Shown: piece after piece, positions 1 through 64,000 of the stretch
Position numbering within the stretch: position 1 is the stretch's first letter
How the letters are laid out: the number at the start of each line of letters is the position of its first letter
Assembly: GCF_027622945.1 (NCBI RefSeq)
Contig: NZ_JAPZVQ010000005.1
Span: forward strand, 134,040 to 198,039
Length of the DNA stretch: 64,000 nucleotides
Direction of reading: 5' to 3'
DNA from: Glycomyces lechevalierae
Lineage (GTDB): Bacteria > Actinomycetota > Actinomycetes > Mycobacteriales > Micromonosporaceae
The notes under the pieces: model-generated
Told to the model about the DNA's origin: nothing
Seen by the model: only the letters and a program-made list of their open reading frames with translations
The model's database searches: none
Made by a program: the position numbers and the translations under genes

Positions 1-226
1 GCACGCCGGCCTCGAACAGGGCCTTGTCCACCTGCGGCGCGCCTTCGGCGTACACGCTCGAAGGACCGCCCGAGAGGATGATCGCGGCCGGCTCCTTGGC
101 GAGCATCTCGCTCGCGGGCATCGAGGAGGGCACGATCTCCGAGTAGACGTTGGCTTCGCGTACGCGGCGCGCGATGAGCTGCGCGTATTGGGCCCCGAAG
201 TCGACCACCAGCACCGTTTGTCGCAT
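1..226 (-). CDS. guaA: GMP synthase, N-terminal 75 residues (runs off the left edge)
   Basis: GMP synthase converts XMP to GMP with glutamine as nitrogen donor, the last step of guanine nucleotide synthesis in the cytoplasm. The visible part begins [20 protein letters not shown] and continues to [15 protein letters not shown], the start of the class I glutamine amidotransferase domain. The catalytic Cys-His-Glu residues and the ATP pyrophosphatase domain lie beyond the window. The ATG at 226 is the natural family start. The gene is divergent from the FUSC gene, with only 57 nt between the two start codons, so the promoters must overlap. The other guanine genes, guaB and guaB3, lie about 47 kb away. 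The identification is firm; only completeness is unknown. Confidence 0.93.
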
Positions 227-283
227 GACACCAGCGTAACCGGTAAGGGGCCTCACACCTGAAGGCGCGGCTACCCTGATGAC

Positions 284-2421
284 GTGCTCAACCCTGGGGT
301 CCGCGAATCGTTCCGCCGGGTCGGCCGGGACCTGCGGTCATGGACCCCGGGCGAGGCCGTCCCCGTGCTCGCGGTGCGCGCCGCCTTCGGGATCGCCGCG
401 GCCATGAGCGTCGTCGCGTTCTTCGACCATCCTGCTTGGGGCCCAGCGGCAGTGATGGGCGCGTGGCTCGGCGGCGTCGCCCTCCTCACCCCCGGGACGC
501 GGACCGGGCCGTCGCTGCCGGTGGTCGTCGGGGCGGCCGGGTCCCTCGGGGTCGTCCTCGGCTCGATCGACCAGCCCGTGATCCTCATCGCCGCCGCCGC
601 GGCCTACGCGTTCACGCTCACGTTCATCGGCTCGGTCACACACGTCGCGGGCGTCACCTTCACCGTCTCCGGCATCGTGTTCTTCCTCGCCGACCACCTC
701 ACCGCCCACGCGGGGGTCCTGTACGCGGCGATCGCCGTCGCGGCGGGCGGCGCGGTGCAGGCGCTCACGGCGCTCCTGCCGCCGTACTACCGGTGGGCCG
801 AGGACCGGCGCACGCTCGCCGACGCGTGGCTCGCGCTCGCGGCCGAAGCGGACGCCCTCGCCGCCGACCCGAACGCGCCGTTCCACACCGAGCCGCTGTT
901 CGAGGCCGCGCAGGAACTCGACCGCCGCCGGGCCCTCCCGGCCGCGATCCTCGAGGCGCGCCGCCAGATCTACGCCGTGTCGTCCGCGATCGGCCGCACC
1001 GCCTCCGCGCGCGCCCGCGCCGACGCGCAGGACCGCGACACCGTCGAGTTCTATTCGGAGGCACTGGAACTCGCCGCCCGGCTCCTCACCCACTTCGCGG
1101 AGCAGATCACCTCCCGCGGCCAGGTCGACCTCGACTGGGACGCGCTCCTCGACGGCCTCTCCCAGAACCCCATGGCCACCGCCACGGGCACGATGCCGAC
1201 CGAGATCGGCGGCCTCCTGCGCACCCTCCACGAGACCGGCGGGTTCGCCGAGCGCATCACCGCCGGGGGGGGGGGCGGGGGGGGCGGCCCCCCCCCCGCG
1301 GCCCCCCCCCCCCCCCCCCCGCCGGCGCCCCCGCCCCCCCCCCCGACCCCGCCCTCGCGCACGCCACCAGCACCGCCCGCCAGGCGATCGGCCAGCTCCG
1401 GGCCCGCCTGCACCGGCGCGACCCGGTCATCCACCACGCCCTGCGCCGCGCCGGCGTCATCGCCCTCGCCATGGCCGTCGGCCTCGCCTGGCCCACCGGG
1501 CACGGCTACTGGATCCCCCTTACCGCCTGGCTCGTGCTCCAAGCGGACTTCGCCGGGACTCTCACGCGCGGCGTCACCCGCGCCGTCGGCACCACCGGCG
1601 GCGTCGTCCTCGCCTCGCTCCTCGGCCTGCTCCTCCCTGAAGACCAGTTGTGGCTCAGCCTGACCGTGCTCGCGTACGCGCTCATCGCCTACCTGACGCG
1701 GCCGGTGTCGATGCTCGTGTTCGCCGCAGCCGTCTCGGGTTTCACCGTGTTCCAGATCGACCTCTCGGGCGAGAGCCCGGTCGCCGCCGCCTTCGACCGA
1801 GGCGCCTGCACCCTCGTCGGCGCGGCCCTCGCGATCGGCTTCTACGTGCTCGTCCCCACCTGGCAGACGCGGCGCCTCGGCGACCTCCTCGGGGACCTCG
1901 TCGACGCCTACCGCGACTACGCCCGGCTCTCGCTCGACCGGCAGGCGCACCCGGCGGACTACGACCGGAAGGTCATGCACGCCGCGATCGACCGCATCCG
2001 CGCGCGCCGGGCCGCGCTCACCAGCGCCGCCGATCAAGCGAAGGCCGAACCGGTCACCGGCCCGGGCCCGCTCTCCGCGGACGCGCTGGGCGCGGAGGCC
2101 GCATTGTCAAGGGCCGGAAGGGCACTGGTCGCGGTGAACGCGACGCTCGGCCGCGACGAGCAGGCGAAGGGGCTCGCGGGGGTCGACGCGTTCGCGGACT
2201 CGCTCGACACGGCCTACCTGCGGCTGGCCGCGCTGGCCCGGGGTGCGGCGCCGCCGCGCGGCATCGACTTGAGCGACGCCGTCCAGCGTCTGGACCTGCG
2301 GCTCGCGGCCGTGGACGACCGGGAGACGCGCACGCGCCGCAGCGTGCTGCGCTGGGAGTCGGACAACCTCGTGGAGGCGTTGGACGACGCGGCCCTGCTC
2401 ATGGCGGGCTGGAACGACTAG
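284..2421 (+). pseudogene. FUSC-family inner-membrane protein, frame broken in a G/C homopolymer run
   Basis: Two reading frames together make one FUSC-type protein (fusaric acid resistance / aromatic acid exporter family) of about 710 residues. The first frame starts with GTG at 284 and gives about 325 good residues: a hydrophobic block with helices around VPVLAVRAAFGIAAA, VVGAAGSLGVVLGS and AAIAVAAGGAVQAL, then a soluble helical region. The second frame, from about 1346 to the stop at 2421, holds the second membrane block (VIALAMAVGLAWPTGHGYW, WLVLQADFAGTLTRG) and a soluble tail. FUSC proteins normally have exactly this duplicated layout. The break falls inside the homopolymer run at 1263-1345, where one base is missing or two are extra. 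A sequencing or assembly error is more likely than a real pseudogene, because both halves look intact. Confidence 0.8.
1263..1345. repeat. 83-nt tract of G and C homopolymers inside the FUSC gene
   Basis: The tract has G runs of 11 and 8 and then C runs of 10 and about 19, with further C runs, broken only by single bases. Nothing like it occurs elsewhere in the window. It translates only to poly-Gly or poly-Pro and coincides exactly with the frame change in the surrounding gene. It is most simply a low-quality or artefactual segment; a true hypermutable (phase-variable) tract is the alternative. Confidence 0.9.
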
Positions 2422-2431
2422 GCCGTTCTTC

Positions 2432-2743
2432 TTAAAAGAGCGCCGCGCGGGCGGTGCGGATGACCGCTTCGGCTTCGGCCGCTTGCGCTTCGGTGAGGTC
2501 GGCTTCGAGGAGGTCGAGGCCGATCACCTGGAGCTGGTCGGGCAGGTGCATGTCGCTCGGGAGGCGCGGGACGGGACGCCGTTCGCGGCCTTCGGCGTCG
2601 GCGGTGAGGTCGGCGAGGGCCTGGACGAGGACGTGCATGACCCCGGCCTTGGCGGTGCCGCCTTGAGAAGACCAGCGAGCGGGCGACCAGTGGCGCGTGC
2701 CTTCGACGACACGCCCGATCGCCCGCTCGAGTTCAGTGCTCAA
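2432..2743 (-). CDS. Conserved actinobacterial hypothetical protein, 103 residues
   Basis: I recognise no named family. It is an all-helical soluble protein with a conserved-looking start (STELERAIGRVVEGTRHWSP), a middle part AGVMHVLVQALADLTADAEG followed by RRPVPRLPSDMHLPDQ, and a helical tail. It begins with TTG at 2743, six bases past the stop of the Bax-inhibitor-like gene on the same strand; AGGGCGA in the end of that gene can serve as the ribosome binding site. Short uncharacterised proteins of this kind occur in other actinobacteria, which is recollection rather than anything computed here. Tight spacing suggests co-transcription with the membrane protein upstream. Confidence 0.7.
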   Translation of the reverse strand: MSTELERAIGRVVEGTRHWSPARWSSQGGTAKAGVMHVLVQALADLTADAEGRERRPVPRLPSDMHLPDQLQVIGLDLLEADLTEAQAAEAEAVIRTARAALF

Positions 2744-2748
2744 GATGC

Positions 2749-3570
2749 CTAGTCGCCCTGGAAGTAGGAGAGCAGACGCAGCAGGTTCCAGTACAGGAAG
2801 ATGAGGCCCGCGGTGAGGCCGAAGGCCCCGGCCCACGCGTACTTCTTCGGGGCGCCGTGCTGGGCGGAGTACTCGATCATGTCGAAGTCGAGGATGAACG
2901 AGAACGCGGCCCACAGGGTGATGCCGATCGCGATGATCCACTGCAGGGCCGAGACCGACTCGCCGGGGCCGGCGAACAGGCCGAGGTCCACGCCGAACGC
3001 GCTGAAGAGGAGGTTGGCCATGCTGAGGAGGAAGATGCCGATGCCCGCGCCGACGATGACCTTGGTGAACATCGGCGAGTTCTTGAGGATGCGGAACTTG
3101 TAGAGCGCCAGCATCGCGCCGAACACGAGGATGGTGGCGAGGAGGGCGTTCACGACGATCCCGGGCCACTGCTGCTCGAAGACCGCGGAGACGCCGCCGA
3201 GCAGGAGGCCCTGCCCGATCGCGTAGAGGAACGCCACGAACGGGTTCGTGACCGGCTTGAACATCGAGAAGATCATGATGCCGAGGCCGACGACGGCGCC
3301 GATCGTGCCGAGCATCATCGCGGTGCCGATCGCGTCGGCGTCGCTGTTGGCGATGCCGTCCGCGACCATGCCGTACGTGAGCAGCGCGGCGATGAAGGTC
3401 GCCGCGACGAGCGCGACAGTACGGACGATGACGTCGTCGATCCGCATGGTCTCGGCCTGCGGAGCCTGGGTCATCTGCCCGTAAGGCCCGTACGCGGCAC
3501 CCATGTGCTGCTCGTTGTACTGGGTCTTCACCATATTTCGAAGGGATGAGTTCCTGCTCTGCATTGCCAT
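2749..3570 (-). CDS. Bax inhibitor-1/YccA-family membrane protein
   Basis: A 273-residue polytopic membrane protein of the Bax inhibitor-1 like family, whose bacterial members are proposed pH-sensitive calcium leak channels or regulators of membrane proteases. A 45-residue hydrophilic N-terminus rich in Gln, Tyr and Gly precedes about seven hydrophobic helices, from IVRTVALVAATFIAALLTYG to LTAGLIFLYWNLLRLLSYF. The penultimate segment carries ILDFDMIEY, matching the family's acidic pair in the last helices. Two in-frame ATGs lie six bases apart (3570 and 3564); either could be used. A small hypothetical gene follows directly. The long N-terminal extension is common in actinobacterial members, as far as I recall. 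Confidence 0.9.
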   Translation of the reverse strand: MAMQSRNSSLRNMVKTQYNEQHMGAAYGPYGQMTQAPQAETMRIDDVIVRTVALVAATFIAALLTYGMVADGIANSDADAIGTAMMLGTIGAVVGLGIMIFSMFKPVTNPFVAFLYAIGQGLLLGGVSAVFEQQWPGIVVNALLATILVFGAMLALYKFRILKNSPMFTKVIVGAGIGIFLLSMANLLFSAFGVDLGLFAGPGESVSALQWIIAIGITLWAAFSFILDFDMIEYSAQHGAPKKYAWAGAFGLTAGLIFLYWNLLRLLSYFQGD

Positions 3571-3639
3571 GACCTGCGGTCCTCCGTTGGAATCTCAAGG
3601 GTGAATCTCAGCCTATCCGGTCATAGGCGCAAACACGAC

Positions 3640-3673
3640 ACAGCGCCGGAGCATTCCCCTGCTCCGGCGCTGT
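3640..3673 (-). terminator. Hairpin terminator of the 5'-nucleotidase gene
   Basis: A perfect 14-bp stem (ACAGCGCCGGAGCA with its complement) closes on a 6-nt loop, 17 nt past the stop at 3690. There is no strong T tract, as is usual in high-GC actinobacteria. It separates the nucleotidase from the Bax-inhibitor-like gene on the same strand. Confidence 0.8.
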
Positions 3674-3689
3674 GAATCCGCTCAGGTAG

Positions 3690-5417
3690 CTAGGAGATCA
3701 CTGTGACCCGGCCCAGTTCCGGCGCCTGGAGCGGCGTCGCCTGGGTGCCGAACTCGGCGATGTAGTCCTCGAACGCGTCCACGTCGAGTTCGCCGAAGAG
3801 GCGGTTCGTGCCGCCGTTGAACGCGGTGAACGAGTCGCCGCCCTCGGCGAGGAACGAGTTCGTCGTGACCCGGTAGGTCTGGTCGGCGACGATCGGCTCG
3901 CCGTTGAGCATGAGCGAGTCGGCCACGATCTGGTCGGTGCCGGTCCTCGTCTTGTCCCATGTGTACGTGAAGCCCTCGGAGACCTGCAGGAACAGCGTCG
4001 TCGAGCGCACGCCCGGGATCGGGAGCTGCTGCTTGAGCGCCTCGAGGAGCTGCGCGCCGGTCAGGTCGAGGGTGACGACGTAGTTGTTGAACGGCTGCAC
4101 GTCGAAGACCTCGCGGTAGCTCACCACCCCGGGATCGCCCTCGGTGTAAATGAGGTCGTCGCGGACGCCGCCGGGGTTCATGATCGCGATCTCGGCGCCG
4201 CCGGTGTCCGCCGAGGCGGTGTTCCACAGCTGCGCGTCGGCGATGAGGCTGCCGAGCGGGAACTCCTCGGCGCGGGTCGCGCCGCGCTTGATGTCCTCGG
4301 CGATGTAGCCGACCTCGCGGCCGCCCGCCTCTTCAGCGGCCGGAGCGTACTCGGCGATGATGTCGGACTGGTCCTCGTCGGCGTCCACGTCGCGGGTGAC
4401 GACGGTGTTGGAGCCGGTGACCGAGGAGCGCACGATGTCCTTGGTGCGCTTGTCATAGGTCGCGTCGATCTCGGTGAACACGCGGCCGTAGGACGACGCG
4501 GAGGTGACCATGCGCGGGTTCCCGGCCGGGTCCGGCACCGAGCACACGTACTCCTGGTGCGTGTGGCCGGTGACGAGGATGTCCACGAGCGGGGTCATCG
4601 TCTCGGCGATGTCCACGATGGGGCCGGACATGCCGACGCCGGAGCCGTCCAGGGACTCGCAGTCGTGGCCGGTGTCCTCGGCGACGGGCACGCCGCCCTC
4701 GTGGAGGAGCACGACGATCGAGTTGACGCCCTTGCGCTTCAGCTCCTGCGCGTACTTGTTCGCGGTCTCGACCTCGTCGAGGAAGTCCAGGCCCTCGATG
4801 CCGGACTTGGAGACGATGTCGCCGGTGCCCTCGAGGGTCATGCCGATGAAGCCGACCTTGACGCCCCTGCCGAAGTCCTTGATCCAGTACGGGTCGAGCA
4901 CGGGCTTCCCGGTGGCCTCGTCGACGACGTTCGCGCCGAGGTACGGGAAGTCCGCGCCCTCGAAGTCGTCGTCACCCTCGATGATGCGGTCGAGTTCGTC
5001 GATGCCGGCGTCGAACTCGTGGTTGCCGACCGAGGAGACCTCGACGCCCATCTCGTTGAGCGCCTCGATGGTCGGCTCGTCGTCGAAGATCGCGGACATG
5101 AACGGGCTCGCGCCGATGAGGTCGCCGGCGGCCACGGTAGTCGAGTAGCGCTGGCCCTCGCGGGCCTGCTCGAGGTGGGTGGCGAGGTACTCGGCGCCGC
5201 CCGCGGGGACGTTCACGCCGTCGACCGGGTACGTGTCGCCGGCGGTGGCCTCGATGTGGCCGTGGAAGTCGTTGAGCGCCAGCAGTTGGAGGTCGACCTC
5301 GCGGTGGCGGTCCTCTTGACCGGCGTTCGCCGACCACGCGCCGACGGCGAGCGTGGTCGCGGCGAGCGCGGCGGCGGCGCCGGCCGCCGCGATCCGCTTG
5401 CGTCTGATGGTGAACAT
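3690..5417 (-). CDS. Secreted bifunctional metallophosphatase/5'-nucleotidase (UshA/NadN family)
   Basis: A 575-residue exported enzyme that removes phosphate from extracellular nucleotides, releasing nucleosides for uptake. The N-terminus RRKRIAAAGAAAALAATTLA is a signal peptide. The metallophosphoesterase domain follows, with NDFHGH near residues 49-54, AAGDLIGASPF, the GNHEFD motif and GHTHQEY. The C-terminal substrate-binding domain contains NPGGVRDDL and the stacking region FNNYVVTLDLTG. Start choice: a longer frame opens at 5480, but the ATG at 5417 has CGGAGAG just upstream and begins the signal peptide directly, so I use it. No LPXTG anchor or lipobox is present, so release from the cell is likely. 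It stands alone between a terminator and a long upstream region. Confidence 0.92.
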   Translation of the reverse strand: MFTIRRKRIAAAGAAAALAATTLAVGAWSANAGQEDRHREVDLQLLALNDFHGHIEATAGDTYPVDGVNVPAGGAEYLATHLEQAREGQRYSTTVAAGDLIGASPFMSAIFDDEPTIEALNEMGVEVSSVGNHEFDAGIDELDRIIEGDDDFEGADFPYLGANVVDEATGKPVLDPYWIKDFGRGVKVGFIGMTLEGTGDIVSKSGIEGLDFLDEVETANKYAQELKRKGVNSIVVLLHEGGVPVAEDTGHDCESLDGSGVGMSGPIVDIAETMTPLVDILVTGHTHQEYVCSVPDPAGNPRMVTSASSYGRVFTEIDATYDKRTKDIVRSSVTGSNTVVTRDVDADEDQSDIIAEYAPAAEEAGGREVGYIAEDIKRGATRAEEFPLGSLIADAQLWNTASADTGGAEIAIMNPGGVRDDLIYTEGDPGVVSYREVFDVQPFNNYVVTLDLTGAQLLEALKQQLPIPGVRSTTLFLQVSEGFTYTWDKTRTGTDQIVADSLMLNGEPIVADQTYRVTTNSFLAEGGDSFTAFNGGTNRLFGELDVDAFEDYIAEFGTQATPLQAPELGRVTVIS

Positions 5418-5804
5418 GGCTCTCCGTAGGGGGTCGATGGGAAGCGTGCGGGCCGGGGACGCCCGAGCTGATCCAATCATGGGACGATTGCATTGGAGTC
5501 AACGCAGCATAACGCCTTCACAAAGCACTGATAACGGTGCGGGCGGCCCGGCCATAGCATACGGCGACAGTCAGCACACCCTCACTCTCGCGATACGGGA
5601 ATAGCAAAGCCGCACGTGATCGCTTGCAGGGCAAAGACTTGTTACTCGAGGGTCACGGCAATATGTCCACAATGCAGTTTCTTGCCCAGAGCGTAAACGG
5701 TTGCTACAGTCACTGCGAATACAACTCGCATATACAGCTCGTCACTGGTGGGGACTGCTGCGGAGCGGTCATAGACGAGCAAGACGCCCACAGGGGGTTA
5801 CCCG
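5418..5804. other. Divergent intergenic region, 387 nt, no gene seen
   Basis: It lies between the divergent nucleotidase and acyl-CoA dehydrogenase genes and must carry both promoters. Its middle part (about 5580-5770) is clearly less GC-rich than the flanking genes. A short frame at 5624-5830 shows no coding character. I could not assign a convincing -35/-10 pair. Confidence 0.6.
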
Positions 5805-7001
5805 TTGACGACCGGTTACTTCACTACTGACCAGCACGACGCCCTCAGAGCCGAGGTCAGGGCCTTCGCCGAGCGCGAGGTCCGCCCGCGCGTCCCCGAA
5901 ATGGAGACCCAGAGAACCGTCCACCACGAGCTGTCCCGCCTCATCGCCGCCCAGCGCTGGCTCGGAGTCACCATCCCCCGCGAATACGGCGGCATGGGCA
6001 TGGGCCACTTGGCGAAAACCATCATCATCGAAGAACTCGCCCGGGTCTCCGGCGCCATGGGCGCGATGGTCCAAGCCTCCCAGCTCGGCGTCGCCAAGAT
6101 CATCCACTTCGGATCCGACGCACAGAAGAAGACCTGGCTGCCCAAGATCGCCGACGGCGACTGTCTCCCGACGATCGCCGTCACCGAATCCGCCTCCGGC
6201 GGCCACGTGCTCGGCATGCGCGCCAGGGCCGTCCGCGACGGCGACGACTACATCCTCAACGGCCACAAGGTCTTCGTCGGAAACAGCCACGTCGGCGACC
6301 TCCACGGCGTGGTCGTGCGGACGGGGCTGGGCCCGAAGGGCCTCACCGCGTTCCTCGTCGAGGCGGACCGGCCCGGGTTCGCGCTGGCGCCGCAGCAGTC
6401 CACGATGGGCCTGCACGGCTTCAGCTTCGGCGAGCTGCTGTTCGAGAACTGCCGCATCCCCGCTGCCAACCGGCTCGGCAGCGAAGGTGACGGCCTCGCC
6501 GTCGCGTACTCCTCTTCGGCGCTCTACGGCCGCGCGAACCTGACGGCCGTGTCGCTCGGCATCCACCAGGCGATCCTCGACGAGACCGTCGCGTACGCGT
6601 CGCGGCGGGAGCTCTACGGCAAGCCCATCGCGGAGCTCGACAACGTCAAGCAGAAGATCGGGCAGATCACCTCCCGGCTCATGACGGCCAGGATCACCGC
6701 GTACCACGCGGCGTACCTGCTCGACCAGGGCCTGCCCTGCGACATCGAGTTGATGAACGCCAAGCTCGTCAACGTGGAATCCTCTTTGGACTCCGCCCGG
6801 GAGTCGATGGAGATCCACGCGGCCATCGGGCTCACCACCGAGCGGCCCATCGAGCGGTTCCTGCGGGACGCGTACCACATCTACGCTCCCGCAGGCACCT
6901 CCGACGTGCAGCGGGTGCGCCTCGCCGAGGCGGCGATGGGACGGACCAAGGGCCAGTGGTCCGAGCGCATCGTCCGCGGCGAGGCGGTCCAGGTGCACTA
7001 G
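5805..7001 (+). CDS. Acyl-CoA dehydrogenase family flavoprotein lacking the usual catalytic glutamate
   Basis: A 398-residue protein with the full acyl-CoA dehydrogenase fold: N-terminal helices with IPREYGGMGMG, a middle barrel with PTIAVTESASGGHVLGM and NGHKVFVGNSHVGD for FAD, and C-terminal helices with YGRANLTAVSLG. Family members oxidise acyl thioesters using FAD. The usual C-terminal motif with the base glutamate (YEGTxxIQR) is replaced by IYAPAGTSDVQR at about residues 359-370, and the alternative position in the preceding helix is Gly (YGRANL) rather than Glu. The enzyme may therefore act on another substrate or use a different base. TTG at 5805 is chosen because AGGGGG lies eight bases upstream. 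Single gene, no obvious partner. Confidence 0.88.
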   Translation: MTTGYFTTDQHDALRAEVRAFAEREVRPRVPEMETQRTVHHELSRLIAAQRWLGVTIPREYGGMGMGHLAKTIIIEELARVSGAMGAMVQASQLGVAKIIHFGSDAQKKTWLPKIADGDCLPTIAVTESASGGHVLGMRARAVRDGDDYILNGHKVFVGNSHVGDLHGVVVRTGLGPKGLTAFLVEADRPGFALAPQQSTMGLHGFSFGELLFENCRIPAANRLGSEGDGLAVAYSSSALYGRANLTAVSLGIHQAILDETVAYASRRELYGKPIAELDNVKQKIGQITSRLMTARITAYHAAYLLDQGLPCDIELMNAKLVNVESSLDSARESMEIHAAIGLTTERPIERFLRDAYHIYAPAGTSDVQRVRLAEAAMGRTKGQWSERIVRGEAVQVH

Positions 7002-7060
7002 CGCGCTCGATGTCCGGAGGATCGGCCGGAGACTCGAGCGCGTCACTGAAGAGAAGACGG

Positions 7061-7088
7061 TGAGGAGGCGGCGTCAGCGGCCTCCTCA
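7061..7088 (-). terminator. Hairpin between convergent acyl-CoA dehydrogenase and GAF genes
   Basis: A perfect 9-bp stem (TGAGGAGGC/GCCTCCTCA) lies five bases past the stop of the GAF gene. A second inverted repeat at 7002-7042 (CGCGCTCGA/TCGAGCGCG) follows the dehydrogenase stop. The two probably terminate the converging transcripts. Confidence 0.6.
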
Positions 7089-7093
7089 TTCGT

Positions 7094-7684
7094 CTACCCC
7101 TGCAGCGGGTGGTGCGGGTCGGCGGCGCTGCGCTCGCGGATCCGTTCCATGACCTTCTCGGCCATGCCCTTGATGATGTCGAGGCCCGGCCGGCCCCAGT
7201 CGTGCGTCTCCGTGTCGACCACGCACACCGTCCCCAAGGTGTTCCCGTCGTCGTCGATCAGCGGCGCGCCCAGGTAGGAGCGGATCCCGATCTTGTCGAC
7301 CACGGGGTTCCCCGCGAACCGCGGGTAGTCGCACACGTCTCCGAGCACGAGCGCCTTGCCGCGCACCACGACGTGCGGGCAGTAGCCGTGGTCGCGGTCC
7401 ATCTCGCGGCCGACCTCGGGCGCCTCGGAAGCGCCCGAGAGCGCCTGGCTGGCCGCATCGGGGGCCGGCGCCGCGAGGCCCGCGAAGTACTGGTGGTCCG
7501 AGTCGATGAAGTTCACCATCGCGTAAGGCGCGCCGGTGAGCTCGGTCAACTCCTTGGCCAGCTCGTCGAACTCGGGGTCGGGCAGATTGCCGATCCCGAG
7601 ATCGCGCAGGCGCTTGGCCCGCTCGGGGGCGCCCGGGTCCTCGGGCGTGATCGTGAGTCGGAACTCGTTCTCGGGACTGGACAT
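7094..7684 (-). CDS. GAF-domain protein linked to the conservon
   Basis: A 196-residue soluble protein that is almost wholly a GAF sensor domain: FDELAKELTELTGAPYAMVN opens the domain, then DSDHQYFAG, the cysteine-containing GYCPHVVVRGKALVLGD, and IRSYLGAPLIDDDGNTLGTV with VCVVDTETHDW. GAF domains bind small ligands, haem or cyclic nucleotides, or sense redox state. C and H in GYCPHVV could be ligands, but this is only suggestive. The ATG at 7684 is preceded by GGAG. It follows cvnD with an 11-nt gap, so it is the last gene of the conservon operon. Conservons often carry one extra downstream gene (a cytochrome P450 in some), so a GAF sensor here is a plausible output or input partner. Confidence 0.85.
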   Translation of the reverse strand: MSSPENEFRLTITPEDPGAPERAKRLRDLGIGNLPDPEFDELAKELTELTGAPYAMVNFIDSDHQYFAGLAAPAPDAASQALSGASEAPEVGREMDRDHGYCPHVVVRGKALVLGDVCDYPRFAGNPVVDKIGIRSYLGAPLIDDDGNTLGTVCVVDTETHDWGRPGLDIIKGMAEKVMERIRERSAADPHHPLQG

Positions 7685-7695
7685 GCTGGGCTCCT

Positions 7696-8298
7696 TCACC
7701 GGACGCTCGAAGCGGCGGCCGACATGAGGTGCTTGGTCAAGGTGACCAGCACCAACGTTGCGGAACGTGGATCGCGTGCGTCGCAGCAGACGATCGGGAT
7801 ATTCGGTTTGAGGTCCAATGCGGCCCGGACTTCCTCGGGCTCGTAGTGGAATCCGGTGTCGAACTCGTTCACCGCCACGATGAACTGCGTGCCGCGGCGC
7901 TCGAAGAAGTCCAGCGCCGGGAAGCAGTCCTCCAGGCGGCGGGTGTCCGCGAGCACCACCGCGCCGAAGGCCCCGTCCGACAGCTCGTTCCACATGAACC
8001 AGAAGCGGTCCTGGCCGGGCGTGCCGAACAGGTACAGGATGTGCTGCGGGTCCAGGGTGATCCGGCCGAAGTCGAGGGCCACGGTCGTGGTCACCTTGTC
8101 CCCCACGCCGGTGAGGTCGTCCGTGCCGATCGAGGCGGCGGTGATCGTCTCCTCCGTGCTCAGCGGCTCGATCTCCGAGACGGAGCCGACGAACGTGGTC
8201 TTCCCGACCCCGAACCCGCCGGCGACGAGCAGCTTGATCGGGGTGGGCATGCGGGATTGCTGTGCAGGCGAGTGGTCAGAGTCGCCGTTGTAGGCCAT
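7696..8298 (-). CDS. Conservon small GTPase (CvnD type)
   Basis: A 200-residue Ras-like/ARF-like GTPase of the CvnD type. P-loop GGFGVGKTTFVG near residues 27-38, switch II region LYLFGTPGQDRFWFMW (a DxxG equivalent), and the base-specificity motif in IVAVNEFDTG (N-x-x-D variant). In Streptomyces the Cvn proteins form a membrane-associated complex resembling eukaryotic GPCR signalling, and CvnD binds GTP. It overlaps the DUF742 gene by 23 nt, which implies translational coupling. The GAF gene follows. Function beyond signalling is unknown. Confidence 0.9.
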   Translation of the reverse strand: MAYNGDSDHSPAQQSRMPTPIKLLVAGGFGVGKTTFVGSVSEIEPLSTEETITAASIGTDDLTGVGDKVTTTVALDFGRITLDPQHILYLFGTPGQDRFWFMWNELSDGAFGAVVLADTRRLEDCFPALDFFERRGTQFIVAVNEFDTGFHYEPEEVRAALDLKPNIPIVCCDARDPRSATLVLVTLTKHLMSAAASSVR

Positions 8299-8644
8299 TG
8301 AGGAGTGCCTCCAATACGGTTTGGTCGGTGGTGTCGACGGCGGGATCCGGTGCTTGGGCGATGATCGCCCCGACGTCGACGAGGTCGGAGAGGAGGACCT
8401 TGATGACCATCGCGGGGAGTCGCAGGTGCGCCGAGACCTCCGCGACCGAGATCGGCTCCCGGCACAGGAGCAGCGCCTCGGCGTGCTCCGCCTCCAGTTG
8501 CGAGGGTCGCAGTTGCCCCGTCGAGCGGACCAGCGACAGCAGGTCGAGCTTCGCGGTCGGGGCGGTGCGGCCGTTCGAGACGGTATAGGGCCGCACGAGC
8601 GGCCCCGCGTCGTCGTCGAGCAGCGGGTGCTCGAAACTGGACAT
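8276..8644 (-). CDS. Conservon DUF742 protein (CvnC type)
   Basis: A 122-residue DUF742 protein. The family signature is visible as VRPYTVSNGRTAP near the N-terminus, LRPSQLEAEHAEALLLC in the centre and a winged-helix-like LPAMVIKVLLSDLVDVGAI. The C-terminal half resembles a winged helix, so nucleic-acid or protein binding is possible. Its ATG overlaps the stop of the roadblock gene by one base (TGATG), and its end overlaps cvnD, so the three genes are translated as a unit. Confidence 0.9.
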   Translation of the reverse strand: MSSFEHPLLDDDAGPLVRPYTVSNGRTAPTAKLDLLSLVRSTGQLRPSQLEAEHAEALLLCREPISVAEVSAHLRLPAMVIKVLLSDLVDVGAIIAQAPDPAVDTTDQTVLEALLNGLQRRL

Positions 8645-9075
8645 CAGCCGACCATTTCACCATTGGGGGCCGGGGACCTGCGCACGGGCGTCTCGAGATA
8701 GGGACGCACGCTCTTGACGAGAATGGACATCTCGTAGCCGAGTACGCCCGCGTCGGCGTCCCGGCCCGCTGCCACGGCCAGTACCGCGCCCTGGCCCGCG
8801 GTCGACACGAACAGGAGCGTGTCGTCGAGCTCCGCCACCACCTGGCGGACCCCGCCGGCCGAACCGAACTGCGTGCCCGCGCTGCGCGCCAGCGAGAACA
8901 TGCCCGAGGCGATCGCCGAGAGCTGGTCCGCCTGGTCGACGCCCATGCCGTGGAACGCCTTCTTGATGCCGTCCGAGGACAGCAGGAGCGCGCTCCGCGT
9001 GTGCGGGACCTTCCTGACCAGCCCGGCCAGCAGCCAGCTCAGATCCGACTGCGCGCCTGCCTCATCGCCTGCCAT
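8644..9075 (-). CDS. Conservon roadblock/LC7 protein (CvnB type)
   Basis: A 143-residue roadblock/LC7 (MglB-like) protein. LSWLLAGLVRKVPHTRSALL starts the domain, followed by GMGVDQADQLSAIASGMFSL and the strand-rich LLFVSTAGQGAVLAVAAG. Roadblock proteins act as GTPase-activating or scaffold partners of small GTPases, here presumably CvnD. It sits three bases downstream of the sensor-kinase-like gene and one base into the DUF742 gene. Confidence 0.9.
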   Translation of the reverse strand: MAGDEAGAQSDLSWLLAGLVRKVPHTRSALLLSSDGIKKAFHGMGVDQADQLSAIASGMFSLARSAGTQFGSAGGVRQVVAELDDTLLFVSTAGQGAVLAVAAGRDADAGVLGYEMSILVKSVRPYLETPVRRSPAPNGEMVG

Positions 9076-9078
9076 TAG

Positions 9079-10851
9079 CTACTCCTCATTCCTGTACGGA
9101 GAAACGGAACCATCGGATGTGGGGATCTGCGGAGCGTCGTCCGCGCGCTGTCGGCCCTGCTGGAACGCGGCCATCAGACCCGGGTCGTGACCCGCGTCCG
9201 AACCGCGCGAACCGTGCGAGGGCATGTCACGCAACTGGGGGGCCAGGTGCGTCTGCTTGTTCCGCTTGGGCAGCTCGGGGCGGCCGTCGGGGCCTCCCGG
9301 GGCGTACCCGTACTCGGGATCGGCCTCCACCGCCTGCAGCTCGGCCGTCACCGGCAGCGCACCGGTGTCGACCCGCGAGCGCGCCGGGGTGTAGCCGTTC
9401 CCTTGGTTGTCCATGCGAGGCTGCGGCATCGCATTACCGTAATGTCCGGTGCCCGCACTCGGCAAGGGGCGCAACTGCACTGAAGGCAGGTGCGGCGAAC
9501 CGGCGCCCGGCTGGCGCACCGGCATCGCCTGCGGCGCAGGGGCGGGCAGCTCGCGGGGCTCGGGCGCCTTCGGCGTGTCGTCGCCGAGCAGCACCTCGGG
9601 GATCACCAGGATCGCCTGCGTGCCGCCGAAGATGTTGGACTGCAGCTGCACCGTCAGCTCGTGGCGGTGCGCCAGCGAGGACACGACGTAGAGGCCGATG
9701 CGGCCGTCCGCCAGGAGCTCGTCTAGGTCGACCTGGTCGGGGGTCGCCAGCATCTTGTTGAACCGGTCGCGCTCATGGGCTTCCATGCCTAGGCCGCGGT
9801 CCTCGACCTCGACGGCCAGGCCGGTGCGGACCCGGGCGACCCGGATGAGCACCTGCGTGTTCGGCGCCGAGAACGTCGTCGCGTTCTCCACCAGCTCCGC
9901 CACCAGGTGGATGACGTCCGCGACCGCGTGGCCCTTGAGCGTGCCGTCGATGGGACGCACCAGCTTCACGCGGGCGTACTGCTCCACCTCGGCCACGGCG
10001 CTGCGGAGCGCTTCGTAGACGTTGACCGGTCGCGACCACTGCCGGTGCGAGGTCGCGCCGCCGAGGACCGCGAGGTTCTCGGCGTGGCGGCGGATGCGCG
10101 TCGCCAGGTGGTCGACCGAGAAGAGGCCCTTGAGGAGATCGGGGTCCTCGACCTGGTTCTCCAGTTCGTCGAGCTGCTCGATCTCCCGGTGCACCAACGA
10201 TTGCAGGCGGCGGGCCAGGTTCACGAAGATGCCGACGCGCGAGTTCACGTTCACCGCGTCGATCGGACCCGAGGTCATCGTCACGGGGGCCTTCGCCGGA
10301 GGCGCCTGCCGCACAGGGCGATCGCCGCGCGCGGCGACGGCTTCGGCGGCCGCCCGGAGGTGCCGGGCCTCGCTCGCCAGGAGGCGCAGCGACTCGACCG
10401 ACGAAGGGGCGCTGATGTTCGGGTTGGGCAGCGGCACCGACCAGCGCTGCTCCATCGGCAGGTCGCGCTGCAGATCGTCGAGGATCTGCCAGACCTTGTA
10501 GTGCGTCTCCACCGTCGAGCGGCGGACCGCGACGACCTGGCGGCTGAGCGCGGCGTCGGCGTCCGAGGCGGCGCTGGACGCCAGGTAGCCGACGAGCAGC
10601 ACGATGGCCACGACGACGCCGAAGACGACGGGGTCCATCCATGCGGCGCGGTCGGCGGGCGCCTGCACGAGATAGACGGCGACGCCGGCGCCGAGCGCGA
10701 CGGCGGCCGCCAACGGCAGTAGGGCGATACGCCGCAGACGGGCTTTCAGATCGGTCGGGACGCCGGACTCCTCGCCGGCGGCTACACCTTGGATCGAGGG
10801 CGGGGGCCCGGATGGAAACGTATGGGCTGTGGACCGGGGTGTTTCGGGCAT
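9079..10851 (-). CDS. Conservon sensor histidine-kinase-like protein (CvnA type)
   Basis: About 590 residues. Two membrane segments (ALLPLAAAVALGAGVAVYLV and VVFGVVVAIVLLVGYLAS) anchor a helical region and a histidine-kinase ATPase domain with VAELVENATTFSAPNTQV (N box), VEDRGLGME (G1 box) and GRIGLYVVSSLAHRH (G2). I see no clear H-box histidine. The last 170 residues are Pro-, Gln- and Gly-rich and look disordered. Such proteins head conservons and bind ATP. Three starts are in frame (GTG 10863, ATG 10857, ATG 10851); 10851 is chosen because GAGG sits six bases before it, whereas the others would overlap that site. First gene of the operon. Confidence 0.88.
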   Translation of the reverse strand: MPETPRSTAHTFPSGPPPSIQGVAAGEESGVPTDLKARLRRIALLPLAAAVALGAGVAVYLVQAPADRAAWMDPVVFGVVVAIVLLVGYLASSAASDADAALSRQVVAVRRSTVETHYKVWQILDDLQRDLPMEQRWSVPLPNPNISAPSSVESLRLLASEARHLRAAAEAVAARGDRPVRQAPPAKAPVTMTSGPIDAVNVNSRVGIFVNLARRLQSLVHREIEQLDELENQVEDPDLLKGLFSVDHLATRIRRHAENLAVLGGATSHRQWSRPVNVYEALRSAVAEVEQYARVKLVRPIDGTLKGHAVADVIHLVAELVENATTFSAPNTQVLIRVARVRTGLAVEVEDRGLGMEAHERDRFNKMLATPDQVDLDELLADGRIGLYVVSSLAHRHELTVQLQSNIFGGTQAILVIPEVLLGDDTPKAPEPRELPAPAPQAMPVRQPGAGSPHLPSVQLRPLPSAGTGHYGNAMPQPRMDNQGNGYTPARSRVDTGALPVTAELQAVEADPEYGYAPGGPDGRPELPKRNKQTHLAPQLRDMPSHGSRGSDAGHDPGLMAAFQQGRQRADDAPQIPTSDGSVSPYRNEE

Positions 10852-11226
10852 CGCCATCCTCACGACACTGGCCTATCGGCTTCCGCGATACCGGGAAGTG
10901 ACAAAGTCGTTGCAGCAGAAGGGAAAGCCATGTCCCCACCGGCTGTTTCGACAGAATGGTATCAGCGTTCAGTTCCCTGGATAGCATGGTGGCCCTGCGC
11001 AGTCAACCTGCCGATGCATAAGGACTGGCGCATGAAAACCCCTCTGCGGGGGTCCGAATAGGCTGGTCAGGAGGCGACCGGGCGGCGATCGTGAGCACTC
11101 GCCTACGGGCGGTGAATCTTCACTCGTTCGGGAGGTGTTGACCGGAATGCGAGGAACACCACTTGCGGACCGGACGGCCCCCCTCCGTCCGACCTCGTTG
11201 CGCCGCAACTTCGTTCACCACCCGCG
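10852..11226. other. Intergenic region between the conservon and tRNA-Leu
   Basis: 375 nt without a credible gene. It must hold the conservon promoter. A 7-bp stem CGGACGG/CCGTCCG (11171-11191), about 35 nt past the tRNA-Leu 3' end, may terminate the tRNA transcript. A small CCCC-TCTG-GGGG hairpin lies near 11040. Confidence 0.5.
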
Positions 11227-11309
11227 TGCCCGAGACGGGATTTGAACCCGCAAGTCTCACGACGGCCGGTTTTAAGCCGACTGTGTCTACCAGATTCCAC
11301 CACTCGGGC
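11227..11309 (-). tRNA. tRNA-Leu (anticodon UAA), bldA-type
   Basis: The minus strand folds as an 83-nt class II tRNA. Acceptor stem GCCCGAG pairs with CTCGGGC, discriminator A, and T-arm GCGGGTTCAAATCCCGT. The anticodon stem is GTCGG/CCGGC with loop CTTAAAA, giving anticodon TAA, and there is a short variable arm. CCA is not encoded. This tRNA reads UUA, the rarest leucine codon in high-GC actinobacteria; its Streptomyces counterpart is bldA, which limits expression of TTA-containing developmental genes. The gene immediately on the other side, the DUF222/HNH gene, contains a TTA codon. Confidence 0.95.
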
Positions 11310-11392
11310 CCGTATGCTGCCACGCTAGCGGGAAACGGGCTCCTGTGGTCACCCCCGGTTGCGGCCTTGTGGCCCTTCACCTCTGAGAACAG

Positions 11393-11418
11393 CGAAGTGT
11401 CGGGATCACGACACTTCG
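11393..11418. repeat. Palindromic element, copy 1 (AAGTGTC-N8-GACACTT)
   Basis: A perfect 10-bp inverted repeat, CGAAGTGTCG and CGACACTTCG, with loop GGATCA. The core AAGTGTCGGGAT...GACACTT recurs at 60125-60146. It could be an operator or a small dispersed repeat; it lies between the tRNA and the repeats flanking the HNH gene. Confidence 0.6.
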
Positions 11419-11436
11419 GAGTCCTGTTCCCTTGCG

Positions 11437-11530
11437 CTTCAAGCGGCAGCGACGAAGGATGCCGCTTCTCCTGTCCCACTTCGGGTTCGGGTCGTCAGTA
11501 CACAAGGTTCAGGCGGCGGCGACAAAGAGG
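11437..11530 (+). repeat. Two copies of the HNH-flanking repeat (upstream array)
   Basis: The cores TTCAAGCGGCAGCGACGAAGG (from 11438) and TTCAGGCGGCGGCGACAAAGA (from 11508) are 70 nt apart. The same core appears on the opposite strand four times downstream of the HNH gene, so the gene is flanked by inverted arrays. Copies are degenerate, roughly 80 percent alike by eye. Confidence 0.7.
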
Positions 11531-11714
11531 CAGGTGGAGGGTCCTTGTCCCCCTTGGGCTTTAGGGTGTGCGGTGGTGCGGCGTGAATCTTTCTCACCTC
11601 TACTATGGACCTATATTCACTCTTTCAGGTGATGCCAATCCTTCGAACACCTGTCATCATTGACCTATAACGGCCACACCGATAATCGGATAACTCCCAA
11701 GGGGGGTGAGCAGG

Positions 11715-13334
11715 ATGAATGGCACAGACAACAACTCTCGAGCGGCCGCCCTGCGCCCCCAGATCGATTCCCTCACCACTCAGCTCTGCGCAGTCGAGGC
11801 AAATCTCCTGCAAGCAGTCATCGCTTACACTTCCCAAGGCCTTCACAAAGAGTGCGACGGCTTCTCCGGCATTCGCGACTGGATCAAAGAGTCCTTCAGT
11901 CTCAACGAGGCCTGCGCCGGGCAGATCGCCTCCATTGCCCGCCTCTCCCCGAAGTTCAAGCACCTCACCGAAGCCGCCCTCTCGGGCGCCGCCCGCATCG
12001 ACGCCATCGCCTACGCCATGCGCCGCATCGAGCGTGAAGGCCTGGCCGTCTATTCCCGGGTCCCCTACCCCACCCCGGTCGAGTCCCCCTATGGCGCCAC
12101 CTGCCGGACTCCCGAAGAGCTGATCCGCGAGTACTGCGTCCACGCCACCCGCTCCGAACTCGCCGAGCACCTGGACCGCATCTGCGCCGAGCTCTTCGAC
12201 CAGCAGGCGCTCCTCACCGAACTGAGCCAGCAGTCCCTGGCCTGGCTGGAAGTCAACCAGCGCCCCGATGGCATGTGGGACATCGAAGGCCTGCTCACCG
12301 ACGACACCGGCAAGCTCCTCAGCAACGCCCTGCGGACCGCAGTCCCCCCGCCTCGCCAAGAGGACAAGGACGCCGACGGCCTGCTCCCCCGAGTCTCCGG
12401 CCGCAACGCAGAGGCCCTGCACCAGATGGTCGCCGCCTACGGCACTGCTCCCGACGCCCCGAAGCGGCACGGCCACACCGCGACCCTGAACCTCACCTGC
12501 GATGTCGAGACCCTTCGCGGCGACAAGACCGGGCGGCTCCCGAAGCTCGACGGCAAGACGATCTCGGTCTCCAAGGCCCGCCTCCTCGCCTGCGAGGCCG
12601 GGGTCATCCCCTCGGTCTTCGACTACAGCACTGGCGAAGCGATCGAACTGGGCCGTGCCAAGCGCCTCCCCAACGTGGCCCTGCGCCACAAGCTGGAGCT
12701 CGAGCAGCCCGAAGGCTGCGCCTGGTCCGGCTGCCGGGCCCCGATCTCCTGGACCGAGGCGCACCACATCGAACATTGGGCGAACGGCGGCGAAACGACC
12801 GCTGAGAACCTGATCCTCCTCTGCCGGTTCCACCACGGCAGGATCCACCTGGACACCTGGGAGATCACGAAGACCGCCCCCGGCAAGGCAGTCATCCGCC
12901 ACCTCCGCACCGGCGCAACGGATGCCGAATGGGAGGCGGACCTCCCCAGCGGCCAGTCCGCCGAGGAGTTCTCCCCGAATCTGAAGCGCCAGTTGGACGA
13001 CTACGCGACCTGGTTCGCCCAGAAGAACATGGAAGCGAGCATCGCCAGAACCCGAGAGCGGTTCAGGGAAAAGGATGCCGCAGAAGTCAAGGCCTGCACG
13101 GCAAATGAAGAACCACTGGTCCCCGCCCCTCAGGAAGACCCGGGCGATCCCCCGTTCTTAACCCGCCCTCAGCGGGCGACTGCTGAGGGGAGCGCAGGTC
13201 AAACCAAGCGCAGCCCGTTCCCCAAGAGGGACCGGGCCCCTCACCATGTCCAAGGCCCGGCTCTGGGCGAACCGCCCCCGCTCCGAACACGAAACCCCGC
13301 CCTTCCCACTACCCCTTTGTCGTTGCGGGCTTGA
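11715..13334 (+). CDS. DUF222 / HNH endonuclease (13E12-repeat type)
   Basis: A 539-residue protein: an N-terminal helical DUF222 region (to about residue 300), then an HNH nuclease domain around residues 334-380 with CAWSGC, the catalytic AHHIEHW, GGETTAENLILLC and CRFHHGRIH, i.e. two zinc Cys pairs and the HH...N...H core. The last 110 residues are Pro/Arg-rich and poorly conserved in appearance. DUF222-HNH proteins include the 13E12 repeat proteins of mycobacteria, which behave like selfish or repetitive elements; their role is unknown. ATG at 11715 is preferred over GTG at 11706 because AAGGGGGG then lies at proper distance. Codon 482 (13158-13160) is TTA. Repeat arrays bracket the gene in inverted orientation. 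Confidence 0.9.
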   Translation: MNGTDNNSRAAALRPQIDSLTTQLCAVEANLLQAVIAYTSQGLHKECDGFSGIRDWIKESFSLNEACAGQIASIARLSPKFKHLTEAALSGAARIDAIAYAMRRIEREGLAVYSRVPYPTPVESPYGATCRTPEELIREYCVHATRSELAEHLDRICAELFDQQALLTELSQQSLAWLEVNQRPDGMWDIEGLLTDDTGKLLSNALRTAVPPPRQEDKDADGLLPRVSGRNAEALHQMVAAYGTAPDAPKRHGHTATLNLTCDVETLRGDKTGRLPKLDGKTISVSKARLLACEAGVIPSVFDYSTGEAIELGRAKRLPNVALRHKLELEQPEGCAWSGCRAPISWTEAHHIEHWANGGETTAENLILLCRFHHGRIHLDTWEITKTAPGKAVIRHLRTGATDAEWEADLPSGQSAEEFSPNLKRQLDDYATWFAQKNMEASIARTRERFREKDAAEVKACTANEEPLVPAPQEDPGDPPFLTRPQRATAEGSAGQTKRSPFPKRDRAPHHVQGPALGEPPPLRTRNPALPTTPLSLRA

Positions 13335-13611
13335 AGTTGAGGCCCGATCGGGCCGGATTCCGAAGAGCCGCCCTGCGTCGCTCCCACCTCGTTGTCGCCG
13401 CCAGGTTGAAGCTCGGCCCAACCGAACCCGAACCCCGAAGAACCAGCCGCCCCAACCCCCACCCCTCTGTCGCTGTCTGCCCGAACCAGCACCCACCCCA
13501 ACACAAGCCCCGCAATCCACCCCGCCGCCCTCCCCACCTCCTCGTCGCTGCCCGCCTGAACGGCAACCCAACCAGTCCCGAAAGCCAAAGACGCGGCGCG
13601 AGTCCGGCCCA
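13312..13611 (-). repeat. Four 75-bp tandem degenerate repeats downstream of the HNH gene
   Basis: Cores resembling CCTCGTTGTCGCCGCCAGG followed by TTGAA end at 13331-, 13406-, 13481- and 13556-, an exact period of 75 nt. On the minus strand they encode 25-residue units in register in one frame (GWVAVQAGSDEEV, GWVLVRADSDRGV, GWAELQPGGDNEV, QLQARNDKGVV). The same core occurs inverted upstream of the HNH gene. I annotate it as a non-coding repeat because no ribosome binding site or start is evident. Confidence 0.75.
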
Positions 13612-13643
13612 TCCCGAACCCGCGCCGCGCCCCTGCTGCGCGA

Positions 13644-14054
13644 CTACTCAGCCCCTGCCACCACCGGGCTGTTGTGGTAGGCCGCGACCATCCAACGCCC
13701 ATCCCGCTTCTCGAAGACCCAGGTGGCGTTGACCTTGCGAGACTCCGGGGCCTCGGTCTCACCCGCGAAGAGGATGGCGGCTTCGCTGATGACGATCGCG
13801 CCGTCGGCCCCGACGAACCGGATGCCCAGCTGCCGGTTCCAGGTCGAGCTTCCCTGGAGCGGCCCCGCGAAGGCGGCGGCCATGCTCTGGCGAATGGCTT
13901 CGCGTCCGTCGCGCAGTGAGCCGGGCAGGATCGCGGTCGCGTCTTCGGTGTAGTCGGCGACCATCCCGTCGGCGTCGCCGGCGTCCCAGGCCTTGTAGGA
14001 ATCGGTCAGCACTGCCTGGATCGCAGCCTCGTCCGCCGCGTGCGTGTTCGACAT
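13644..14054 (-). CDS. SnoaL/NTF2-like protein (SgcJ/EcaC type)
   Basis: A 136-residue protein of the NTF2-like superfamily (SgcJ/EcaC group of ketosteroid-isomerase-fold proteins). Signs: AIQAVLTDSYKAWDAGDADG, MVADYTEDATAILPGS, the central GREAIRQSMAAAF and the final strand NATWVFEKRDGRWMVAAYHN. Members are small-molecule isomerases, hydrolases or ligand binders; substrate is unknown here. AGGGAGAG precedes the ATG. It is downstream of an ECF sigma gene whose own C-terminus is an NTF2-like domain, with an 86-nt gap containing a 7-bp GCCCGCC/GGCGGGC hairpin (14075-14094), so co-expression is possible but not shown. Confidence 0.85.
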   Translation of the reverse strand: MSNTHAADEAAIQAVLTDSYKAWDAGDADGMVADYTEDATAILPGSLRDGREAIRQSMAAAFAGPLQGSSTWNRQLGIRFVGADGAIVISEAAILFAGETEAPESRKVNATWVFEKRDGRWMVAAYHNSPVVAGAE

Positions 14055-14140
14055 CGTTCTCTCCCTTTGAAGCGGCCCGCCCTGGTCGGCGGGCTCAGGG
14101 ATACATACCGGCGAGCAAGTGGAAACTCATCGCGTCGCGG

Positions 14141-15112
14141 TCAAGAAATTCCAGACGGACCTTCAAGCCGAGCCGCCAAGCCGAACGACTCGAAGACCGC
14201 AGCGTCCTGGAAGGCCGAGATCCGGCTGATGCCCTGGGCGGTAACGGTGAAGACCTGCACCAGATGCAGCCGATATCCGCCGCCGTCAGGCTGATACGTC
14301 GCAAACCCGGGCTGGCCGCCGTTCGCGGAGACCGCCCGGAAGCGCCAGTCGCTCCCCGCCCGGTCGAAGACCCAGCCCATGAACTGGCCGTAGTTGTCGC
14401 GCCCCGCGAACCAGTTGACCATCGGCGGCATCTCCAGGATCACGTCCTGGGTGAGCAGGCGCTTGAGACCCTCGATGTCGGCGACCTCGAACGCCTTCAC
14501 ATACCGGTCCACCCACGCCCGCTCCTCGGCCGTGGTCAGCTCGATCGTCTGCGCCTCAGCGCCTTCGACCGCCTTCATGCGGGCGCGCGCCCGCTGCAGG
14601 GAGCTGTTCACCGATGCGACGGTCGTGCCGAGAATCGAAGCGGTCTCGGCCGCCGAGAAGCCGAGCACTTCACGCAACACCAGGGCGCCGCGCTGGCGAG
14701 CCGACAGGTGCTGAAGGGCGGCGGAGAATGCGAGCCGCAGACTGCTCCGGTCGATCACGGTCCCGGCGGGATCGCGCAGCATCGCGTCCGGCAGCGGCTG
14801 GAGCCAGGTCGCGTGCTCGCGCTGCACCAGCGGCCCAAGCGGATCGGAGGCGGCGACGAACCCGGCGGGCATAGGCCGACGGCCGCGCACCTCCAGGGCC
14901 GTAAGGCAGACGTTCGTAGCGATCCGGTAAAGCCAGGTGCGCAGCGAAGCCCGGGCCCCGTCGTACTGCGATCGCGCACGCCAAGCCCGAAGGTAGGTGT
15001 CCTGGACCAGATCCTCGGCGTCATGGGCCGACCCGAGCATCCGGTAGCAGAACGCGATGAGCTCACCCCGAAACGGCTCGATCCTCCGATCGAAGTCGGC
15101 CTTCTCGTCCAC
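14141..15112 (-). CDS. ECF RNA polymerase sigma factor with C-terminal SnoaL-like domain
   Basis: Region sigma-2 is seen as FRGELIAFCYRMLGSAHDAE followed by DLVQDTYLRAWRA, and sigma-4 as LSARQRGALVLREVLGFSAA with the helix-turn-helix ETASILGTTVASVNSSLQRA. A C-terminal SnoaL-like domain (ERAWVDRYVKAFEVADIEGL, WFAGRDNYG, AVSANGGQPGFATYQ) follows. This is the sigma-J/sigma-G/SigX5-like group, in which the C-terminal domain replaces an anti-sigma factor as regulator. GTG at 15112 is chosen because GGAG lies six bases before it; a GTG at 15133 in the same frame has no ribosome binding site. No anti-sigma gene is adjacent. Its regulon is unknown. Confidence 0.9.
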   Translation of the reverse strand: MDEKADFDRRIEPFRGELIAFCYRMLGSAHDAEDLVQDTYLRAWRARSQYDGARASLRTWLYRIATNVCLTALEVRGRRPMPAGFVAASDPLGPLVQREHATWLQPLPDAMLRDPAGTVIDRSSLRLAFSAALQHLSARQRGALVLREVLGFSAAETASILGTTVASVNSSLQRARARMKAVEGAEAQTIELTTAEERAWVDRYVKAFEVADIEGLKRLLTQDVILEMPPMVNWFAGRDNYGQFMGWVFDRAGSDWRFRAVSANGGQPGFATYQPDGGGYRLHLVQVFTVTAQGISRISAFQDAAVFESFGLAARLEGPSGIS

Positions 15113-15294
15113 ATCACGCTCCAGATCCGCCACGAATAGGAACCGTACTCGCAGGGCCCGACAGACCGGTCCACGTGCAGTGCCAGACCCCCGCTATCGG
15201 CTATCCGACAAACGGGCGCAGAGGATTCGTCCACTTTGACACTGCCTCCGCTGCAAGATGAAGCGGCATTGTCGTCCTACAACGAGGTGGTCAA

Positions 15295-15663
15295 ATGCGA
15301 CGAATTCTGGCCAGTGCGGCCGCTGCTCTCGCAATCGGTGCGGCGTGGGCCGCTCCCGCTGCGGCGGGAACGGTCGAGTCCGAGGTGCCGATCCAGGCAG
15401 CCGGGGACACCGAGAGCGTGTACTGCAGTGCGGCGTTCAGTGTGGACACCGTGGTGCGCGAGTACCCGAGCGCGAGCGCGGGGCAGATCGGGCCGAAGAT
15501 TCCGGCGGGGACCTGGGTCGACGGGACCTGGTGTTCCCCGTTCACGGACGGCGGGAAGCACACGACCTGCGGCTCCTGGTCGAAGGTGTGGATCGTCGTG
15601 AACTGGGCCGACACGTGGGGCTTCGCGCACGTCGGCTGCCTCCAGGGGTATTACGTCGACTGA
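15295..15663 (+). CDS. Small secreted cysteine-containing protein, unknown function
   Basis: A 122-residue protein with a classical signal peptide (MRRILASAAAALAIGAAWAA, cleavage likely after APAAA). The mature ~98 residues hold four cysteines (VYCSAAF, GTWCSPF, HTTCGSW, HVGCLQG), enough for two disulfides, and are strand-rich with many Trp and Gly, similar in feel to bacterial SH3-like or lectin-like secreted domains. I do not recognise a family. GAGGTGG lies before the ATG. It is transcribed away from the sigma gene and no partner gene is evident. Confidence 0.75.
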   Translation: MRRILASAAAALAIGAAWAAPAAAGTVESEVPIQAAGDTESVYCSAAFSVDTVVREYPSASAGQIGPKIPAGTWVDGTWCSPFTDGGKHTTCGSWSKVWIVVNWADTWGFAHVGCLQGYYVD

Positions 15664-15696
15664 CCTGGTCGTTGAGGGCCGGGTCGTTGAAGGCCC

Positions 15697-15750
15697 GTCG
15701 TTCAATGCACAGCGGTCGTTAATGCACAGCGCTCGTCAAATGCACAGCCG
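15697..15750. repeat. Three tandem ~18-nt repeats
   Basis: GTCGTTCAATGCACAGCG, GTCGTTAATGCACAGCG and CTCGTCAAATGCACAGC follow one another at 17-18 nt intervals between two convergent genes. The units differ by small changes and look like a minisatellite. Confidence 0.7.
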
Positions 15751-15771
15751 TCGAAGGCCGGATCGCGGGAA

Positions 15772-16284
15772 TCAGCCGCGGTCCGGCTTCGCTTTGTCCT
15801 TGGCGGCGTAGTAGACGGCCTCGCAGAGGTCGTCCACGTCGTCGTTGTCGCGCCAGTCGTCGAAGTCGGCGACGAACACCATCTTCGCCTCGAGCTGCCG
15901 GTCGCCCCTGAGGAGCTTGAGGACGCGCTTCCAGTCGGCGAGGTTCGGGTGGTCGTAGGCCCGGCAGGCGCCGGCCGGTTCGAGGAGGCGGATGGCCTGC
16001 TGGAGGGTGGAGGCGTCGACGTCGTAGGAGTCGGAGCCGCCGGAGTGGCCGAGGACCGCCGCCATGACCACCGCCGGGAGCGGATGGTCCCCGGTGTTCT
16101 TGTGGCCGAAGACGAGTTCGCCGGAGACGTCGTAGATCCCGAGGCCGTACGCGGCCGGGACCTTCCAGCCGGGGAGGTCGGCGGTGATGCGCTCGCGGGC
16201 GGCGGCGATCTTCTCGCGGGTCTCCCACCGGTCGCCGAGTTCGGCGAGCAGGGCGGTGACGGTGGCCTTGGCAGATGCGGTCAT
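15772..16284 (-). CDS. Hypothetical protein, 170 residues
   Basis: Not recognised. A soluble, mixed alpha/beta protein starting MTASAKATVTALLAELGDRW, with a His-rich stretch VFGHKNTGDHPLPAVVMAAV, then GHSGGSDSYDVDASTLQQAI and an acidic DDWRDNDDVDDLCEAVYYAA near the end. No signal peptide, membrane segment or obvious enzymatic motif. Clean codon use and a well-placed ATG argue that it is real. It is a single gene between the tandem repeat and the oligopeptide transporter's terminator. Confidence 0.7.
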   Translation of the reverse strand: MTASAKATVTALLAELGDRWETREKIAAARERITADLPGWKVPAAYGLGIYDVSGELVFGHKNTGDHPLPAVVMAAVLGHSGGSDSYDVDASTLQQAIRLLEPAGACRAYDHPNLADWKRVLKLLRGDRQLEAKMVFVADFDDWRDNDDVDDLCEAVYYAAKDKAKPDRG

Positions 16285-16360
16285 GGCCGAAGTCTCGCAC
16301 TGGGAGGGCGGGGCGCGCGAACCGACAAGGGAGAAAGAGACGGAGCCAAGAAGAGACGGA

Positions 16361-16390
16361 GCCGCCCCGCTGCGTGAACAGCGGGGCGGC
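16361..16390 (-). terminator. Terminator of the oligopeptide transporter operon
   Basis: A perfect 12-bp stem (GCCGCCCCGCTG with its complement) and 6-nt loop, 15 nt past the stop of the OppF-type gene. Confidence 0.8.
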
Positions 16391-16405
16391 CCTGTGCGGT
16401 GTTCG

Positions 16406-17449
16406 CTAGACGAGCTGCTTCGGCTCCGCGTAGTGGCAGGCCGCGCGGGTCAGGCCCGCGTGGTCGGACCGCAGGAGCGGTTCGACGTCGATGCACTTGG
16501 CCTGCTCCGACTCCCCGAGCTCCTTGAACAGCGGGCAGCGGGTGCGGAAGCGGCAGCCCGAGGGCGGGTTGGACGGGCTGGGCACGTCGCCCTGGAGGAC
16601 GATGCGCTCGCGGGTCCGCTCCTTGCGCGGGTCCGGCAGCGGGATCGCCGACATGAGGGCCTGCGTGTACGGGTGGGCGGGACCGGCGAAGAGCTGGTCC
16701 GTGGTGCCCTCCTCGACGATCTTGCCCAGGTACATGACCGCGACCTTGTCCGCGATGTGCCGCACCACCGAGAGGTCGTGCGAGACGAACAGGTACGACA
16801 GCCCCAGCTCGTCCTGCAGGTCCTCCAGCAGGTTGATGACGCCGGCCTGGATCGAGACGTCGAGAGCCGACACCGGCTCGTCGAGCATGAGCACGCGCGG
16901 CTGCAGGGCGAGCGCGCGGGCGATGCCGATGCGCTGGCGCTGACCGCCGGAGAACTCGTGCGGGTACCGGTTGCGGTGCTCGGGGTTCAGGCCGACGATC
17001 TCGATCAGGCTGTTGACCCGGTCGCGACCGCCGTTCTTGAACAGGTTGTGCACCCGCAGCGGCTCGGCGATGATCTCGAAGACCGTCATGCGCGGGTCCA
17101 GGGACGCCATCGGGTCCTGGAACACGAGCTGCAGGTCCCGCCGGATGGGCCGCATCTGGTTGCGCGAGAGCTTCGTCAGGTCGCGGCCCTCGTACAGGAT
17201 CTCGCCCGAGGTCGGCGGGATGAGGTTCATCATCAGCCGCGCCGTCGTGGACTTGCCGCAGCCGGACTCGCCGACGAGCGCGAGGGTCTCGGTCTGGCCG
17301 ATCTCGAGGCTCACACCCGAGACTGCGTGGACCGCGCCCACCTTGCGGCGGAGGATCCCCTTGGAGCGCACGGGGAACTCCTTGACCAGGTTGCGCCCGG
17401 CGATGACCGGGCTGGCCGCGGTCTGCGGAGTGTCGAGCATGGCGTTCAC
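16406..17449 (-). CDS. Oligopeptide/dipeptide ABC transporter ATPase (OppF/DppF type)
   Basis: A 347-residue ATPase that powers uptake together with its OppD-type partner. Walker [11 protein letters not shown]-loop in [13 protein letters not shown], signature [10 protein letters not shown], Walker [13 protein letters not shown] and the H-loop VSHDLSVV are all present. The C-terminal oligopeptide-transporter extension has [19 protein letters not shown], whose cysteines bind an iron-sulfur cluster in some homologues. Start GTG at 17449, with GGAGG seven bases upstream, overlaps the OppD stop by four bases (GTGA). Last gene of the operon; order on the strand is permease B, permease C, OppD, OppF. 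Confidence 0.95.
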
Positions 17450-18591
17450 TTCTCGTCCTCCTCATTGCTCGCGGCGGCTTCGGCCTCGGCGGCCTCGACT
17501 TCCGCTTCGACGGACAGGTCGGTCGCCACGGGCGCGAACACGTCGTCGGGGGCCTTGCCCTCGAGCTGGTCCGAGAAGTGGCAGGCCGACACGTGGCTCG
17601 AGGCGTTGACCGGCAGCAGGTCGGGCTCGACTTCGGAGCAGATGTCCTGGTGCATGGGGCAGCGCGGCCGGAACGGGCAGCCCGGCGGCAGGTTGAGCAT
17701 CGACGGCGGCGTGCCGTGGACGGGGGTGAGGCGGTGGCCCCGGTCCTCGTCCATGCGCGGCAGCGACCCGATCAGGCCGAGCGTGTAGGGCATGCGCGGC
17801 TCGTAGAAGATCTCGTCGACGGTGCCCTGCTCGACCGGCTTGCCCGCGTACATGACGAGGACGTCGTCGGTGTGCCCGGCGATGACCCCGAGGTCGTGGG
17901 TGATGAGGATGAGCGCGGCGTTGACCTCTTCGCGGGCCTTCTCGAGCGCCTCGAGGACCTGCGCCTGGACCGTCACGTCGAGGGCCGTGGTGGGCTCGTC
18001 GGCGATGATGACGTCCGGGTTGTTGGCCATGGCGATCGCGATGACGACGCGCTGGCGCATGCCGCCGGAGAGCTCGTGCGGGTAGGCGTCGACCCGCTGC
18101 TGCGGGTTCGGGATGCCGACCGAGTCGAGCAGGTCGATGCAGCGCTTGCGCGCCTCCGCCTTGTTCACGTCCGGGTAGTGGACGCGGATGGCCTCGGCGA
18201 GCTGGAAGCCGACCGTGTACACCGGGTTGAGGCTGGTGAGCGGGTCCTGGAAGATCATGGAGATCTTCTTGCCGCGGATGCGGGAGAGCTCGGCGTCGCC
18301 GAGGCCCAGGAGCTCTTCGCCTTCGAGCTTCGCGGAGCCGGTGATCTCGGCGGTCTTGGGCAGGAGGCCCATGATCGCCATGGAGGTCACGGACTTGCCG
18401 GAGCCGGACTCGCCGACGATGCCGAGGCTCTGGCCGCGGCGCAGCTCGTAGGAGACGCCGCGGACAGCGTGCACGAGCCCGTCGTCGGTCGGGAACGACA
18501 CGTTGAGGTCGCTCACCTGGAGGACGGAGTCGCCCCTGGCGCCGGTGGCGCGCTGGGCACCCCCGTTGGTGCTGACTGAGATGTTCGACAA
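17446..18591 (-). CDS. Oligopeptide/dipeptide ABC transporter ATPase (OppD/DppD type)
   Basis: A 381-residue ATPase. Walker [10 protein letters not shown], signature [10 protein letters not shown], Walker [16 protein letters not shown]-loop [10 protein letters not shown]; the OppD-specific tail contains [20 protein letters not shown], a cysteine cluster. The last 45 residues are very acidic ([14 protein letters not shown]), longer than usual. Start is TTG at 18591 with GAGG eight bases upstream; the upstream permease ends two bases before it. Confidence 0.95.
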
Positions 18592-18593
18592 CG

Positions 18594-19505
18594 CTATCGC
18601 CTCACCATCGTCTGTCGCGGGTCCATCGCGTCGCGCAGGCCGTCACCGATGAAGTTGATGGTGAGCGCGATGAGGATGATCATGAGACCCGGGATGTAGA
18701 ACAGGTACCAGTGCTCGTTGAACGCCGACGCGCCCGCCGCCTCGATGAGGAGGCCCAGGGACGTGTCGGGGCTCTGGATGCCCAGACCGAGGAAGGACAG
18801 GGTCGTCTCCGACAGGATGGCGAAGGCGATCTGCAGCGTCACCGAGACGATGATGACGCTCATCGTGTTCGGAATCAGGTGCTTCACGATGATATGCCAG
18901 TCCGAGCCCCCCGCGGAGCGGGCGGCCTCGATGAACTCCTTCTCCCTCAGGGATAGCACCTCGGCGCGCACGGCGCGCGCGATCGAGGTCCATCCGAAGA
19001 CGGCGAGGATGATGGCCATGTGGTACCAGCGGACGCTGGTGTCGATCGCGCCCGCGAGGGCACCGGTGATGACCAGGAACGGGATCACGAACATGATGTC
19101 GAGGAAGCGCATCATGAGGGAGTCGACCCAGCCGCGGTAGAAGCCGGCGACGGCGCCGTAGAGCGCGCCGAGCACGGTCGAGCCGATGGCGACGACGAGC
19201 GAGACGTTCAGCGACTGCTTGGTCGCCTGCATCATCGCGCCGAGCATGTCGCGCCCGGCCTTGTCGGTGCCGAAGGGGTGGTCCAGGCTCGGAGCGGCCC
19301 ATGAGGGGATCTCCGAGTGGATCTTGTAGTCCCACTTCCACAGGAACGGGCCGATGTAGGCGAACAGCACCACGAGGATGAAGATCACCAGGCTGACGAC
19401 GGCGGCGCGGTGGCGGAAGAAGCGGCGGCCGACCATCTCCCACTGGCCGCGCTCCTTGCTGCTGATGGCCTCGGCTTCGAGGCGGGGCGATGCGGTGTTA
19501 CTCAT
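18594..19505 (-). CDS. Oligopeptide ABC transporter permease (OppC/DppC type)
   Basis: A 303-residue inner-membrane permease. First helix [19 protein letters not shown], a periplasmic-type loop with [14 protein letters not shown] (the family's GTDxxGRD motif), then five helices and the ATPase-contacting EAA loop [19 protein letters not shown]. The C-terminal [11 protein letters not shown] is the typical OppC end. Its ATG overlaps the end of the OppB gene by eight bases, so the two permeases are translationally coupled. Confidence 0.95.
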
Positions 19506-20523
19506 AGCGGATCCTCGGGTCGAGCACGCCGTACAGGATGTCGGAGATCAGGACGCCGATCAGGACGACGACGCCCGAGATGAGCACGTAGGCCATGACG
19601 GCGAAGGTGTCGCCGGCGTTGATCGCGTCCAGGGAGTACACGCCCAGGCCGCGCCAGCCGAAGATGCTCTCGGTGACCATCGCGCCGCCCATGGCCCCGG
19701 AGAGGGCGAGGGGCGCGAAGGTCGCGACGGGGATGAGCGCGGTCCGCAGGGCGTGGCGGCGCATGACGGTGCGGTTGCGCACGCCCTTGGCGCGGGCGAG
19801 GCGCACGTAGTCGGAGTTCATGACCTCGAGCATCGAGGCGCGCTGGTACCGCGAGATCGCGGCGTACCCGCCGAGCATGAGCACCAGGGTGGGCACGATG
19901 AGGAAGGGCAGGGAGTCGATGAAGACCTCCCAGCCGTTGCCTCTGAAGCCGGTGGTGCCGGAGCCGTAGGTCTGGAAGACCGTGGAGCCGAGGATCTTGT
20001 TGAGCTGCACCGCGCCTTCCTTGAACAGCGAGCCGAGCCAGAAGATCGGCATGGCCAGGAACAGGAAGCCCAGGAACGTCAGGGTGTAGTCGGTGCGCGA
20101 ATACTGCTTGACCGCGCTGACGACACCGGCGAGAATGGCGATGCCGATCGAGGCGATGGTCGCGAACAGCACCAGCCGCAGGGTGATCCAGAAGCGGGTG
20201 GAGATCTCGTAGCCGATGTCCATGGCGGAGCCCTCGATGGAGGGACCCCACTTGCCCTGGAGGAGGCCGATGTCGCCGTTGGTGTCACCGATGCCGGTGA
20301 GCCAGATCCAATAGCGCTCGGGGATGCCGCGGTCGTAGTACAGCGACGACTCAAGGGCGTCGATGGTCGACTGGGGTACCGGCTCGCCGGTGGACTGGGA
20401 GATCTCGAAGATCTTGTCCTGGACGGGGTCGTTGACGACGTCGACCAGGACGAAGCACAAGATAGTGGCGCCCAGCAGCACCGGGATCATCAGCAGGATG
20501 CGCCGGATTATGAATACAACCAT
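19498..20523 (-). CDS. Oligopeptide ABC transporter permease (OppB/DppB type)
   Basis: A 341-residue permease. It opens with VVFIIRRILLMIPVLLGATI, the OppB N-terminal helix, and carries a longer extracytoplasmic loop than E. coli OppB between about residues 35 and 110. The ATPase-contact motif is in YVRLARAKGVRNRTVMRRHA, followed by TALIPVATFAPL and the ending [20 protein letters not shown] precedes the ATG. The nearest upstream gene on the strand is a solute-binding lipoprotein 170 nt away; no strong terminator lies between, so that lipoprotein is the best candidate for the cognate binding protein. Confidence 0.95.
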   Translation of the reverse strand: MVVFIIRRILLMIPVLLGATILCFVLVDVVNDPVQDKIFEISQSTGEPVPQSTIDALESSLYYDRGIPERYWIWLTGIGDTNGDIGLLQGKWGPSIEGSAMDIGYEISTRFWITLRLVLFATIASIGIAILAGVVSAVKQYSRTDYTLTFLGFLFLAMPIFWLGSLFKEGAVQLNKILGSTVFQTYGSGTTGFRGNGWEVFIDSLPFLIVPTLVLMLGGYAAISRYQRASMLEVMNSDYVRLARAKGVRNRTVMRRHALRTALIPVATFAPLALSGAMGGAMVTESIFGWRGLGVYSLDAINAGDTFAVMAYVLISGVVVLIGVLISDILYGVLDPRIRYE

Positions 20524-20693
20524 AATGCCTCGTTAACGGTTTCTCTGGTGTGGACCGGTTCGCCTGCCGACCGGCCCGGCCGCGTCGTGACGCGGCTTCT
20601 CCTACGGCTCACTGGCGCCCCATTGCTGCGTTCGTGAGCCCCTGGCACTTGTTCTTGCAAATGCACTGCCAAAAATCACTGCCCCGTTTCGGA

Positions 20694-22427
20694 TCACTCA
20701 GCAGCGACCCCCCACTCGGCGATGTTGTAGGCGGCGCGTTGCTGCGACGCCCAATTGTCGCGGACGTTCACCAACCTATCGGAGACCATCACCACGACCG
20801 GTGTGTCCACGATAGGCAGTGAATAGGCGTCCTGGACGACCTGCTGGACCGCGACGTTGGCGCGGACGGCGGCCTCGTCGAGGTCGAGGGTGCCGTTGAC
20901 CTCGGCGATGAGCGCGTCGAGGGCCGGGTCGGAGAGCCCGCCGAAGTTCGAGCCGGAACCGGTCTCCCAGTACTGGGACGCGGCGGCGACGAACGTGGGC
21001 TCGGAGCTCCAGCCGAAGTCGATCATGTCGAACTCGCCCTCGCCGAGGACCGAGCCCAGATCGGCGTCGGGAATGGACTTGAGCTCGACGTCGATGCCGA
21101 GGTCGGCGAGGTTGGACTGCACGAGCTCGCCGGTGATCCGGCGGTTCTCCTTGGACTCGGAGTAGCGGAAGTCGAGTTCGACCGGGTCGCCGTCCGGGGT
21201 GTGGAGCACGCCGTCCTCGAGCTTGTAGCCGGCTTCGTCGAGCATGTCGTACGCGAGCTCGATGTCGCCGGTGCCCTGGCCGGTGGCCGAGAGGTAGTCC
21301 GTGTAGTACTCGGAGCCGTTGCGGAAGAGGTGGTTGCCCTTGCGCTCGATGTCGGACTGCACGTACGCGTACGTGCGGCCGATGATGTTCTCCACGTCGA
21401 TCGCGGTGAACACGGCCTGGCGCAGCACCGGGTCCGAGAGGAACTCGCTCTGCGTGTTCAGGTCGATGTGCTCCCATGAGGGCCCGCCCGCGACCTGGTA
21501 CTCGAGGCCCGCGGCGCCCTGGAGCTGCGTGACGGTCTCGGCGTTGACCGAGAACGGCGAGGCGCCGTCGATCTCGCCGTTGCGCAGCGCGGTGGTGATG
21601 TTGTCGAGGCCCTCGATGACGCGGAAGGTGACCTTGTCGAGGGTCACCTCGGTCTCCCCGGCCCAGTCCTCGTTGGGCACGTAGATGACGTGCTCGCCGA
21701 CCTTCGCGTCCTCGATCTTGAACGGCCCGGTGGACCAGGTGGGCACCGTCTTCGAGAAGTAGTCCTCGGCGGCGGCCATGTCCTTCGGGTCGTTCTGCCA
21801 GTCGAAGCCCTGCTCCTCGGCCACGTGGGCGGGCTCGGAGAGCACTTCCTCGTACTGCCACTCCGCGGAGTGGTAGGACTCCTTGTAGGTCACGGTGACC
21901 TTGGAGCCGTCCCCGGTGATGGACTCGACCTGGGAGCCGCGGGTGATGTTCGCGGGGTCGCAGCCCTCGCACAGCGACGCGTCGCCGGAGGTCGCGTACC
22001 AGTGGTAGATGAAGTCGTCGACGCTGATGTCGGTGCCGTCGCCCCAGTTCGCGCCCGCCTGGAGGGTGTACTCGACGGTGACGGGGTCTTCCTTGACGAG
22101 CGTCGGCGCGGAGGCGAAGACGCCTTCGTTGACGATGTACTCGCCTTCGGGGTTGAACTGGCCGGTGGCCGGCCACATGCCGACGAGCGCCACGGCCGCG
22201 TACGCGTTGTTGCCTTCAGAGGTGTTCTGGTTCCAGGAGGCCCACGAACTGTCGAGGGCCCAGGTGATCTCGCCGCCGTCGGCCCGCGCGCCCGAGTTGC
22301 AGCCGGCGGGGTCGTCGATGCACGCGTCGAGGCTCGACGCGGTCGTGTCGTCGCCTCGGCCGCAAGCCGTCAGCGCCAGGGCGGAGCAGGCGAGGGCGGC
22401 GACGGCAGCAATGTGGTGTCGCTTCAT
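20694..22427 (-). CDS. ABC transporter solute-binding lipoprotein, family 5 (paralogue 1)
   Basis: A 577-residue extracytoplasmic peptide-binding protein. Signal peptide MKRHHIAAVAALACSALALT ends in the lipobox LTAC, giving a lipid-anchored cysteine. The mature protein has the family 5 pattern: ITWALDSSWASWNQNTSEGN, WGDGTDISVDDFIYHW and LRQAVFTAIDVENIIGR, ending in IAEWGVAAE. A longer frame starts at 22550, but the ATG at 22427 with AGAGGAA upstream begins the signal peptide. It lies directly before the permease gene and is the member most likely co-transcribed with it. Contains three Cys-containing sites in the N-lobe (LCEGC), absent from the others. Confidence 0.92.
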   Translation of the reverse strand: MKRHHIAAVAALACSALALTACGRGDDTTASSLDACIDDPAGCNSGARADGGEITWALDSSWASWNQNTSEGNNAYAAVALVGMWPATGQFNPEGEYIVNEGVFASAPTLVKEDPVTVEYTLQAGANWGDGTDISVDDFIYHWYATSGDASLCEGCDPANITRGSQVESITGDGSKVTVTYKESYHSAEWQYEEVLSEPAHVAEEQGFDWQNDPKDMAAAEDYFSKTVPTWSTGPFKIEDAKVGEHVIYVPNEDWAGETEVTLDKVTFRVIEGLDNITTALRNGEIDGASPFSVNAETVTQLQGAAGLEYQVAGGPSWEHIDLNTQSEFLSDPVLRQAVFTAIDVENIIGRTYAYVQSDIERKGNHLFRNGSEYYTDYLSATGQGTGDIELAYDMLDEAGYKLEDGVLHTPDGDPVELDFRYSESKENRRITGELVQSNLADLGIDVELKSIPDADLGSVLGEGEFDMIDFGWSSEPTFVAAASQYWETGSGSNFGGLSDPALDALIAEVNGTLDLDEAAVRANVAVQQVVQDAYSLPIVDTPVVVMVSDRLVNVRDNWASQQRAAYNIAEWGVAAE

Positions 22428-22660
22428 GGTTCCTCTCGAAGGTTTGCGCCACCGACCGGTCCGGCGGGAGGCACCGCGGTGGGTTCGGTGGATCCGGGCC
22501 GAGCCGCCGGGCCGCGCTGTCGGAACGGCGCTCGCGGGCGCAGTTCCCATGGCGCGGCCGGGGCGGCGGTCTGGTGACGCGAGGTACAGCCTTCCACGGG
22601 AATCCCGGGTTTCGGACGACCGAACACGAGATGAGTTTCGTTCGTTATGTTCCCGTGACG

Positions 22661-22677
22661 TTCATTCCGTGAATGAA
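22661..22677. promoter_or_regulatory. Operator-like palindrome TTCATTC-CGT-GAATGAA
   Basis: A perfect 7-bp inverted repeat with 3-nt centre, about 235 nt upstream of paralogue 1 in AT-richer DNA. It is the right size for a dimeric repressor site; no matching site was seen before the other paralogues. Confidence 0.35.
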
Positions 22678-22790
22678 GGCGATAAGTGGAAAATTCACCG
22701 TCTGCCTGCACTAACTCAGGTCCCACCGGTGTCGACGGCCGTTCACACGGGAGCGACACCGCCGAAACCTGGGCCCTGAAAAGCAGGGAA

Positions 22791-22818
22791 GCGGCGAGGC
22801 CTCGGAAGGCCTCGCCGC
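22791..22818 (-). terminator. Terminator after solute-binding paralogue 2
   Basis: A perfect 12-bp stem (GCGGCGAGGCCT) with a CGGA tetraloop, 16 nt past the stop at 22834. Confidence 0.8.
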
Positions 22819-22833
22819 TCGAACCGGTGGAGC

Positions 22834-24531
22834 CTACAGGGACTTCCACTCGGCGCAGTTGAAGATCGGGCCGCCCTGGCTGTTGCCGTTGCCCTTGACG
22901 CCTTCGATGAGGTTCTTGTTCCACAGGATGCCCTGCGGCTCGTCGAACAGCGGGAGGGTCAGCGCCAGCGGCACGACGATCGCCTCGACGTCGTTGGCGA
23001 ACTGGGCCGCCTCGGCGACGTCGGTGGTCGACTTGATCTTCGCGATGGCCTCGTCGACCTCCGGGAAGGAGTAGTTGCCGTAGTTGACGCCGGTCTCGAA
23101 GTACTGGTTCGGCGCCGCCACGAAGGTCGGGCTGCCGGACCAGCCGAAGATGACCAGGTCGAACTGGCCCTCGGAGAGCACGGTGCCGAGCTCGCCGTCG
23201 GGGATGGCCTGGAGCTCGACGGTGATGCCGATCAGGGCGAGCTGCGCCTGCGCGAGCTCGGCGATGGTCGTGCGGGTCGCGTCGCCGTCGCCGTAGCGGA
23301 AGACCAGGTTCGGCACCGCGGCGCCGTCCTTGGTCAGCGCCTGGCCCTCGGCCGCACCGGTGTAGCCGGCCTCGGTGAGGATCGCGGCGGCCGCGGCGGT
23401 GTCGCCCGAGCCCTGCTTGGTCGGGGTGAGGAGGTCGGTGAAGTACTCGCTCTTCTGCCCGAAGAAGTGGTTGAGGCGCTGGGAGACCTCGGTGTCCGGG
23501 TAGACGCGCGAGATGGCGTCGGCGACGTTGATGGCGGTGAAGATCGCCTGGCGCAGCGCCACATCCTTCAGCGGCTCGGAGTTCAGGTTGGTGTCGATGT
23601 GGAGCCAGACGCCGCCCTCGTAGATCTCCTGGGCGAGGGCCTGGTCCTCAGCGGCCTTGTCGAACTCCTCCTGGGAGAACTCGCTCGGCCACGCGCCGGC
23701 GATGGTGCCCTGGCGCAGCTCGGTGACGACCGCCTCGGTGCCCTCGACGACCGTCATCGTGAGCTTCTTGACGGTCGGCTTGACCGAGCCGTTCCACTTG
23801 TCGTTGAGCTCGTACTTGATGTACTCGCCCATCTTGAAGTCGACGGGCTTGTACGGGCCGCAGACGACGTCGCTGAGGTTCTTCTCGAACCACTCGATGG
23901 CCTGGCCCATGACGGCCGGGTCGGTCTGCCAGGTCGCGAAGCCCTCGGCCTCGGCGACGTGCGAGGGCAGGTAGATGGTGGGGCTGTACAGCCACTCGGG
24001 GTCGAGGTAACCGTCCTTGAAGGTCACCACGAAGCCGGCGTCGGACGCCTCGATCGAGGCGATGTTGGGGCCGTAGCTGGTCGAGGCCGGGAGCGCCTTG
24101 GTCTGGTCGGCGTGCTCCTCGAGGCCGGAGATGCTGTACCACTGGAAGATGAAGTCCTCCACGCGGATCGGGTTGCCGTCCGACCACTGCGCGTTCTCCT
24201 GGACGGTGTATTCGACCTTGAGGGGGGCGTCGCTGACGATCTTCGCGTCGGCGAACACGGCGTCGTTCAGGTGGAACTCGCCGTTCTCGTCCCAGTCGCC
24301 CGAGGTGTTGCCGTCGAGGCCGTAGCGCATCGGGTACATCGCCTGGTGGCCGTACGAGTTGTTGCCCGCCTGGGTGTTCTCGTTCCACGACTCCCACGCC
24401 GAGGGGATCGCCCAGGTGAGCTCGGTGGCGCCGGAGCCGCCGTTGCCTTCGTTGCCGCCGCACGCGGCGAGGGTGAAGGCGGCCGTTCCGCCGATGGTCA
24501 GGCCGCCGAGAGCTCTACGGGTCAGAGCCAT
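22834..24531 (-). CDS. ABC transporter solute-binding lipoprotein, family 5 (paralogue 2)
   Basis: A 565-residue peptide-binding protein. The N-terminus MALTRRALGGLTIGGTAAFT then LAACGG combines a twin-arginine-like TRRALGG with a lipobox, so Tat export of a lipoprotein is possible. Shared core motifs: WAIPSAWESWNENTQAGNNS, AQWSDGNPIRVEDFIFQW, LRQAIFTAINVADAISR, DLVIFGWSGSPTFVAAP. GGAGGAG precedes the ATG at 24531; a longer frame begins at 24675 without a signal. It ends with its own terminator, so it is expressed independently of its neighbours. Confidence 0.92.
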   Translation of the reverse strand: MALTRRALGGLTIGGTAAFTLAACGGNEGNGGSGATELTWAIPSAWESWNENTQAGNNSYGHQAMYPMRYGLDGNTSGDWDENGEFHLNDAVFADAKIVSDAPLKVEYTVQENAQWSDGNPIRVEDFIFQWYSISGLEEHADQTKALPASTSYGPNIASIEASDAGFVVTFKDGYLDPEWLYSPTIYLPSHVAEAEGFATWQTDPAVMGQAIEWFEKNLSDVVCGPYKPVDFKMGEYIKYELNDKWNGSVKPTVKKLTMTVVEGTEAVVTELRQGTIAGAWPSEFSQEEFDKAAEDQALAQEIYEGGVWLHIDTNLNSEPLKDVALRQAIFTAINVADAISRVYPDTEVSQRLNHFFGQKSEYFTDLLTPTKQGSGDTAAAAAILTEAGYTGAAEGQALTKDGAAVPNLVFRYGDGDATRTTIAELAQAQLALIGITVELQAIPDGELGTVLSEGQFDLVIFGWSGSPTFVAAPNQYFETGVNYGNYSFPEVDEAIAKIKSTTDVAEAAQFANDVEAIVVPLALTLPLFDEPQGILWNKNLIEGVKGNGNSQGGPIFNCAEWKSL

Positions 24532-24853
24532 GAGTGTTCTCCTCCAGGTGTCGATGCCGAGGGGCCTTCGCGAAGGCGCCGATGCCTCGCGTCCGTGTGA
24601 GCGGGGTGGGGAAGGCGTCAGGTGCCCTCGGCGGTGTTGTGACAAACACTTGCACAGACGTGAGGGGATTGACATGGCCGAGGCACCAACTGGAGTTTAT
24701 TCGTGATGTATTCGTGACTTTGCGCCTCGAAAGCAGTGCCCAGCATGGACCGTGGGGCCGATATGGCATCGGCCCCACGGGGGAATTCAGTGAATTATCT
24801 GGACGGATGGTATCGAAACCGTAGCGGCTCCATTCGGTCTCGGCATGAGGCGG
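24532..24853. other. Intergenic region upstream of paralogue 2, 322 nt
   Basis: Contains the terminator of paralogue 3 and, on the minus strand near 24692-24717, two direct repeats of TCACGAATA 11 nt apart, in AT-richer sequence. These could be a promoter or activator site. No gene is seen. Confidence 0.5.
24750..24780 (-). terminator. Terminator after solute-binding paralogue 3
   Basis: A perfect 13-bp stem (CCGTGGGGCCGAT) with a 5-nt loop, 73 nt past the stop at 24854. Confidence 0.75.
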
Positions 24854-26575
24854 CTAGCCCTCTTCGCCGGCCGTCCACTCCACGAGGTTGTACTCCGGGC
24901 CGAGCTGCGCCATGCCGTTCGCCTGGAGGTTGCCGACCATCGTGGTGTTGTACGCGTACGACAGCGGGCTGTCGTAGATCGGCAGGGTGTAGGCCGCGTC
25001 GACGACCGCCTTCGAGATCTGGTTGGCGAACTCGGCCGCCTCGTCGAGCTCCAGGGTGCTGTTCACCTGGTCGATGAGCGCGTCCACGGCCGGGTCGTTG
25101 AACTTGCCGTAGTTCGAGGACGAGTCGGAGCCGAAGAACTGCTGCGGCGAGCCGGTGAAGGCCGGGTTGCCCACCCAGCTGAAGATGCAGGTGTCCCACT
25201 CGCCGGCCTCGATCTTCGAGAACAGGTCGTCGCCGACGACGCCGTTGAGCGTGATGTCCCAGCCGATCTCGGCCGCGTACGCCTGGAGCAGCGAGGCGGT
25301 GTCCTTGCGCACGACGTTGTCGGCGGAGAACAGGAAGTCCGTCGTCACGACGTCGCCGTCGGGGCTGACGAGCTTGCCGTCGCCGTTCCAGGTGTAGTTC
25401 GCGGCCGTGAGGAGCGCCTTGGCGGCGTCGGCGTCGCCGGAGCCGTACCCGGCGTCGGTGGTGTAGTCCGCGTAGTACGGGCTCGACTCCGAGAAGAAGT
25501 GGTTGCCCTTCCACGGGACCTCGATGCCCGGGAACATCTTCGAGGTGATGTCCTTGATGTTCACGAGCGTGAAGAACGCCTTGCGCAGGGCGATGTCCTT
25601 GAAGAAGGCCGAGTTCATGTTGATGTCCACGTGCGACCAGGTCGCACCGGAGTAGACCTCGTACTTCATCTTCGGGTCGTCGTCGAGCTGCGCGAGGATC
25701 TCGACGTCGAAGTCGCTGGGGCGCGAGCCCGCGACGGTGCCCTGGCGCATCTCGGTGACGATCGCCTCGAGGCCGTCGACCATCTGCATGGTGAGCTTCT
25801 TGAAGACCGGCTTCTTGTCGCCCTGGTAGTGCTCGTTGGGCTCGTAGATGACGAACTCGCCGAGCTTGGAGTCGACCGGCTTGTACGGGCCGAGGCCCAC
25901 CGGGCACAGGTCGTTGTTGAAGAACAGGATGGCGTCGCCCATCTGCTCCGCGTCGGTCGCCCAGTCCGGGAAGCCGTTCGCCTCCGCGACGTGGCTGGGG
26001 AGGTAGACGCCGCCGGAGAAGGCCCACTCGGCGGTGCTGTACCCGGCCTTGTAGGTGGTGACGATCGAGCCGTCCTCCTCCTGGGTGATCGACTCGACGT
26101 TCGAGCCCCAGTCGGTGCTGGTCGGGGTGGCCTTCTCCTGGTTCGCGTGCTCGGGCAGGCCCGACATCGCGTGCCACAGGAAGATGAAGTCCTCCAGGCG
26201 GACCGGCTTGCCGTCCGACCACTTGACGCCCTCCTTGAGGAGGACCTTCACGGCCAGCGGCTCCTCGGAGACCAGCTCCGGCGGGCCCGAGAACAGGTTG
26301 GTGTCGTAGAAGACGTTGCCCTCGGGGTCGAAGTCGTAGCCGGCGTTGGTGCCGCCGCCGCCGACCGGGTTCATCGGGGCGGTGGCCTCGTTGCAGGAGC
26401 TGGTGTTGCCGAGCGCGGTGGTCTGGTTCCAGGCCTCCCACGGCCAGGAGACCGCCCACACGAGCTCGTCGTTCTGGGCGCCGCCGCCGTCTTCGTTGCC
26501 GCCGCAGGCCGCCAGCATGAGGGCGGAGGAACCGCCGATCGTGAGGCCGCCGAGTGCTCTACGTGTCAGAGCCAT
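24854..26575 (-). CDS. ABC transporter solute-binding lipoprotein, family 5 (paralogue 3)
   Basis: A 573-residue peptide-binding protein. Its first 18 residues, MALTRRALGGLTIGGSSA, are nearly identical to paralogue 2, a sign of recent duplication, and LAACGG is the lipobox. It is the most divergent of the four in the ligand lobe: AVSWPWEAWNQTTALGNTSS, VKWSDGKPVRLEDFIFLW, LRKAFFTLVNIKDITSK. It ends LVEWTAGEEG. GGAGGAGA precedes ATG at 26575; the frame upstream to 26752 has no signal peptide. Confidence 0.92.
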   Translation of the reverse strand: MALTRRALGGLTIGGSSALMLAACGGNEDGGGAQNDELVWAVSWPWEAWNQTTALGNTSSCNEATAPMNPVGGGGTNAGYDFDPEGNVFYDTNLFSGPPELVSEEPLAVKVLLKEGVKWSDGKPVRLEDFIFLWHAMSGLPEHANQEKATPTSTDWGSNVESITQEEDGSIVTTYKAGYSTAEWAFSGGVYLPSHVAEANGFPDWATDAEQMGDAILFFNNDLCPVGLGPYKPVDSKLGEFVIYEPNEHYQGDKKPVFKKLTMQMVDGLEAIVTEMRQGTVAGSRPSDFDVEILAQLDDDPKMKYEVYSGATWSHVDINMNSAFFKDIALRKAFFTLVNIKDITSKMFPGIEVPWKGNHFFSESSPYYADYTTDAGYGSGDADAAKALLTAANYTWNGDGKLVSPDGDVVTTDFLFSADNVVRKDTASLLQAYAAEIGWDITLNGVVGDDLFSKIEAGEWDTCIFSWVGNPAFTGSPQQFFGSDSSSNYGKFNDPAVDALIDQVNSTLELDEAAEFANQISKAVVDAAYTLPIYDSPLSYAYNTTMVGNLQANGMAQLGPEYNLVEWTAGEEG

Positions 26576-26773
26576 TGCTGTGTCTCCTCCATAGGGTGTT
26601 CCGGCCGAGGGGTTCGCCCGATGCGCCGCGGGGGGCTTCGTCGCCGTCACGGGGGTCGCGGAGGGGCCAGGCGGCCGCTCGGCAGTGCTGGGAGCCACAG
26701 TGCCATGCATGGGGGGTGAAGGGAACGCATCGGTACGAAGTTGCCGGATCATTGTTACCGGACCGATACGCGG

Positions 26774-26802
26774 AGGGGACGGCCCGAAACGGGCCGTCCC
26801 CT
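26774..26802 (-). terminator. Terminator after solute-binding paralogue 4
   Basis: A perfect 13-bp stem (AGGGGACGGCCCG) with loop AAA, 17 nt past the stop at 26819. Confidence 0.8.
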
Positions 26803-26818
26803 CGCGAATGCCGCCGGA

Positions 26819-28507
26819 CTACGCGGGCTTCCACTCCTGGATGTTCCACATGGGACCGGCCTGGCTGTTGCCGTTGGCGACGATCCCGTCGAGCGCGCCG
26901 TTCAGGTAGACCACGGACTGCGGCTCGTCGAAGATCGGCAGCGTGAACGCCTGCGGCACCACCATCGCGCCGACGTCGTTCGCGAAGCCCGCGGCCTCGC
27001 CGATGTCGGTCGTGGAGCGCACCTTGGCGATCGCCTCGTCGAGGCCGTCGAGCCGGTACTTGCCGAAGTTCGAGGACGAGTCGGACCCGAAGTACTGCGC
27101 GGGCGCGGTCGTGAACGCGGGCGTGCCGGACCAGCCGTAGATCACGAGGTCGAAGTCGCCCTCGGAGAGCACGGTGCCGAGCTCGCCGTCCGGGATGGCG
27201 TCGAGCGAGACGTCGATGCCGATCTCGGCCAGATAGGACTGCACGAGTTCACCGGCGAGCGTGCGGGTCGCGTCCCCTTCGCCGTAGCGGAAGTTGAACT
27301 TGACGGGCTTGCCGTCGGGCGTCATCAGCGTGTCGCCGGTGGTGTACCCGGCACCCTTGAGCAGTTGGTTGGCCGCGTCCGCGGCGCCTGAGCCCTGCAC
27401 CGGCTTGGAGGCCGCCAGCAGGTCCTCGAAGTACTGGGACTCCTTGTTGAAGAAGTGGTTGGTGCGCGGCGTGACATCGGTGTCCGGGTAGGCCTTGGCG
27501 ATGATGTCCGCGTTGTCGATCGCGGCGAAGACCGCTTGGCGCAGCACCCGGTCGGACAGGAACTCGTTGTTCGTGTTCGTGTCGATGTGGAGCCAGATCG
27601 AGCCGTCGTAGACCTCGGTGGTGACGGCGTCGTCGTCGGCGACCTTGTCGAGCTCCTCCTGGCTGAACTCGGAGGGCCAGGAGCCGTCGATGGAGCCCTG
27701 GCGCAGTTCGGTGATGATCGCCTCGGTGCCTTCGACGACCTTCATCTGGAGCTTCTCGAGGGCGGGCTTGGTGGAGCCCTGGTAGTTCTCGTTGGGCTCG
27801 AAGGTGACGTAATCGCCGGCGACGGCGTCGACCGGCTTGTAGGGCCCGGTGGCCCAGGTGGGCGGGTTCTGGGTGAACCAGGTGGCGCTGCCGCCCATCT
27901 GGGCCGGGTCGGTCTCCCAGTTCGGGAAGCCGTTGTCCGCGGCGATGTGGGCCGGGTACATCGGCGTCTGGAAGAACTGCCATTCGGGGTCGAGGTAGCC
28001 GTCCACATAAGTCATGGTGACGACGTCGCCCTCCTGGGTGATCGAGGCGACGTTGGCGCCCCAGTCGGTGGAGGCGGGCAGGCACTGGGTCTGGTCGCAG
28101 TGCTCGGCCTTGCCCGACATCTGGTGCCAGACGTAGACGAAGTCGTCGACGCCGAAGGGCTCGCCGTCGGACCACTGGGCGTTCTCGTTGAGCGTGTAGG
28201 CCACGGTCATCGGCGATTCGCCCGTGAGCTCGGGGGCCTTGGCGAGGAGCGCGTCGTTGTAGACCCACTCGGCGTCCTGGTTGAAGTCGCCGAGCGCAGT
28301 GGTGCCCGGGTACAGGGCCTGGTGCAGGTAGGACGTGTTGCCGTCGGCCGTGTTCTCGTTCCACGACTCCCAGCCCGAGCTGATCGCCCAGGTGACGTCG
28401 GTGTCCCCGCCGCCCGAATCGCTCCCGCCGCCGCAGGCGGCGAGCGCCCCGGCGGCCAGCAGCGCCGTTCCGGCGAGGGCCCAGGTCCTCGCTGTTGCAG
28501 GTCGCAT
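26819..28507 (-). CDS. ABC transporter solute-binding lipoprotein, family 5 (paralogue 4)
   Basis: A 562-residue peptide-binding protein. Signal MRPATARTWALAGTALLAAG with lipobox LAACGG; no twin arginine. Motifs: WAISSGWESWNENTADGNTS, AQWSDGEPFGVDDFVYVW, LRQAVFAAIDNADIIAKAYP, YGWSGTPAFTTAPAQYF, ending IQEWKPA. It carries a Cys pair (HCDQTQCLPAS) in a loop where paralogue 2 has none. GGGGGAG is before ATG at 28507. It is the first of the four on the strand and resembles paralogue 2 most in its C-lobe (IPDGELGTVLSEG is identical in both). Confidence 0.92.
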   Translation of the reverse strand: MRPATARTWALAGTALLAAGALAACGGGSDSGGGDTDVTWAISSGWESWNENTADGNTSYLHQALYPGTTALGDFNQDAEWVYNDALLAKAPELTGESPMTVAYTLNENAQWSDGEPFGVDDFVYVWHQMSGKAEHCDQTQCLPASTDWGANVASITQEGDVVTMTYVDGYLDPEWQFFQTPMYPAHIAADNGFPNWETDPAQMGGSATWFTQNPPTWATGPYKPVDAVAGDYVTFEPNENYQGSTKPALEKLQMKVVEGTEAIITELRQGSIDGSWPSEFSQEELDKVADDDAVTTEVYDGSIWLHIDTNTNNEFLSDRVLRQAVFAAIDNADIIAKAYPDTDVTPRTNHFFNKESQYFEDLLAASKPVQGSGAADAANQLLKGAGYTTGDTLMTPDGKPVKFNFRYGEGDATRTLAGELVQSYLAEIGIDVSLDAIPDGELGTVLSEGDFDLVIYGWSGTPAFTTAPAQYFGSDSSSNFGKYRLDGLDEAIAKVRSTTDIGEAAGFANDVGAMVVPQAFTLPIFDEPQSVVYLNGALDGIVANGNSQAGPMWNIQEWKPA

Positions 28508-28613
28508 ATGACCACTCCCCCGTGTCCGATTCCACTGTGGGGCCCGAGGGCCCGGGATCATCGTTACACCTGGAAGGGCCGGTTTCGGGAAGTTCGGGAC
28601 AAACGGCGGGGCG

Positions 28614-30635
28614 TCACTCCTCCATCTCGGCGGGGAGCGGTCGGGAGTGGACGACGGTGAGGCGGGAGACGGCGCGGGTGAGGGCGACGTAGAGGTGGCG
28701 CAGGCCGACGCCGTCGATGGTGGCGCCTCCGGTCGCGGGGGCCGCGACGATCTCGGCGGGCTCCACGACGACGACGTGGTCGTACTCGAGGCCCTTGGCG
28801 AGGCTGGCGGCGACGACTTCGACGCGTCCGGTGCCGTCGAGCAGGGTCTTGAGTTCGGCGGCGAGGTCGTCGGCGGCGATGACGCCGACGAGGCCTTCCT
28901 CCGCCAGCGCCTTGGTGACGGCCTCCCGCACGCCCGCTTGGAGGTCGGCGGTCTCGATCCGGTCGCAGGAGCCGTCGGAGCGGATGGATCGCGCGGGCGC
29001 GACGTCGACGCCGAGGTGCGGGAGGACCCGGTTGGCGAGGGCGATGATGACGGCCGGGACGCGGAAGCCGGTGGTGAGCTCGGTGTGCTCGACCTGCTCT
29101 TTGCCGAGGTGGCGCATCTGGTCGGTCCAGGAGGCGGCGGCCCAGGGGGTGGTGCCCTGCGCGAGGTCGCCGAGGACGGTCACGGAGCCTTTGCCGGAGC
29201 GGCGGGCGATCACGCGGCACTGCATCGGGGAGAGGTCCTGGGCTTCGTCGATCACGATGTGGCCGAAGGACTCCGAGGGTTCGCGGAGCTTCATGTGCGA
29301 CTCGATCTCGTCGGCGATGAGGAGGTCCCCGGCGGTCGGCTTGGCGGGCTTCCCGGCGAGCAGCGCGGCCTCTTCTTCGGTGAGGATGCCCCGGGTGGCG
29401 TCGGCGCGGAAGGCCGCGTCGGTGAGGAGCTTCTTCATGACGGTCTTGGTGTTGAGCTTGGGCCAGACCGCGTCGAGGAAGGCCCGCACGGACTCGGTGC
29501 GCTTGAGCTTGGTGGCCCATTTGTTGTCCGGGGAGTGGCCGGAGCGGATCTCGGCTTGGCGGCGGGCGCCCTGCACGATGGCGTCCTCGACGGCTTTGCG
29601 TCCGGCGGTGTAGGTGCGGGTGTGCTTGCGGGCGTTCGTGATCGCCTCGTCGAGGTACCTGAGGCCGAGACGCCAGCGCCAGCCGCCGTCGGTGATGAGG
29701 AGGCCTTCGTCGGGGGTGATACCGCCGTCGACGGCGGTGCCGACGTGGCCCCAGACGGCGCGTTCGCAGACGAGGGCCATGCGGGCGTCGTGTTTGACGA
29801 GGGCGGCCGCGTGGGTGTCGGCGGCGAGGGCGGTGTGGGCGCCGGTGAGCTGCTGGACGGTGACCTGCCAGACGGAGGATTCGCCGAGGGTGGGGAGGAC
29901 GCCCGAGATGTAGGAGAGGAAGCCTTCGTTGGGGCCGACGACGAGGACGCCGGCCTTGTCGAGCTTCTCGGTGTAGTTGTAGAGGAGCCAGGCGGCGCGG
30001 TGGAGGCCGACGGCGGTCTTGCCGGTGCCGGGGGCGCCTTGGACGCAGAGGTTGACGGCGGCTTCGCGGCGGATGAGCTCGTCCTGCTCGGGCTGGATGG
30101 TGGCGACGATGTCGCGCATCGGTCCGGTGCGGGGGCGTTCGATCTCTTCGGTGAGGATGTCGGAGGCGACCTCTTCGCCGAGGAGGAGGTTCTCGTCTTC
30201 GAAGCCGGTGATGCGGGCGCCTTGGAAGCCGAAGCGGCGGCGTTTGGCGACGTCGCGGCGGTCGTGGGCGGAGGCGCGGTAGTACTGCTCGGAGAGCGGG
30301 GCGCGCCAGTCGAGGACGATGGGGTCGTTGTGCTCGTCGCGGATGTGGCGGCGGCCGATGTGGAAGTCCTCGCCGTCGTCCATCCAGATGCGGCCGAAGA
30401 AGAGGGCGATGTCGCGGTCGGCGAGGTCGGCGAGGCGGGGGACGGTGTAGTTGGCCATGGCCCAGCCGAAGAGGTGGTCGGACCGGACGTCGCCGAGGCC
30501 GAGGTTCTTGGTGGACTCGTCGAAGTCGCCGGAGTAGATGTTGTGGATGCCCTCGGTGAGGTCGCGCATGGCGGCCATCTGGGCGCGGGCGTGCTCGTGG
30601 TGCTGGAGTTCGGCTTGGAGCTCGGTTTCGGACAC
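28614..30635 (-). CDS. HelD/HelR-family RNA polymerase-associated superfamily 1 helicase
   Basis: A 673-residue UvrD-like ATPase of the HelD group, which pulls RNA polymerase off DNA and recycles it; actinobacterial HelR members protect the polymerase from rifamycins. A coiled N-terminal arm (ETELQAELQHHEHARAQMAA) precedes Walker A APGTGKTAVGLHRAAWLLYN at about residue 215. Walker B HIVIDEAQDLSPMQ and motif VTVLGDLAQGT follow, then the C-terminal motif HLYVALTRAVSRLTVVH. No rifamycin-associated element is seen upstream, so I do not call it HelR. Monocistronic. The HelD assignment is firm; rifamycin function is inference. Confidence 0.88.
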   Translation of the reverse strand: MSETELQAELQHHEHARAQMAAMRDLTEGIHNIYSGDFDESTKNLGLGDVRSDHLFGWAMANYTVPRLADLADRDIALFFGRIWMDDGEDFHIGRRHIRDEHNDPIVLDWRAPLSEQYYRASAHDRRDVAKRRRFGFQGARITGFEDENLLLGEEVASDILTEEIERPRTGPMRDIVATIQPEQDELIRREAAVNLCVQGAPGTGKTAVGLHRAAWLLYNYTEKLDKAGVLVVGPNEGFLSYISGVLPTLGESSVWQVTVQQLTGAHTALAADTHAAALVKHDARMALVCERAVWGHVGTAVDGGITPDEGLLITDGGWRWRLGLRYLDEAITNARKHTRTYTAGRKAVEDAIVQGARRQAEIRSGHSPDNKWATKLKRTESVRAFLDAVWPKLNTKTVMKKLLTDAAFRADATRGILTEEEAALLAGKPAKPTAGDLLIADEIESHMKLREPSESFGHIVIDEAQDLSPMQCRVIARRSGKGSVTVLGDLAQGTTPWAAASWTDQMRHLGKEQVEHTELTTGFRVPAVIIALANRVLPHLGVDVAPARSIRSDGSCDRIETADLQAGVREAVTKALAEEGLVGVIAADDLAAELKTLLDGTGRVEVVAASLAKGLEYDHVVVVEPAEIVAAPATGGATIDGVGLRHLYVALTRAVSRLTVVHSRPLPAEMEE

Positions 30636-30719
30636 AGCTTGTCTCCCGGTGGATTTGTACAGGATTGAAGCAGACGAGCCGTCGAGCTTACTGAACCTTG
30701 ACCTGCGGGAGCAATCGAT

Positions 30720-31226
30720 TTACCGGGCGGCGAGGGGTTTGACGTCCACGAGGCGGCCGTCGTCGCGGTGGAGGACCCAGCCGGTGCCGGGCGGGGCGGT
30801 GTCGGGGGTGTCGAGGGGGAGGGTGAGGTCGTGGCCGGCGAGGTCGTGGCCGTCGCGGGCGGCGACGGCGACGAGGAGCGCGGCGAGGACGATGCCTTCG
30901 GCGCAGACGACGGTGGTGCGGCGGGGGTCGGGGAGGGCGCGGATCGCCTTGGCGGCCAGCCAGACCGCGGTGTGGGCCGGGCCGGGCAGTTCGGGGGCGT
31001 GGGCGCTCAGGTCGTCGGCGACGGTGACGCGGAGGTCGAGGCGGCTGGCGAGGGGCGCGAGGGTGTCGGCGCAGGCGCGGGCGGGGCCGCTGAGGAGGTT
31101 GGTGGGGTTGTAGAGCTGCAGGAAGTCGGCGAGCGCCCAGGCGCGGCGGGACTGCTCGTCGGTGAGGGGCGCCGGTGCGGTCGCGGGGAGGGCGACGTGC
31201 CGCAGGAGGATGAGCGCTGAGAGCAT
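30720..31226 (-). CDS. Histidine phosphatase-like protein with altered active site
   Basis: A 168-residue protein of the phosphoglycerate-mutase-like fold. The N-terminal strand SALILLRHVALPA carries the phosphohistidine motif as RHV instead of RHG, and LSGPARACADTLAPLASRL supplies the first catalytic arginine. The region normally containing the second histidine (SHGG) reads VVCAEGIVLAALL, with Glu in its place. It may be a slow or inactive phosphatase. GGGGG precedes the ATG at 31226. A longer frame to 32888 is a shadow of the transporter gene. Confidence 0.65.
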   Translation of the reverse strand: MLSALILLRHVALPATAPAPLTDEQSRRAWALADFLQLYNPTNLLSGPARACADTLAPLASRLDLRVTVADDLSAHAPELPGPAHTAVWLAAKAIRALPDPRRTTVVCAEGIVLAALLVAVAARDGHDLAGHDLTLPLDTPDTAPPGTGWVLHRDDGRLVDVKPLAAR

Positions 31227-31401
31227 CAGCGGCCCCCGTTCGCGCGGAGGCGGGACGAGGGCCGGGGCACGGCAACCGGGAGACGCATATTGAAGATGCT
31301 TCATCCTTGAGTGAACTGTGGATGAAGCCGAAGGTGAACCGGGGGTGAACAGTCCGCGGCGGAGCCGTCGCCCTCGGCGAAGCTCGCGACCTGTGAGCTG
31401 T

Positions 31402-31692
31402 CTACGGCTGGTAGCGGAGGTCCTCGTACTCCTCGTGGCGCTGCATCCACCGGTCGACGAACGGGCAGGTCGGGTACGCCTTCGCGCCCTTCTCCCGCAG
31501 GTCGTCGAGGGCGTGGCGCACGAGCCGGTCGCCCCAGCCCTGGCCGCGCAGCGAGCGGTCCACTTCGGTGTGGGGCAGCACGACGAAGTCCTCGCGGGTG
31601 AGGTACTCCAGGTAGCCGAGCACGCCTCCGGCGTCGTCGCGCAGCTCGTACCGGTTCTCGTCGACATTCTCGACCACAGAAAGATCCGCCAT
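31402..31692 (-). CDS. Small GNAT acetyltransferase-like protein
   Basis: A 96-residue protein of the compact GNAT group (YjdJ/GTLF3B type). RYELRDDAGGVLGYLEYLTR gives the first strands, DFVVLPHTEVDRSLRGQGWG the acetyl-CoA loop (RGQGWGDRLV) and ALDDLREKGAKAYPTCPFVD the ending, with the conserved P-T-C-PF cysteine. Function in such proteins is unknown; a role in protein or small-molecule acetylation is assumed. It lies 11 nt after the exporter gene, so it may be the third gene of the LprG-P55 operon. Confidence 0.85.
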   Translation of the reverse strand: MADLSVVENVDENRYELRDDAGGVLGYLEYLTREDFVVLPHTEVDRSLRGQGWGDRLVRHALDDLREKGAKAYPTCPFVDRWMQRHEEYEDLRYQP

Positions 31693-31702
31693 GCGGCCAA
31701 CC

Positions 31703-33208
31703 CTATCCAGGTAAGCCCCTGATCAGCGAATGAGTGCGTGCTCGCACACGTCCGGGAATAGCGAGGGAGACGAGGGCGGCGGCGGCGCAGATGCAGGCTG
31801 CGGCGGTGAAGACTTCGGCGTATTGGTTGGCGAGGGCGGCGTTGAGGGCTTTGAGGTAGTCCGCTTGGAGCGCAAGGTATTCGGCTTCGGAGATGCCGAA
31901 CGGGAGGGGCGTGTCGAGGTCGGCGGTGGCCTGCTGGAAGCGGTGGAGGCTCCAGGAGGTGAGGGCGGCGACGCCGATGAGCATGCCCATCATGCGGGCG
32001 ACGACGACGGCGGCGGAGGCGGTGCCGTGGCTGTCCTCGGGGGTGGTGCGGAGGGCGGCGGAGGAGAGCGGGGCGATGGTGGCGCCGAGGGCGGCTCCGG
32101 CGAGGGCGAGGCCGGGTTCGATGTCGGGGACGGTGCGGGCGATCCAGAAGTAGGCGGCGGCCGCGGCGGCGAAGCCGATCGCGGCCGGGAGGCGTTCGCC
32201 GTAGCGGGAGGCGATGAAGCCGCCGAGGAGCGCGCCGGCCGGGAGGCCGGCGAGGAACCACAGGAGGAGGAGTGCGCCTCCCGTGGCGTCGAGGCCGCGG
32301 AGGGTCTGGGCGAGGAGCTGCACGTCGACGAGGGTGACCATGAGGGCCGCGCCGGCGGCGAGGCTCGCGGCGAGTCCGGCGGCGAAGGGCCGCCAGGCGA
32401 CCCCGGCGGGGTCGAGGAGGCGGGTGGCCGAGTACCGCTGCTGGAGGCCGAAGACGACGAGGACCACGGCTCCGGCGATGACCGTGGGCAGCCCCCAGGA
32501 GGGCAGGACGGCGGCCGCGGAGTCGGGGTTGTAGAGCCCGACTGTGAAGAGTCCCAGGGCGAGCGCGAGGAGCAGTCCGCCGAGGAAGTCGATGCGGCCC
32601 GCGTCGCGCCGCGCCTCCGTCTTCGGCAGGGCGAACTGGATCGCCAGCGCCGCGAGGAGCGCGAGCGGCACGTTGATCCAGAAGATGCCGCGCCATCCGA
32701 CGAGGGCGGCGACGGCGGCGCCGAAGAGGGGGCCGAGGACGGCGCCGAGTTCCTGTGCGGCGCCGACCCATCCGAGGACGGCGGGGCGGCGGCGGGCGGT
32801 GAAGAGGTCGGCGGCGAGGGCCATGGTGACGGGCAGGAGGGCGCCGCCGGCGAGGCCTTGGAGGGTGCGTCCGGCGGCGAGGGGCCACAGGTCGGTGGCG
32901 AGCGCGCTGATGACGGAGCCGATGGCGAAGGCGGCGAGGCAGGCGTGGATGAGGGCTTTGCGGCCGAAGCGGTCGGAGAGGCGCCCGAGGAGCGGCATCC
33001 CGGCGGTGTAGCCGAGGAGGTAGCCGGTGACGAGGGGTGTGGCGCGTTCGAGGTGGTTGACGGGGATGTCGAACTCGCCGATCATGTCGACGAGAACCGT
33101 GACGAGGACGTACGCGTCGATCGACCCGATGAGGACGGCGGCCCCGGCGGCGCCGATGGCGAGCCTGCGGCGGCCCGGGTCGGCCTGCTTCAGGTCAGGG
33201 CGCCTCAA
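31703..33208 (-). CDS. P55-type major facilitator exporter (Rv1410c family)
   Basis: A 501-residue, 14-helix MFS transporter. IGSIDAYVLVTVLVDMI is the first helix with the membrane aspartate found in the P55 group; GRLSDRFGRKALIHACLA is motif A and the second half has ALLGGFIASRYGERLP. P55 (Rv1410c) with lipoprotein LprG moves triacylglycerides and other lipids across the mycobacterial envelope and affects drug tolerance. The gene starts with TTG at 33208, inside the last 14 bases of the LprG-like gene. The pairing strongly supports the assignment, even though this organism need not make mycolic acids. Confidence 0.88.
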   Translation of the reverse strand: MRRPDLKQADPGRRRLAIGAAGAAVLIGSIDAYVLVTVLVDMIGEFDIPVNHLERATPLVTGYLLGYTAGMPLLGRLSDRFGRKALIHACLAAFAIGSVISALATDLWPLAAGRTLQGLAGGALLPVTMALAADLFTARRRPAVLGWVGAAQELGAVLGPLFGAAVAALVGWRGIFWINVPLALLAALAIQFALPKTEARRDAGRIDFLGGLLLALALGLFTVGLYNPDSAAAVLPSWGLPTVIAGAVVLVVFGLQQRYSATRLLDPAGVAWRPFAAGLAASLAAGAALMVTLVDVQLLAQTLRGLDATGGALLLLWFLAGLPAGALLGGFIASRYGERLPAAIGFAAAAAAYFWIARTVPDIEPGLALAGAALGATIAPLSSAALRTTPEDSHGTASAAVVVARMMGMLIGVAALTSWSLHRFQQATADLDTPLPFGISEAEYLALQADYLKALNAALANQYAEVFTAAACICAAAALVSLAIPGRVRARTHSLIRGLPG

Positions 33209-33851
33209 TCGTCACCGATTCGTCGTAGTCGGAGAGCAGGAGGGTGACCGTGGCGTCGCCTTGGGAGAACTCGGCTTTGACGACGCGGGAGGTGTCCTGG
33301 TCGAACCAGACGGTGGCGGCGTTCCAGTCCCCTTCGGCGGGGATGAGGGTGGCGAAGGCGGCGGGGTCGAATTCGACGGTGTAGCGGTAGGTCTCGACGC
33401 CGTCGACCTTCTCGGTGTCCTCGGCTTCGGCCGAGTCGGCGGCTTCGAGGAGGGCGGCGACGCCGGCGTCGGGGTCGAGCAGGAGGGTGGGGTCGTAGGG
33501 CAGCATGTCGTCGCCGACGGGGATCTGCTGGAAGCCGCCGGTGGGGCCTTTGACCCAGGCGTCCTCGCCGATGATGACGTACTCGGCTTCGATGTCCATG
33601 CCGAACGCGGTGAGGGTGCCGGTGCCTTCGGCGGAGCCGTCGGCGGTGACGGTGCCGTCGGCGGCTTTGATGTCGAGCCCGGGGACGTCGCCGTCGACGG
33701 CGAGGTCGAAGCGGACGCTCTCGACGTCGCGCATGGCGGAGGCGGCGTCGGGGAGCATCTCGTCGGCGGCGGGCAGGTCCCCGCTGCCGGAGCAGGCGGC
33801 GGCCGCGAGCAGGGCGAGCGCGGCGGTGGCCACGAGGGGTGTCGTTCGCAT
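33195..33851 (-). CDS. LppX/LprAFG-family lipoprotein (LprG-like)
   Basis: A 218-residue lipoprotein. Signal MRTTPLVATAALALLAAAAC with lipobox LAAAAC and lipidated Cys20. The mature LprAFG fold is seen as AMRDVESVRFDLAVDGDVPG, a half-barrel pattern with AEGTGTLTAFGMDIEAEYVI, WVKGPTGGFQQIP and TVWFDQDTSRVVKAEFSQG. In mycobacteria LprG binds triacylated lipids in its hydrophobic cavity and hands them to the outer layer; P55 exports them. Gene order lprG-p55 with a 14-bp overlap matches that operon. Confidence 0.9.
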   Translation of the reverse strand: MRTTPLVATAALALLAAAACSGSGDLPAADEMLPDAASAMRDVESVRFDLAVDGDVPGLDIKAADGTVTADGSAEGTGTLTAFGMDIEAEYVIIGEDAWVKGPTGGFQQIPVGDDMLPYDPTLLLDPDAGVAALLEAADSAEAEDTEKVDGVETYRYTVEFDPAAFATLIPAEGDWNAATVWFDQDTSRVVKAEFSQGDATVTLLLSDYDESVTIEAP

Positions 33852-34066
33852 GGCCCGATCCTATGCCGTCGCGGACACCCGCCGGAGTCCTCGACACGGC
33901 CGGGGCCGCCGGGCTCCGCGGCGGCGCTTCGGGTCCGGCGAGGATCACAGCGGGCCTCGGGTCGGCAGTGGCGGCGCCCATTGCCGACCCGGGGGCGTCG
34001 TCGTTAAGGTCGACCGCAGGAAACCCCGTCTCACCCCGTGGAACACCGTCGAAGGGACACGCCGCC

Positions 34067-34384
34067 GTGCTCGCAAACCCCGTCTTCCGCTACCGCATGC
34101 TGACGCTCGCCGAGGGCTGGTCGTTCGTGCTGCTCCTCGTGTTCGGCTCGCTTCTGAGCCGGATCTCGGAGATCGACCTGGTGATGCCGCTCGGGGCGCT
34201 GCACGGCGCCCTGTTCGTGCTGCTGGTCCTCAGCACGTTCCTGATCCGCCGCCGCCTCGACTGGGGCTTCGGCACGACGCTCGTCGCGCTGATCTGCTCG
34301 GTGGTGCCGTTGGCGCCGTTCTTCTTCCACCACGCGAAGAAGGACGAGTTCCTGGCGGCCGAGCGCGCCGCGCAGCCGGCCTAG
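34067..34384 (+). CDS. DUF3817 integral membrane protein
   Basis: A 105-residue membrane protein. Three helices are visible (TLAEGWSFVLLLVFGSLL, ALHGALFVLLVLSTFLI, LVALICSVVPLAPFFF), with the DUF3817 signature HG in the second and FHHAKKDEF near the end. Function unknown; the family is common in actinobacteria and small. GTG at 34067 is chosen, with GAAGGGA upstream; a longer frame starts at 33839 but has no membrane or coding character there. Confidence 0.88.
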   Translation: MLANPVFRYRMLTLAEGWSFVLLLVFGSLLSRISEIDLVMPLGALHGALFVLLVLSTFLIRRRLDWGFGTTLVALICSVVPLAPFFFHHAKKDEFLAAERAAQPA

Positions 34385-34398
34385 CGGCGGTGGGGTCG

Positions 34399-35178
34399 GT
34401 GGGCTGGCTCGAGGCGGCCGCGATCCTGGCCGCCGGGTTCGGCGCGGGCATGATCAACGTCATCGTCGGCTCGGGGACCCTGATCTCGTTCCCGGTGCTG
34501 CTCCTGTTCGGGTATCCGCCGGTGGTCGCGAACGTCTCGAACACGCTCGGGCTCGTCCCCGGCAGCCTCTCAGGGACCATCGGCTATCGCCGTGAGCTGC
34601 AAGCGAACGGGCGTCTGGCGCGGATGCTGGTGCCCGCCTCGATGGCCGGGGGAATCCTGGGCGCCTCGCTGCTGTTCCTGCTGCCGGCGGCGGCGTTCGA
34701 GTTGATCGTGCCGGTGCTCATCGCCGTCGGCATCGCGATGGTGCTGGTGGGGCCGCTCGTGCAGCGGAACGCGGCCCGGCGGGCGGCCGGACGGACCGGG
34801 CCGTCTGGGACACCGCTGTGGAAAACCGCCGTCACGCTCGCGGGCATGTTCGCGCTGGGCGTCTACGGCGGCTATTTCGGTGCCGCTCAAGGCATCCTCA
34901 TCGTCGGCCTGCTCAGTCTGCTCACCGTCGAGACCCTGCAGTCACTCAACGGCGTGAAGAACCTGCTGGTCATGGCCGTGAACCTGATCGCGGCCGTTGC
35001 GTTCCTAGTGATCTCCCCCGCCAGCATCGACTGGCTCGTCGTCGCCCTCATCGCGGTCGGATCCGCCCTCGGCGGCCTGGTGGGCGCCCGCATCGGACGG
35101 CGACTCCCCGCACCCGTACTCCGCGGGGCCATCGCCGCCATCGGGACGGTGGCGATCGTGTACCTGCTCGCCACCTGA
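34399..35178 (+). CDS. TauE/SafE-family sulfite/anion exporter
   Basis: A 259-residue membrane permease of the TauE/SafE group (DUF81), which move sulfite, sulfoacetate or similar anions. Eight or nine helices, opening ILAAGFGAGMINVIVGSGT, the family's glycine-rich first repeat; the second repeat is seen in FALGVYGGYFGAAQGIL. NGVKNLLVMAVNLIAAVAF closes the core. GTG at 34399 gives a typical start (MGWLEAAA); GTG at 34390 is also possible. It lies 14 nt after the DUF3817 gene and is probably co-transcribed. Confidence 0.85.
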   Translation: MGWLEAAAILAAGFGAGMINVIVGSGTLISFPVLLLFGYPPVVANVSNTLGLVPGSLSGTIGYRRELQANGRLARMLVPASMAGGILGASLLFLLPAAAFELIVPVLIAVGIAMVLVGPLVQRNAARRAAGRTGPSGTPLWKTAVTLAGMFALGVYGGYFGAAQGILIVGLLSLLTVETLQSLNGVKNLLVMAVNLIAAVAFLVISPASIDWLVVALIAVGSALGGLVGARIGRRLPAPVLRGAIAAIGTVAIVYLLAT

Positions 35179-35188
35179 CCCAGGGCAC

Positions 35189-35228
35189 AAAAAAGGATCC
35201 GCCCGAGTCGATCGACTCGGGCGGATCC
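35189..35228 (-). terminator. Strong Rho-independent terminator of tRNA-Arg
   Basis: A 34-nt perfect palindrome (35195-35228, arms of 17) is followed, on the minus strand, by six T residues. It is the only terminator in this window with a good T tract and lies eight bases past the tRNA-Arg 3' end. Confidence 0.9.
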
Positions 35229-35235
35229 CCTGCTG

Positions 35236-35308
35236 TGCCCCCGGCAGGATTCGAACCTGCGACACCTGGTCCCGGAAACCAGTGCTCTATCCACTGAGCT
35301 ACGGAGGC
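35236..35308 (-). tRNA. tRNA-Arg (anticodon CCG)
   Basis: The minus strand folds as a 73-nt tRNA: acceptor GCCTCCG/CGGGGGC (one G-U pair), D-arm AGCTCAGTGGATAGAGCA, anticodon stem CTGGT/ACCAG with loop TTCCGGG giving anticodon CCG, and T-arm CGCAGGTTCGAATCCTGC. Discriminator A, no encoded CCA. It reads CGG arginine codons. Confidence 0.95.
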
Positions 35309-35684
35309 GCTGTCCGATGCGTCGGACGGGACGATGCTACCAGTCTCCGGGCGCGGGGTCGCAGGCGGTTTGGCCGGTGAGGATCACACCCGGGCGAGTG
35401 CCGCCGTTTCGCGGGAGGAATGTCGGCCGACGGGTCTAGGCTGACCCGGCGGAAACCCCCGAGCCTAGCTGACACGCTGGGGGTTCGGTGTCCGAAACAC
35501 CGGAAAACCGCAACATCTTGGGGCGACCCCAACGACCGACCACTACATGTATGATTCTGCTCTGTCAGGTCGGTGCTGTCAGCTCCCGTTCCCACTGCGT
35601 GGGGAGGGCGGCGCCGCCGCGCCGCCAGCGCGATCCGCAGCAGATCGCGCGTCTTTCAAAGACACAGACCGAGGGGATGCAGAG
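35309..35684. other. Region upstream of nrdA, 376 nt
   Basis: No gene is seen. It should hold the nrdAB promoter. CCACTACATGTATGATT at 35540-35556 loosely resembles an NrdR box or contains a -10-like TATGAT; a second matching box was not convincing. The nearby sequence carries several short inverted repeats. Confidence 0.4.
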
Positions 35685-38075
35685 ATGACCGGGCTCGCCA
35701 CCACGCCATCCGCCACCAGCACCGCACCGCAGCAGCGGGAACCCGAGCAGGGTCCCGCCGCCCTCATCGCCGAGCGCCTCCGCGCTCACGCCGCCGGCCT
35801 GCCCGATGTGGACGCCGAGAAGGTCATCGCCCAGATCGAGGCCGGCCTCTGGCCCGGCGCGACCGAGTCGGCCCTGCGCGAGCGGGCCATCGAGATCACC
35901 TCGGCCACCGTCGCCTCCGAGCCCACGTACTCGAAGCTCGCGGCGCGGCTCCTCGCCGAGCACATCGCCGACGAGACCGCGGGCGAGGGCGTCACCTCGT
36001 TCACGTCGTCCATCGCGGCCTGCAACGCGAACGGGCTCCTCGCGGACGACCTGGTGGCGTTCGTGGACGCCAACGCCGCGGCCCTCGACGCCGTGATCGA
36101 CGAGGCCGCGGACGACCGGTTCGAGTACTTCGGCCTGCGCACCGTCTACGACCGGTACCTGCTGCGCCACCCCGAGCACCGCTCCGTGCTCGAGCGCCCC
36201 CAGTACTTCATGCTCCGCGTCGCGTGCGGGCTGAGCCAGTCGGTCGAGGAGGCCGCCGAACTCTACCGCCTGCTCTCGACGCTCTCGTACCTGCCGTCGT
36301 CGCCGACCCTGTTCAACTCGGGCACCAAGCGCGCGCAGCTCTCCTCGTGCTTCCTCCTGGACTCCCCGAAGGACGAGCTCGACTCGATCTACGAGCGGTA
36401 CAGCCAGGTCGCGCGCCTCTCGAAGTACGCCGGCGGCATCGGCATCGCGTGGTCGCGGGTGCGTTCGCGCGGGTCGCTGATCCGGGGCACGAACGGGCAC
36501 TCGAACGGCATCGTGCCGTGGCTGCGGACCCTCGACTCGTCCGTGGCGGCCGTGAACCAGGGCGGGCGCCGCAAGGGCGCCGCGTGCGTGTACCTCGCGT
36601 CGTGGCACGCGGACATCGAGGAGTTCCTCGAGCTGCGCGACAACACCGGCGACAACGAGCGCCGCACGCACAACCTGAACCTCGCCAACTGGATCCCCGA
36701 CGAGTTCATGCGCCGCGTCGAGAACGACGAGCAGTGGTCGCTGTTCGACCCGAAGGAGACGCCCGAGCTCGTCGACCTGTGGGGCGACGACTTCGACCAG
36801 GCGTACCGGGCCGCCGAGGCCGCGGGCAAGGCCAAGAAGGCCGTCGCGGCGCGAGAGCTGTACGGGCGCATGATGCGCACGCTCGCACAGACCGGGAACG
36901 GCTGGATGACCTTCTCCGACACCGCGAACCGCACCTCGAACCAGACGGCGCGCAAAGAGAACGTCATCCACCTCTCGAACCTGTGCACCGAGATCCTCGA
37001 GGTCACCAACGACTCCGAGACGGCCGTGTGCAACCTCGGCTCGGTGAACCTGGCCGAGCACACCACGCCCGCGGGCTTCGACTTCGAGCGCCTCGAGGAG
37101 ACCGTCCGCACGGCGGTCAAGTTCCTCGACCGGACCATCGACCTCGGCTTCTACCCGACCGCGGAGGCCGAGAAGGCCAACCGCAAGTGGCGCCCGATCG
37201 GCTTGGGCTGCATGGGCCTCGCCGACGTGTTCTTCAAGCTGAAGCTCGCGTTCGACTCCGAGGAGGCGCTGGCGCTCTCCACGGCGATCGCCGAGCGGAT
37301 CTCGATCGTGGCGTACGAGACGTCCGCGAAGCTCGCGGCCGAGCTCGGGGCGCACCCGAACTACTCCGAGACCCGCGCGGCCGACGGCGTGCTCCACATC
37401 GACCACTACGCGGACGCCCGGCTCACCCTGGGCGAGCGGTGGGACGCGGTGCGGGCGCTGATCGGCGAGCACGGCCTGCGCAACTCGCTGATGATCGCGA
37501 TCGCGCCGACCGCGACCATCGCCTCGATCGCCGGCTGCGCCGAGTGCATCGAGCCGGTCGTCTCGAACGTCTTCAAGCGCGAGACCCTCTCGGGCGAGTT
37601 CCTGCAGGTCAACCGCCACCTGATCACCGAGCTGAAGGAGCGCGGGATCTGGAACGAGCAGGTGCGCCAGGCGATCGTGGTCGCCGAGGGCTCCGTGCAG
37701 GGCATCGCCGCGATCCCGGCCGACCTCCAGGAGCGGTACCGCACCGCCTGGGAGCTGCCGCAGCGCGCGCTCATCGACCTGGCCGCGGCCCGCACGCCGT
37801 TCATCGACCAGGCCCAGTCGCTCAACCTGTTCCAGGCCGCGCCGACCATCGGCAAGCTCTCGTCGATGTACCGGTACGCCTGGAAGTCCGGCCTGAAGAC
37901 CACGTACTACCTGCGCAGCCGCCCGGCCACGCGCATCAACCAGACCACGGTCAGTGCGGCGGGCGCCGCCGAGAAGCCGGCCGAGCTGGCCGTCGTCCCG
38001 ACCGAGCTCGAGGTCATCCCGGCCGACATCGCGTGCTCCCTGGAGAACCCGGAGACCTGCGAGGCCTGCCAGTAA
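35685..38075 (+). CDS. nrdA: Ribonucleoside-diphosphate reductase, large subunit (class Ia)
   Basis: A 796-residue catalytic subunit that reduces NDPs to dNDPs with NrdB. Active site: SSCFLLDSP (first redox cysteine), NLCTEILEV with the thiyl-radical cysteine, its Asn and Glu, and VCNLGSVNL (second redox cysteine). The double tyrosine of the radical pathway is in KTTYYLRSRP, and the C-terminal shuttle pair is ENPETCEACQ. The N-terminus has no clear full ATP-cone, so overall activity regulation by dATP may be missing; this is uncertain. ATG at 35685 has GAGGGG eight bases upstream; the frame back to 35547 does not look coding. Confidence 0.94.
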   Translation: MTGLATTPSATSTAPQQREPEQGPAALIAERLRAHAAGLPDVDAEKVIAQIEAGLWPGATESALRERAIEITSATVASEPTYSKLAARLLAEHIADETAGEGVTSFTSSIAACNANGLLADDLVAFVDANAAALDAVIDEAADDRFEYFGLRTVYDRYLLRHPEHRSVLERPQYFMLRVACGLSQSVEEAAELYRLLSTLSYLPSSPTLFNSGTKRAQLSSCFLLDSPKDELDSIYERYSQVARLSKYAGGIGIAWSRVRSRGSLIRGTNGHSNGIVPWLRTLDSSVAAVNQGGRRKGAACVYLASWHADIEEFLELRDNTGDNERRTHNLNLANWIPDEFMRRVENDEQWSLFDPKETPELVDLWGDDFDQAYRAAEAAGKAKKAVAARELYGRMMRTLAQTGNGWMTFSDTANRTSNQTARKENVIHLSNLCTEILEVTNDSETAVCNLGSVNLAEHTTPAGFDFERLEETVRTAVKFLDRTIDLGFYPTAEAEKANRKWRPIGLGCMGLADVFFKLKLAFDSEEALALSTAIAERISIVAYETSAKLAAELGAHPNYSETRAADGVLHIDHYADARLTLGERWDAVRALIGEHGLRNSLMIAIAPTATIASIAGCAECIEPVVSNVFKRETLSGEFLQVNRHLITELKERGIWNEQVRQAIVVAEGSVQGIAAIPADLQERYRTAWELPQRALIDLAAARTPFIDQAQSLNLFQAAPTIGKLSSMYRYAWKSGLKTTYYLRSRPATRINQTTVSAAGAAEKPAELAVVPTELEVIPADIACSLENPETCEACQ

Positions 38076-38084
38076 GACCCTGTG

Positions 38085-38110
38085 AGGCGGGGTCCTCCGG
38101 GACCCCGCCT
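38085..38110 (+). terminator. Intercistronic hairpin between nrdA and nrdB
   Basis: A perfect 11-bp stem (AGGCGGGGTCC) closed by TCCG, ten bases past the nrdA stop and 53 before the nrdB start. It may attenuate or process the operon transcript. Confidence 0.55.
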
Positions 38111-38162
38111 TCTACACCCCTTGCGCTCCATCGCAACACTTGACGACGAGAGAGGACCGCCC

Positions 38163-39158
38163 ATGCTGCTCGACCCGGGCATGAACCTGACCCTGCGACC
38201 GATGAAGTACCCGGACTTCTACGACCAGTACCGGGCCGCCATCAAGAACACGTGGACCGTCGAGGAGGTCGACCTCGCGTCCGACCTGACCGACCTGGCC
38301 TCGTTCACGCCCCAGGAGCAGCACCTCATCCACCGCCTCGTGGCGTTCTTCGCCACCGGCGACACGATCGTCGCGAACAACCTGGTGCTCAACCTGTACC
38401 AGCACGTCAACTCCCCCGAGGGCCGGCTGTACCTGTCGCGGCAGCTGTTCGAGGAGGCCGTGCACGTCCAGTTCTACCTGACGCTGCTCGACACCTACCT
38501 GCCCGACCCGGAGGAGCGCACCAAGGCCTTCGACGCGGTCAACAACATTCCCTCGATCAAGCGCAAGGCCGACTTCTGCTACAAGTGGATCGACGAGGTC
38601 TTCGATATGCAGGAGCTGACGACGGCGGACCACCGCCGCAAGTTCCTGCTCAACCTCATCTGCTTCGCCGCGTGCATCGAGGGCCTGTTCTTCTACGGCG
38701 CCTTCGCGTACGTGTACTGGCTGCGCAGCCGCGGCCTGCTCGACGGCCTCGCGACCGGCACGAACTGGGTGTTCCGCGACGAGTCCTGCCACATGAACTT
38801 CGCGTTCAGCGTGGTCGACATCGTGCGCCAGGAGGAGCCCGAGCTGTTCGACGAGCAGATGCGCCAGGAAGTGACGGACATGCTGGAGGAGGCCGTCGAG
38901 GCCGAGCTCCAGTTCGCCGAGGACCTCATCGGCGACGGCATGCCCGGCATGACCGTCAAGGACATGAAGTCGTACCTGGAGTACGCCGCCGACCAGCGCC
39001 TCGTGCGCCTCGGCATGCCCAAGAAGTGGGGCTCGGAGAACCCGTTCCCGTTCATGGCGCTCCAGGACGTGCAAGAGCTGACGAACTTCTTCGAACGTCG
39101 CCCGACCGCCTACCAAGTGGCCGTGGAAGGCAAGGTCGACCTCGACGAGGAGTTCTGA
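38163..39158 (+). CDS. nrdB: Ribonucleoside-diphosphate reductase, small subunit (class Ia)
   Basis: A 331-residue radical-generating subunit. Diiron ligands are visible: Asp in FATGDTIVANN, Glu and His in FEEAVHVQFY, Glu in CIEGLFFYGAF, and Glu/His in RDESCHMNF. The tyrosine of VHVQFY aligns with the radical-bearing Tyr122 of E. coli R2, four residues after the His ligand, so a Tyr-radical class Ia enzyme is expected rather than a Tyr-less class Ic. C-terminal VEGKVDLDEEF is the tail that docks on NrdA. ATG at 38163 follows GAGAGG. Confidence 0.94.
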   Translation: MLLDPGMNLTLRPMKYPDFYDQYRAAIKNTWTVEEVDLASDLTDLASFTPQEQHLIHRLVAFFATGDTIVANNLVLNLYQHVNSPEGRLYLSRQLFEEAVHVQFYLTLLDTYLPDPEERTKAFDAVNNIPSIKRKADFCYKWIDEVFDMQELTTADHRRKFLLNLICFAACIEGLFFYGAFAYVYWLRSRGLLDGLATGTNWVFRDESCHMNFAFSVVDIVRQEEPELFDEQMRQEVTDMLEEAVEAELQFAEDLIGDGMPGMTVKDMKSYLEYAADQRLVRLGMPKKWGSENPFPFMALQDVQELTNFFERRPTAYQVAVEGKVDLDEEF

Positions 39159-39178
39159 TCTGAAGCCGCGCAATGTAC

Positions 39179-39203
39179 ACGGCGAAGCTTGCGAGCCGTG
39201 AAT
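39179..39203 (+). repeat. Short palindromic element, copy 1 (ACGGCGAAGCTTGCGAGCCGT)
   Basis: An ACGGC/GCCGT inverted repeat with centre GAAGCTTGCGA, just after nrdB. The same 25-nt element with two changes occurs at 61943-61967 between groES and groEL. Confidence 0.6.
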
Positions 39204-39223
39204 GTGTCCAGTCATGCGCGGTA

Positions 39224-39255
39224 AAGGGCCCGGCACCTGATGGCGCCGGGCCCTT
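39224..39255. terminator. Bidirectional terminator between nrdB and the Ser/Thr kinase
   Basis: An 11-bp stem (AAGGGCCCGGC/GCCGGGCCCTT) between convergent genes, with TTTAC on the minus-strand side. Confidence 0.7.
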
Positions 39256-39267
39256 CCCCTATGCCTG

Positions 39268-41127
39268 CTAGCCGGCGCGGGCGAAGGTGGAACCCTCCGC
39301 CTGGGCGCCGTCCTCCAACGACGCGACGCACTGGAACGTGCCGTCGCCCGAGACGTAGACGTCCGTGACCCAGTCGAGCGAGTCGCTGCCGATGAGCTGC
39401 GAGAGCGGGCCGCCTTCGACCTGCGCGTCCACGCACGCGCCCGCCACGGTCGCGTCGGCGCGGGCCCCGTCGGCGTCCGAGACGCCCTCGGGGAGCTCAC
39501 CGGTCGCGTACGCCTCCCACTGGTGCGCCGCATCGCAATCGGTGGCGGCGAACGAGGCGTCGAAGCACGCGGGCTCGGTCACGCACCGGACCCCGTCGGT
39601 CTGGAGCTTGCACTCGCCGACGTAATCGGCGGCGGCGGACTGCTCCGCGAGGTCGGGGGCCTCTTCACCGCTGAACAGCCAGATCGCGCCGCCCACGAGG
39701 AGACCGAGGATCACCAGGGCGGCGGCGCCCATGCCGACGAGGCGGCCCATGCTCGAGCCGGTGTCGCCCTCCTTGAGGCGGCGCTCGCGGCGGGTCAGGC
39801 CGGTCTCATTGCGCGGCACGGGAACCGGGAGGCGCGAATCGTGGTCGTCGCGGGAGCCGCCGGAGGCGAAGGACTTCCAGGCGGTGGTCTCGGAGCCGAA
39901 GTCCTGCTCGGCCGGGGCGGCCGGGGTCACCGGGGTGACGGCCGGGCTGACCGGCGGACTCGGCATGCGCGAGTTCACATCCGGCACGACCGGGGACGTG
40001 AACGGCTGCGGCGGCTCCTGGGCGCGGCCGCGGCGCTTGCTCGGCGCGAGCCGCAGCGTCGAAGGCGTGTCCGGGAACGAGGCCGGGTCGAGCTGCGCGT
40101 AACCGGGAGGCGAGGCCGAACGGACCGCCTCCTGCGGCGGGGACGAGTACGCGCCGAAGACGCCGACGCCTTGGGGCGCAGGGGAACTCGGCGGCGGGTC
40201 GTCCGTGACGCGGGGCAGGATGCCGGTGGAGGCCTCGGGGATGCTCGCGAGGAACTCGCGGAACTCGACCGCGGTCGGGCGCCCGTCCGGGTTGTTGATG
40301 AGCGCCGTGCGAAGCATCTCGAGCAGGAGCGGCGATATGCCGGGGATCGCCGGGATCGGCTGATCGAACAGGGCCGCAACGTCGTTGATGTCGAGCACCC
40401 CGTCCACGGGGAACCGCGGCGGCGTGCCGGAGAGCATCGTGTAGAGCGTCGCCGCGAGCGAGTACACGTCGGCGCTCGGGCCGACCTCGCGCATCTGGAA
40501 GACCTCCAGGGGCGCGTACGCGGGCGTCGCCATGGTCGACACGGGCTCGCCCGGGCGGGGCGCGGCGATGAGGCTCGAGAGGCCGAAGTCGCCGAGGACG
40601 GCGTGGCCGTGGTGGTCGACGAGGAGGTTCGCGGGCTTGACGTCCCGGTGGACGATGCCGGCCTCGTGCGCGGCGGCCAGCGCGTCGGCGATGCGGATGC
40701 CGATCTCGATGGTCCGGTGCGGGGGGATCGTGGTGTGCCGGTCGAGGAGGTCGGCCACGGTGCCGCGGCAGCGCTCCATGACGACGTACGGGTTCGCCTG
40801 GTGGGTGAGGCCGGCGGAGAGCATCTTGACCACGCACGGGTGGTCGGAGAGGCGCCCGGCGGTCTGCACCTCGCGGCGGAAGCGCTCTCGGGCGGCGTCG
40901 TCGGTCAGCGGCCGGGCCTCGACCTTGACGGCGACTTCGGAGCCGTCGTCGTAGCGGGTGGCGCTGTAGACGATGGAGAAGGCGCCGCGGTCGATCTCGC
41001 GGAAGCCGGTGAGGCGCTCGATGCCCTGGAAGAGTGCTTCGGGATCGGTGCTGTTCAGGGGCTCGGCGGGGACGGTCGTTGCGAGGTGGGGACCGGTTGG
41101 AGCACCGTAGGACGAGATGGTGTCCAC
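39268..41127 (-). CDS. Receptor-type serine/threonine protein kinase with Cys-rich extracellular domain
   Basis: A 619-residue Hanks-type kinase. RGAFSIVYSATRY is the glycine loop, VAVKVEARPL holds the Lys, IVHRDVKPANLLVD the catalytic loop and VLGDFGLSSL the DFG. The activation segment has ATPAYAPLEV, a variant of APE. A long Pro/Ser-rich linker leads to a single membrane helix (MGAAALVILGLLVGGAIWLF) and an outer domain with six cysteines (VGECKL, VRCVTEPACFDAS, ATDCDA, AGACVDA, FQCVASL), of the septum-formation/LppU kind. GTG at 41127 (GGAGG ten bases upstream) is preferred to ATG at 41166, which has no ribosome binding site. Substrates unknown. Confidence 0.88.
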   Translation of the reverse strand: MDTISSYGAPTGPHLATTVPAEPLNSTDPEALFQGIERLTGFREIDRGAFSIVYSATRYDDGSEVAVKVEARPLTDDAARERFRREVQTAGRLSDHPCVVKMLSAGLTHQANPYVVMERCRGTVADLLDRHTTIPPHRTIEIGIRIADALAAAHEAGIVHRDVKPANLLVDHHGHAVLGDFGLSSLIAAPRPGEPVSTMATPAYAPLEVFQMREVGPSADVYSLAATLYTMLSGTPPRFPVDGVLDINDVAALFDQPIPAIPGISPLLLEMLRTALINNPDGRPTAVEFREFLASIPEASTGILPRVTDDPPPSSPAPQGVGVFGAYSSPPQEAVRSASPPGYAQLDPASFPDTPSTLRLAPSKRRGRAQEPPQPFTSPVVPDVNSRMPSPPVSPAVTPVTPAAPAEQDFGSETTAWKSFASGGSRDDHDSRLPVPVPRNETGLTRRERRLKEGDTGSSMGRLVGMGAAALVILGLLVGGAIWLFSGEEAPDLAEQSAAADYVGECKLQTDGVRCVTEPACFDASFAATDCDAAHQWEAYATGELPEGVSDADGARADATVAGACVDAQVEGGPLSQLIGSDSLDWVTDVYVSGDGTFQCVASLEDGAQAEGSTFARAG

Positions 41128-41627
41128 TTTGATACAGCCTCCGTTCTCGGCGGCGCCTGCGGCCATGCGCTGGCCGGGCGTCGGTGCTGATGCAGGTCGG
41201 TGCGCGGATCGGGGCGATCTGCGCGTGGGGGACGTACCGAACCTAGGTCATAGTGCTCGGGCCTGGGGGATCCGAGTCATGGGACCTTTGACGCATAACG
41301 TTACGGCAACGCGCCCACGATTCTGTATACCCCTGGACGAAGAGCCAGCGATAACTGGCCGAACGGCTGATATGTCGCTTCCACTGGGCGAACTGTCGGT
41401 AGCCCATAGTGAATGCATCCCCCGTGTGGCGCGCGGGAGGACGGGCGGTCCGACTGGAACGGGCCCCGTGCCGCAAGGCTCCGGCCTGAAAGGGCCGCCC
41501 GTCCACCCGCTGCGTCTCCCCCACCGCGTCAAGCATCGCAGCGTCGAGGGCGGGGCCGGCGTACAGGGTGTGCGTCCTCACGAGACGGTCTTTCTCACGA
41601 GAGGCGCTCCTCACGAGGCGGCGTTGC
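41128..41627. other. Intergenic region upstream of the Ser/Thr kinase, 500 nt
   Basis: No credible gene. A 10-bp stem GGACGGGCGG (41439-41448) / CCGCCCGTCC (41495-41504) may end the cyclase transcript arriving from the right. The part near 41270-41410 is AT-richer and probably contains the kinase promoter. Confidence 0.5.
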
Positions 41628-44600
41628 TCATGAGACCCTTGCGGCCTCGAGGTAGCCCTCGGCCCAGGCGGTGGACGCCGGGTCCTCTCCGAACGACTTC
41701 AGGGCCGTGCCGGCCCACTGGCGGGCCGCTTCGAGCCGGCCCTCCTCGTCGAGGAGGCGCGCGTAGCGGGCCACGATCGCCCGGCGCGGACGGCCGAGCG
41801 CGGGCTCGTCGTAGTGCGCCGCAAGGGGTTCGAGCATCGCGAGGGCTCCGGCGCGGTCGCCCTTGGCGGCGCGCACGTCGGCCAGGAGCGCGGTGTTGGC
41901 CGCGCGGCCCGGCTCGAGCACGTCGTCGGTGACGAGCGCCAGCGCCTCCTCCGCGGCGGCCTCGGCCGTGGCCGTGTCGCCGAGTTCGAGGGCGCATTGG
42001 CCTCTGAGGTTGTGCGCCAAGGAGATCAGGAGCGGGTGGCCGGTCTGGGTGCCGTATTCCTCGGCGCCTTGGGCGAGGTCGAGGGCGTGGTCGAGCGCGC
42101 CGATCGAGCGGGCCGCGAGGGCCCGCACGTACTTGGCGAAGCCGCGGCCCCAGTCGTCGTCGATGCGTTCGAAGTCGCGGAAGGACTTGCGGGCGGCCGC
42201 GTCGGCGCCTTCGGGGTGGCCGAGCGAGACCTGTGCGGCGGCGCCGATGGCGCGCAGGAGCCCGACGGCGAACACGTCGCCCGAGCGCTCGCCGATCGGC
42301 ATGAACACATCGGACAGTCGCTTGGCCTCGGTGAAGCGCCCGGCCATGAGGAGCGCGAACGCGGAGACGCCGCGCACCCAGGCCCGGCCGACCAGGTCCA
42401 TCTGGCGCGCAAAGGCTTTCGCGGCCTCGCGGAGCACGTCGTCGGCGCCGTCGAAGTCGCCGCGGGCCACGAGGACCCACGCGCGGTGCTGGAGGGCCCA
42501 GGCGAGGCGCTTGTCGTCGCCCACGCCGAACGCGGTGTCGTAGGCGTCGAGGAAGCGGGTCTCGGCTTCGCTGAGGTGGCCGGCGAGGAAGTCGAGCAGG
42601 CCGATGCGGCACTGCGCGTCGCAGCGGGGGCCGGCGAGGCCTTCGCGGCGGGAGAGCGCGAGGGCGGCGGTCCAGGCGGTGCGGGCGTCCTGGAGTTCGC
42701 CCTTGTAGCGGTGGAGGCGGCCACGCAGCAGCAGGAGCTGGGCGACGAGTTCGGCCTCGTCCTCGGCGAAGTCGTCGCCGAAGAGGCGCCCGGACGGGTG
42801 CTCCTCGTGCTCGCCGGGCTCGTCGGCGGGGACGATGAGGCCGATGTCGATGGCGAGGCCTTCGATCTCGGACTCGGCTTCTTCGGTGCGGCCCAGGCGG
42901 GTGAGGGCCCGGCCGCGGAGCAGGCGGTCGTCGTAGGAGAGGGGCGCGAGGCGTTCCACGCCGTTGAGGAGGGCGACGGCGCGCTCGGGCTCGGAGGCGT
43001 CCATGGCGCGGGCGGCCTGCTTGCGGACGGCCTCGACCGCGAGCGGGAGGACGTTCCAGACCTCGTCGAGCGCTTCGATCTCGACTTCCTTGGCGAGGGT
43101 GACGGCCTGCTCGGCGTGGAAGACGACGAGGTCGTCGGCGCTCTGGCCTTCGAGTTCGGTGTCGGCGGCCCAGCGGGCGATCTCGGCGTGCGCGTGCGCG
43201 GCGTCGGCTTTCCCGATGGGCGCGTAGGCGGCCTGGCGCAGCAGCGGGGTTACGAAGCGGTAGCCGCCGTAGGAGCGGCGGCGCAGCATGCGGCGGTCGA
43301 GGAGTTCCTGGAGCGCGGTGTCGAACTCGCCGGGGACCTCCTTCTCGAGGAGCTGCGCGGCCTCGGGGGGCACGGCGTCGCCGAAGATCGAGGCGGCGCG
43401 CAGCAGCGCGCGGGCCGAGGGCGTCAGGGCGTCGATGCGGGCGCCGAGGACCTGCGCGAGGTCGCGCGAGAGCACGCGGCCGGTGAGCGACCCGGCGGCG
43501 AGGCGCCAGTGGTCGCCGTCGCCGGAGAGCAGGCCCTGCTCGGTGAGGAGGGTGACGAGCTCGGCGAGGTAGTACGGGTTGCCTTGCGCGAAGCCGAGGA
43601 GTCGGTCCTCGTCGGGCTTGGGCATGCGCCCGCCGCCGAGGAATTCGCGCAGGAGGCGCGCGGCGTCGGCGCCGGCGAGCGGCGGCAGGGGGTGCACTTC
43701 GGCTTCGGAGATGCGGGTGAGCACACCGGAAGAGCGGGTGAGTTCGGGACGGCCGTAGAGCAGTACGAGCACCGGCCCGTGGATCTTCGAGAGCGCGACG
43801 CCGAGAGCATCGATACCTGCTGCGGAAGCAGTGTGCAGGTCGTCGATGTTGAGCACGAGCGGGCCCTGGGTCGCCATGTGCGTGATGAGCTCGGCGACGG
43901 CCTCGGGGATCGTGTAGGCGTCGGACTGCTGGCCGGTGAACCCGCCGACGCGGTCCGCCGCCCCAGGACGCCCATGCCCCAGGAGCCCGAGGAGAAGCGT
44001 GATGTTCAGTCGGCACTCGCCGTGGTCGGCGTGCCCGTCCGCGATGCGCCGGAGCTTCGCTTCAGCGGTCGCGCGGTCGTCGTCGAAACGCAGACCGGCG
44101 GCCTTGCGCACCAGGTCCGCGAGCGGCCCGAACCGGCGGCCTTCGCCGTAGGGCGCGACGCGCACGGTCAGGACCCGCGCGCCGCGTTCGGAGGCGACGG
44201 TCCGCACTTCGCGGGCGAAGCGGGTCTTGCCCATGCCGGCTTCGGCGGTGTGGATGAGGACCAGCGGCTCGCCGCGGTCGATGACGGCTTCGAGGCGGCC
44301 GTTCACGCGGCCGATCTCGGCGTCGCGGCCGATGAACGGCGCGGTGTCGCCGAGGCTCGCGCGCGTCCCGGGCTCGTCCTCGAGACCCAGGAGCTGGAAC
44401 ACTTCGACGGGCTCACGCTTGCCCTTGAGGCGCACGGGCGTGAGGCGGCGCCAGGCGGCGGCGTGCTTGGTGGAGCGCATGGTCTCCTCGCCGGCCCAGA
44501 TGGTGCCGACCGAGGCGATCGCGCAGATGCGTGAAGCGGTGTTCACGGTGTCGCCGATGACGGTGTACTCGAGGTTCGCCTGCATGCCGGCGACCACGAG

Positions 44601-45023
44601 GCCGGAGCGCAGCCCAATGCGAAGTCCGATGGGAAGACCACCACCGGACTCGGCTTTGAGGAGACGACGCACCCGTTTCTGCATCGCCTGAGCGGCACGA
44701 ACGGCCCGCTCGGCGTCGTCTTCATGGGAGAGCGGAGCGCCGAAGACGGCCATGAGGCCGTCGCCCATGAGCTTGTCGACGTGCCCGCCGAACTCGTTCA
44801 CCGCGGACACGCACTCGGCGAGCAGCCGGTCGGTGACCGACGAGACCCGCTCGGGGTCGAGACTTTCAGACCAGGTCGTGAAGTCGGAGAGGTCGGCGAA
44901 CAGCACCGTCACATACCGGCGCTCGGTCTGCGGGGCGGTCGCCTCCGGGGAGAGGGGCGCTCCGCAGTTATGGCAGTAGCGCGCGCCGGGCACGGTGGGC
45001 ACGGAGCAGAATGGGCAGGTCAC
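41628..45023 (-). CDS. Class III adenylate/guanylate cyclase fused to AAA ATPase and TPR-like region
   Basis: A 1131-residue multidomain signalling protein. An N-terminal zinc ribbon (CPFC...CHNC, residues 3-20) leads into a class III cyclase domain: VTVLFADLSDFTTWSESLDP (first metal Asp), KLMGDGLMAVFGAPLSHEDD (second Asp) and EYTVIGDTVNTASRI (Asn and Arg of the transition state). A STAND/AAA ATPase follows with AEAGMGKTRFA (Walker A), VLNIDDLHTA (Walker B) and GREF-like LLLGLLG. The last ~450 residues are helical repeats (TPR-like). Such proteins sense partners through the ATPase/TPR and make cAMP. The ATG at 45023 starts the zinc ribbon exactly. Monocistronic. Confidence 0.9.
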   Translation of the reverse strand: MTCPFCSVPTVPGARYCHNCGAPLSPEATAPQTERRYVTVLFADLSDFTTWSESLDPERVSSVTDRLLAECVSAVNEFGGHVDKLMGDGLMAVFGAPLSHEDDAERAVRAAQAMQKRVRRLLKAESGGGLPIGLRIGLRSGLVVAGMQANLEYTVIGDTVNTASRICAIASVGTIWAGEETMRSTKHAAAWRRLTPVRLKGKREPVEVFQLLGLEDEPGTRASLGDTAPFIGRDAEIGRVNGRLEAVIDRGEPLVLIHTAEAGMGKTRFAREVRTVASERGARVLTVRVAPYGEGRRFGPLADLVRKAAGLRFDDDRATAEAKLRRIADGHADHGECRLNITLLLGLLGHGRPGAADRVGGFTGQQSDAYTIPEAVAELITHMATQGPLVLNIDDLHTASAAGIDALGVALSKIHGPVLVLLYGRPELTRSSGVLTRISEAEVHPLPPLAGADAARLLREFLGGGRMPKPDEDRLLGFAQGNPYYLAELVTLLTEQGLLSGDGDHWRLAAGSLTGRVLSRDLAQVLGARIDALTPSARALLRAASIFGDAVPPEAAQLLEKEVPGEFDTALQELLDRRMLRRRSYGGYRFVTPLLRQAAYAPIGKADAAHAHAEIARWAADTELEGQSADDLVVFHAEQAVTLAKEVEIEALDEVWNVLPLAVEAVRKQAARAMDASEPERAVALLNGVERLAPLSYDDRLLRGRALTRLGRTEEAESEIEGLAIDIGLIVPADEPGEHEEHPSGRLFGDDFAEDEAELVAQLLLLRGRLHRYKGELQDARTAWTAALALSRREGLAGPRCDAQCRIGLLDFLAGHLSEAETRFLDAYDTAFGVGDDKRLAWALQHRAWVLVARGDFDGADDVLREAAKAFARQMDLVGRAWVRGVSAFALLMAGRFTEAKRLSDVFMPIGERSGDVFAVGLLRAIGAAAQVSLGHPEGADAAARKSFRDFERIDDDWGRGFAKYVRALAARSIGALDHALDLAQGAEEYGTQTGHPLLISLAHNLRGQCALELGDTATAEAAAEEALALVTDDVLEPGRAANTALLADVRAAKGDRAGALAMLEPLAAHYDEPALGRPRRAIVARYARLLDEEGRLEAARQWAGTALKSFGEDPASTAWAEGYLEAARVS

Positions 45024-45074
45024 AGCAGCACCAACGCCGAGGGCAGGGTGTGTTGTTCCCCACTCCTTGTGGGA

Positions 45075-45440
45075 ATGGGGTGGTTCTTGCGCTTCACGCT
45101 CGCAAGGATACGTGGCCTAGCTGACAGATACCTGTGTGCAGAGGCACAATTCCCCAAGAGCACGACCCGTCCCTGGCCCGAAAGTACGAGCCCGCTCACC
45201 CCCGAACAGGACACCAGCTCAGAACCCACGCAGCCCACCATCCTCGATAGAATCACCCCACCAGAGCCGAGCACCCCCACCGCGGCTCCACAACTGAAAG
45301 CCCCGCCATACTCGACGCGCCTCGGCAACCTCTACCAAGTCCGCGCCGACGGCAGGCGATACAGCCTCATCCCGAAATGGGCCATGAACCCCAAGGACTG
45401 GAAGCGATTCACCGACCTCATCCAGGAGCGAGCGCAGTGA
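45075..45440 (+). CDS. Doubtful small ORF, possible gene remnant
   Basis: A 121-residue frame divergent from the cyclase gene. Only its last part looks protein-like (STRLGNLYQVRADGRRYSLI, then WAMNPKDWKRFTDLIQERAQ). The first 70 residues are Pro/Thr-rich without order. A similar start, ARIYEVATDGRRRRVLTP, occurs in the sequence just downstream (about 45462-45520), in a different frame context. It may be a decayed copy of a duplicated small gene; I would not rely on it. Confidence 0.3.
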   Translation: MGWFLRFTLARIRGLADRYLCAEAQFPKSTTRPWPESTSPLTPEQDTSSEPTQPTILDRITPPEPSTPTAAPQLKAPPYSTRLGNLYQVRADGRRYSLIPKWAMNPKDWKRFTDLIQERAQ

Positions 45441-45652
45441 ACCCCCCTGCCACCGAGCAACACCCACGACGCCCGGATCTACGAGGTCGCCACTGACGGC
45501 AGGCGCCGCCGGGTGCTGACACCTGCTGGTGGGGAAATCGAGAGGACTGGCGCGGCCTTGCCGACACCCTGCTCGACACGGCCCCGGGAAGCGTTGAGAC
45601 GGATGGCCGAAAAGCATCACGACCCCGCCCCGGCCCGGCTTCCTCGACCGGT
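45441..45652. other. Probable decayed duplicate of the preceding small ORF
   Basis: In one plus-strand frame the segment reads ARIYEVATDGRRRRVLTP, resembling NLYQVRADGRRYSLIP upstream, but without a start and with a mixed tail. It precedes the VapC gene on the other strand. No complete gene is seen. Confidence 0.35.
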
Positions 45653-46069
45653 TCAAGGCAGAAGGGTGAAAGCTCCGACGTGAGCGGGCCGGACGATGTT
45701 GAAGTGACGGTGGTCGATCGTGGCCACCTCACCGATACCCAGGCGCTCGGCGAGCGCGACGACTGAAGCGTCCACTGCCCCGAGCGGGAGGTCGGCGTAC
45801 CGCTCGACCAGTTCGGCGATGCGGAGCAGCTCCTCGTCAGTGGTCGGGCTGAGCGTCAGCGGTCCGCGAGGATCGGCGAGCGCCCGCAGGAACAGCGCCT
45901 CGGCCTTGGAACCGCGGTTCCGGTCAAGGAGCCAGCAGACCTCGGTGAGCACCGGCGCCGGAATCAACAGCGGTACCCGCACCGTGCGAAACCACTCCAC
46001 GCATCTTGCATGGTGATCGTCATCGTTGTCCATCAGCGCCACCAGCGGGCCGGTGTCGACGACGATCAA
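45653..46069 (-). CDS. vapC: VapC-type PIN-domain ribonuclease toxin
   Basis: A 138-residue PIN domain. IVVDTGPLVALMD gives the first catalytic Asp, PAPVLTEVCWLLDRN the Glu, and LGAVDASVVALAERLGIGEV with ATIDHRHF the distal Asp pair. VapC toxins cleave tRNA or rRNA and stop growth. Its start overlaps the antitoxin gene's stop by four bases, the usual VapBC layout. The organism's target is unknown. Confidence 0.88.
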   Translation of the reverse strand: MIVVDTGPLVALMDNDDDHHARCVEWFRTVRVPLLIPAPVLTEVCWLLDRNRGSKAEALFLRALADPRGPLTLSPTTDEELLRIAELVERYADLPLGAVDASVVALAERLGIGEVATIDHRHFNIVRPAHVGAFTLLP

Positions 46070-46281
46070 CGCGCTTCGCCCTCGTCTCGCAGGATCTCCT
46101 CGTGCCGCTCGGCGAGGTCGCCGCGGCCGGAGGAGAAGGACCCGATCCAGTCGGGCAGAGCTGCTTCGTTCCGGGCCGGATCGGGCATGGCGTAGCGTGC
46201 CCGAATCCAGGTGAGCGCCTCGGCGGCCTGCGGCTCGCCGAGATCCTCGACCAGACGGTGCAGCAGTTCCTTGCTCGTCAT
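46066..46281 (-). CDS. VapB-like antitoxin
   Basis: A 71-residue partner of the PIN toxin. TSKELLHRLVEDLGEPQAAE is a helical region; ARYAMPDPARNEAALPDWIG and FSSGRGDLAERHEEILRDEG form the acidic C-terminus expected to wrap the toxin. No clear AbrB/MazE DNA-binding motif is seen. Identification rests on position, size and the four-base overlap with vapC. Confidence 0.75.
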   Translation of the reverse strand: MTSKELLHRLVEDLGEPQAAEALTWIRARYAMPDPARNEAALPDWIGSFSSGRGDLAERHEEILRDEGEAR

Positions 46282-46367
46282 GTCGACACCTCCCTTTGCG
46301 TGGTCGGATTCAAGCGTACGGCGTCCGTCCGTGAGATGCGCTGAACCCGGTCTGCTCGGCGGCGGGG

Positions 46368-46769
46368 TTACGAGGGGTGGATGGGGTTGCCGTCTTTCCA
46401 GACGACTCCCTTGTTGCGGCAGAGGCAGAAGGGGTGGCCGATGGGGTCGGTGTAGATGTGCCAGCCGTAGCCTTCGCCTTTGCTGAAGCGTTTCTGGAGG
46501 GTGGCGCCGAGGGCGGTGAGGCGTTCGTGTTCGGGTTCGAACTCGTCGACTTCGAAGTCGAGGTGGAACTGCTTGGGGTGCTCGTCGTCGGGCCAGGAGG
46601 GCGCGCGGTAGTCGTCGACGCGCTGGAAGGCGAGTTCGATCTCGCCGAAGGTGATGCTGACCCAGTCGGTGCTGTTGTCATTGACGGGGCGGCCGGTGAC
46701 CTCGGCGTAGAACGCGGCGAGCTTCATGGGCTCGGGGCAGTCGATGATGAAATCGGTGAGTTTCAGCAT
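46368..46769 (-). CDS. VOC (glyoxalase/dioxygenase-fold) family protein
   Basis: A 133-residue single-VOC-domain protein: LTDFIIDCPEPMKLAAFYAE, WVSITFGEIELAFQRVDDYR, QFHLDFEVDEFEPEHERLTA and HIYTDPIGHPFCLC, the last with the metal-associated end strand. His in FHLD and Glu/His residues in the last strand could bind a metal. ATG at 46769 follows GGGAG; the longer frame to 46820 lacks support. Enzyme activity cannot be told from sequence. Confidence 0.88.
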   Translation of the reverse strand: MLKLTDFIIDCPEPMKLAAFYAEVTGRPVNDNSTDWVSITFGEIELAFQRVDDYRAPSWPDDEHPKQFHLDFEVDEFEPEHERLTALGATLQKRFSKGEGYGWHIYTDPIGHPFCLCRNKGVVWKDGNPIHPS

Positions 46770-46819
46770 CGGGAGATACTCCCACAAGCCGGGGCGTTCA
46801 CGGAAGTCCTTGCAGCACA

Positions 46820-46853
46820 AAGGGCCCGGAACGCGGCAGCGCTCCGGGCCCTT
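46820..46853 (-). terminator. Terminator of guaB3
   Basis: An 11-bp stem AAGGGCCCGGA/TCCGGGCCCTT with a 12-nt loop and TTTGTG on the minus side, ten bases past the guaB3 stop. Confidence 0.75.
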
Positions 46854-46862
46854 CTCTGCTGG

Positions 46863-47984
46863 TTACGCGGTGACCAGGCTGGCCTTCTGGAATTCCTTGA
46901 CCGTCGTGTAGCCGGTCTTGGCCATGGCCCGGCGCAGGCCTCCGAAGAGGTTCTGGGAGCCGTCGGAGGAATTGCTGGGGCCGTAGAGGATCGCCTCGAG
47001 GTCGGGGACCTCGACGTCACCGGAGTCTCCCGGGCGGAAGCGGCCGCGGGGCAGCTTCGGGTGGGAGGCGGCGGAGTGCCACCAGGCGCCGGCGGCCGGG
47101 GACTCGGCGGCGTCCGCGAGGATCGAGCCGAGCATGACCGAGTCGGCGCCGCAGGCGATGGCCTTGGCGATCGCGCCGGAGTTGGTCATCTCGCCGTCGG
47201 CGATGAGGTGCACGTAGCGCCCGCCGGTCTCGTCGAGGTAGTCGCGGCGCGCGGCCGCGGCTTCGACGATCGCGGAGGCCATCGGGACGTCGATGCCGAG
47301 GACGGTGTCCGTGGTGGACCAGTCGTCGGAGCCGACGCCGACGATGACGCCGGCCGCGCCGGTGCGCATCAGGTGCATCGCGGTCTTGTAGTTGGTGGCC
47401 CCGCCGACGACGACGGGGACGTCCAGGTCCGCGATGAACTGCTTCAGGTTCAGGACGTCGCCGCCGGAGGAGACGTGCTCCGCGGAGACGATGGTGCCCT
47501 GGATGACCAGCAGGTCCACCCCGGCCTCGACCGCGAGCGGCGCGAGTTCGGCGGTGTGCTGGGGGCTGAAGCGGATGGCGGTGGTGATGCCGCCGGCGCG
47601 CAGTTCGGCGATCCGCTCGGCGATGAGCTCGGGCTTCACCGGCTCGGCGTAGATCTCCTGGAGCCGCTCGATGGCGTTCTCGGCGGGCGTGTCCGCGAGC
47701 TCCTTCAGCAGCGAGTTGGGGTCGACGTAGCGGCACCACAGCCCTTCGCCGTTGAGCACGCCGAGGCCGCCGAGGCGGCCCATCTCGATCACGGACGTCG
47801 GGCTCATCGTCGCGTCGGACGGGTGCCCCACGGCCGGGATCTCGAACCGGTAGGCGTCGAGCTGCCATTCGGTGGAGACGTCGTCGATGTCCCGGGTCCG
47901 CCGGGTCGGCACGAGCGCCACTTCGGACAGCCGCCAGCCGCGCGCCACGATCTTGCCGGGGCCGATCTCGACCAATTCCCGCAC
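46863..47984 (-). CDS. guaB3: GuaB3-family IMP dehydrogenase-related protein
   Basis: A 373-residue TIM-barrel protein lacking the CBS pair: VEIGPGKIVARGWRLSEVAL, PTRRTRDIDDVSTEWQLDAY, GRLGGLGVLNGEGLW and VPVVVGGATNYKTAMHLMRT. In actinobacteria GuaB3 accompanies true GuaB; some members have been reported to act on GMP rather than as a classical dehydrogenase. The phosphate loop is TGAAGVIVGVGSDDWSTTD, and no CTTR catalytic cysteine is seen, consistent with a non-canonical activity. GTG at 47984 is chosen (GGAGGA six bases upstream) over GTG at 47990. It lies directly after guaB, 25 nt apart. Confidence 0.92.
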   Translation of the reverse strand: MRELVEIGPGKIVARGWRLSEVALVPTRRTRDIDDVSTEWQLDAYRFEIPAVGHPSDATMSPTSVIEMGRLGGLGVLNGEGLWCRYVDPNSLLKELADTPAENAIERLQEIYAEPVKPELIAERIAELRAGGITTAIRFSPQHTAELAPLAVEAGVDLLVIQGTIVSAEHVSSGGDVLNLKQFIADLDVPVVVGGATNYKTAMHLMRTGAAGVIVGVGSDDWSTTDTVLGIDVPMASAIVEAAAARRDYLDETGGRYVHLIADGEMTNSGAIAKAIACGADSVMLGSILADAAESPAAGAWWHSAASHPKLPRGRFRPGDSGDVEVPDLEAILYGPSNSSDGSQNLFGGLRRAMAKTGYTTVKEFQKASLVTA

Positions 47985-48009
47985 AGTCACTCCTCCTACA
48001 GGGCCCGGA

Positions 48010-49581
<1,572 letters not shown>

Positions 49582-49684
49582 TCAATCGTAGAGCCGTAAC
49601 GTGCGTCGCTCCGAAGCGCACACGTCCCCTTGAGGTGTGATTCGCAGCGGAAACGCGGCGGATTCAGGGGATGACCGGACGGGT

Positions 49685-49709
49685 GTGAGCGGGGCGTCGC
49701 CCCGCTCAC
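49685..49709 (-). terminator. Terminator of the small acidic-protein gene
   Basis: A perfect 11-bp stem (GTGAGCGGGGC) with loop GTC lies 43 nt past the stop at 49752 and before guaB, so guaB has its own promoter. Confidence 0.7.
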
Positions 49710-49751
49710 CCGCCGCACCGTCAGACTCGTTGCGGAATATGCCGGTATGCC

Positions 49752-49955
49752 CTAGAAGACGTCTTCCACGGCGTCGGTGACCGCATCGGAGGCGGTCTCG
49801 AAGGCGTCGGACTCCGAGACGGAGTCCCAGGCGTCGCCGGCGCTCTCGCTGACGTCCTCCCAGACCTCGGTGGCGTCGATGTCGGTCACGGTGTCCGCGA
49901 CACCGTCCACCACATCGTCGAAGATCTCTTCTACGTTCTCGCCGAAGCCGTCCAT
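49752..49955 (-). CDS. Small highly acidic protein, 67 residues
   Basis: Not recognised. About one third of the residues are Asp or Glu and there is one Trp-containing helix (TEVWEDVSESAGDAWDSVSE); the rest repeats Asp/Val/Ala/Thr/Ser, suggesting an amphipathic helix. GAGGAG lies six bases before the ATG, and a terminator follows, which together argue for a real gene. No cysteine, no signal peptide. Such proteins can be DNA mimics, chaperone-like or phospholipid-binding peptides; this is speculation. Confidence 0.7.
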   Translation of the reverse strand: MDGFGENVEEIFDDVVDGVADTVTDIDATEVWEDVSESAGDAWDSVSESDAFETASDAVTDAVEDVF

Positions 49956-50114
49956 GGCCGTCTCCTCAGTGTTGCGGGTTGACTTGCGGCCCATGCTAAC
50001 GAGCGGGACGCGCACTGTCAGCACGCGGAGGCGAGGCTGGCACGCATCCGGGAGTCACCACCCCGCCACCGCGCACGCCCGGCAAGGTCGTTGCCAAGGG
50101 TTAGGCTGGGAAAT

Positions 50115-50486
50115 GTGTATGAGGAGCCACGCGACCCGTTCGCCGACGATCCCGACCACGCGGACGCGCTCGCCCCGTTCGAGCCCGAACTGGACGAGGA
50201 CGACCGCGCGGACCTCCTCGAAGACCTCCACGAACTGGAGCTGTTCGAGAAGGTCCTGCACCCGCAGGGCTACCGGGGCGTCGTCGTCGACTGCGCCGAC
50301 TGCGACGAACCGCACTACTTCACGTGGGGCCTGCTCATGGCGAACCTGCGCGGCCTCCTGGAGGCGAACTGCGCGCAGGTCCACGAACCGGCCTTCGACC
50401 CCGATCCGGCCCATTACGTGACCTGGGACTACGCCCGGGGGTTCTCGGACTGCTGGATCATGACGCACGGCGAGGACGCGGTCTAG
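50115..50486 (+). CDS. DUF5319 family protein
   Basis: A 123-residue soluble protein. FADDPDHADALAPFEPELDE opens the family, followed by LHELELFEKVLHPQGYRGVV, VDCADCDEPHYFTWGLLMAN with a C-x-x-C-like pair, and HYVTWDYARGFSDC. Function unknown. In Streptomyces, DUF5319 lies near guaB and bldM, and the same neighbourhood is seen here. It starts with GTG at 50115; the stop overlaps the end of the membrane-kinase gene on the other strand by four bases. Confidence 0.88.
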   Translation: MYEEPRDPFADDPDHADALAPFEPELDEDDRADLLEDLHELELFEKVLHPQGYRGVVVDCADCDEPHYFTWGLLMANLRGLLEANCAQVHEPAFDPDPAHYVTWDYARGFSDCWIMTHGEDAV

Positions 50487-52828
50487 GCGACCGCCCCGGT
50501 CTCGGCCGTCTTCACCGGCTCGTCGGCGCGGGGCTGCGGCGCCTTCCGCTTCTCGTCCCTCGCCTCGAGCACGTCGAGCCGTTCGGCCGCGAGGATCGCC
50601 CGCGTCAGCCCGGCCCGCACGTACGGCGCGTCGGAGCCGGTGTTCTTGAAGGTCCAGATGCCGATGTTGATGAGCGCGATCGCGATCGCGTACATGAGCT
50701 CGTCCTGCAGCCGGTCGTTGTAGAGGAAGATCCCGATGATGACCACCGGCAGGGCGTAGAGCCAGGCCGCGGGCTGCCAGGACTCCAAGCGCTGCAGCGT
50801 CATGATGTCTCTCTTGGGGACGGTGGAGAGACCTTTCCCGTTGTGCCAGGCGCGGGCCCGCCGGTTCGCGTCGAGCGCGAACCACAGGCACGCCGAGATC
50901 ATCGTCGCCACCGTGATGATCCCGATGGGGCTGAAGATCACCCACCACCGCCGCTGCACCAGTGTCGGCAGCAGGATGTACACGGTGGGGAAGATCGCCG
51001 TGCCCCTCATCATGAACGAGGCCGCCGCGGTGCGTACGCCCGTCCATCCCCGCCGGCGGATCGCCGAATGCGGGGTCATGTCCGCGAAGATGTTCATGTA
51101 CAGCCGCAGGGCGGGAATCGCGTAGGCGAGCGCGACGATCCGCACCGGCAGGTTGTCCCACGCGGCCGGTATCTCGTAGTCGGCGGCGCGGATGTCGTCG
51201 AGCAGCGGGATGCCCTGCTGCCCTGAGCGGTTGAACAGCCAGTTGGCGTACTCGATCCATTTGGCCTGCCAGAACAGGTCGAGGTCCCGCGACCACCAGG
51301 TGAGGACGAGGGCGAGCGTCACCCACGACAAGAGCGCGCAGGCCACGGCCCAGCGTTTGAGGCCCCGCGCCTGCCGCAGGTGGTGGGCGCGCATGGGGTG
51401 GGTCGCTTCGTCGGTGGCCTTGACCTGCCTGCGGCGGACCTTCCAGATCTCGCGCTGGCGCTTGACGGCGGCCACGCCGGGCAGGAGGTTCTTGAGCCGC
51501 TCGCGGCGGGTCGTCGGCCGGTCCTTCTCGGCCGCTTCGAGGACTTCGAGTTCGCACACGAAGAGGTCGCGGATCTCAGTGAACCGGCCGCGGCCGGCGT
51601 CGATGCCGGAGACGGCGAGGCGCTGCGAGGGGTCGGCGTCGACGAGGTCTTCGAGGAGCCGCGCGAGGCCGACCGAAGCGACGTAGAACTGGTCGGGGAC
51701 CGTGCCGGGGGCGCTGTGCGGGATGCCGCCGATCGCCATGAGCACCATGCCGACCGAGTAGAGGTCGGCGAGGTGGCCGCCTTTGCCGGTGGCCTTGACC
51801 TCGGGGGCGATGTACACGGATTCGCGGGACTCGGCGCCCACGAGGGTCCGCGTGTGGAGGAAGTTCACGCCGAGGTCGATGAGCTTGAGCTTCACCGTGG
51901 TCGGGTTCTCGACCTGGACGATGATGTTCGACGGCGTGAGGTCGTTGTGGTGGCCCACGTTCTCGGCCAGCGCGGTCATCGCGTCGAGCAGGGCGGTGCC
52001 GAGGACGCGGAGTTGGCCGATGTCGACTGGCCGCACGATCTCGGACTTGGGTTTCCTGCGGCCCTTGGCGATCGTGCGGAGGTGGTCGGTGAGGGTGGTG
52101 CCTTTGACGAACTCCATGAGGACCCAGCTGTCGTGGCTGGCCCACACGGTGACGAGGGGCGAGCCTTCGGGGCGTTCGCCGCCGAAGTCGCGCTGGTAGT
52201 CCCTGGTGGCCTTGACGATCGCGGGGAGGCGCAGGTAGGGGTAGATGAGGATTTTGAGGGCGTAGTGGGTGGCCCAGCCGGCTTTGGGGGTGTCGGAGTC
52301 GACGGTGACGATGACCGAGGTGGTGCCCTGGCGGTGGAAGGCCATGGTGGCGAAGTCGATCGTGTCCCAGACGTCGCGGGCTTCGGTGTCCTCGTCGGCG
52401 GGCCGGTAGAGGGCTTCGATGGCGTCTTGGACGCGGGGGTGGGCGACGAGGTCGCGGCAGAGGTCGTCGGCGGAGCGGCCGGCGATGTCGCCGCCTTCGT
52501 AGGTCTCGCCGTGGTAGCGCATCCGGTCGGAGCGGTGCATGGCGATGAGTGTGAGCAGGAAGAACCCGAGGTGGCCGGTGGTGGCGTGGCTGACGCGTTC
52601 GTCGGGTTCGGGTGCGGCCCACCAGGTCCAGAGCTGTTCGAGGGCGGCGGCGCGGTCGATGCCGAAGCGGTCGGCGTAGGCGCGTTCGTCGAGCGGGAGG
52701 TCGAGGAGGGCGGTGCGCCAGTCGCCGGTCTGCCACTGGTCGAGTTCGGTGGCGGCGTCGCGGTCGTCGATGCGGCCGGTGAGGTGGGCGCAGGCGTCGG
52801 TGAGGCGGTCAACCAATGCGCTTGCCAT
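50483..52828 (-). CDS. Membrane-anchored protein kinase-like protein, paired with a patatin
   Basis: A 781-residue protein. An N-terminal helical part of ~160 residues precedes a kinase-fold domain with the Lys in ATHYALKILIYP (K192), catalytic loop VGHHNDLTPSNIIV (H294-N295-D296, N301; HRD becomes HND), metal Asp in LKLIDLGVNFL (DLG for DFG, D318) and APE as VYIAPEV. All residues needed for catalysis are kept, so an active kinase is plausible; the variant motifs set it apart from common PknB types. About six helices follow (WAVACALLSWVTLALVLTWW, VIFSPIGIITVATMISACLW, YALPVVIIGIFLY), giving a C-terminal membrane domain. Its ATG lies 20 bases inside the patatin gene, with GAGG upstream. Confidence 0.75.
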   Translation of the reverse strand: MASALVDRLTDACAHLTGRIDDRDAATELDQWQTGDWRTALLDLPLDERAYADRFGIDRAAALEQLWTWWAAPEPDERVSHATTGHLGFFLLTLIAMHRSDRMRYHGETYEGGDIAGRSADDLCRDLVAHPRVQDAIEALYRPADEDTEARDVWDTIDFATMAFHRQGTTSVIVTVDSDTPKAGWATHYALKILIYPYLRLPAIVKATRDYQRDFGGERPEGSPLVTVWASHDSWVLMEFVKGTTLTDHLRTIAKGRRKPKSEIVRPVDIGQLRVLGTALLDAMTALAENVGHHNDLTPSNIIVQVENPTTVKLKLIDLGVNFLHTRTLVGAESRESVYIAPEVKATGKGGHLADLYSVGMVLMAIGGIPHSAPGTVPDQFYVASVGLARLLEDLVDADPSQRLAVSGIDAGRGRFTEIRDLFVCELEVLEAAEKDRPTTRRERLKNLLPGVAAVKRQREIWKVRRRQVKATDEATHPMRAHHLRQARGLKRWAVACALLSWVTLALVLTWWSRDLDLFWQAKWIEYANWLFNRSGQQGIPLLDDIRAADYEIPAAWDNLPVRIVALAYAIPALRLYMNIFADMTPHSAIRRRGWTGVRTAAASFMMRGTAIFPTVYILLPTLVQRRWWVIFSPIGIITVATMISACLWFALDANRRARAWHNGKGLSTVPKRDIMTLQRLESWQPAAWLYALPVVIIGIFLYNDRLQDELMYAIAIALINIGIWTFKNTGSDAPYVRAGLTRAILAAERLDVLEARDEKRKAPQPRADEPVKTAETGAVA

Positions 52829-53942
52829 CGGCGGTCCTCACGGTGACGATGCGGGGGACGGAGCGGAAGGCGCCGTCGCGGATCTCTTTGACGGGGATGC
52901 TCTGCACGGCGGCGGCCATGACGGCGTGGGCTTCGCGGGCGGCGGTGATGAGCGCGTCGCGGTCGCGGGTCTGGTTGCCGACTTCCTTCATCCACGGGAG
53001 CGGGGCGAGGTCGAGGACCTGCGGGCCGGGTCCGGGGTCGGTCATCCAGTGCTGCAGCTGTTTTCGCTGGCTGCGGTATTGGAACTGGGAGGCGACGTAG
53101 GCCTTGCCGAGGCCTTTGCGGAGGCGTTCGAGGTAGGCGATGGAGTAGCGGCGGCCGGGCGAGAGGCGGGTGGGCGGGGCTTTGAGGGGTTTGGTGCTGA
53201 GGGAGAGGACGTGGGTGCAGCCGTCTTCGAGGGCGAGGAGGCTCGGGTGGGCGGTGAGGACGCCGCCGTCGAGGGCGCGTTCGCCGCGGAACGTGCCGGT
53301 GCCGGGGACGGCGACGGGCATCCAGCAGCTGGCTTTGAGTGCGGCTTTCAGGTCGTCTCGGGATTCGAACTCGTGGGGGCCGATGGCTTTCAGGCTGTCC
53401 ACGAGGCTGATGGTGACGTGGAATTCGGTGGGGCTCTTGAGGATCTTCTCGAAGTCGAGGGGTTTGACGGTCTCGATGACCTCGTCGAAGGCGTAGTCGA
53501 GGTTGAGGAGCGGGCGGCCGGTGAACATGTTGCGGATGTCGACGAACTTGCGGGTGGCGAGGTCGTCGAAGTAGATGGTGAGCGGGTACCAGCAGTCGCC
53601 GCCGGCCATGAAGTAGGCGGCGTTGATGGAGCCGGAGGACGAGCTGTAGACGGCGTCGAAGACGGGGCGCAGGCCGAGGTCGTCGAGGGCGACGAGCATG
53701 GCGGCGGAGGTCACGCCGCGCATGCCGCCGCCTTCGACGGCGAGGCCGAGCTTGTGGCCGTCGGTCCGCGCGCCGGGCTGGGAGCCTGCGGCTTGGCGGG
53801 CCCGGATCAGTTCCAGGACAGGGTGATCGACGGCCCAGTAGCGGTCGGCGTCGTGGGCATAGATGTCGGACAATTCGGCCTCGCTCAGGGGTGCGGCGTT
53901 GCGGCGGAATCGGATTGTCCTCAGGATAGCCCGTTCGCCCAC
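52809..53942 (-). CDS. Patatin-like phospholipase, coupled to a membrane kinase
   Basis: A 377-residue patatin-family lipid acyl hydrolase. Oxyanion loop EGGGMRGVTSA (GGGxR) near residue 70, nucleophile elbow VYSSSSGSINAAY (S102; the first Gly of GxSxG is Ser), and the aspartate motif ERALDGGVLTAHP. Patatins cleave phospholipids or acylglycerols using a Ser-Asp dyad. The C-terminus (RIVTVRTADGKRIG) overlaps the kinase start. The N-terminal 60 residues have no homology I can name. GTG at 53942 is the only in-frame start with room, although no good ribosome binding site precedes it. Confidence 0.88.
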   Translation of the reverse strand: MGERAILRTIRFRRNAAPLSEAELSDIYAHDADRYWAVDHPVLELIRARQAAGSQPGARTDGHKLGLAVEGGGMRGVTSAAMLVALDDLGLRPVFDAVYSSSSGSINAAYFMAGGDCWYPLTIYFDDLATRKFVDIRNMFTGRPLLNLDYAFDEVIETVKPLDFEKILKSPTEFHVTISLVDSLKAIGPHEFESRDDLKAALKASCWMPVAVPGTGTFRGERALDGGVLTAHPSLLALEDGCTHVLSLSTKPLKAPPTRLSPGRRYSIAYLERLRKGLGKAYVASQFQYRSQRKQLQHWMTDPGPGPQVLDLAPLPWMKEVGNQTRDRDALITAAREAHAVMAAAVQSIPVKEIRDGAFRSVPRIVTVRTADGKRIG

Positions 53943-54177
53943 AATGCGCAGTCCCCGAATCGCGCTCGGGAGCGCCGGAGCACCAGCCGGAGGCGATCCT
54001 GCGGGCGTCGCGCTCGATCGCGCGGCACATCCGGTCGCCCGCCATTCGATCGGCCCGACCGGCGGCTCCGTGAAGACCGCGACGGGCCGGGGCCCGGCGC
54101 GTTTGTCCTCGTCGAAGCTGATGCCATGCAGGGCAGGGTTCTCGGCCGGTCAGCAGCGGAACTGGCGCAAGAGCACC

Positions 54178-54209
54178 CGCGGCGGGAGTTCAACCGAACT
54201 CCCGCCGCG
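54178..54209 (-). terminator. Terminator of the LppU-like gene
   Basis: A perfect 14-bp stem (CGCGGCGGGAGTTC) with 4-nt loop AACC, 20 nt past the stop at 54230. The next 235 nt up to the patatin start hold no gene. Confidence 0.85.
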
Positions 54210-54229
54210 GCTTCACACTTGGCGCCCGC

Positions 54230-55426
54230 TCAGTAGTACCACTCCCAGCAGACCGTGTAGGAGTGCTCCGGGAACTCGGGGCTGCTCCAGGTGGACCAGC
54301 CGTACCCGTCGCAGAAGCCCGAGGCGTCGTAGTCGCTGGTGCGGCCCACGACGCGGACGTTCGCGGTGTCGCAGCTGTCCGCGAACGCGAACGTGTCGTC
54401 CTCGTACAGGACCATGCAGGTGTACTGCTCGGCGTACCCGATGTCGTCCGGGTAGACGATCTGCAGGCAGAGGGTCACATCGAAGTAGGAGTCGGTCGCC
54501 GCGTAGGTCCGTGAGCGTTCGCCATACGCGTCGTTGGCGCAGGCGTTCGGGTCCGATTGGCCCTCATAGCGTTCGAGCACGCGGAACGATCCGGTGTCGC
54601 ACGAGGTTGTGGTCCAGGCGGAGCTGTAGTCGTTGGGGCCGTATACGCATTCGCCGGTCTGGGCGCGGTAGGCGGTGTCGCCGTCGATGGGGATGTAGGC
54701 CATGCAGAGGACCCGGGCGGTGACCGTGGAGGTGACCGACTGGTCGGAGTACACGTCGGCGTCGCAGACGCCGAGGTCGTTGGTGCCTTCGACGATGTCG
54801 ATCACCTCGAACGCCCCGGCGCCGCAGTAGGTCGACTCGATGTCGACCTCGACATCGGTGATGTCGCCGGAGACGTAGAAGCAGTCGCCGACGGCGGCAT
54901 CCGCGACCGGGTCGGGCTCGACGGAGTCGCTCGTGTCCTCGGTCTCCCCGCTCCCCCAGTCGTCGGTCGGTTCGATGCTGAAATCGTCGGTCTCACTTGC
55001 GGAACCGGTGCCGGGTCCCGGACCGGTATCGTCGTCGGCGTTGGCGACGCTGACGCCGATGAGTCCCGCGAGGACCACGCCGCCGACCGCGGCCCAGCCC
55101 TTCAACGTCAGGCCGAGCACGGCCTTCACGGGGACGACCTGGTCGCCGACCGGGACCGGGATCTGCGTGTCAGCGAAGGGAATGTTGCCGGTGACGCCGT
55201 GGTTCGGGTCGAAGCCGAGACTGGCGGCCTCGCCGGAGGGGACGTTCACGTCGGGGCCGCCGCTCGCGGCCGGGTCGGCCGGTTGCGGAGCGCCGACGCC
55301 GAAGCTCACGCCGAAAGCCGCCGCGCCGTCGTCGTCATCGGCGGGACGCCCTGACGGGCGGGCCTTCTTGTCGTCCTTGTCGGGCTTGCGGGCGGTGCCG
55401 TCGCTGTCGCGGCCGTTCGAGTCCAT
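54230..55426 (-). CDS. Cys-rich membrane protein, LppU/SCO3897-like
   Basis: A 398-residue single-pass protein. A 110-residue charged/Pro-rich cytoplasmic part (KPDKDDKKARPSGRPADDDD) precedes one helix (GWAAVGGVVLAGLIGVSVAN). The outer part holds three related Cys-containing units: VGDCFYVSGD...STYCGAGAFEVIDIVEG, TGECVYGPND...TTSCDTGSFRVLERYEG and QYTCMVLYEDD...DSCDTANVRVVGRTS. Each has Cys, then C(D/G)xGxFxV, then another Cys. The closing GYGWSTWSSPEF ... TVCWEWYY is Trp-rich. LppU/SCO3897 proteins are uncharacterised. It is likely monocistronic, given the terminator. Confidence 0.75.
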   Translation of the reverse strand: MDSNGRDSDGTARKPDKDDKKARPSGRPADDDDGAAAFGVSFGVGAPQPADPAASGGPDVNVPSGEAASLGFDPNHGVTGNIPFADTQIPVPVGDQVVPVKAVLGLTLKGWAAVGGVVLAGLIGVSVANADDDTGPGPGTGSASETDDFSIEPTDDWGSGETEDTSDSVEPDPVADAAVGDCFYVSGDITDVEVDIESTYCGAGAFEVIDIVEGTNDLGVCDADVYSDQSVTSTVTARVLCMAYIPIDGDTAYRAQTGECVYGPNDYSSAWTTTSCDTGSFRVLERYEGQSDPNACANDAYGERSRTYAATDSYFDVTLCLQIVYPDDIGYAEQYTCMVLYEDDTFAFADSCDTANVRVVGRTSDYDASGFCDGYGWSTWSSPEFPEHSYTVCWEWYY

Positions 55427-55663
55427 GGGCGCTCCTCATCGAAAGGGGTGGTCCTCGATGAGAGCTTGCGGCGCCCGGTCACGGGTCCGTCCCAGTCCCG
55501 TCACGACGAGCGACACTTCGACTCGCGGCCGCCCTAGGCGGTCCGTTCGCCGAGACTGCGGAACACTGGACCACGACCGGACCCTGAACGTGGCGGTCGC
55601 CGAACCCGCAGGTGGTCGACCCCGTCAAGGGCGTCCACTGCGCACTGCCGAAGGAGCTGAGCC

Positions 55664-56791
55664 TTGACTGACCCGTTCATCAGGACGTTCGAGGACGCCG
55701 GACACGAAGGGCCCCTTGCGGGTCTGCGCCTGGCGGTCAAGGACCTGTTCGACCTCGCGGGCGTTCCCACGGGCGCGGGGAACCCGCGCTGGCTCGAGAC
55801 GCACGAGGTCCCGGGCGAGGACGCGGTCGCGGTGGCGCGGCTGCGTGCGGCCGGCGCGCGGGTGGTCGGGAAGACCATCACCGATGAGCTGGCGTGGAGC
55901 CTCAACGGCACCAACGCGCACTACGGGACCCCCGAGAACCCGGCCGCCCCCGGGCGGGTGCCGGGCGGGTCGTCGTCGGGTTCGGCGTCGGCGGTCGCGT
56001 TGGGGCGCGCGGACATCGGGCTCGGCACGGACACGGGCGGGTCGATCCGCGTCCCGGCGTCCTACTGCGGACTGTTCGGGCTGCGGCCGACGCACGGCCG
56101 GGTGAGTCTGGAGGGCGCGGTGCCGCTGGCGCCGTCGTTCGACACGGCCGGGGTCCTGACGCGGGACGCGGCGACGCTGCGGCTCGCGATGGGAGTGCTC
56201 CTCGAAGGCGCGGCGGAGGCCGGGCCGATCACGAGACTGCTGGCGCCGCAGGACATCTGGGCGGAGATCCCGGAGGCGACCCGGGCGGTCGTGATGCCGA
56301 AGGCCGAGTCGCTGGGACTGCCGATCGACCGCACGCCGTTCTTCCCGGAGAGCGGGGACGCGGCGCCGCTGGAGACCGCGCGGGTCGCGTACGCGACCTT
56401 GCAGGCGTGGGAGGCATGGCAGGCGCACGGCGCGTGGATCGAGGCGAACGAGCCGGAGTTCGGGCCGGGCGTGGCGATGCGGTTCGCCAATGCCGCGAAG
56501 CTGGACGGCGCGGACATCGATGCGGCGCAACGGGTCCGCAGCGGCGTGACCGCGCTCGTGCGCGACCGGCTGCCGGAGGGCACGGCCCTGGCGATCCCGG
56601 CCGCGCCGGGACCGGCCTTCTTGATCGGGGACCAGCCGAACCGGGAGGCGATCGTGCGCTTGACGTGCATCGCGGGCCTCTCGGGCGCACCGGGCCTGGC
56701 CGTGCCGGCGGGCACGGTCGAGGGTCTGCCCGTGGGCCTTCAGCTCGTGGCCGCACCGGGCGGCGATGAAAGGCTGCTGGAACTGGCCTGA
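55664..56791 (+). CDS. Amidase-signature family enzyme, short form
   Basis: A 375-residue amidase-signature enzyme that hydrolyses a carbon-nitrogen amide bond by a Ser-cisSer-Lys triad. LRLAVKDLFDLAGVPTGAGN gives the catalytic Lys (VKD), VPGGSSSGSASAVALGRADI the cis-Ser and TGGSIRVPASYCGLFGLRPT the nucleophile Ser. The family is usually 450-500 residues, so this is a compact form, as in some AtzF/indoleacetamide-hydrolase-like enzymes. TTG at 55664 has AAGGAG eight bases upstream, a good start. Substrate unknown; no obvious pathway partner lies next to it. Confidence 0.88.
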   Translation: MTDPFIRTFEDAGHEGPLAGLRLAVKDLFDLAGVPTGAGNPRWLETHEVPGEDAVAVARLRAAGARVVGKTITDELAWSLNGTNAHYGTPENPAAPGRVPGGSSSGSASAVALGRADIGLGTDTGGSIRVPASYCGLFGLRPTHGRVSLEGAVPLAPSFDTAGVLTRDAATLRLAMGVLLEGAAEAGPITRLLAPQDIWAEIPEATRAVVMPKAESLGLPIDRTPFFPESGDAAPLETARVAYATLQAWEAWQAHGAWIEANEPEFGPGVAMRFANAAKLDGADIDAAQRVRSGVTALVRDRLPEGTALAIPAAPGPAFLIGDQPNREAIVRLTCIAGLSGAPGLAVPAGTVEGLPVGLQLVAAPGGDERLLELA

Positions 56792-57413
56792 GCCGCAGGC
56801 GCACAGGGGCGATCGGCGCGGGCGCGTCCGACGGAGGCTGCCCCCTCTCGGGGCCGCCATGCCGGGACCGATCGGCCAGAATGGAAGCGGCTCAGGCGGA
56901 TCGATCGCGCGACAGTGCTGTGCGAGACGGTCGTTCCGACCACGTGTTCGGGCGACCGGCGGCCGGCCGTCTCGGCCGGGCCGATGGGCGGCCCGGTGGT
57001 CGAGACGGCCAGTGCTCGCGGCCGCTCGCCGGTCCGGTCGGCCGATGGGCGGCCGACACGTCAGACGGTCGAGACGGCTCGCGCGCGTGCCCGATCGATC
57101 ATCGACTCGCGTCCGGTCGGGACGATGGGTGTCCCGATCCTGTTGCGGCCCAAGCGATGCTGCCGCGTCTCATGCCGATGCGGACCGGGGCGCCGGTGCC
57201 GCGGGGCCCCCTCGCCCCGCGGAATCCCTCGGTCCTGTCATGTCACCGTGTACTGCTGGAACTGCCTGTCGGGCGCCTCGCGCCACCGCGCCTCGCCTCG
57301 GCGGACCGCCGTGCATGACCTGCCGGTCACCACGGTCGCCTTGCGGGCGTGTCGATCCGGGGAACGTCGCGTCCTCTCCTGCCAGTCGGGACGCGGCCGT
57401 CGCTAGTGGATGG
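56792..57413. other. Long non-coding region between amidase and BldM-like regulator, 622 nt
   Basis: No coding signal on either strand. It contains a 15-bp direct repeat GGCCGATGGGCGGCC (56979-56993 and 57040-57054) and a nearby GTCGAGACGGC duplicated. The sequence around 56940-57080 is locally repetitive and G/C-rich. It is presumably a degenerate or duplicated intergenic stretch. Confidence 0.6.
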
Positions 57414-58034
57414 TCAGCAGACGAGGCCGGAACGGAAGGCCTCGGCCACCGCGTGGGCCCGGTCGCGGGCGCCGAGCTTGCGGAACATGCGCCGCGCGTG
57501 GGTCTTGACGGTGTCCTCGGAGACGAACAGGTCGCGCCCGATCTCCGCGTTCGACTTCCCTTCGCTCATGCCCCGCAGGACCTGGAGTTCGCGCTCGGTG
57601 AGCTTCATGCCCTGCAGCGTCGAGCGCTGCCGCGGCACGGTCTCGGTGACGCGCTGGAGCGTCGGCGAGGCGAACATGATCGCCTGCGCCAGCGCGACCA
57701 GCAGGTCGTCGCAGTTGTTGGACGGGGTGCGGATGACACCCCGGGCGCCCGCGGCGACCACCATGGCCGCCGTGCGCGGATCGGCCGCGCCGGACAGGAG
57801 GACTCCCGTCCGGGGCGAGCGGGCGCGGACGGTCTTGACGAACTTGACCGGGTCGGGCGCGGCCAAGGCCACGTCGACCAGCACCACGTCCACCTGGCGG
57901 CGCCCGAGTTCGAGGAACAGCTCGGAAGAGCCCTCGACCGACTTGACCGCCTGCGCCAGGCCCATGCGGGTCGCGCAGGCCGAGATCTTCTGTCCGGCTT
58001 GAGGAGTCTTAACACAGACCAGTACGGTTCTCAC
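57414..58034 (-). CDS. BldM-like atypical response regulator (LuxR-type DNA binding)
   Basis: A 206-residue two-domain regulator. The receiver domain keeps VDVVLVDVALAAPD with the phospho-acceptor Asp position but has VLVCVKTP where active receivers have an acidic pair, so it is atypical and perhaps not phosphorylated. The LuxR-type helix-turn-helix is strong: MKLTERELQVLRGMSEGKSN, AEIGRDLFVSEDTVKTHARR and MFRKLGARDRAHAVAEAFRS. In Streptomyces, BldM, which controls sporulation, has nearly the same C-terminus and lies close to groES/groEL and guaB, as here. GTG at 58034 is the start, with AAGG upstream. It is divergent from the ABC-class ATPase gene. Confidence 0.82.
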   Translation of the reverse strand: MRTVLVCVKTPQAGQKISACATRMGLAQAVKSVEGSSELFLELGRRQVDVVLVDVALAAPDPVKFVKTVRARSPRTGVLLSGAADPRTAAMVVAAGARGVIRTPSNNCDDLLVALAQAIMFASPTLQRVTETVPRQRSTLQGMKLTERELQVLRGMSEGKSNAEIGRDLFVSEDTVKTHARRMFRKLGARDRAHAVAEAFRSGLVC

Positions 58035-58223
58035 TTTGTTCTACCTTTCGCTGCGGTAGGCCGTGCGTGTCTCTGTTACCAGCACGCAGGCGGTCCGCCG
58101 CCATGACGCGGTTTCGCGCGAGTTTTTCGAGTGACTTTTCGAGGTTTCCGGGGCGAGTCGCGGACGCATGCTGTTCGGGTTCGGTTGACCCGAGTTCCTC
58201 GTCCCGGATGGGAAACTGGGGGC

Positions 58224-59960
58224 ATGACACAGCGAAGAGGCGGACGACCGTACCGAGCCGAGGCCCGCGATATTGGTGACCATCGTTCACATCCACCTCG
58301 CCATGACTTGTCTAACGAACTAACGGCCCTGGAAGGTACGAGTTACGGCCGATATAAATCCTTGCGTGGCAAATGGTGGGCGGGTCCGGCGATTCTGGAC
58401 ATATCCCGGGTGCAGTCCGACCCGTACGCGCCGCCCAGCCGAGTCGCTCTCGAGTTCGACGCCGAGGCCGCTGACCTGCTCGAAGAGTGGTACGCGACGC
58501 CCGAGCGGCGGCGCGCGCTGGCGGTGCTGCTGGCGAAGCGGTTCCGGAAGGCGTGTCCGTCAAAGGACCTGCGGATCGACGGCGGCGGACAGGAGATCCT
58601 GCGGCGCGCGTCGTGCACCGTGGGCGCGGACGGGTCGGTGGTCTTCCGGCTCGGCGCGCAGTTCCCCGGGCACGGGCGGCGGATCGCGGGCCGGCAGGCC
58701 GCGCGGCTGCTGTGCGAGATGCTGCCGGACGCGGCCGACGAGGCGCTGGCGGTGAGCGAGGAGGAGGCGACGGTGTGGACGCGCCACGCCGACGATGTCA
58801 AGGCGCTCAGGGAGGCCGTGGCGGCGGCGGGGCTCGTGGCGTTCGTCGCGGACGGGTCGATGCTCGCCCGGCGCTCGGGTGTGGACGACCGGCCGTTGGA
58901 ATCAGGCGTGCCGTTCGCGAGCCCGGAGTCGATGGCGGTGGCGTTCGAGCTGCCGCATGCGGGCACGGTGCGGGGCATGGGGATCGGGCCGGGCGTGACG
59001 CTGATCGTCGGCGGCGGGTTCCACGGGAAGTCGACCCTGTTGCGGGCCTTGGAGTCCGGGGTGTGGGACCACGTTCCCGGCGACGGCAGGGATCTCGTGG
59101 TCGCGGACCGGTCGGCGGTGAAGATCCGGGCCGAGGACGGGCGCGCGGTGACGGGCGTGGACGTGCACGCGTTCGTCGACCACCTGCCGAGCGGGGACGA
59201 CACGCGGCATTTCACGACCGAGAACGCGTCCGGTTCGACCTCGCAGGCCGCGGCCGTGGTCGAGGCCCTGGAGGCGGGCGCGACGGCGCTGCTCATCGAC
59301 GAGGACACGGCCGCGACGAACCTGATGATCCGGGACGCGCGGATGCAGGAGCTCGTGGCGAAGGACCGCGAGCCGCTGACGCCGCTGGTGGACTTGGTGC
59401 GGTCGATGGCCGACGAGCACGGGGTGGCCACGATACTCGTCATGGGCGGATCGGGCGACTACATGGACGTCGCGGACCGGGTGATCCTCATGGACGCGTA
59501 CCGGCCGGAGGATGTGACGGAGCGGGCGAAGGCCTTGGCGGCCAAGCCGACCGGGCGGCAGGTGGAGGCCGAGGGGTTCCGGATGCCGCGGGCGCGCGTC
59601 GTCGACCCGCGGTCGGTGTCGTCGGAGTCGCGCGGGAAGCAGAAGATCAAGGCCGGGGGCACGGACGGGCTGCGGTTCGGCGAGTCCGATGTCGATGTGA
59701 GGTCGGTGGAGCAGATCACCGACCCGGCGATGACCACCGGGATCGGCCTGGCGATCGAGGCGGCCGTGCGGCACGGCTGGATCGACGGGGAGGCCACGGT
59801 TGCTGAGGCGCTGGACCGCATGGACGAGGTGCTGGACGTGTTCGGCGAGGCCGAGCTGCTGAAGATCCGGGACATCGACCTGGCGGTGCCGCGGCGGCAC
59901 GAGGTGGCGGCGACGCTCAACCGGATGCGGGAGCTGCGGGTGCGCCAGAGCGGCGAATGA
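58224..59960 (+). CDS. ABC-class P-loop ATPase domain protein (PF09818-like)
   Basis: A 578-residue protein of the predicted 'ATPase of the ABC class' group. GVTLIVGGGFHGKSTLLRAL contains the Walker A (GGFHGKST), LEAGATALLIDEDTAATNLM a Walker B-like region with Asp-Glu, and MDVADRVILMDAYRPEDVTE the later switch. N-terminal VALEFDAEAADLLEEWYATP is a separate alpha/beta part. Function is unknown in the literature, as far as I know. ATG at 58224 (CTGGGGG upstream) is used; the frame from 58131 is longer but lacks support. Confidence 0.85.
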   Translation: MTQRRGGRPYRAEARDIGDHRSHPPRHDLSNELTALEGTSYGRYKSLRGKWWAGPAILDISRVQSDPYAPPSRVALEFDAEAADLLEEWYATPERRRALAVLLAKRFRKACPSKDLRIDGGGQEILRRASCTVGADGSVVFRLGAQFPGHGRRIAGRQAARLLCEMLPDAADEALAVSEEEATVWTRHADDVKALREAVAAAGLVAFVADGSMLARRSGVDDRPLESGVPFASPESMAVAFELPHAGTVRGMGIGPGVTLIVGGGFHGKSTLLRALESGVWDHVPGDGRDLVVADRSAVKIRAEDGRAVTGVDVHAFVDHLPSGDDTRHFTTENASGSTSQAAAVVEALEAGATALLIDEDTAATNLMIRDARMQELVAKDREPLTPLVDLVRSMADEHGVATILVMGGSGDYMDVADRVILMDAYRPEDVTERAKALAAKPTGRQVEAEGFRMPRARVVDPRSVSSESRGKQKIKAGGTDGLRFGESDVDVRSVEQITDPAMTTGIGLAIEAAVRHGWIDGEATVAEALDRMDEVLDVFGEAELLKIRDIDLAVPRRHEVAATLNRMRELRVRQSGE

Positions 59961-60051
59961 GTTGGGGCCCTTGCCGTTCGGGCCCGGACGGGGCTTTCTG
60001 GGGGGCTTGCGGCGGTGAGGGGCCGAACCCGTTGTTTACGGGCAGAAAAGT

Positions 60052-60087
60052 GCCTTCGCGGCTCCGATCCCCAAAGGCCGCGAAGGC
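60052..60087. terminator. Hairpin downstream of the ABC-class ATPase gene
   Basis: A perfect 11-bp stem GCCTTCGCGGC/GCCGCGAAGGC with a 14-nt loop, 91 nt past the stop. With the palindrome at 60125 and the groEL terminator it makes up the 307-nt convergent spacer (59961-60267), in which no gene is seen. Confidence 0.55.
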
Positions 60088-60124
60088 TCTTGAACTCTAT
60101 CGGTTTCCCGACAGTAGTGCGACT

Positions 60125-60146
60125 AAGTGTCGGGATGTTGACACTT
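60125..60146. repeat. Palindromic element, copy 2 (AAGTGTC-N8-GACACTT)
   Basis: AAGTGTCGGGATGTTGACACTT matches copy 1 at 11393-11418 in 18 of 22 positions, including the GGGAT start of the loop. It lies in a convergent spacer, where a regulatory operator would be unusual. Confidence 0.6.
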
Positions 60147-60200
60147 GCGGTTCCGACCCCCCGATCGACCTGCGGCTAAACCAGGGTCTTGAAACGCGGC

Positions 60201-60229
60201 AAGGCCGCCGACGGGGCGTCGGCGGCCTT
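60201..60229 (-). terminator. Terminator of the groESL operon
   Basis: A perfect 12-bp stem AAGGCCGCCGAC with loop GGGGC, 38 nt past the groEL stop. Confidence 0.8.
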
Positions 60230-60267
60230 GCGTGCGTTCCTTCGCCGGTCGGGACCGGCTCCCGGCG

Positions 60268-62452
<2,185 letters not shown>

Positions 62453-62541
62453 GGGTCAAGATAGTTCGCCCAGGTGGGGACGTCAACGCCGGGTCTGCGA
62501 AGTCATAGCCCCGCGACCGCGGGTACCGCCGGTGAGGGATC

Positions 62542-63720
62542 ATGAAACCCGTGGAACCCAGCCTGCTCGCCGCCCTCCGGGCCGACCCCGAGCTCCAGCG
62601 CGCCGCCGCCGAGGCCCTCGCCCGCGACGGCGACCGCGCCCCGCTCGCGCTCCGCAAGGCCGGCGTCACACCGGATCTCGCCGCCGCCGCCCTCACCCTC
62701 GCCGACCTCCGGCGCCACGCCGCGGCCAAGTTCGGCGCCCGCGCCGAGCGCCTCTACTTCACCCGCGCCGGTCTGGAACAGGCCACGCGATGGGTCGTCG
62801 CGGAGCGCCGCGCCGCCCGGTTCGCGCGCCACGCGACGACGGTGACCGACCTGTGCTGTGGCCTCGGCACCGAGGCCCTGGCGTTCGCGGAGGCGGGCAT
62901 GGCGGTCAAGGCCGTGGACATGAGCGAGGAGACGGCCGAGTACGCGAAGGCGAACGCCGAAGCGGCGGGCGTCAGGGTCGAGATCGAAGTGGGCGACGCG
63001 CTGGAGACCCCGATCGCCGATTCGGCCTTCGCCGACCCGGCCCGCCGCTCGGGTTCGACGAGGAACTTCAACCCGGCCGACTACTCGCCGCCGCTGGACC
63101 GGGTGCTGGACCACATGGCATCGACGCGTTTCGCCGCCCTGAAACTCGGACCGGGCATCAGCCACGACTGGATTCCCGAAGGCGCCGAAGCGGAATGGGT
63201 GTCGGTGGACCGGGACGTGGTCGAGGCGTGCCTGTGGCTGGGCGAAGCGGCCGAAGTGCCGCGGCGCGCGAGCCTGTGCAAGGCGGGCGAGTGGCACGAG
63301 CTGACCGGCAGCGGTGAGGAGAAAGCCCGGGTCGGAGCAGTAGCCGCCTACCTTTATGAACCCGATGGGGCGGTGATCAGGGCGGGCCTGGTGGCGGAGC
63401 TGGCCGAGACACTGGAAGCCCACACGGCGAACGAGACCATCGCCTACCTCTACAGCGACCGGCTCGTCGAGACCCCGTTCGCCAGGGCCTGGAAGGTCGA
63501 AGAGGTCTGGCCCCTCCACCCCAAGAAGCTCAAAGCCCTGCTCGCAGAACGAGGCATCGGCCGCCTCACGATCAAGCAGCGCGGCACCGGCATCGACCCC
63601 GCAGCCCTCAGAAAGCAGCTCAAACTCAAGGGCCCCAACGAGGCGACCCTTGTCGCGACCAGGGTCGGAACGGACCACGTGGCGATCCTCTGCCGGGAAG
63701 TCAGCGCTGCCAGCCTTTGA
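62542..63720 (+). CDS. Class I SAM-dependent methyltransferase with THUMP-like C-terminal domain
   Basis: A 392-residue enzyme. The SAM site is [20 protein letters not shown] (motif I), [20 protein letters not shown] (motif II) and [20 protein letters not shown], where DPAR replaces the DPPY motif of N-methyltransferases. The C-terminal part ([40 protein letters not shown]) is the THUMP-like RNA-binding region. Probably an RNA methyltransferase, but target unknown. The gene is divergent from groES and its end overlaps the next gene, on the other strand, by 20 bases. Confidence 0.88.
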
Positions 63721-64000
63721 TCAGGTCGTCGGGCCCGAAGGCACCGTCGAGACCCTTGCAGTCGAAGCCGCTGCGGGATACACCGACCAACGGCAGATCC
63801 TCGTCAGTAAGCGCTGCCCGATGGTTCTGCAGCGCAGTCAGGTCGCGCCGGTCGAACTTGTCGTTGTCGAGCCACTTGATCGAACCGACGAAAAGCAGCT
63901 CTTTCGCCACCGGGGCATCGTCTGCACCGACGATGTCGATCTCGACATCATTGCTGCGGGTCCAGTAGCCACCGATCTTTCGGGCGTACGGAATCGACTG
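63701..64000 (-). CDS. C-terminal part of a DUF234 (AAA+ ATPase/nuclease-like) protein
   Basis: Only 99 C-terminal residues are in the window. ARKIGGYWTRSNDVEIDIVG, followed by PVAKELLFVGSIKWLDNDKF, has the pattern of the DUF234 end of archaeal-type ATPases: E-I-D and, a strand later, G-x-I-K-W, a PD-(D/E)xK nuclease-like arrangement. The rest, an AAA ATPase if the family assignment is right, lies beyond the edge. The in-frame GTG at 63910 is internal. The gene overlaps the methyltransferase 3' end by 20 bases, tail to tail. Confidence 0.8.
   Translation of the reverse strand, partial: QSIPYARKIGGYWTRSNDVEIDIVGADDAPVAKELLFVGSIKWLDNDKFDRRDLTALQNHRAALTDEDLPLVGVSRSGFDCKGLDGAFGPDDLIKGWQR

Follow-up and report, generated by a model that had tools for sequence, protein, structure and literature searches.

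In Glycomyces lechevalierae, a gene for an HNH nuclease of the 13E12 type lies beside a tRNA gene and between short repeats in inverted orientation, and the question arose of whether gene and repeats together form a mobile element, with the repeats as its ends or as targets of the nuclease. The locus was analysed within a stretch of 64,000 nucleotides (the window), and its repeats were followed through the source genome and through 21 other Glycomyces genomes.

A DUF222-HNH gene between two inverted core arrays

The layout of the locus proved to be as originally predicted. Two copies of a core repeat lie 5' of the gene on the plus strand, 70 nt apart (11438 and 11508), and four lie 3' of the gene on the minus strand with a period of exactly 75 nt (core starts 13327, 13402, 13477 and 13552); the coordinates of all features are collected in Table 1. 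A core weight matrix was trained on 27 cores of the loci L012-L019, with the window copy excluded, and recovered five of the six window cores with scores of 11.9-40.7 bits; the core at 11438, which has a 1-nt deletion, was missed. At threshold 0, the matrix gave 10 matches in the window versus a mean of 1.8 and a maximum of 6 in 50 shuffles, and the five matches elsewhere in the window, off the locus, scored 0.0-4.1 bits. An exact 21-mer, with three mismatches allowed, matched once in the window and in none of 100 shuffles. TRF detected an array in L017 only and none in the window copy. A search of the region for two-copy direct or inverted repeats was discarded; it returned mostly chance pairs and missed the array as such.

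Table 1 Features of the DUF222-HNH locus (positions in the window)
Feature	Position	Strand	Remark
tRNA-Leu (taa)	11226..11309	-	conserved left neighbour of the window copy
5' core 1, outermost, TTCAAGCGGCAGCGACGAAGG	11438..11460	+	1-nt deletion versus consensus
5' core 2, TTCAGGCGGCGGCGACAAAG	11508..11531	+	70 nt from core 1
Leader motif TTCACTCTTTCAGGTGATGC	11616..11635	+	inverted repeat, operator-like; its GGTGATG[AC]C recurs in most other gene copies and RNA elements
Promoter-like box GTCATCATTG	11653..11662	+	10-mer upstream of 8/8 unbroken gene copies
DUF222-HNH gene	11715..13334	+	ATG 11715 favoured over GTG 11706; 3' end enters the array
DUF222 domain match	12138..12695	+	PF02720
HNH domain	12732..12827	+	PF01844; motif AHHIEHW...GG.T..ENLILLCRFHH intact
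3' core 1, innermost	13310..13339	-	overlaps the stop codon of the gene
3' core 2	13385..13414	-	
3' core 3	13460..13489	-	most diverged of the 3' cores
3' core 4, outermost	13535..13564	-	TTGCCGTTCAGGCGGGCAGCGACGAGGAGG form, as at outer ends of other copies

The gene between the arrays was confirmed as a DUF222-HNH gene of the 13E12 type: PF02720 matched with 46 bits (cut-off 24.4) and PF01844 with 28.4 bits, also over its cut-off. The HNH domain is C-terminal, and its residues are invariant across an alignment of 16 rows. Judged by its domains, the window gene is a member of the 13E12/REP13E12 family. In the gene of the window element, Pfam found DUF222 and HNH only and no DDE transposase, a RuvC match was absent, and the NCBIfam model of IscB gave a weak match to the HNH part only (17.4 bits versus a cut-off of 175). 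The AlphaFold model of the protein was poor (mean pLDDT 58), the best match of the PDB search had an E-value of 0.12, and PADLOC gave only weak matches (E 0.015 and 0.022); weak matches were also seen in two plasmid records and one phage record. Upstream of the gene, we infer an operator in the leader motif TTCACTCTTTCAGGTGATGC and a promoter in the box GTCATCATTG.

Gene elements across the genome

The genome (5.6 Mb, 33 contigs) contains nine DUF222 matches. All eight unbroken copies show the core layout, one 5' core being recognised by eye only. In seven of them, the matrix found one or two 5' cores and an opposite-strand 3' tandem array of four to eight cores with a period of about 75 nt; in the eighth (L015), the 3' array was found by the matrix and a diverged 5' core by eye. 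Among 64 core-to-core gaps shorter than 170 nt at 14 loci, 27 measured 75 nt and 55 measured 74-78 nt. The terminal core comprises about 30 nt (TTGCGGTTCAGGCGGGCAGCGACGAAGAGG).

Further copies of the repeat were found genome-wide: with up to two mismatches, the core GGCAGCGACAAMGAGG gave 73 + 50 matches versus 2 + 4 for the reversed control, and 52 of the 59 matches with up to one mismatch lay in DUF222 elements (29), in RNA elements (6; see below) or no more than 1.7 kb from contig ends (17), leaving seven elsewhere. Three of these seven form the array of L060, the back half of a split copy. Its front half, L014, is the ninth DUF222 match, and L060 with the 3' array lies ~14 kb away; the gap is an insertion, at whose junction a large serine recombinase is encoded, and the split lies directly 5' of the HNH motif. 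At this copy (L014 at C2:119 kb, L060 at C2:104.7 kb, and L291), the two junction tails are almost inverted copies of one another, which resembles attachment sites. Gene pieces were also found at eight contig ends (front parts at four, back parts at four), and therefore the genome holds at least 13 copies. Over the 22 Glycomyces genomes, the number of DUF222 gene matches ranged from 0 to 13 per genome. In G021, three gene copies on different contigs (L201-L203), which enter contig ends, are 99.1-99.8% identical over about 1270-1320 nt; L201 and L202 differ at three positions, which all fall within the ~50 nt at the start, around the terminal core.

A second class of elements with a conserved RNA block

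Some core matches lie far from any DUF222 gene and start repeats with a conserved non-coding block of ~300 nt. These elements are called class B here, and the gene elements class A. The block gave 21 matches in the source genome and from 0 to at least 33 in the 21 other Glycomyces genomes (at least 33 in G015); at E-values up to 0.001, 17 of the 22 genomes were positive, some of them weakly. We read 24 class B copies (20 from the source genome, four from relatives) with a core matrix trained on gene copies alone. Class B elements share their ends with the gene elements and lack the nuclease gene: a core upstream of the RNA block was found in 22 of the 24 copies on the expected strand and in none on the wrong strand, and the leader GGTGATG[AC]C, common to both classes, was present in 21 of them and in eight of nine gene copies. 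The inverted core downstream of the block was found in only 11 of the 24, and in two copies on the wrong strand. The promoter-like box and transcript start behind the leader are also similar in the two classes (TTGAAGTACGAACAGG for a gene copy, TTGATGTACGCACAGG for RNA copies).

Rfam searched at E-values up to 1 with eight loci, four of them class B, returned tRNA only; the block had no match, and HEARO gave none either. Therefore, 33 of 38 extracted sequences (L090, L098, L106, L110 and L111 were left out) were aligned. The 26 named pairs form in 87.2% of cells, a figure for stems picked by eye on the trimmed alignment of the same sequences, with the shuffle and slide controls as their sole support. 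Covariation in these stems was 0.227 versus 0.178 +/- 0.009 in 500 shuffles, none of which was as high, and did not exceed 0.112 when the stems were slid. Pair types in the alignment were no more numerous than in shuffles (407 of 500 reached the same number), and scores of this sort are inflated by relatedness. RNAalifold on a longer alignment gave a weak result, with double changes in 6 of 34 pairs, and the folding stability of one RNA block equalled that of shuffles (z -0.1). By its stem covariation, the class B block is taken to be a structured RNA with covarying stems. A covariance model built on it was run with stricter filters on 300 genomes of the family; it matched 14 of the 22 from Glycomyces and none of the remaining 278. 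A search of gene elements with the model did not recover the RNA in them; one match of 16.6 bits (E 0.18) lay in the flank of L013. By eye, a ribosome-binding-site-like stretch and a start codon follow the RNA block in L103, L105, L106, L112 and L059, and a short, poorly conserved ORF behind the class B block heads toward the 3' cores. The RNA elements L206-L211 of G001 contain many overlapping self-similar stretches around the block, which suggests repeat arrays on both of its sides in this genome.

The two classes are linked by their distribution. Gene and block copy numbers correlate over the 22 genomes (Spearman 0.63, p = 0.0017, with the blocks of G015 counted as at least 33), and each of the 14 genomes in which the RNA model matched has DUF222, which is missing from three of the eight without a match (chance 0.036, ignoring phylogeny). 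A counter-example is G020, with no DUF222 match and one weak block match (E 7.4e-4).

Age and history of the tRNA-Leu copy

With the gene and its left flank including the tRNA as anchor, the tRNA-Leu locus was found in all 22 Glycomyces genomes, and a DUF222 gene adjoins the same tRNA-Leu in 14 of them; in the other eight, no DUF222 gene was present in the 0.5-1.5 kb beyond the tRNA. The size difference in close relatives that a recent insertion would leave at this site is thus largely missing, and a recent insertion of the window copy was dropped as an explanation. The neighbouring tRNA gene, also part of the original prediction, is a trait of the window copy and not a general one: among L012-L019, only L019 holds tRNA genes, more than 3 kb from the element. 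With the right flank of the window copy as anchor, no strong match was obtained in the 21 other genomes.

A tree of 23 proteins splits into two clades (both 100/100): eight tRNA-Leu copies, that of the window among them, make up the first, and clade II comprises the remaining 15 proteins, with the dispersed paralogs. The window copy is under purifying selection (dN/dS 0.18-0.30 in six species pairs). The tRNA-Leu copy of G015 has one stop in the matched frame, and that of G. dulcitolivorans (L158) has two. The tRNA-Leu copy of G. amatae (L162) falls into clade II among other G. amatae copies (support 88/92 for this group and 85/75 within it). Its left flank including the tRNA matches the window at 80%, and its right flank was not matched. 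Since L162 sits at the tRNA-Leu site and groups with the dispersed clade, the resident was apparently replaced by a paralog in G. amatae. G020, one of the eight gene-less genomes, has kept what looks like a decayed leader at the tRNA-Leu. In G018, a genome with no DUF222 match, a core, a leader with the GGTGATGA motif and an CATTGAAGTA box lie to the right of the tRNA-Leu (L193). Taken together, the window copy is old and vertically inherited, with no recent insertion, and its clade has hardly moved. It appears no longer to move and, judging from the six dN/dS values, may be retained as a source of functional nuclease.

Evidence for mobility

The prediction of a mobile element stood in part. 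The repeats are linked with DUF222-HNH genes and with the sister elements of these, copy numbers vary, and two gene sites are polymorphic between relatives; for the window copy itself, at whose site 14 of 22 genomes have a DUF222 gene, mobility is not supported. Of the polymorphic sites, one is that of L017: G002, G009 and G010 have its flanks in collinear order but lack the element between them. This site differs by more than the element, as a globin-like gene is also affected. By eye, L017 encodes a truncated-haemoglobin-like ORF at 3234-3790, and G009 and G010 have there an ORF resembling glycerophosphodiester phosphodiesterase. At the second site, a region of ~6.4 kb around L016 is represented by ~95 nt in G002, and its middle part is also absent in G009 and G010; here too, the difference goes beyond the element. 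G010 lacks the RNA element next to clpB, where G015 too has a block. Looked at for empty sites, neither the two gene sites in the three relatives nor the clpB site in G010 gave a base-exact one.

The outermost cores match as inverted ends in 17 elements, and the target-site duplications looked for at the ends of these 17 were not found. Direct repeats of 6-9 nt were not above chance: repeats of at least 7 nt occurred in none of the 17 and repeats of 6 nt in three, versus 2.4 by chance. Direct repeats of 5 nt were seen in 11 of the 17 versus a mean of 7.7 and a maximum of 13 in 300 shufflings. Simple insertion accounts for the mobility data no better than replacement or conversion does.

Models for the core-ended elements

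The shared ends of gene and RNA elements suggest an undescribed family of mobile elements. We consider the odds about even (probability roughly 0.5) that the window locus is an old member of a dispersed family of core-ended Glycomyces elements, comprising a nuclease class and an RNA class, which is copied or converted through the HNH protein. HNH proteins cut DNA, and no conventional transposase was seen. Class A, which carries the DUF222-HNH gene, would be the autonomous nuclease class, and class B, with a structured RNA and no nuclease gene, a non-autonomous partner served in trans by the DUF222-HNH protein. The core period of ~75 nt is about seven helical turns and would permit cooperative binding on one face of the DNA. 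The protein would bind the phased cores and cut at them, repair would copy or convert the elements into core-bearing or new sites, and the arrays would work like multi-site transposon ends. To our knowledge, HNH-driven transposition of such kind has no precedent.

Some of the data can be read differently. In a homing-type family, a possible if doubtful alternative, the HNH protein would cut cores in resident copies and repair would amount to gene conversion between elements, so that conversion, together with slippage of the tandem repeats, maintains the family and true insertions at new sites are few. The G. amatae tRNA-Leu copy, which sits in its dispersed clade, speaks for this, as do the three G021 copies with 99.1-99.8% identity, where the differences between L201 and L202 are confined to the core end, and the lack of target duplications of 6 nt or more; the REP13E12 loci of Mycobacterium tuberculosis are also reported as gene-conversion hotspots (PMC13061034). 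However, conversion itself leaves unexplained how unrelated sites came to hold 9-13 gene copies and 21 RNA copies, and why class B has the same ends without the gene. Purifying selection on the window copy, the conserved promoter and operator-like leader and the old, fixed locus would also suit arrays with a regulatory or RNA-processing role in a host gene family (as 3'-UTR hairpins or sites for host factors) and with no part in movement, the copies having spread through ordinary duplication and recombination. We regard this as improbable, as the cores bracket class B too, inverted on both sides, and copy numbers vary widely between congeners.

Two unrelated cargoes with common inverted terminal cores would be expected if both classes were MITE-like passengers moved by an unrelated transposase, with nuclease gene and RNA as cargo and the cores as the ends that this transposase recognises. 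This is quite improbable; besides the two classes, no further type of element with such ends was noticed, the element interiors and four isolated core matches lying outside the transposase search. In a variant of the preferred reading, the copying of core-ended elements through the HNH protein, DUF222-HNH would be an RNA-assisted nuclease that takes its RNA in trans from class B, and both classes would make up a two-part mobile system. The RNA could help the protein to choose or spare cores, with the phased arrays as an assembly platform for protein and RNA. We see this as a long shot; if true, the transposition or homing machinery would be unrelated to DDE and HUH enzymes, serine and tyrosine recombinases and IscB.

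Comparison with known systems

Like IS200/IS605 IscB with its HEARO/omega RNA, the Glycomyces family combines an HNH nuclease and a structured RNA. Unlike IscB, the Glycomyces gene has no RuvC match, its IscB match is below the cut-off and HEARO gave no match; furthermore, the RNA belongs to an element of its own, and the gene elements that were searched did not contain it. In REP/RAYT systems, a nuclease gene lies between short inverted repeats, which are found without the gene as well, and the same holds for the Glycomyces nuclease gene. The differences are an HNH instead of an HUH-tyrosine nuclease, arrays phased at ~75 nt, and a gene-less form with a promoter motif and conserved RNA. Tn7- and Mu-type ends are asymmetric, with few sites of one motif on one side and many on the other. 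The ends of the Glycomyces gene elements are likewise asymmetric with multiple sites of the same motif, but neither a DDE transposase or AAA partner nor a target duplication of at least 6 nt was seen. With DDE-type insertion sequences, the elements share the terminal inverted repeats (17 elements) and neither the target-site duplication nor the DDE transposase.

The prophage phiRv1 is inserted in REP13E12, and the Glycomyces copy split by the ~14-kb insertion with a serine recombinase recalls this case. REP13E12/13E12 of mycobacteria and the Glycomyces copies also have in common a DUF222 + HNH protein and multiple, dispersed copies. REP13E12 is described as a repetitive element (PMC10589994) without defined function and as a gene-conversion hotspot (PMC13061034), phage targeting is mentioned (PMC2323391, PMC13061034), and the element appears as a phage target beside deletions (PMC2323391). 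Inverted core arrays or an RNA sister family do not occur in the surveyed portions of these papers (PMC13061034, PMC2323391, PMC10589994), nor do the titles of further papers found on the family point to them. A comparison of paralogs among 20 DUF222 copies from three genomes of one other genus (G073, G028 and G204) revealed no comparable inverted core; the best shared inverted 10-mer was present upstream in 2 of 10 regions and downstream in 5 of 10, and the Glycomyces core was found by the same comparison. A k-mer test for inverted cores at 30 loci of the order (two too short) was insensitive, since even the Glycomyces positives showed hardly any rise.

If the core arrays are targets or ends, the purpose of the DUF222 family becomes testable on 30-bp DNA, and the gene-less RNA sister would tie an RNA to a nuclease family that has none in the portions of the literature surveyed. 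In the same portions, DUF222 genes are assigned no function, yet they are very common in the order: DUF222/13E12 genes were found in 163 of 200 genomes drawn from it, many of them in multiple copies.
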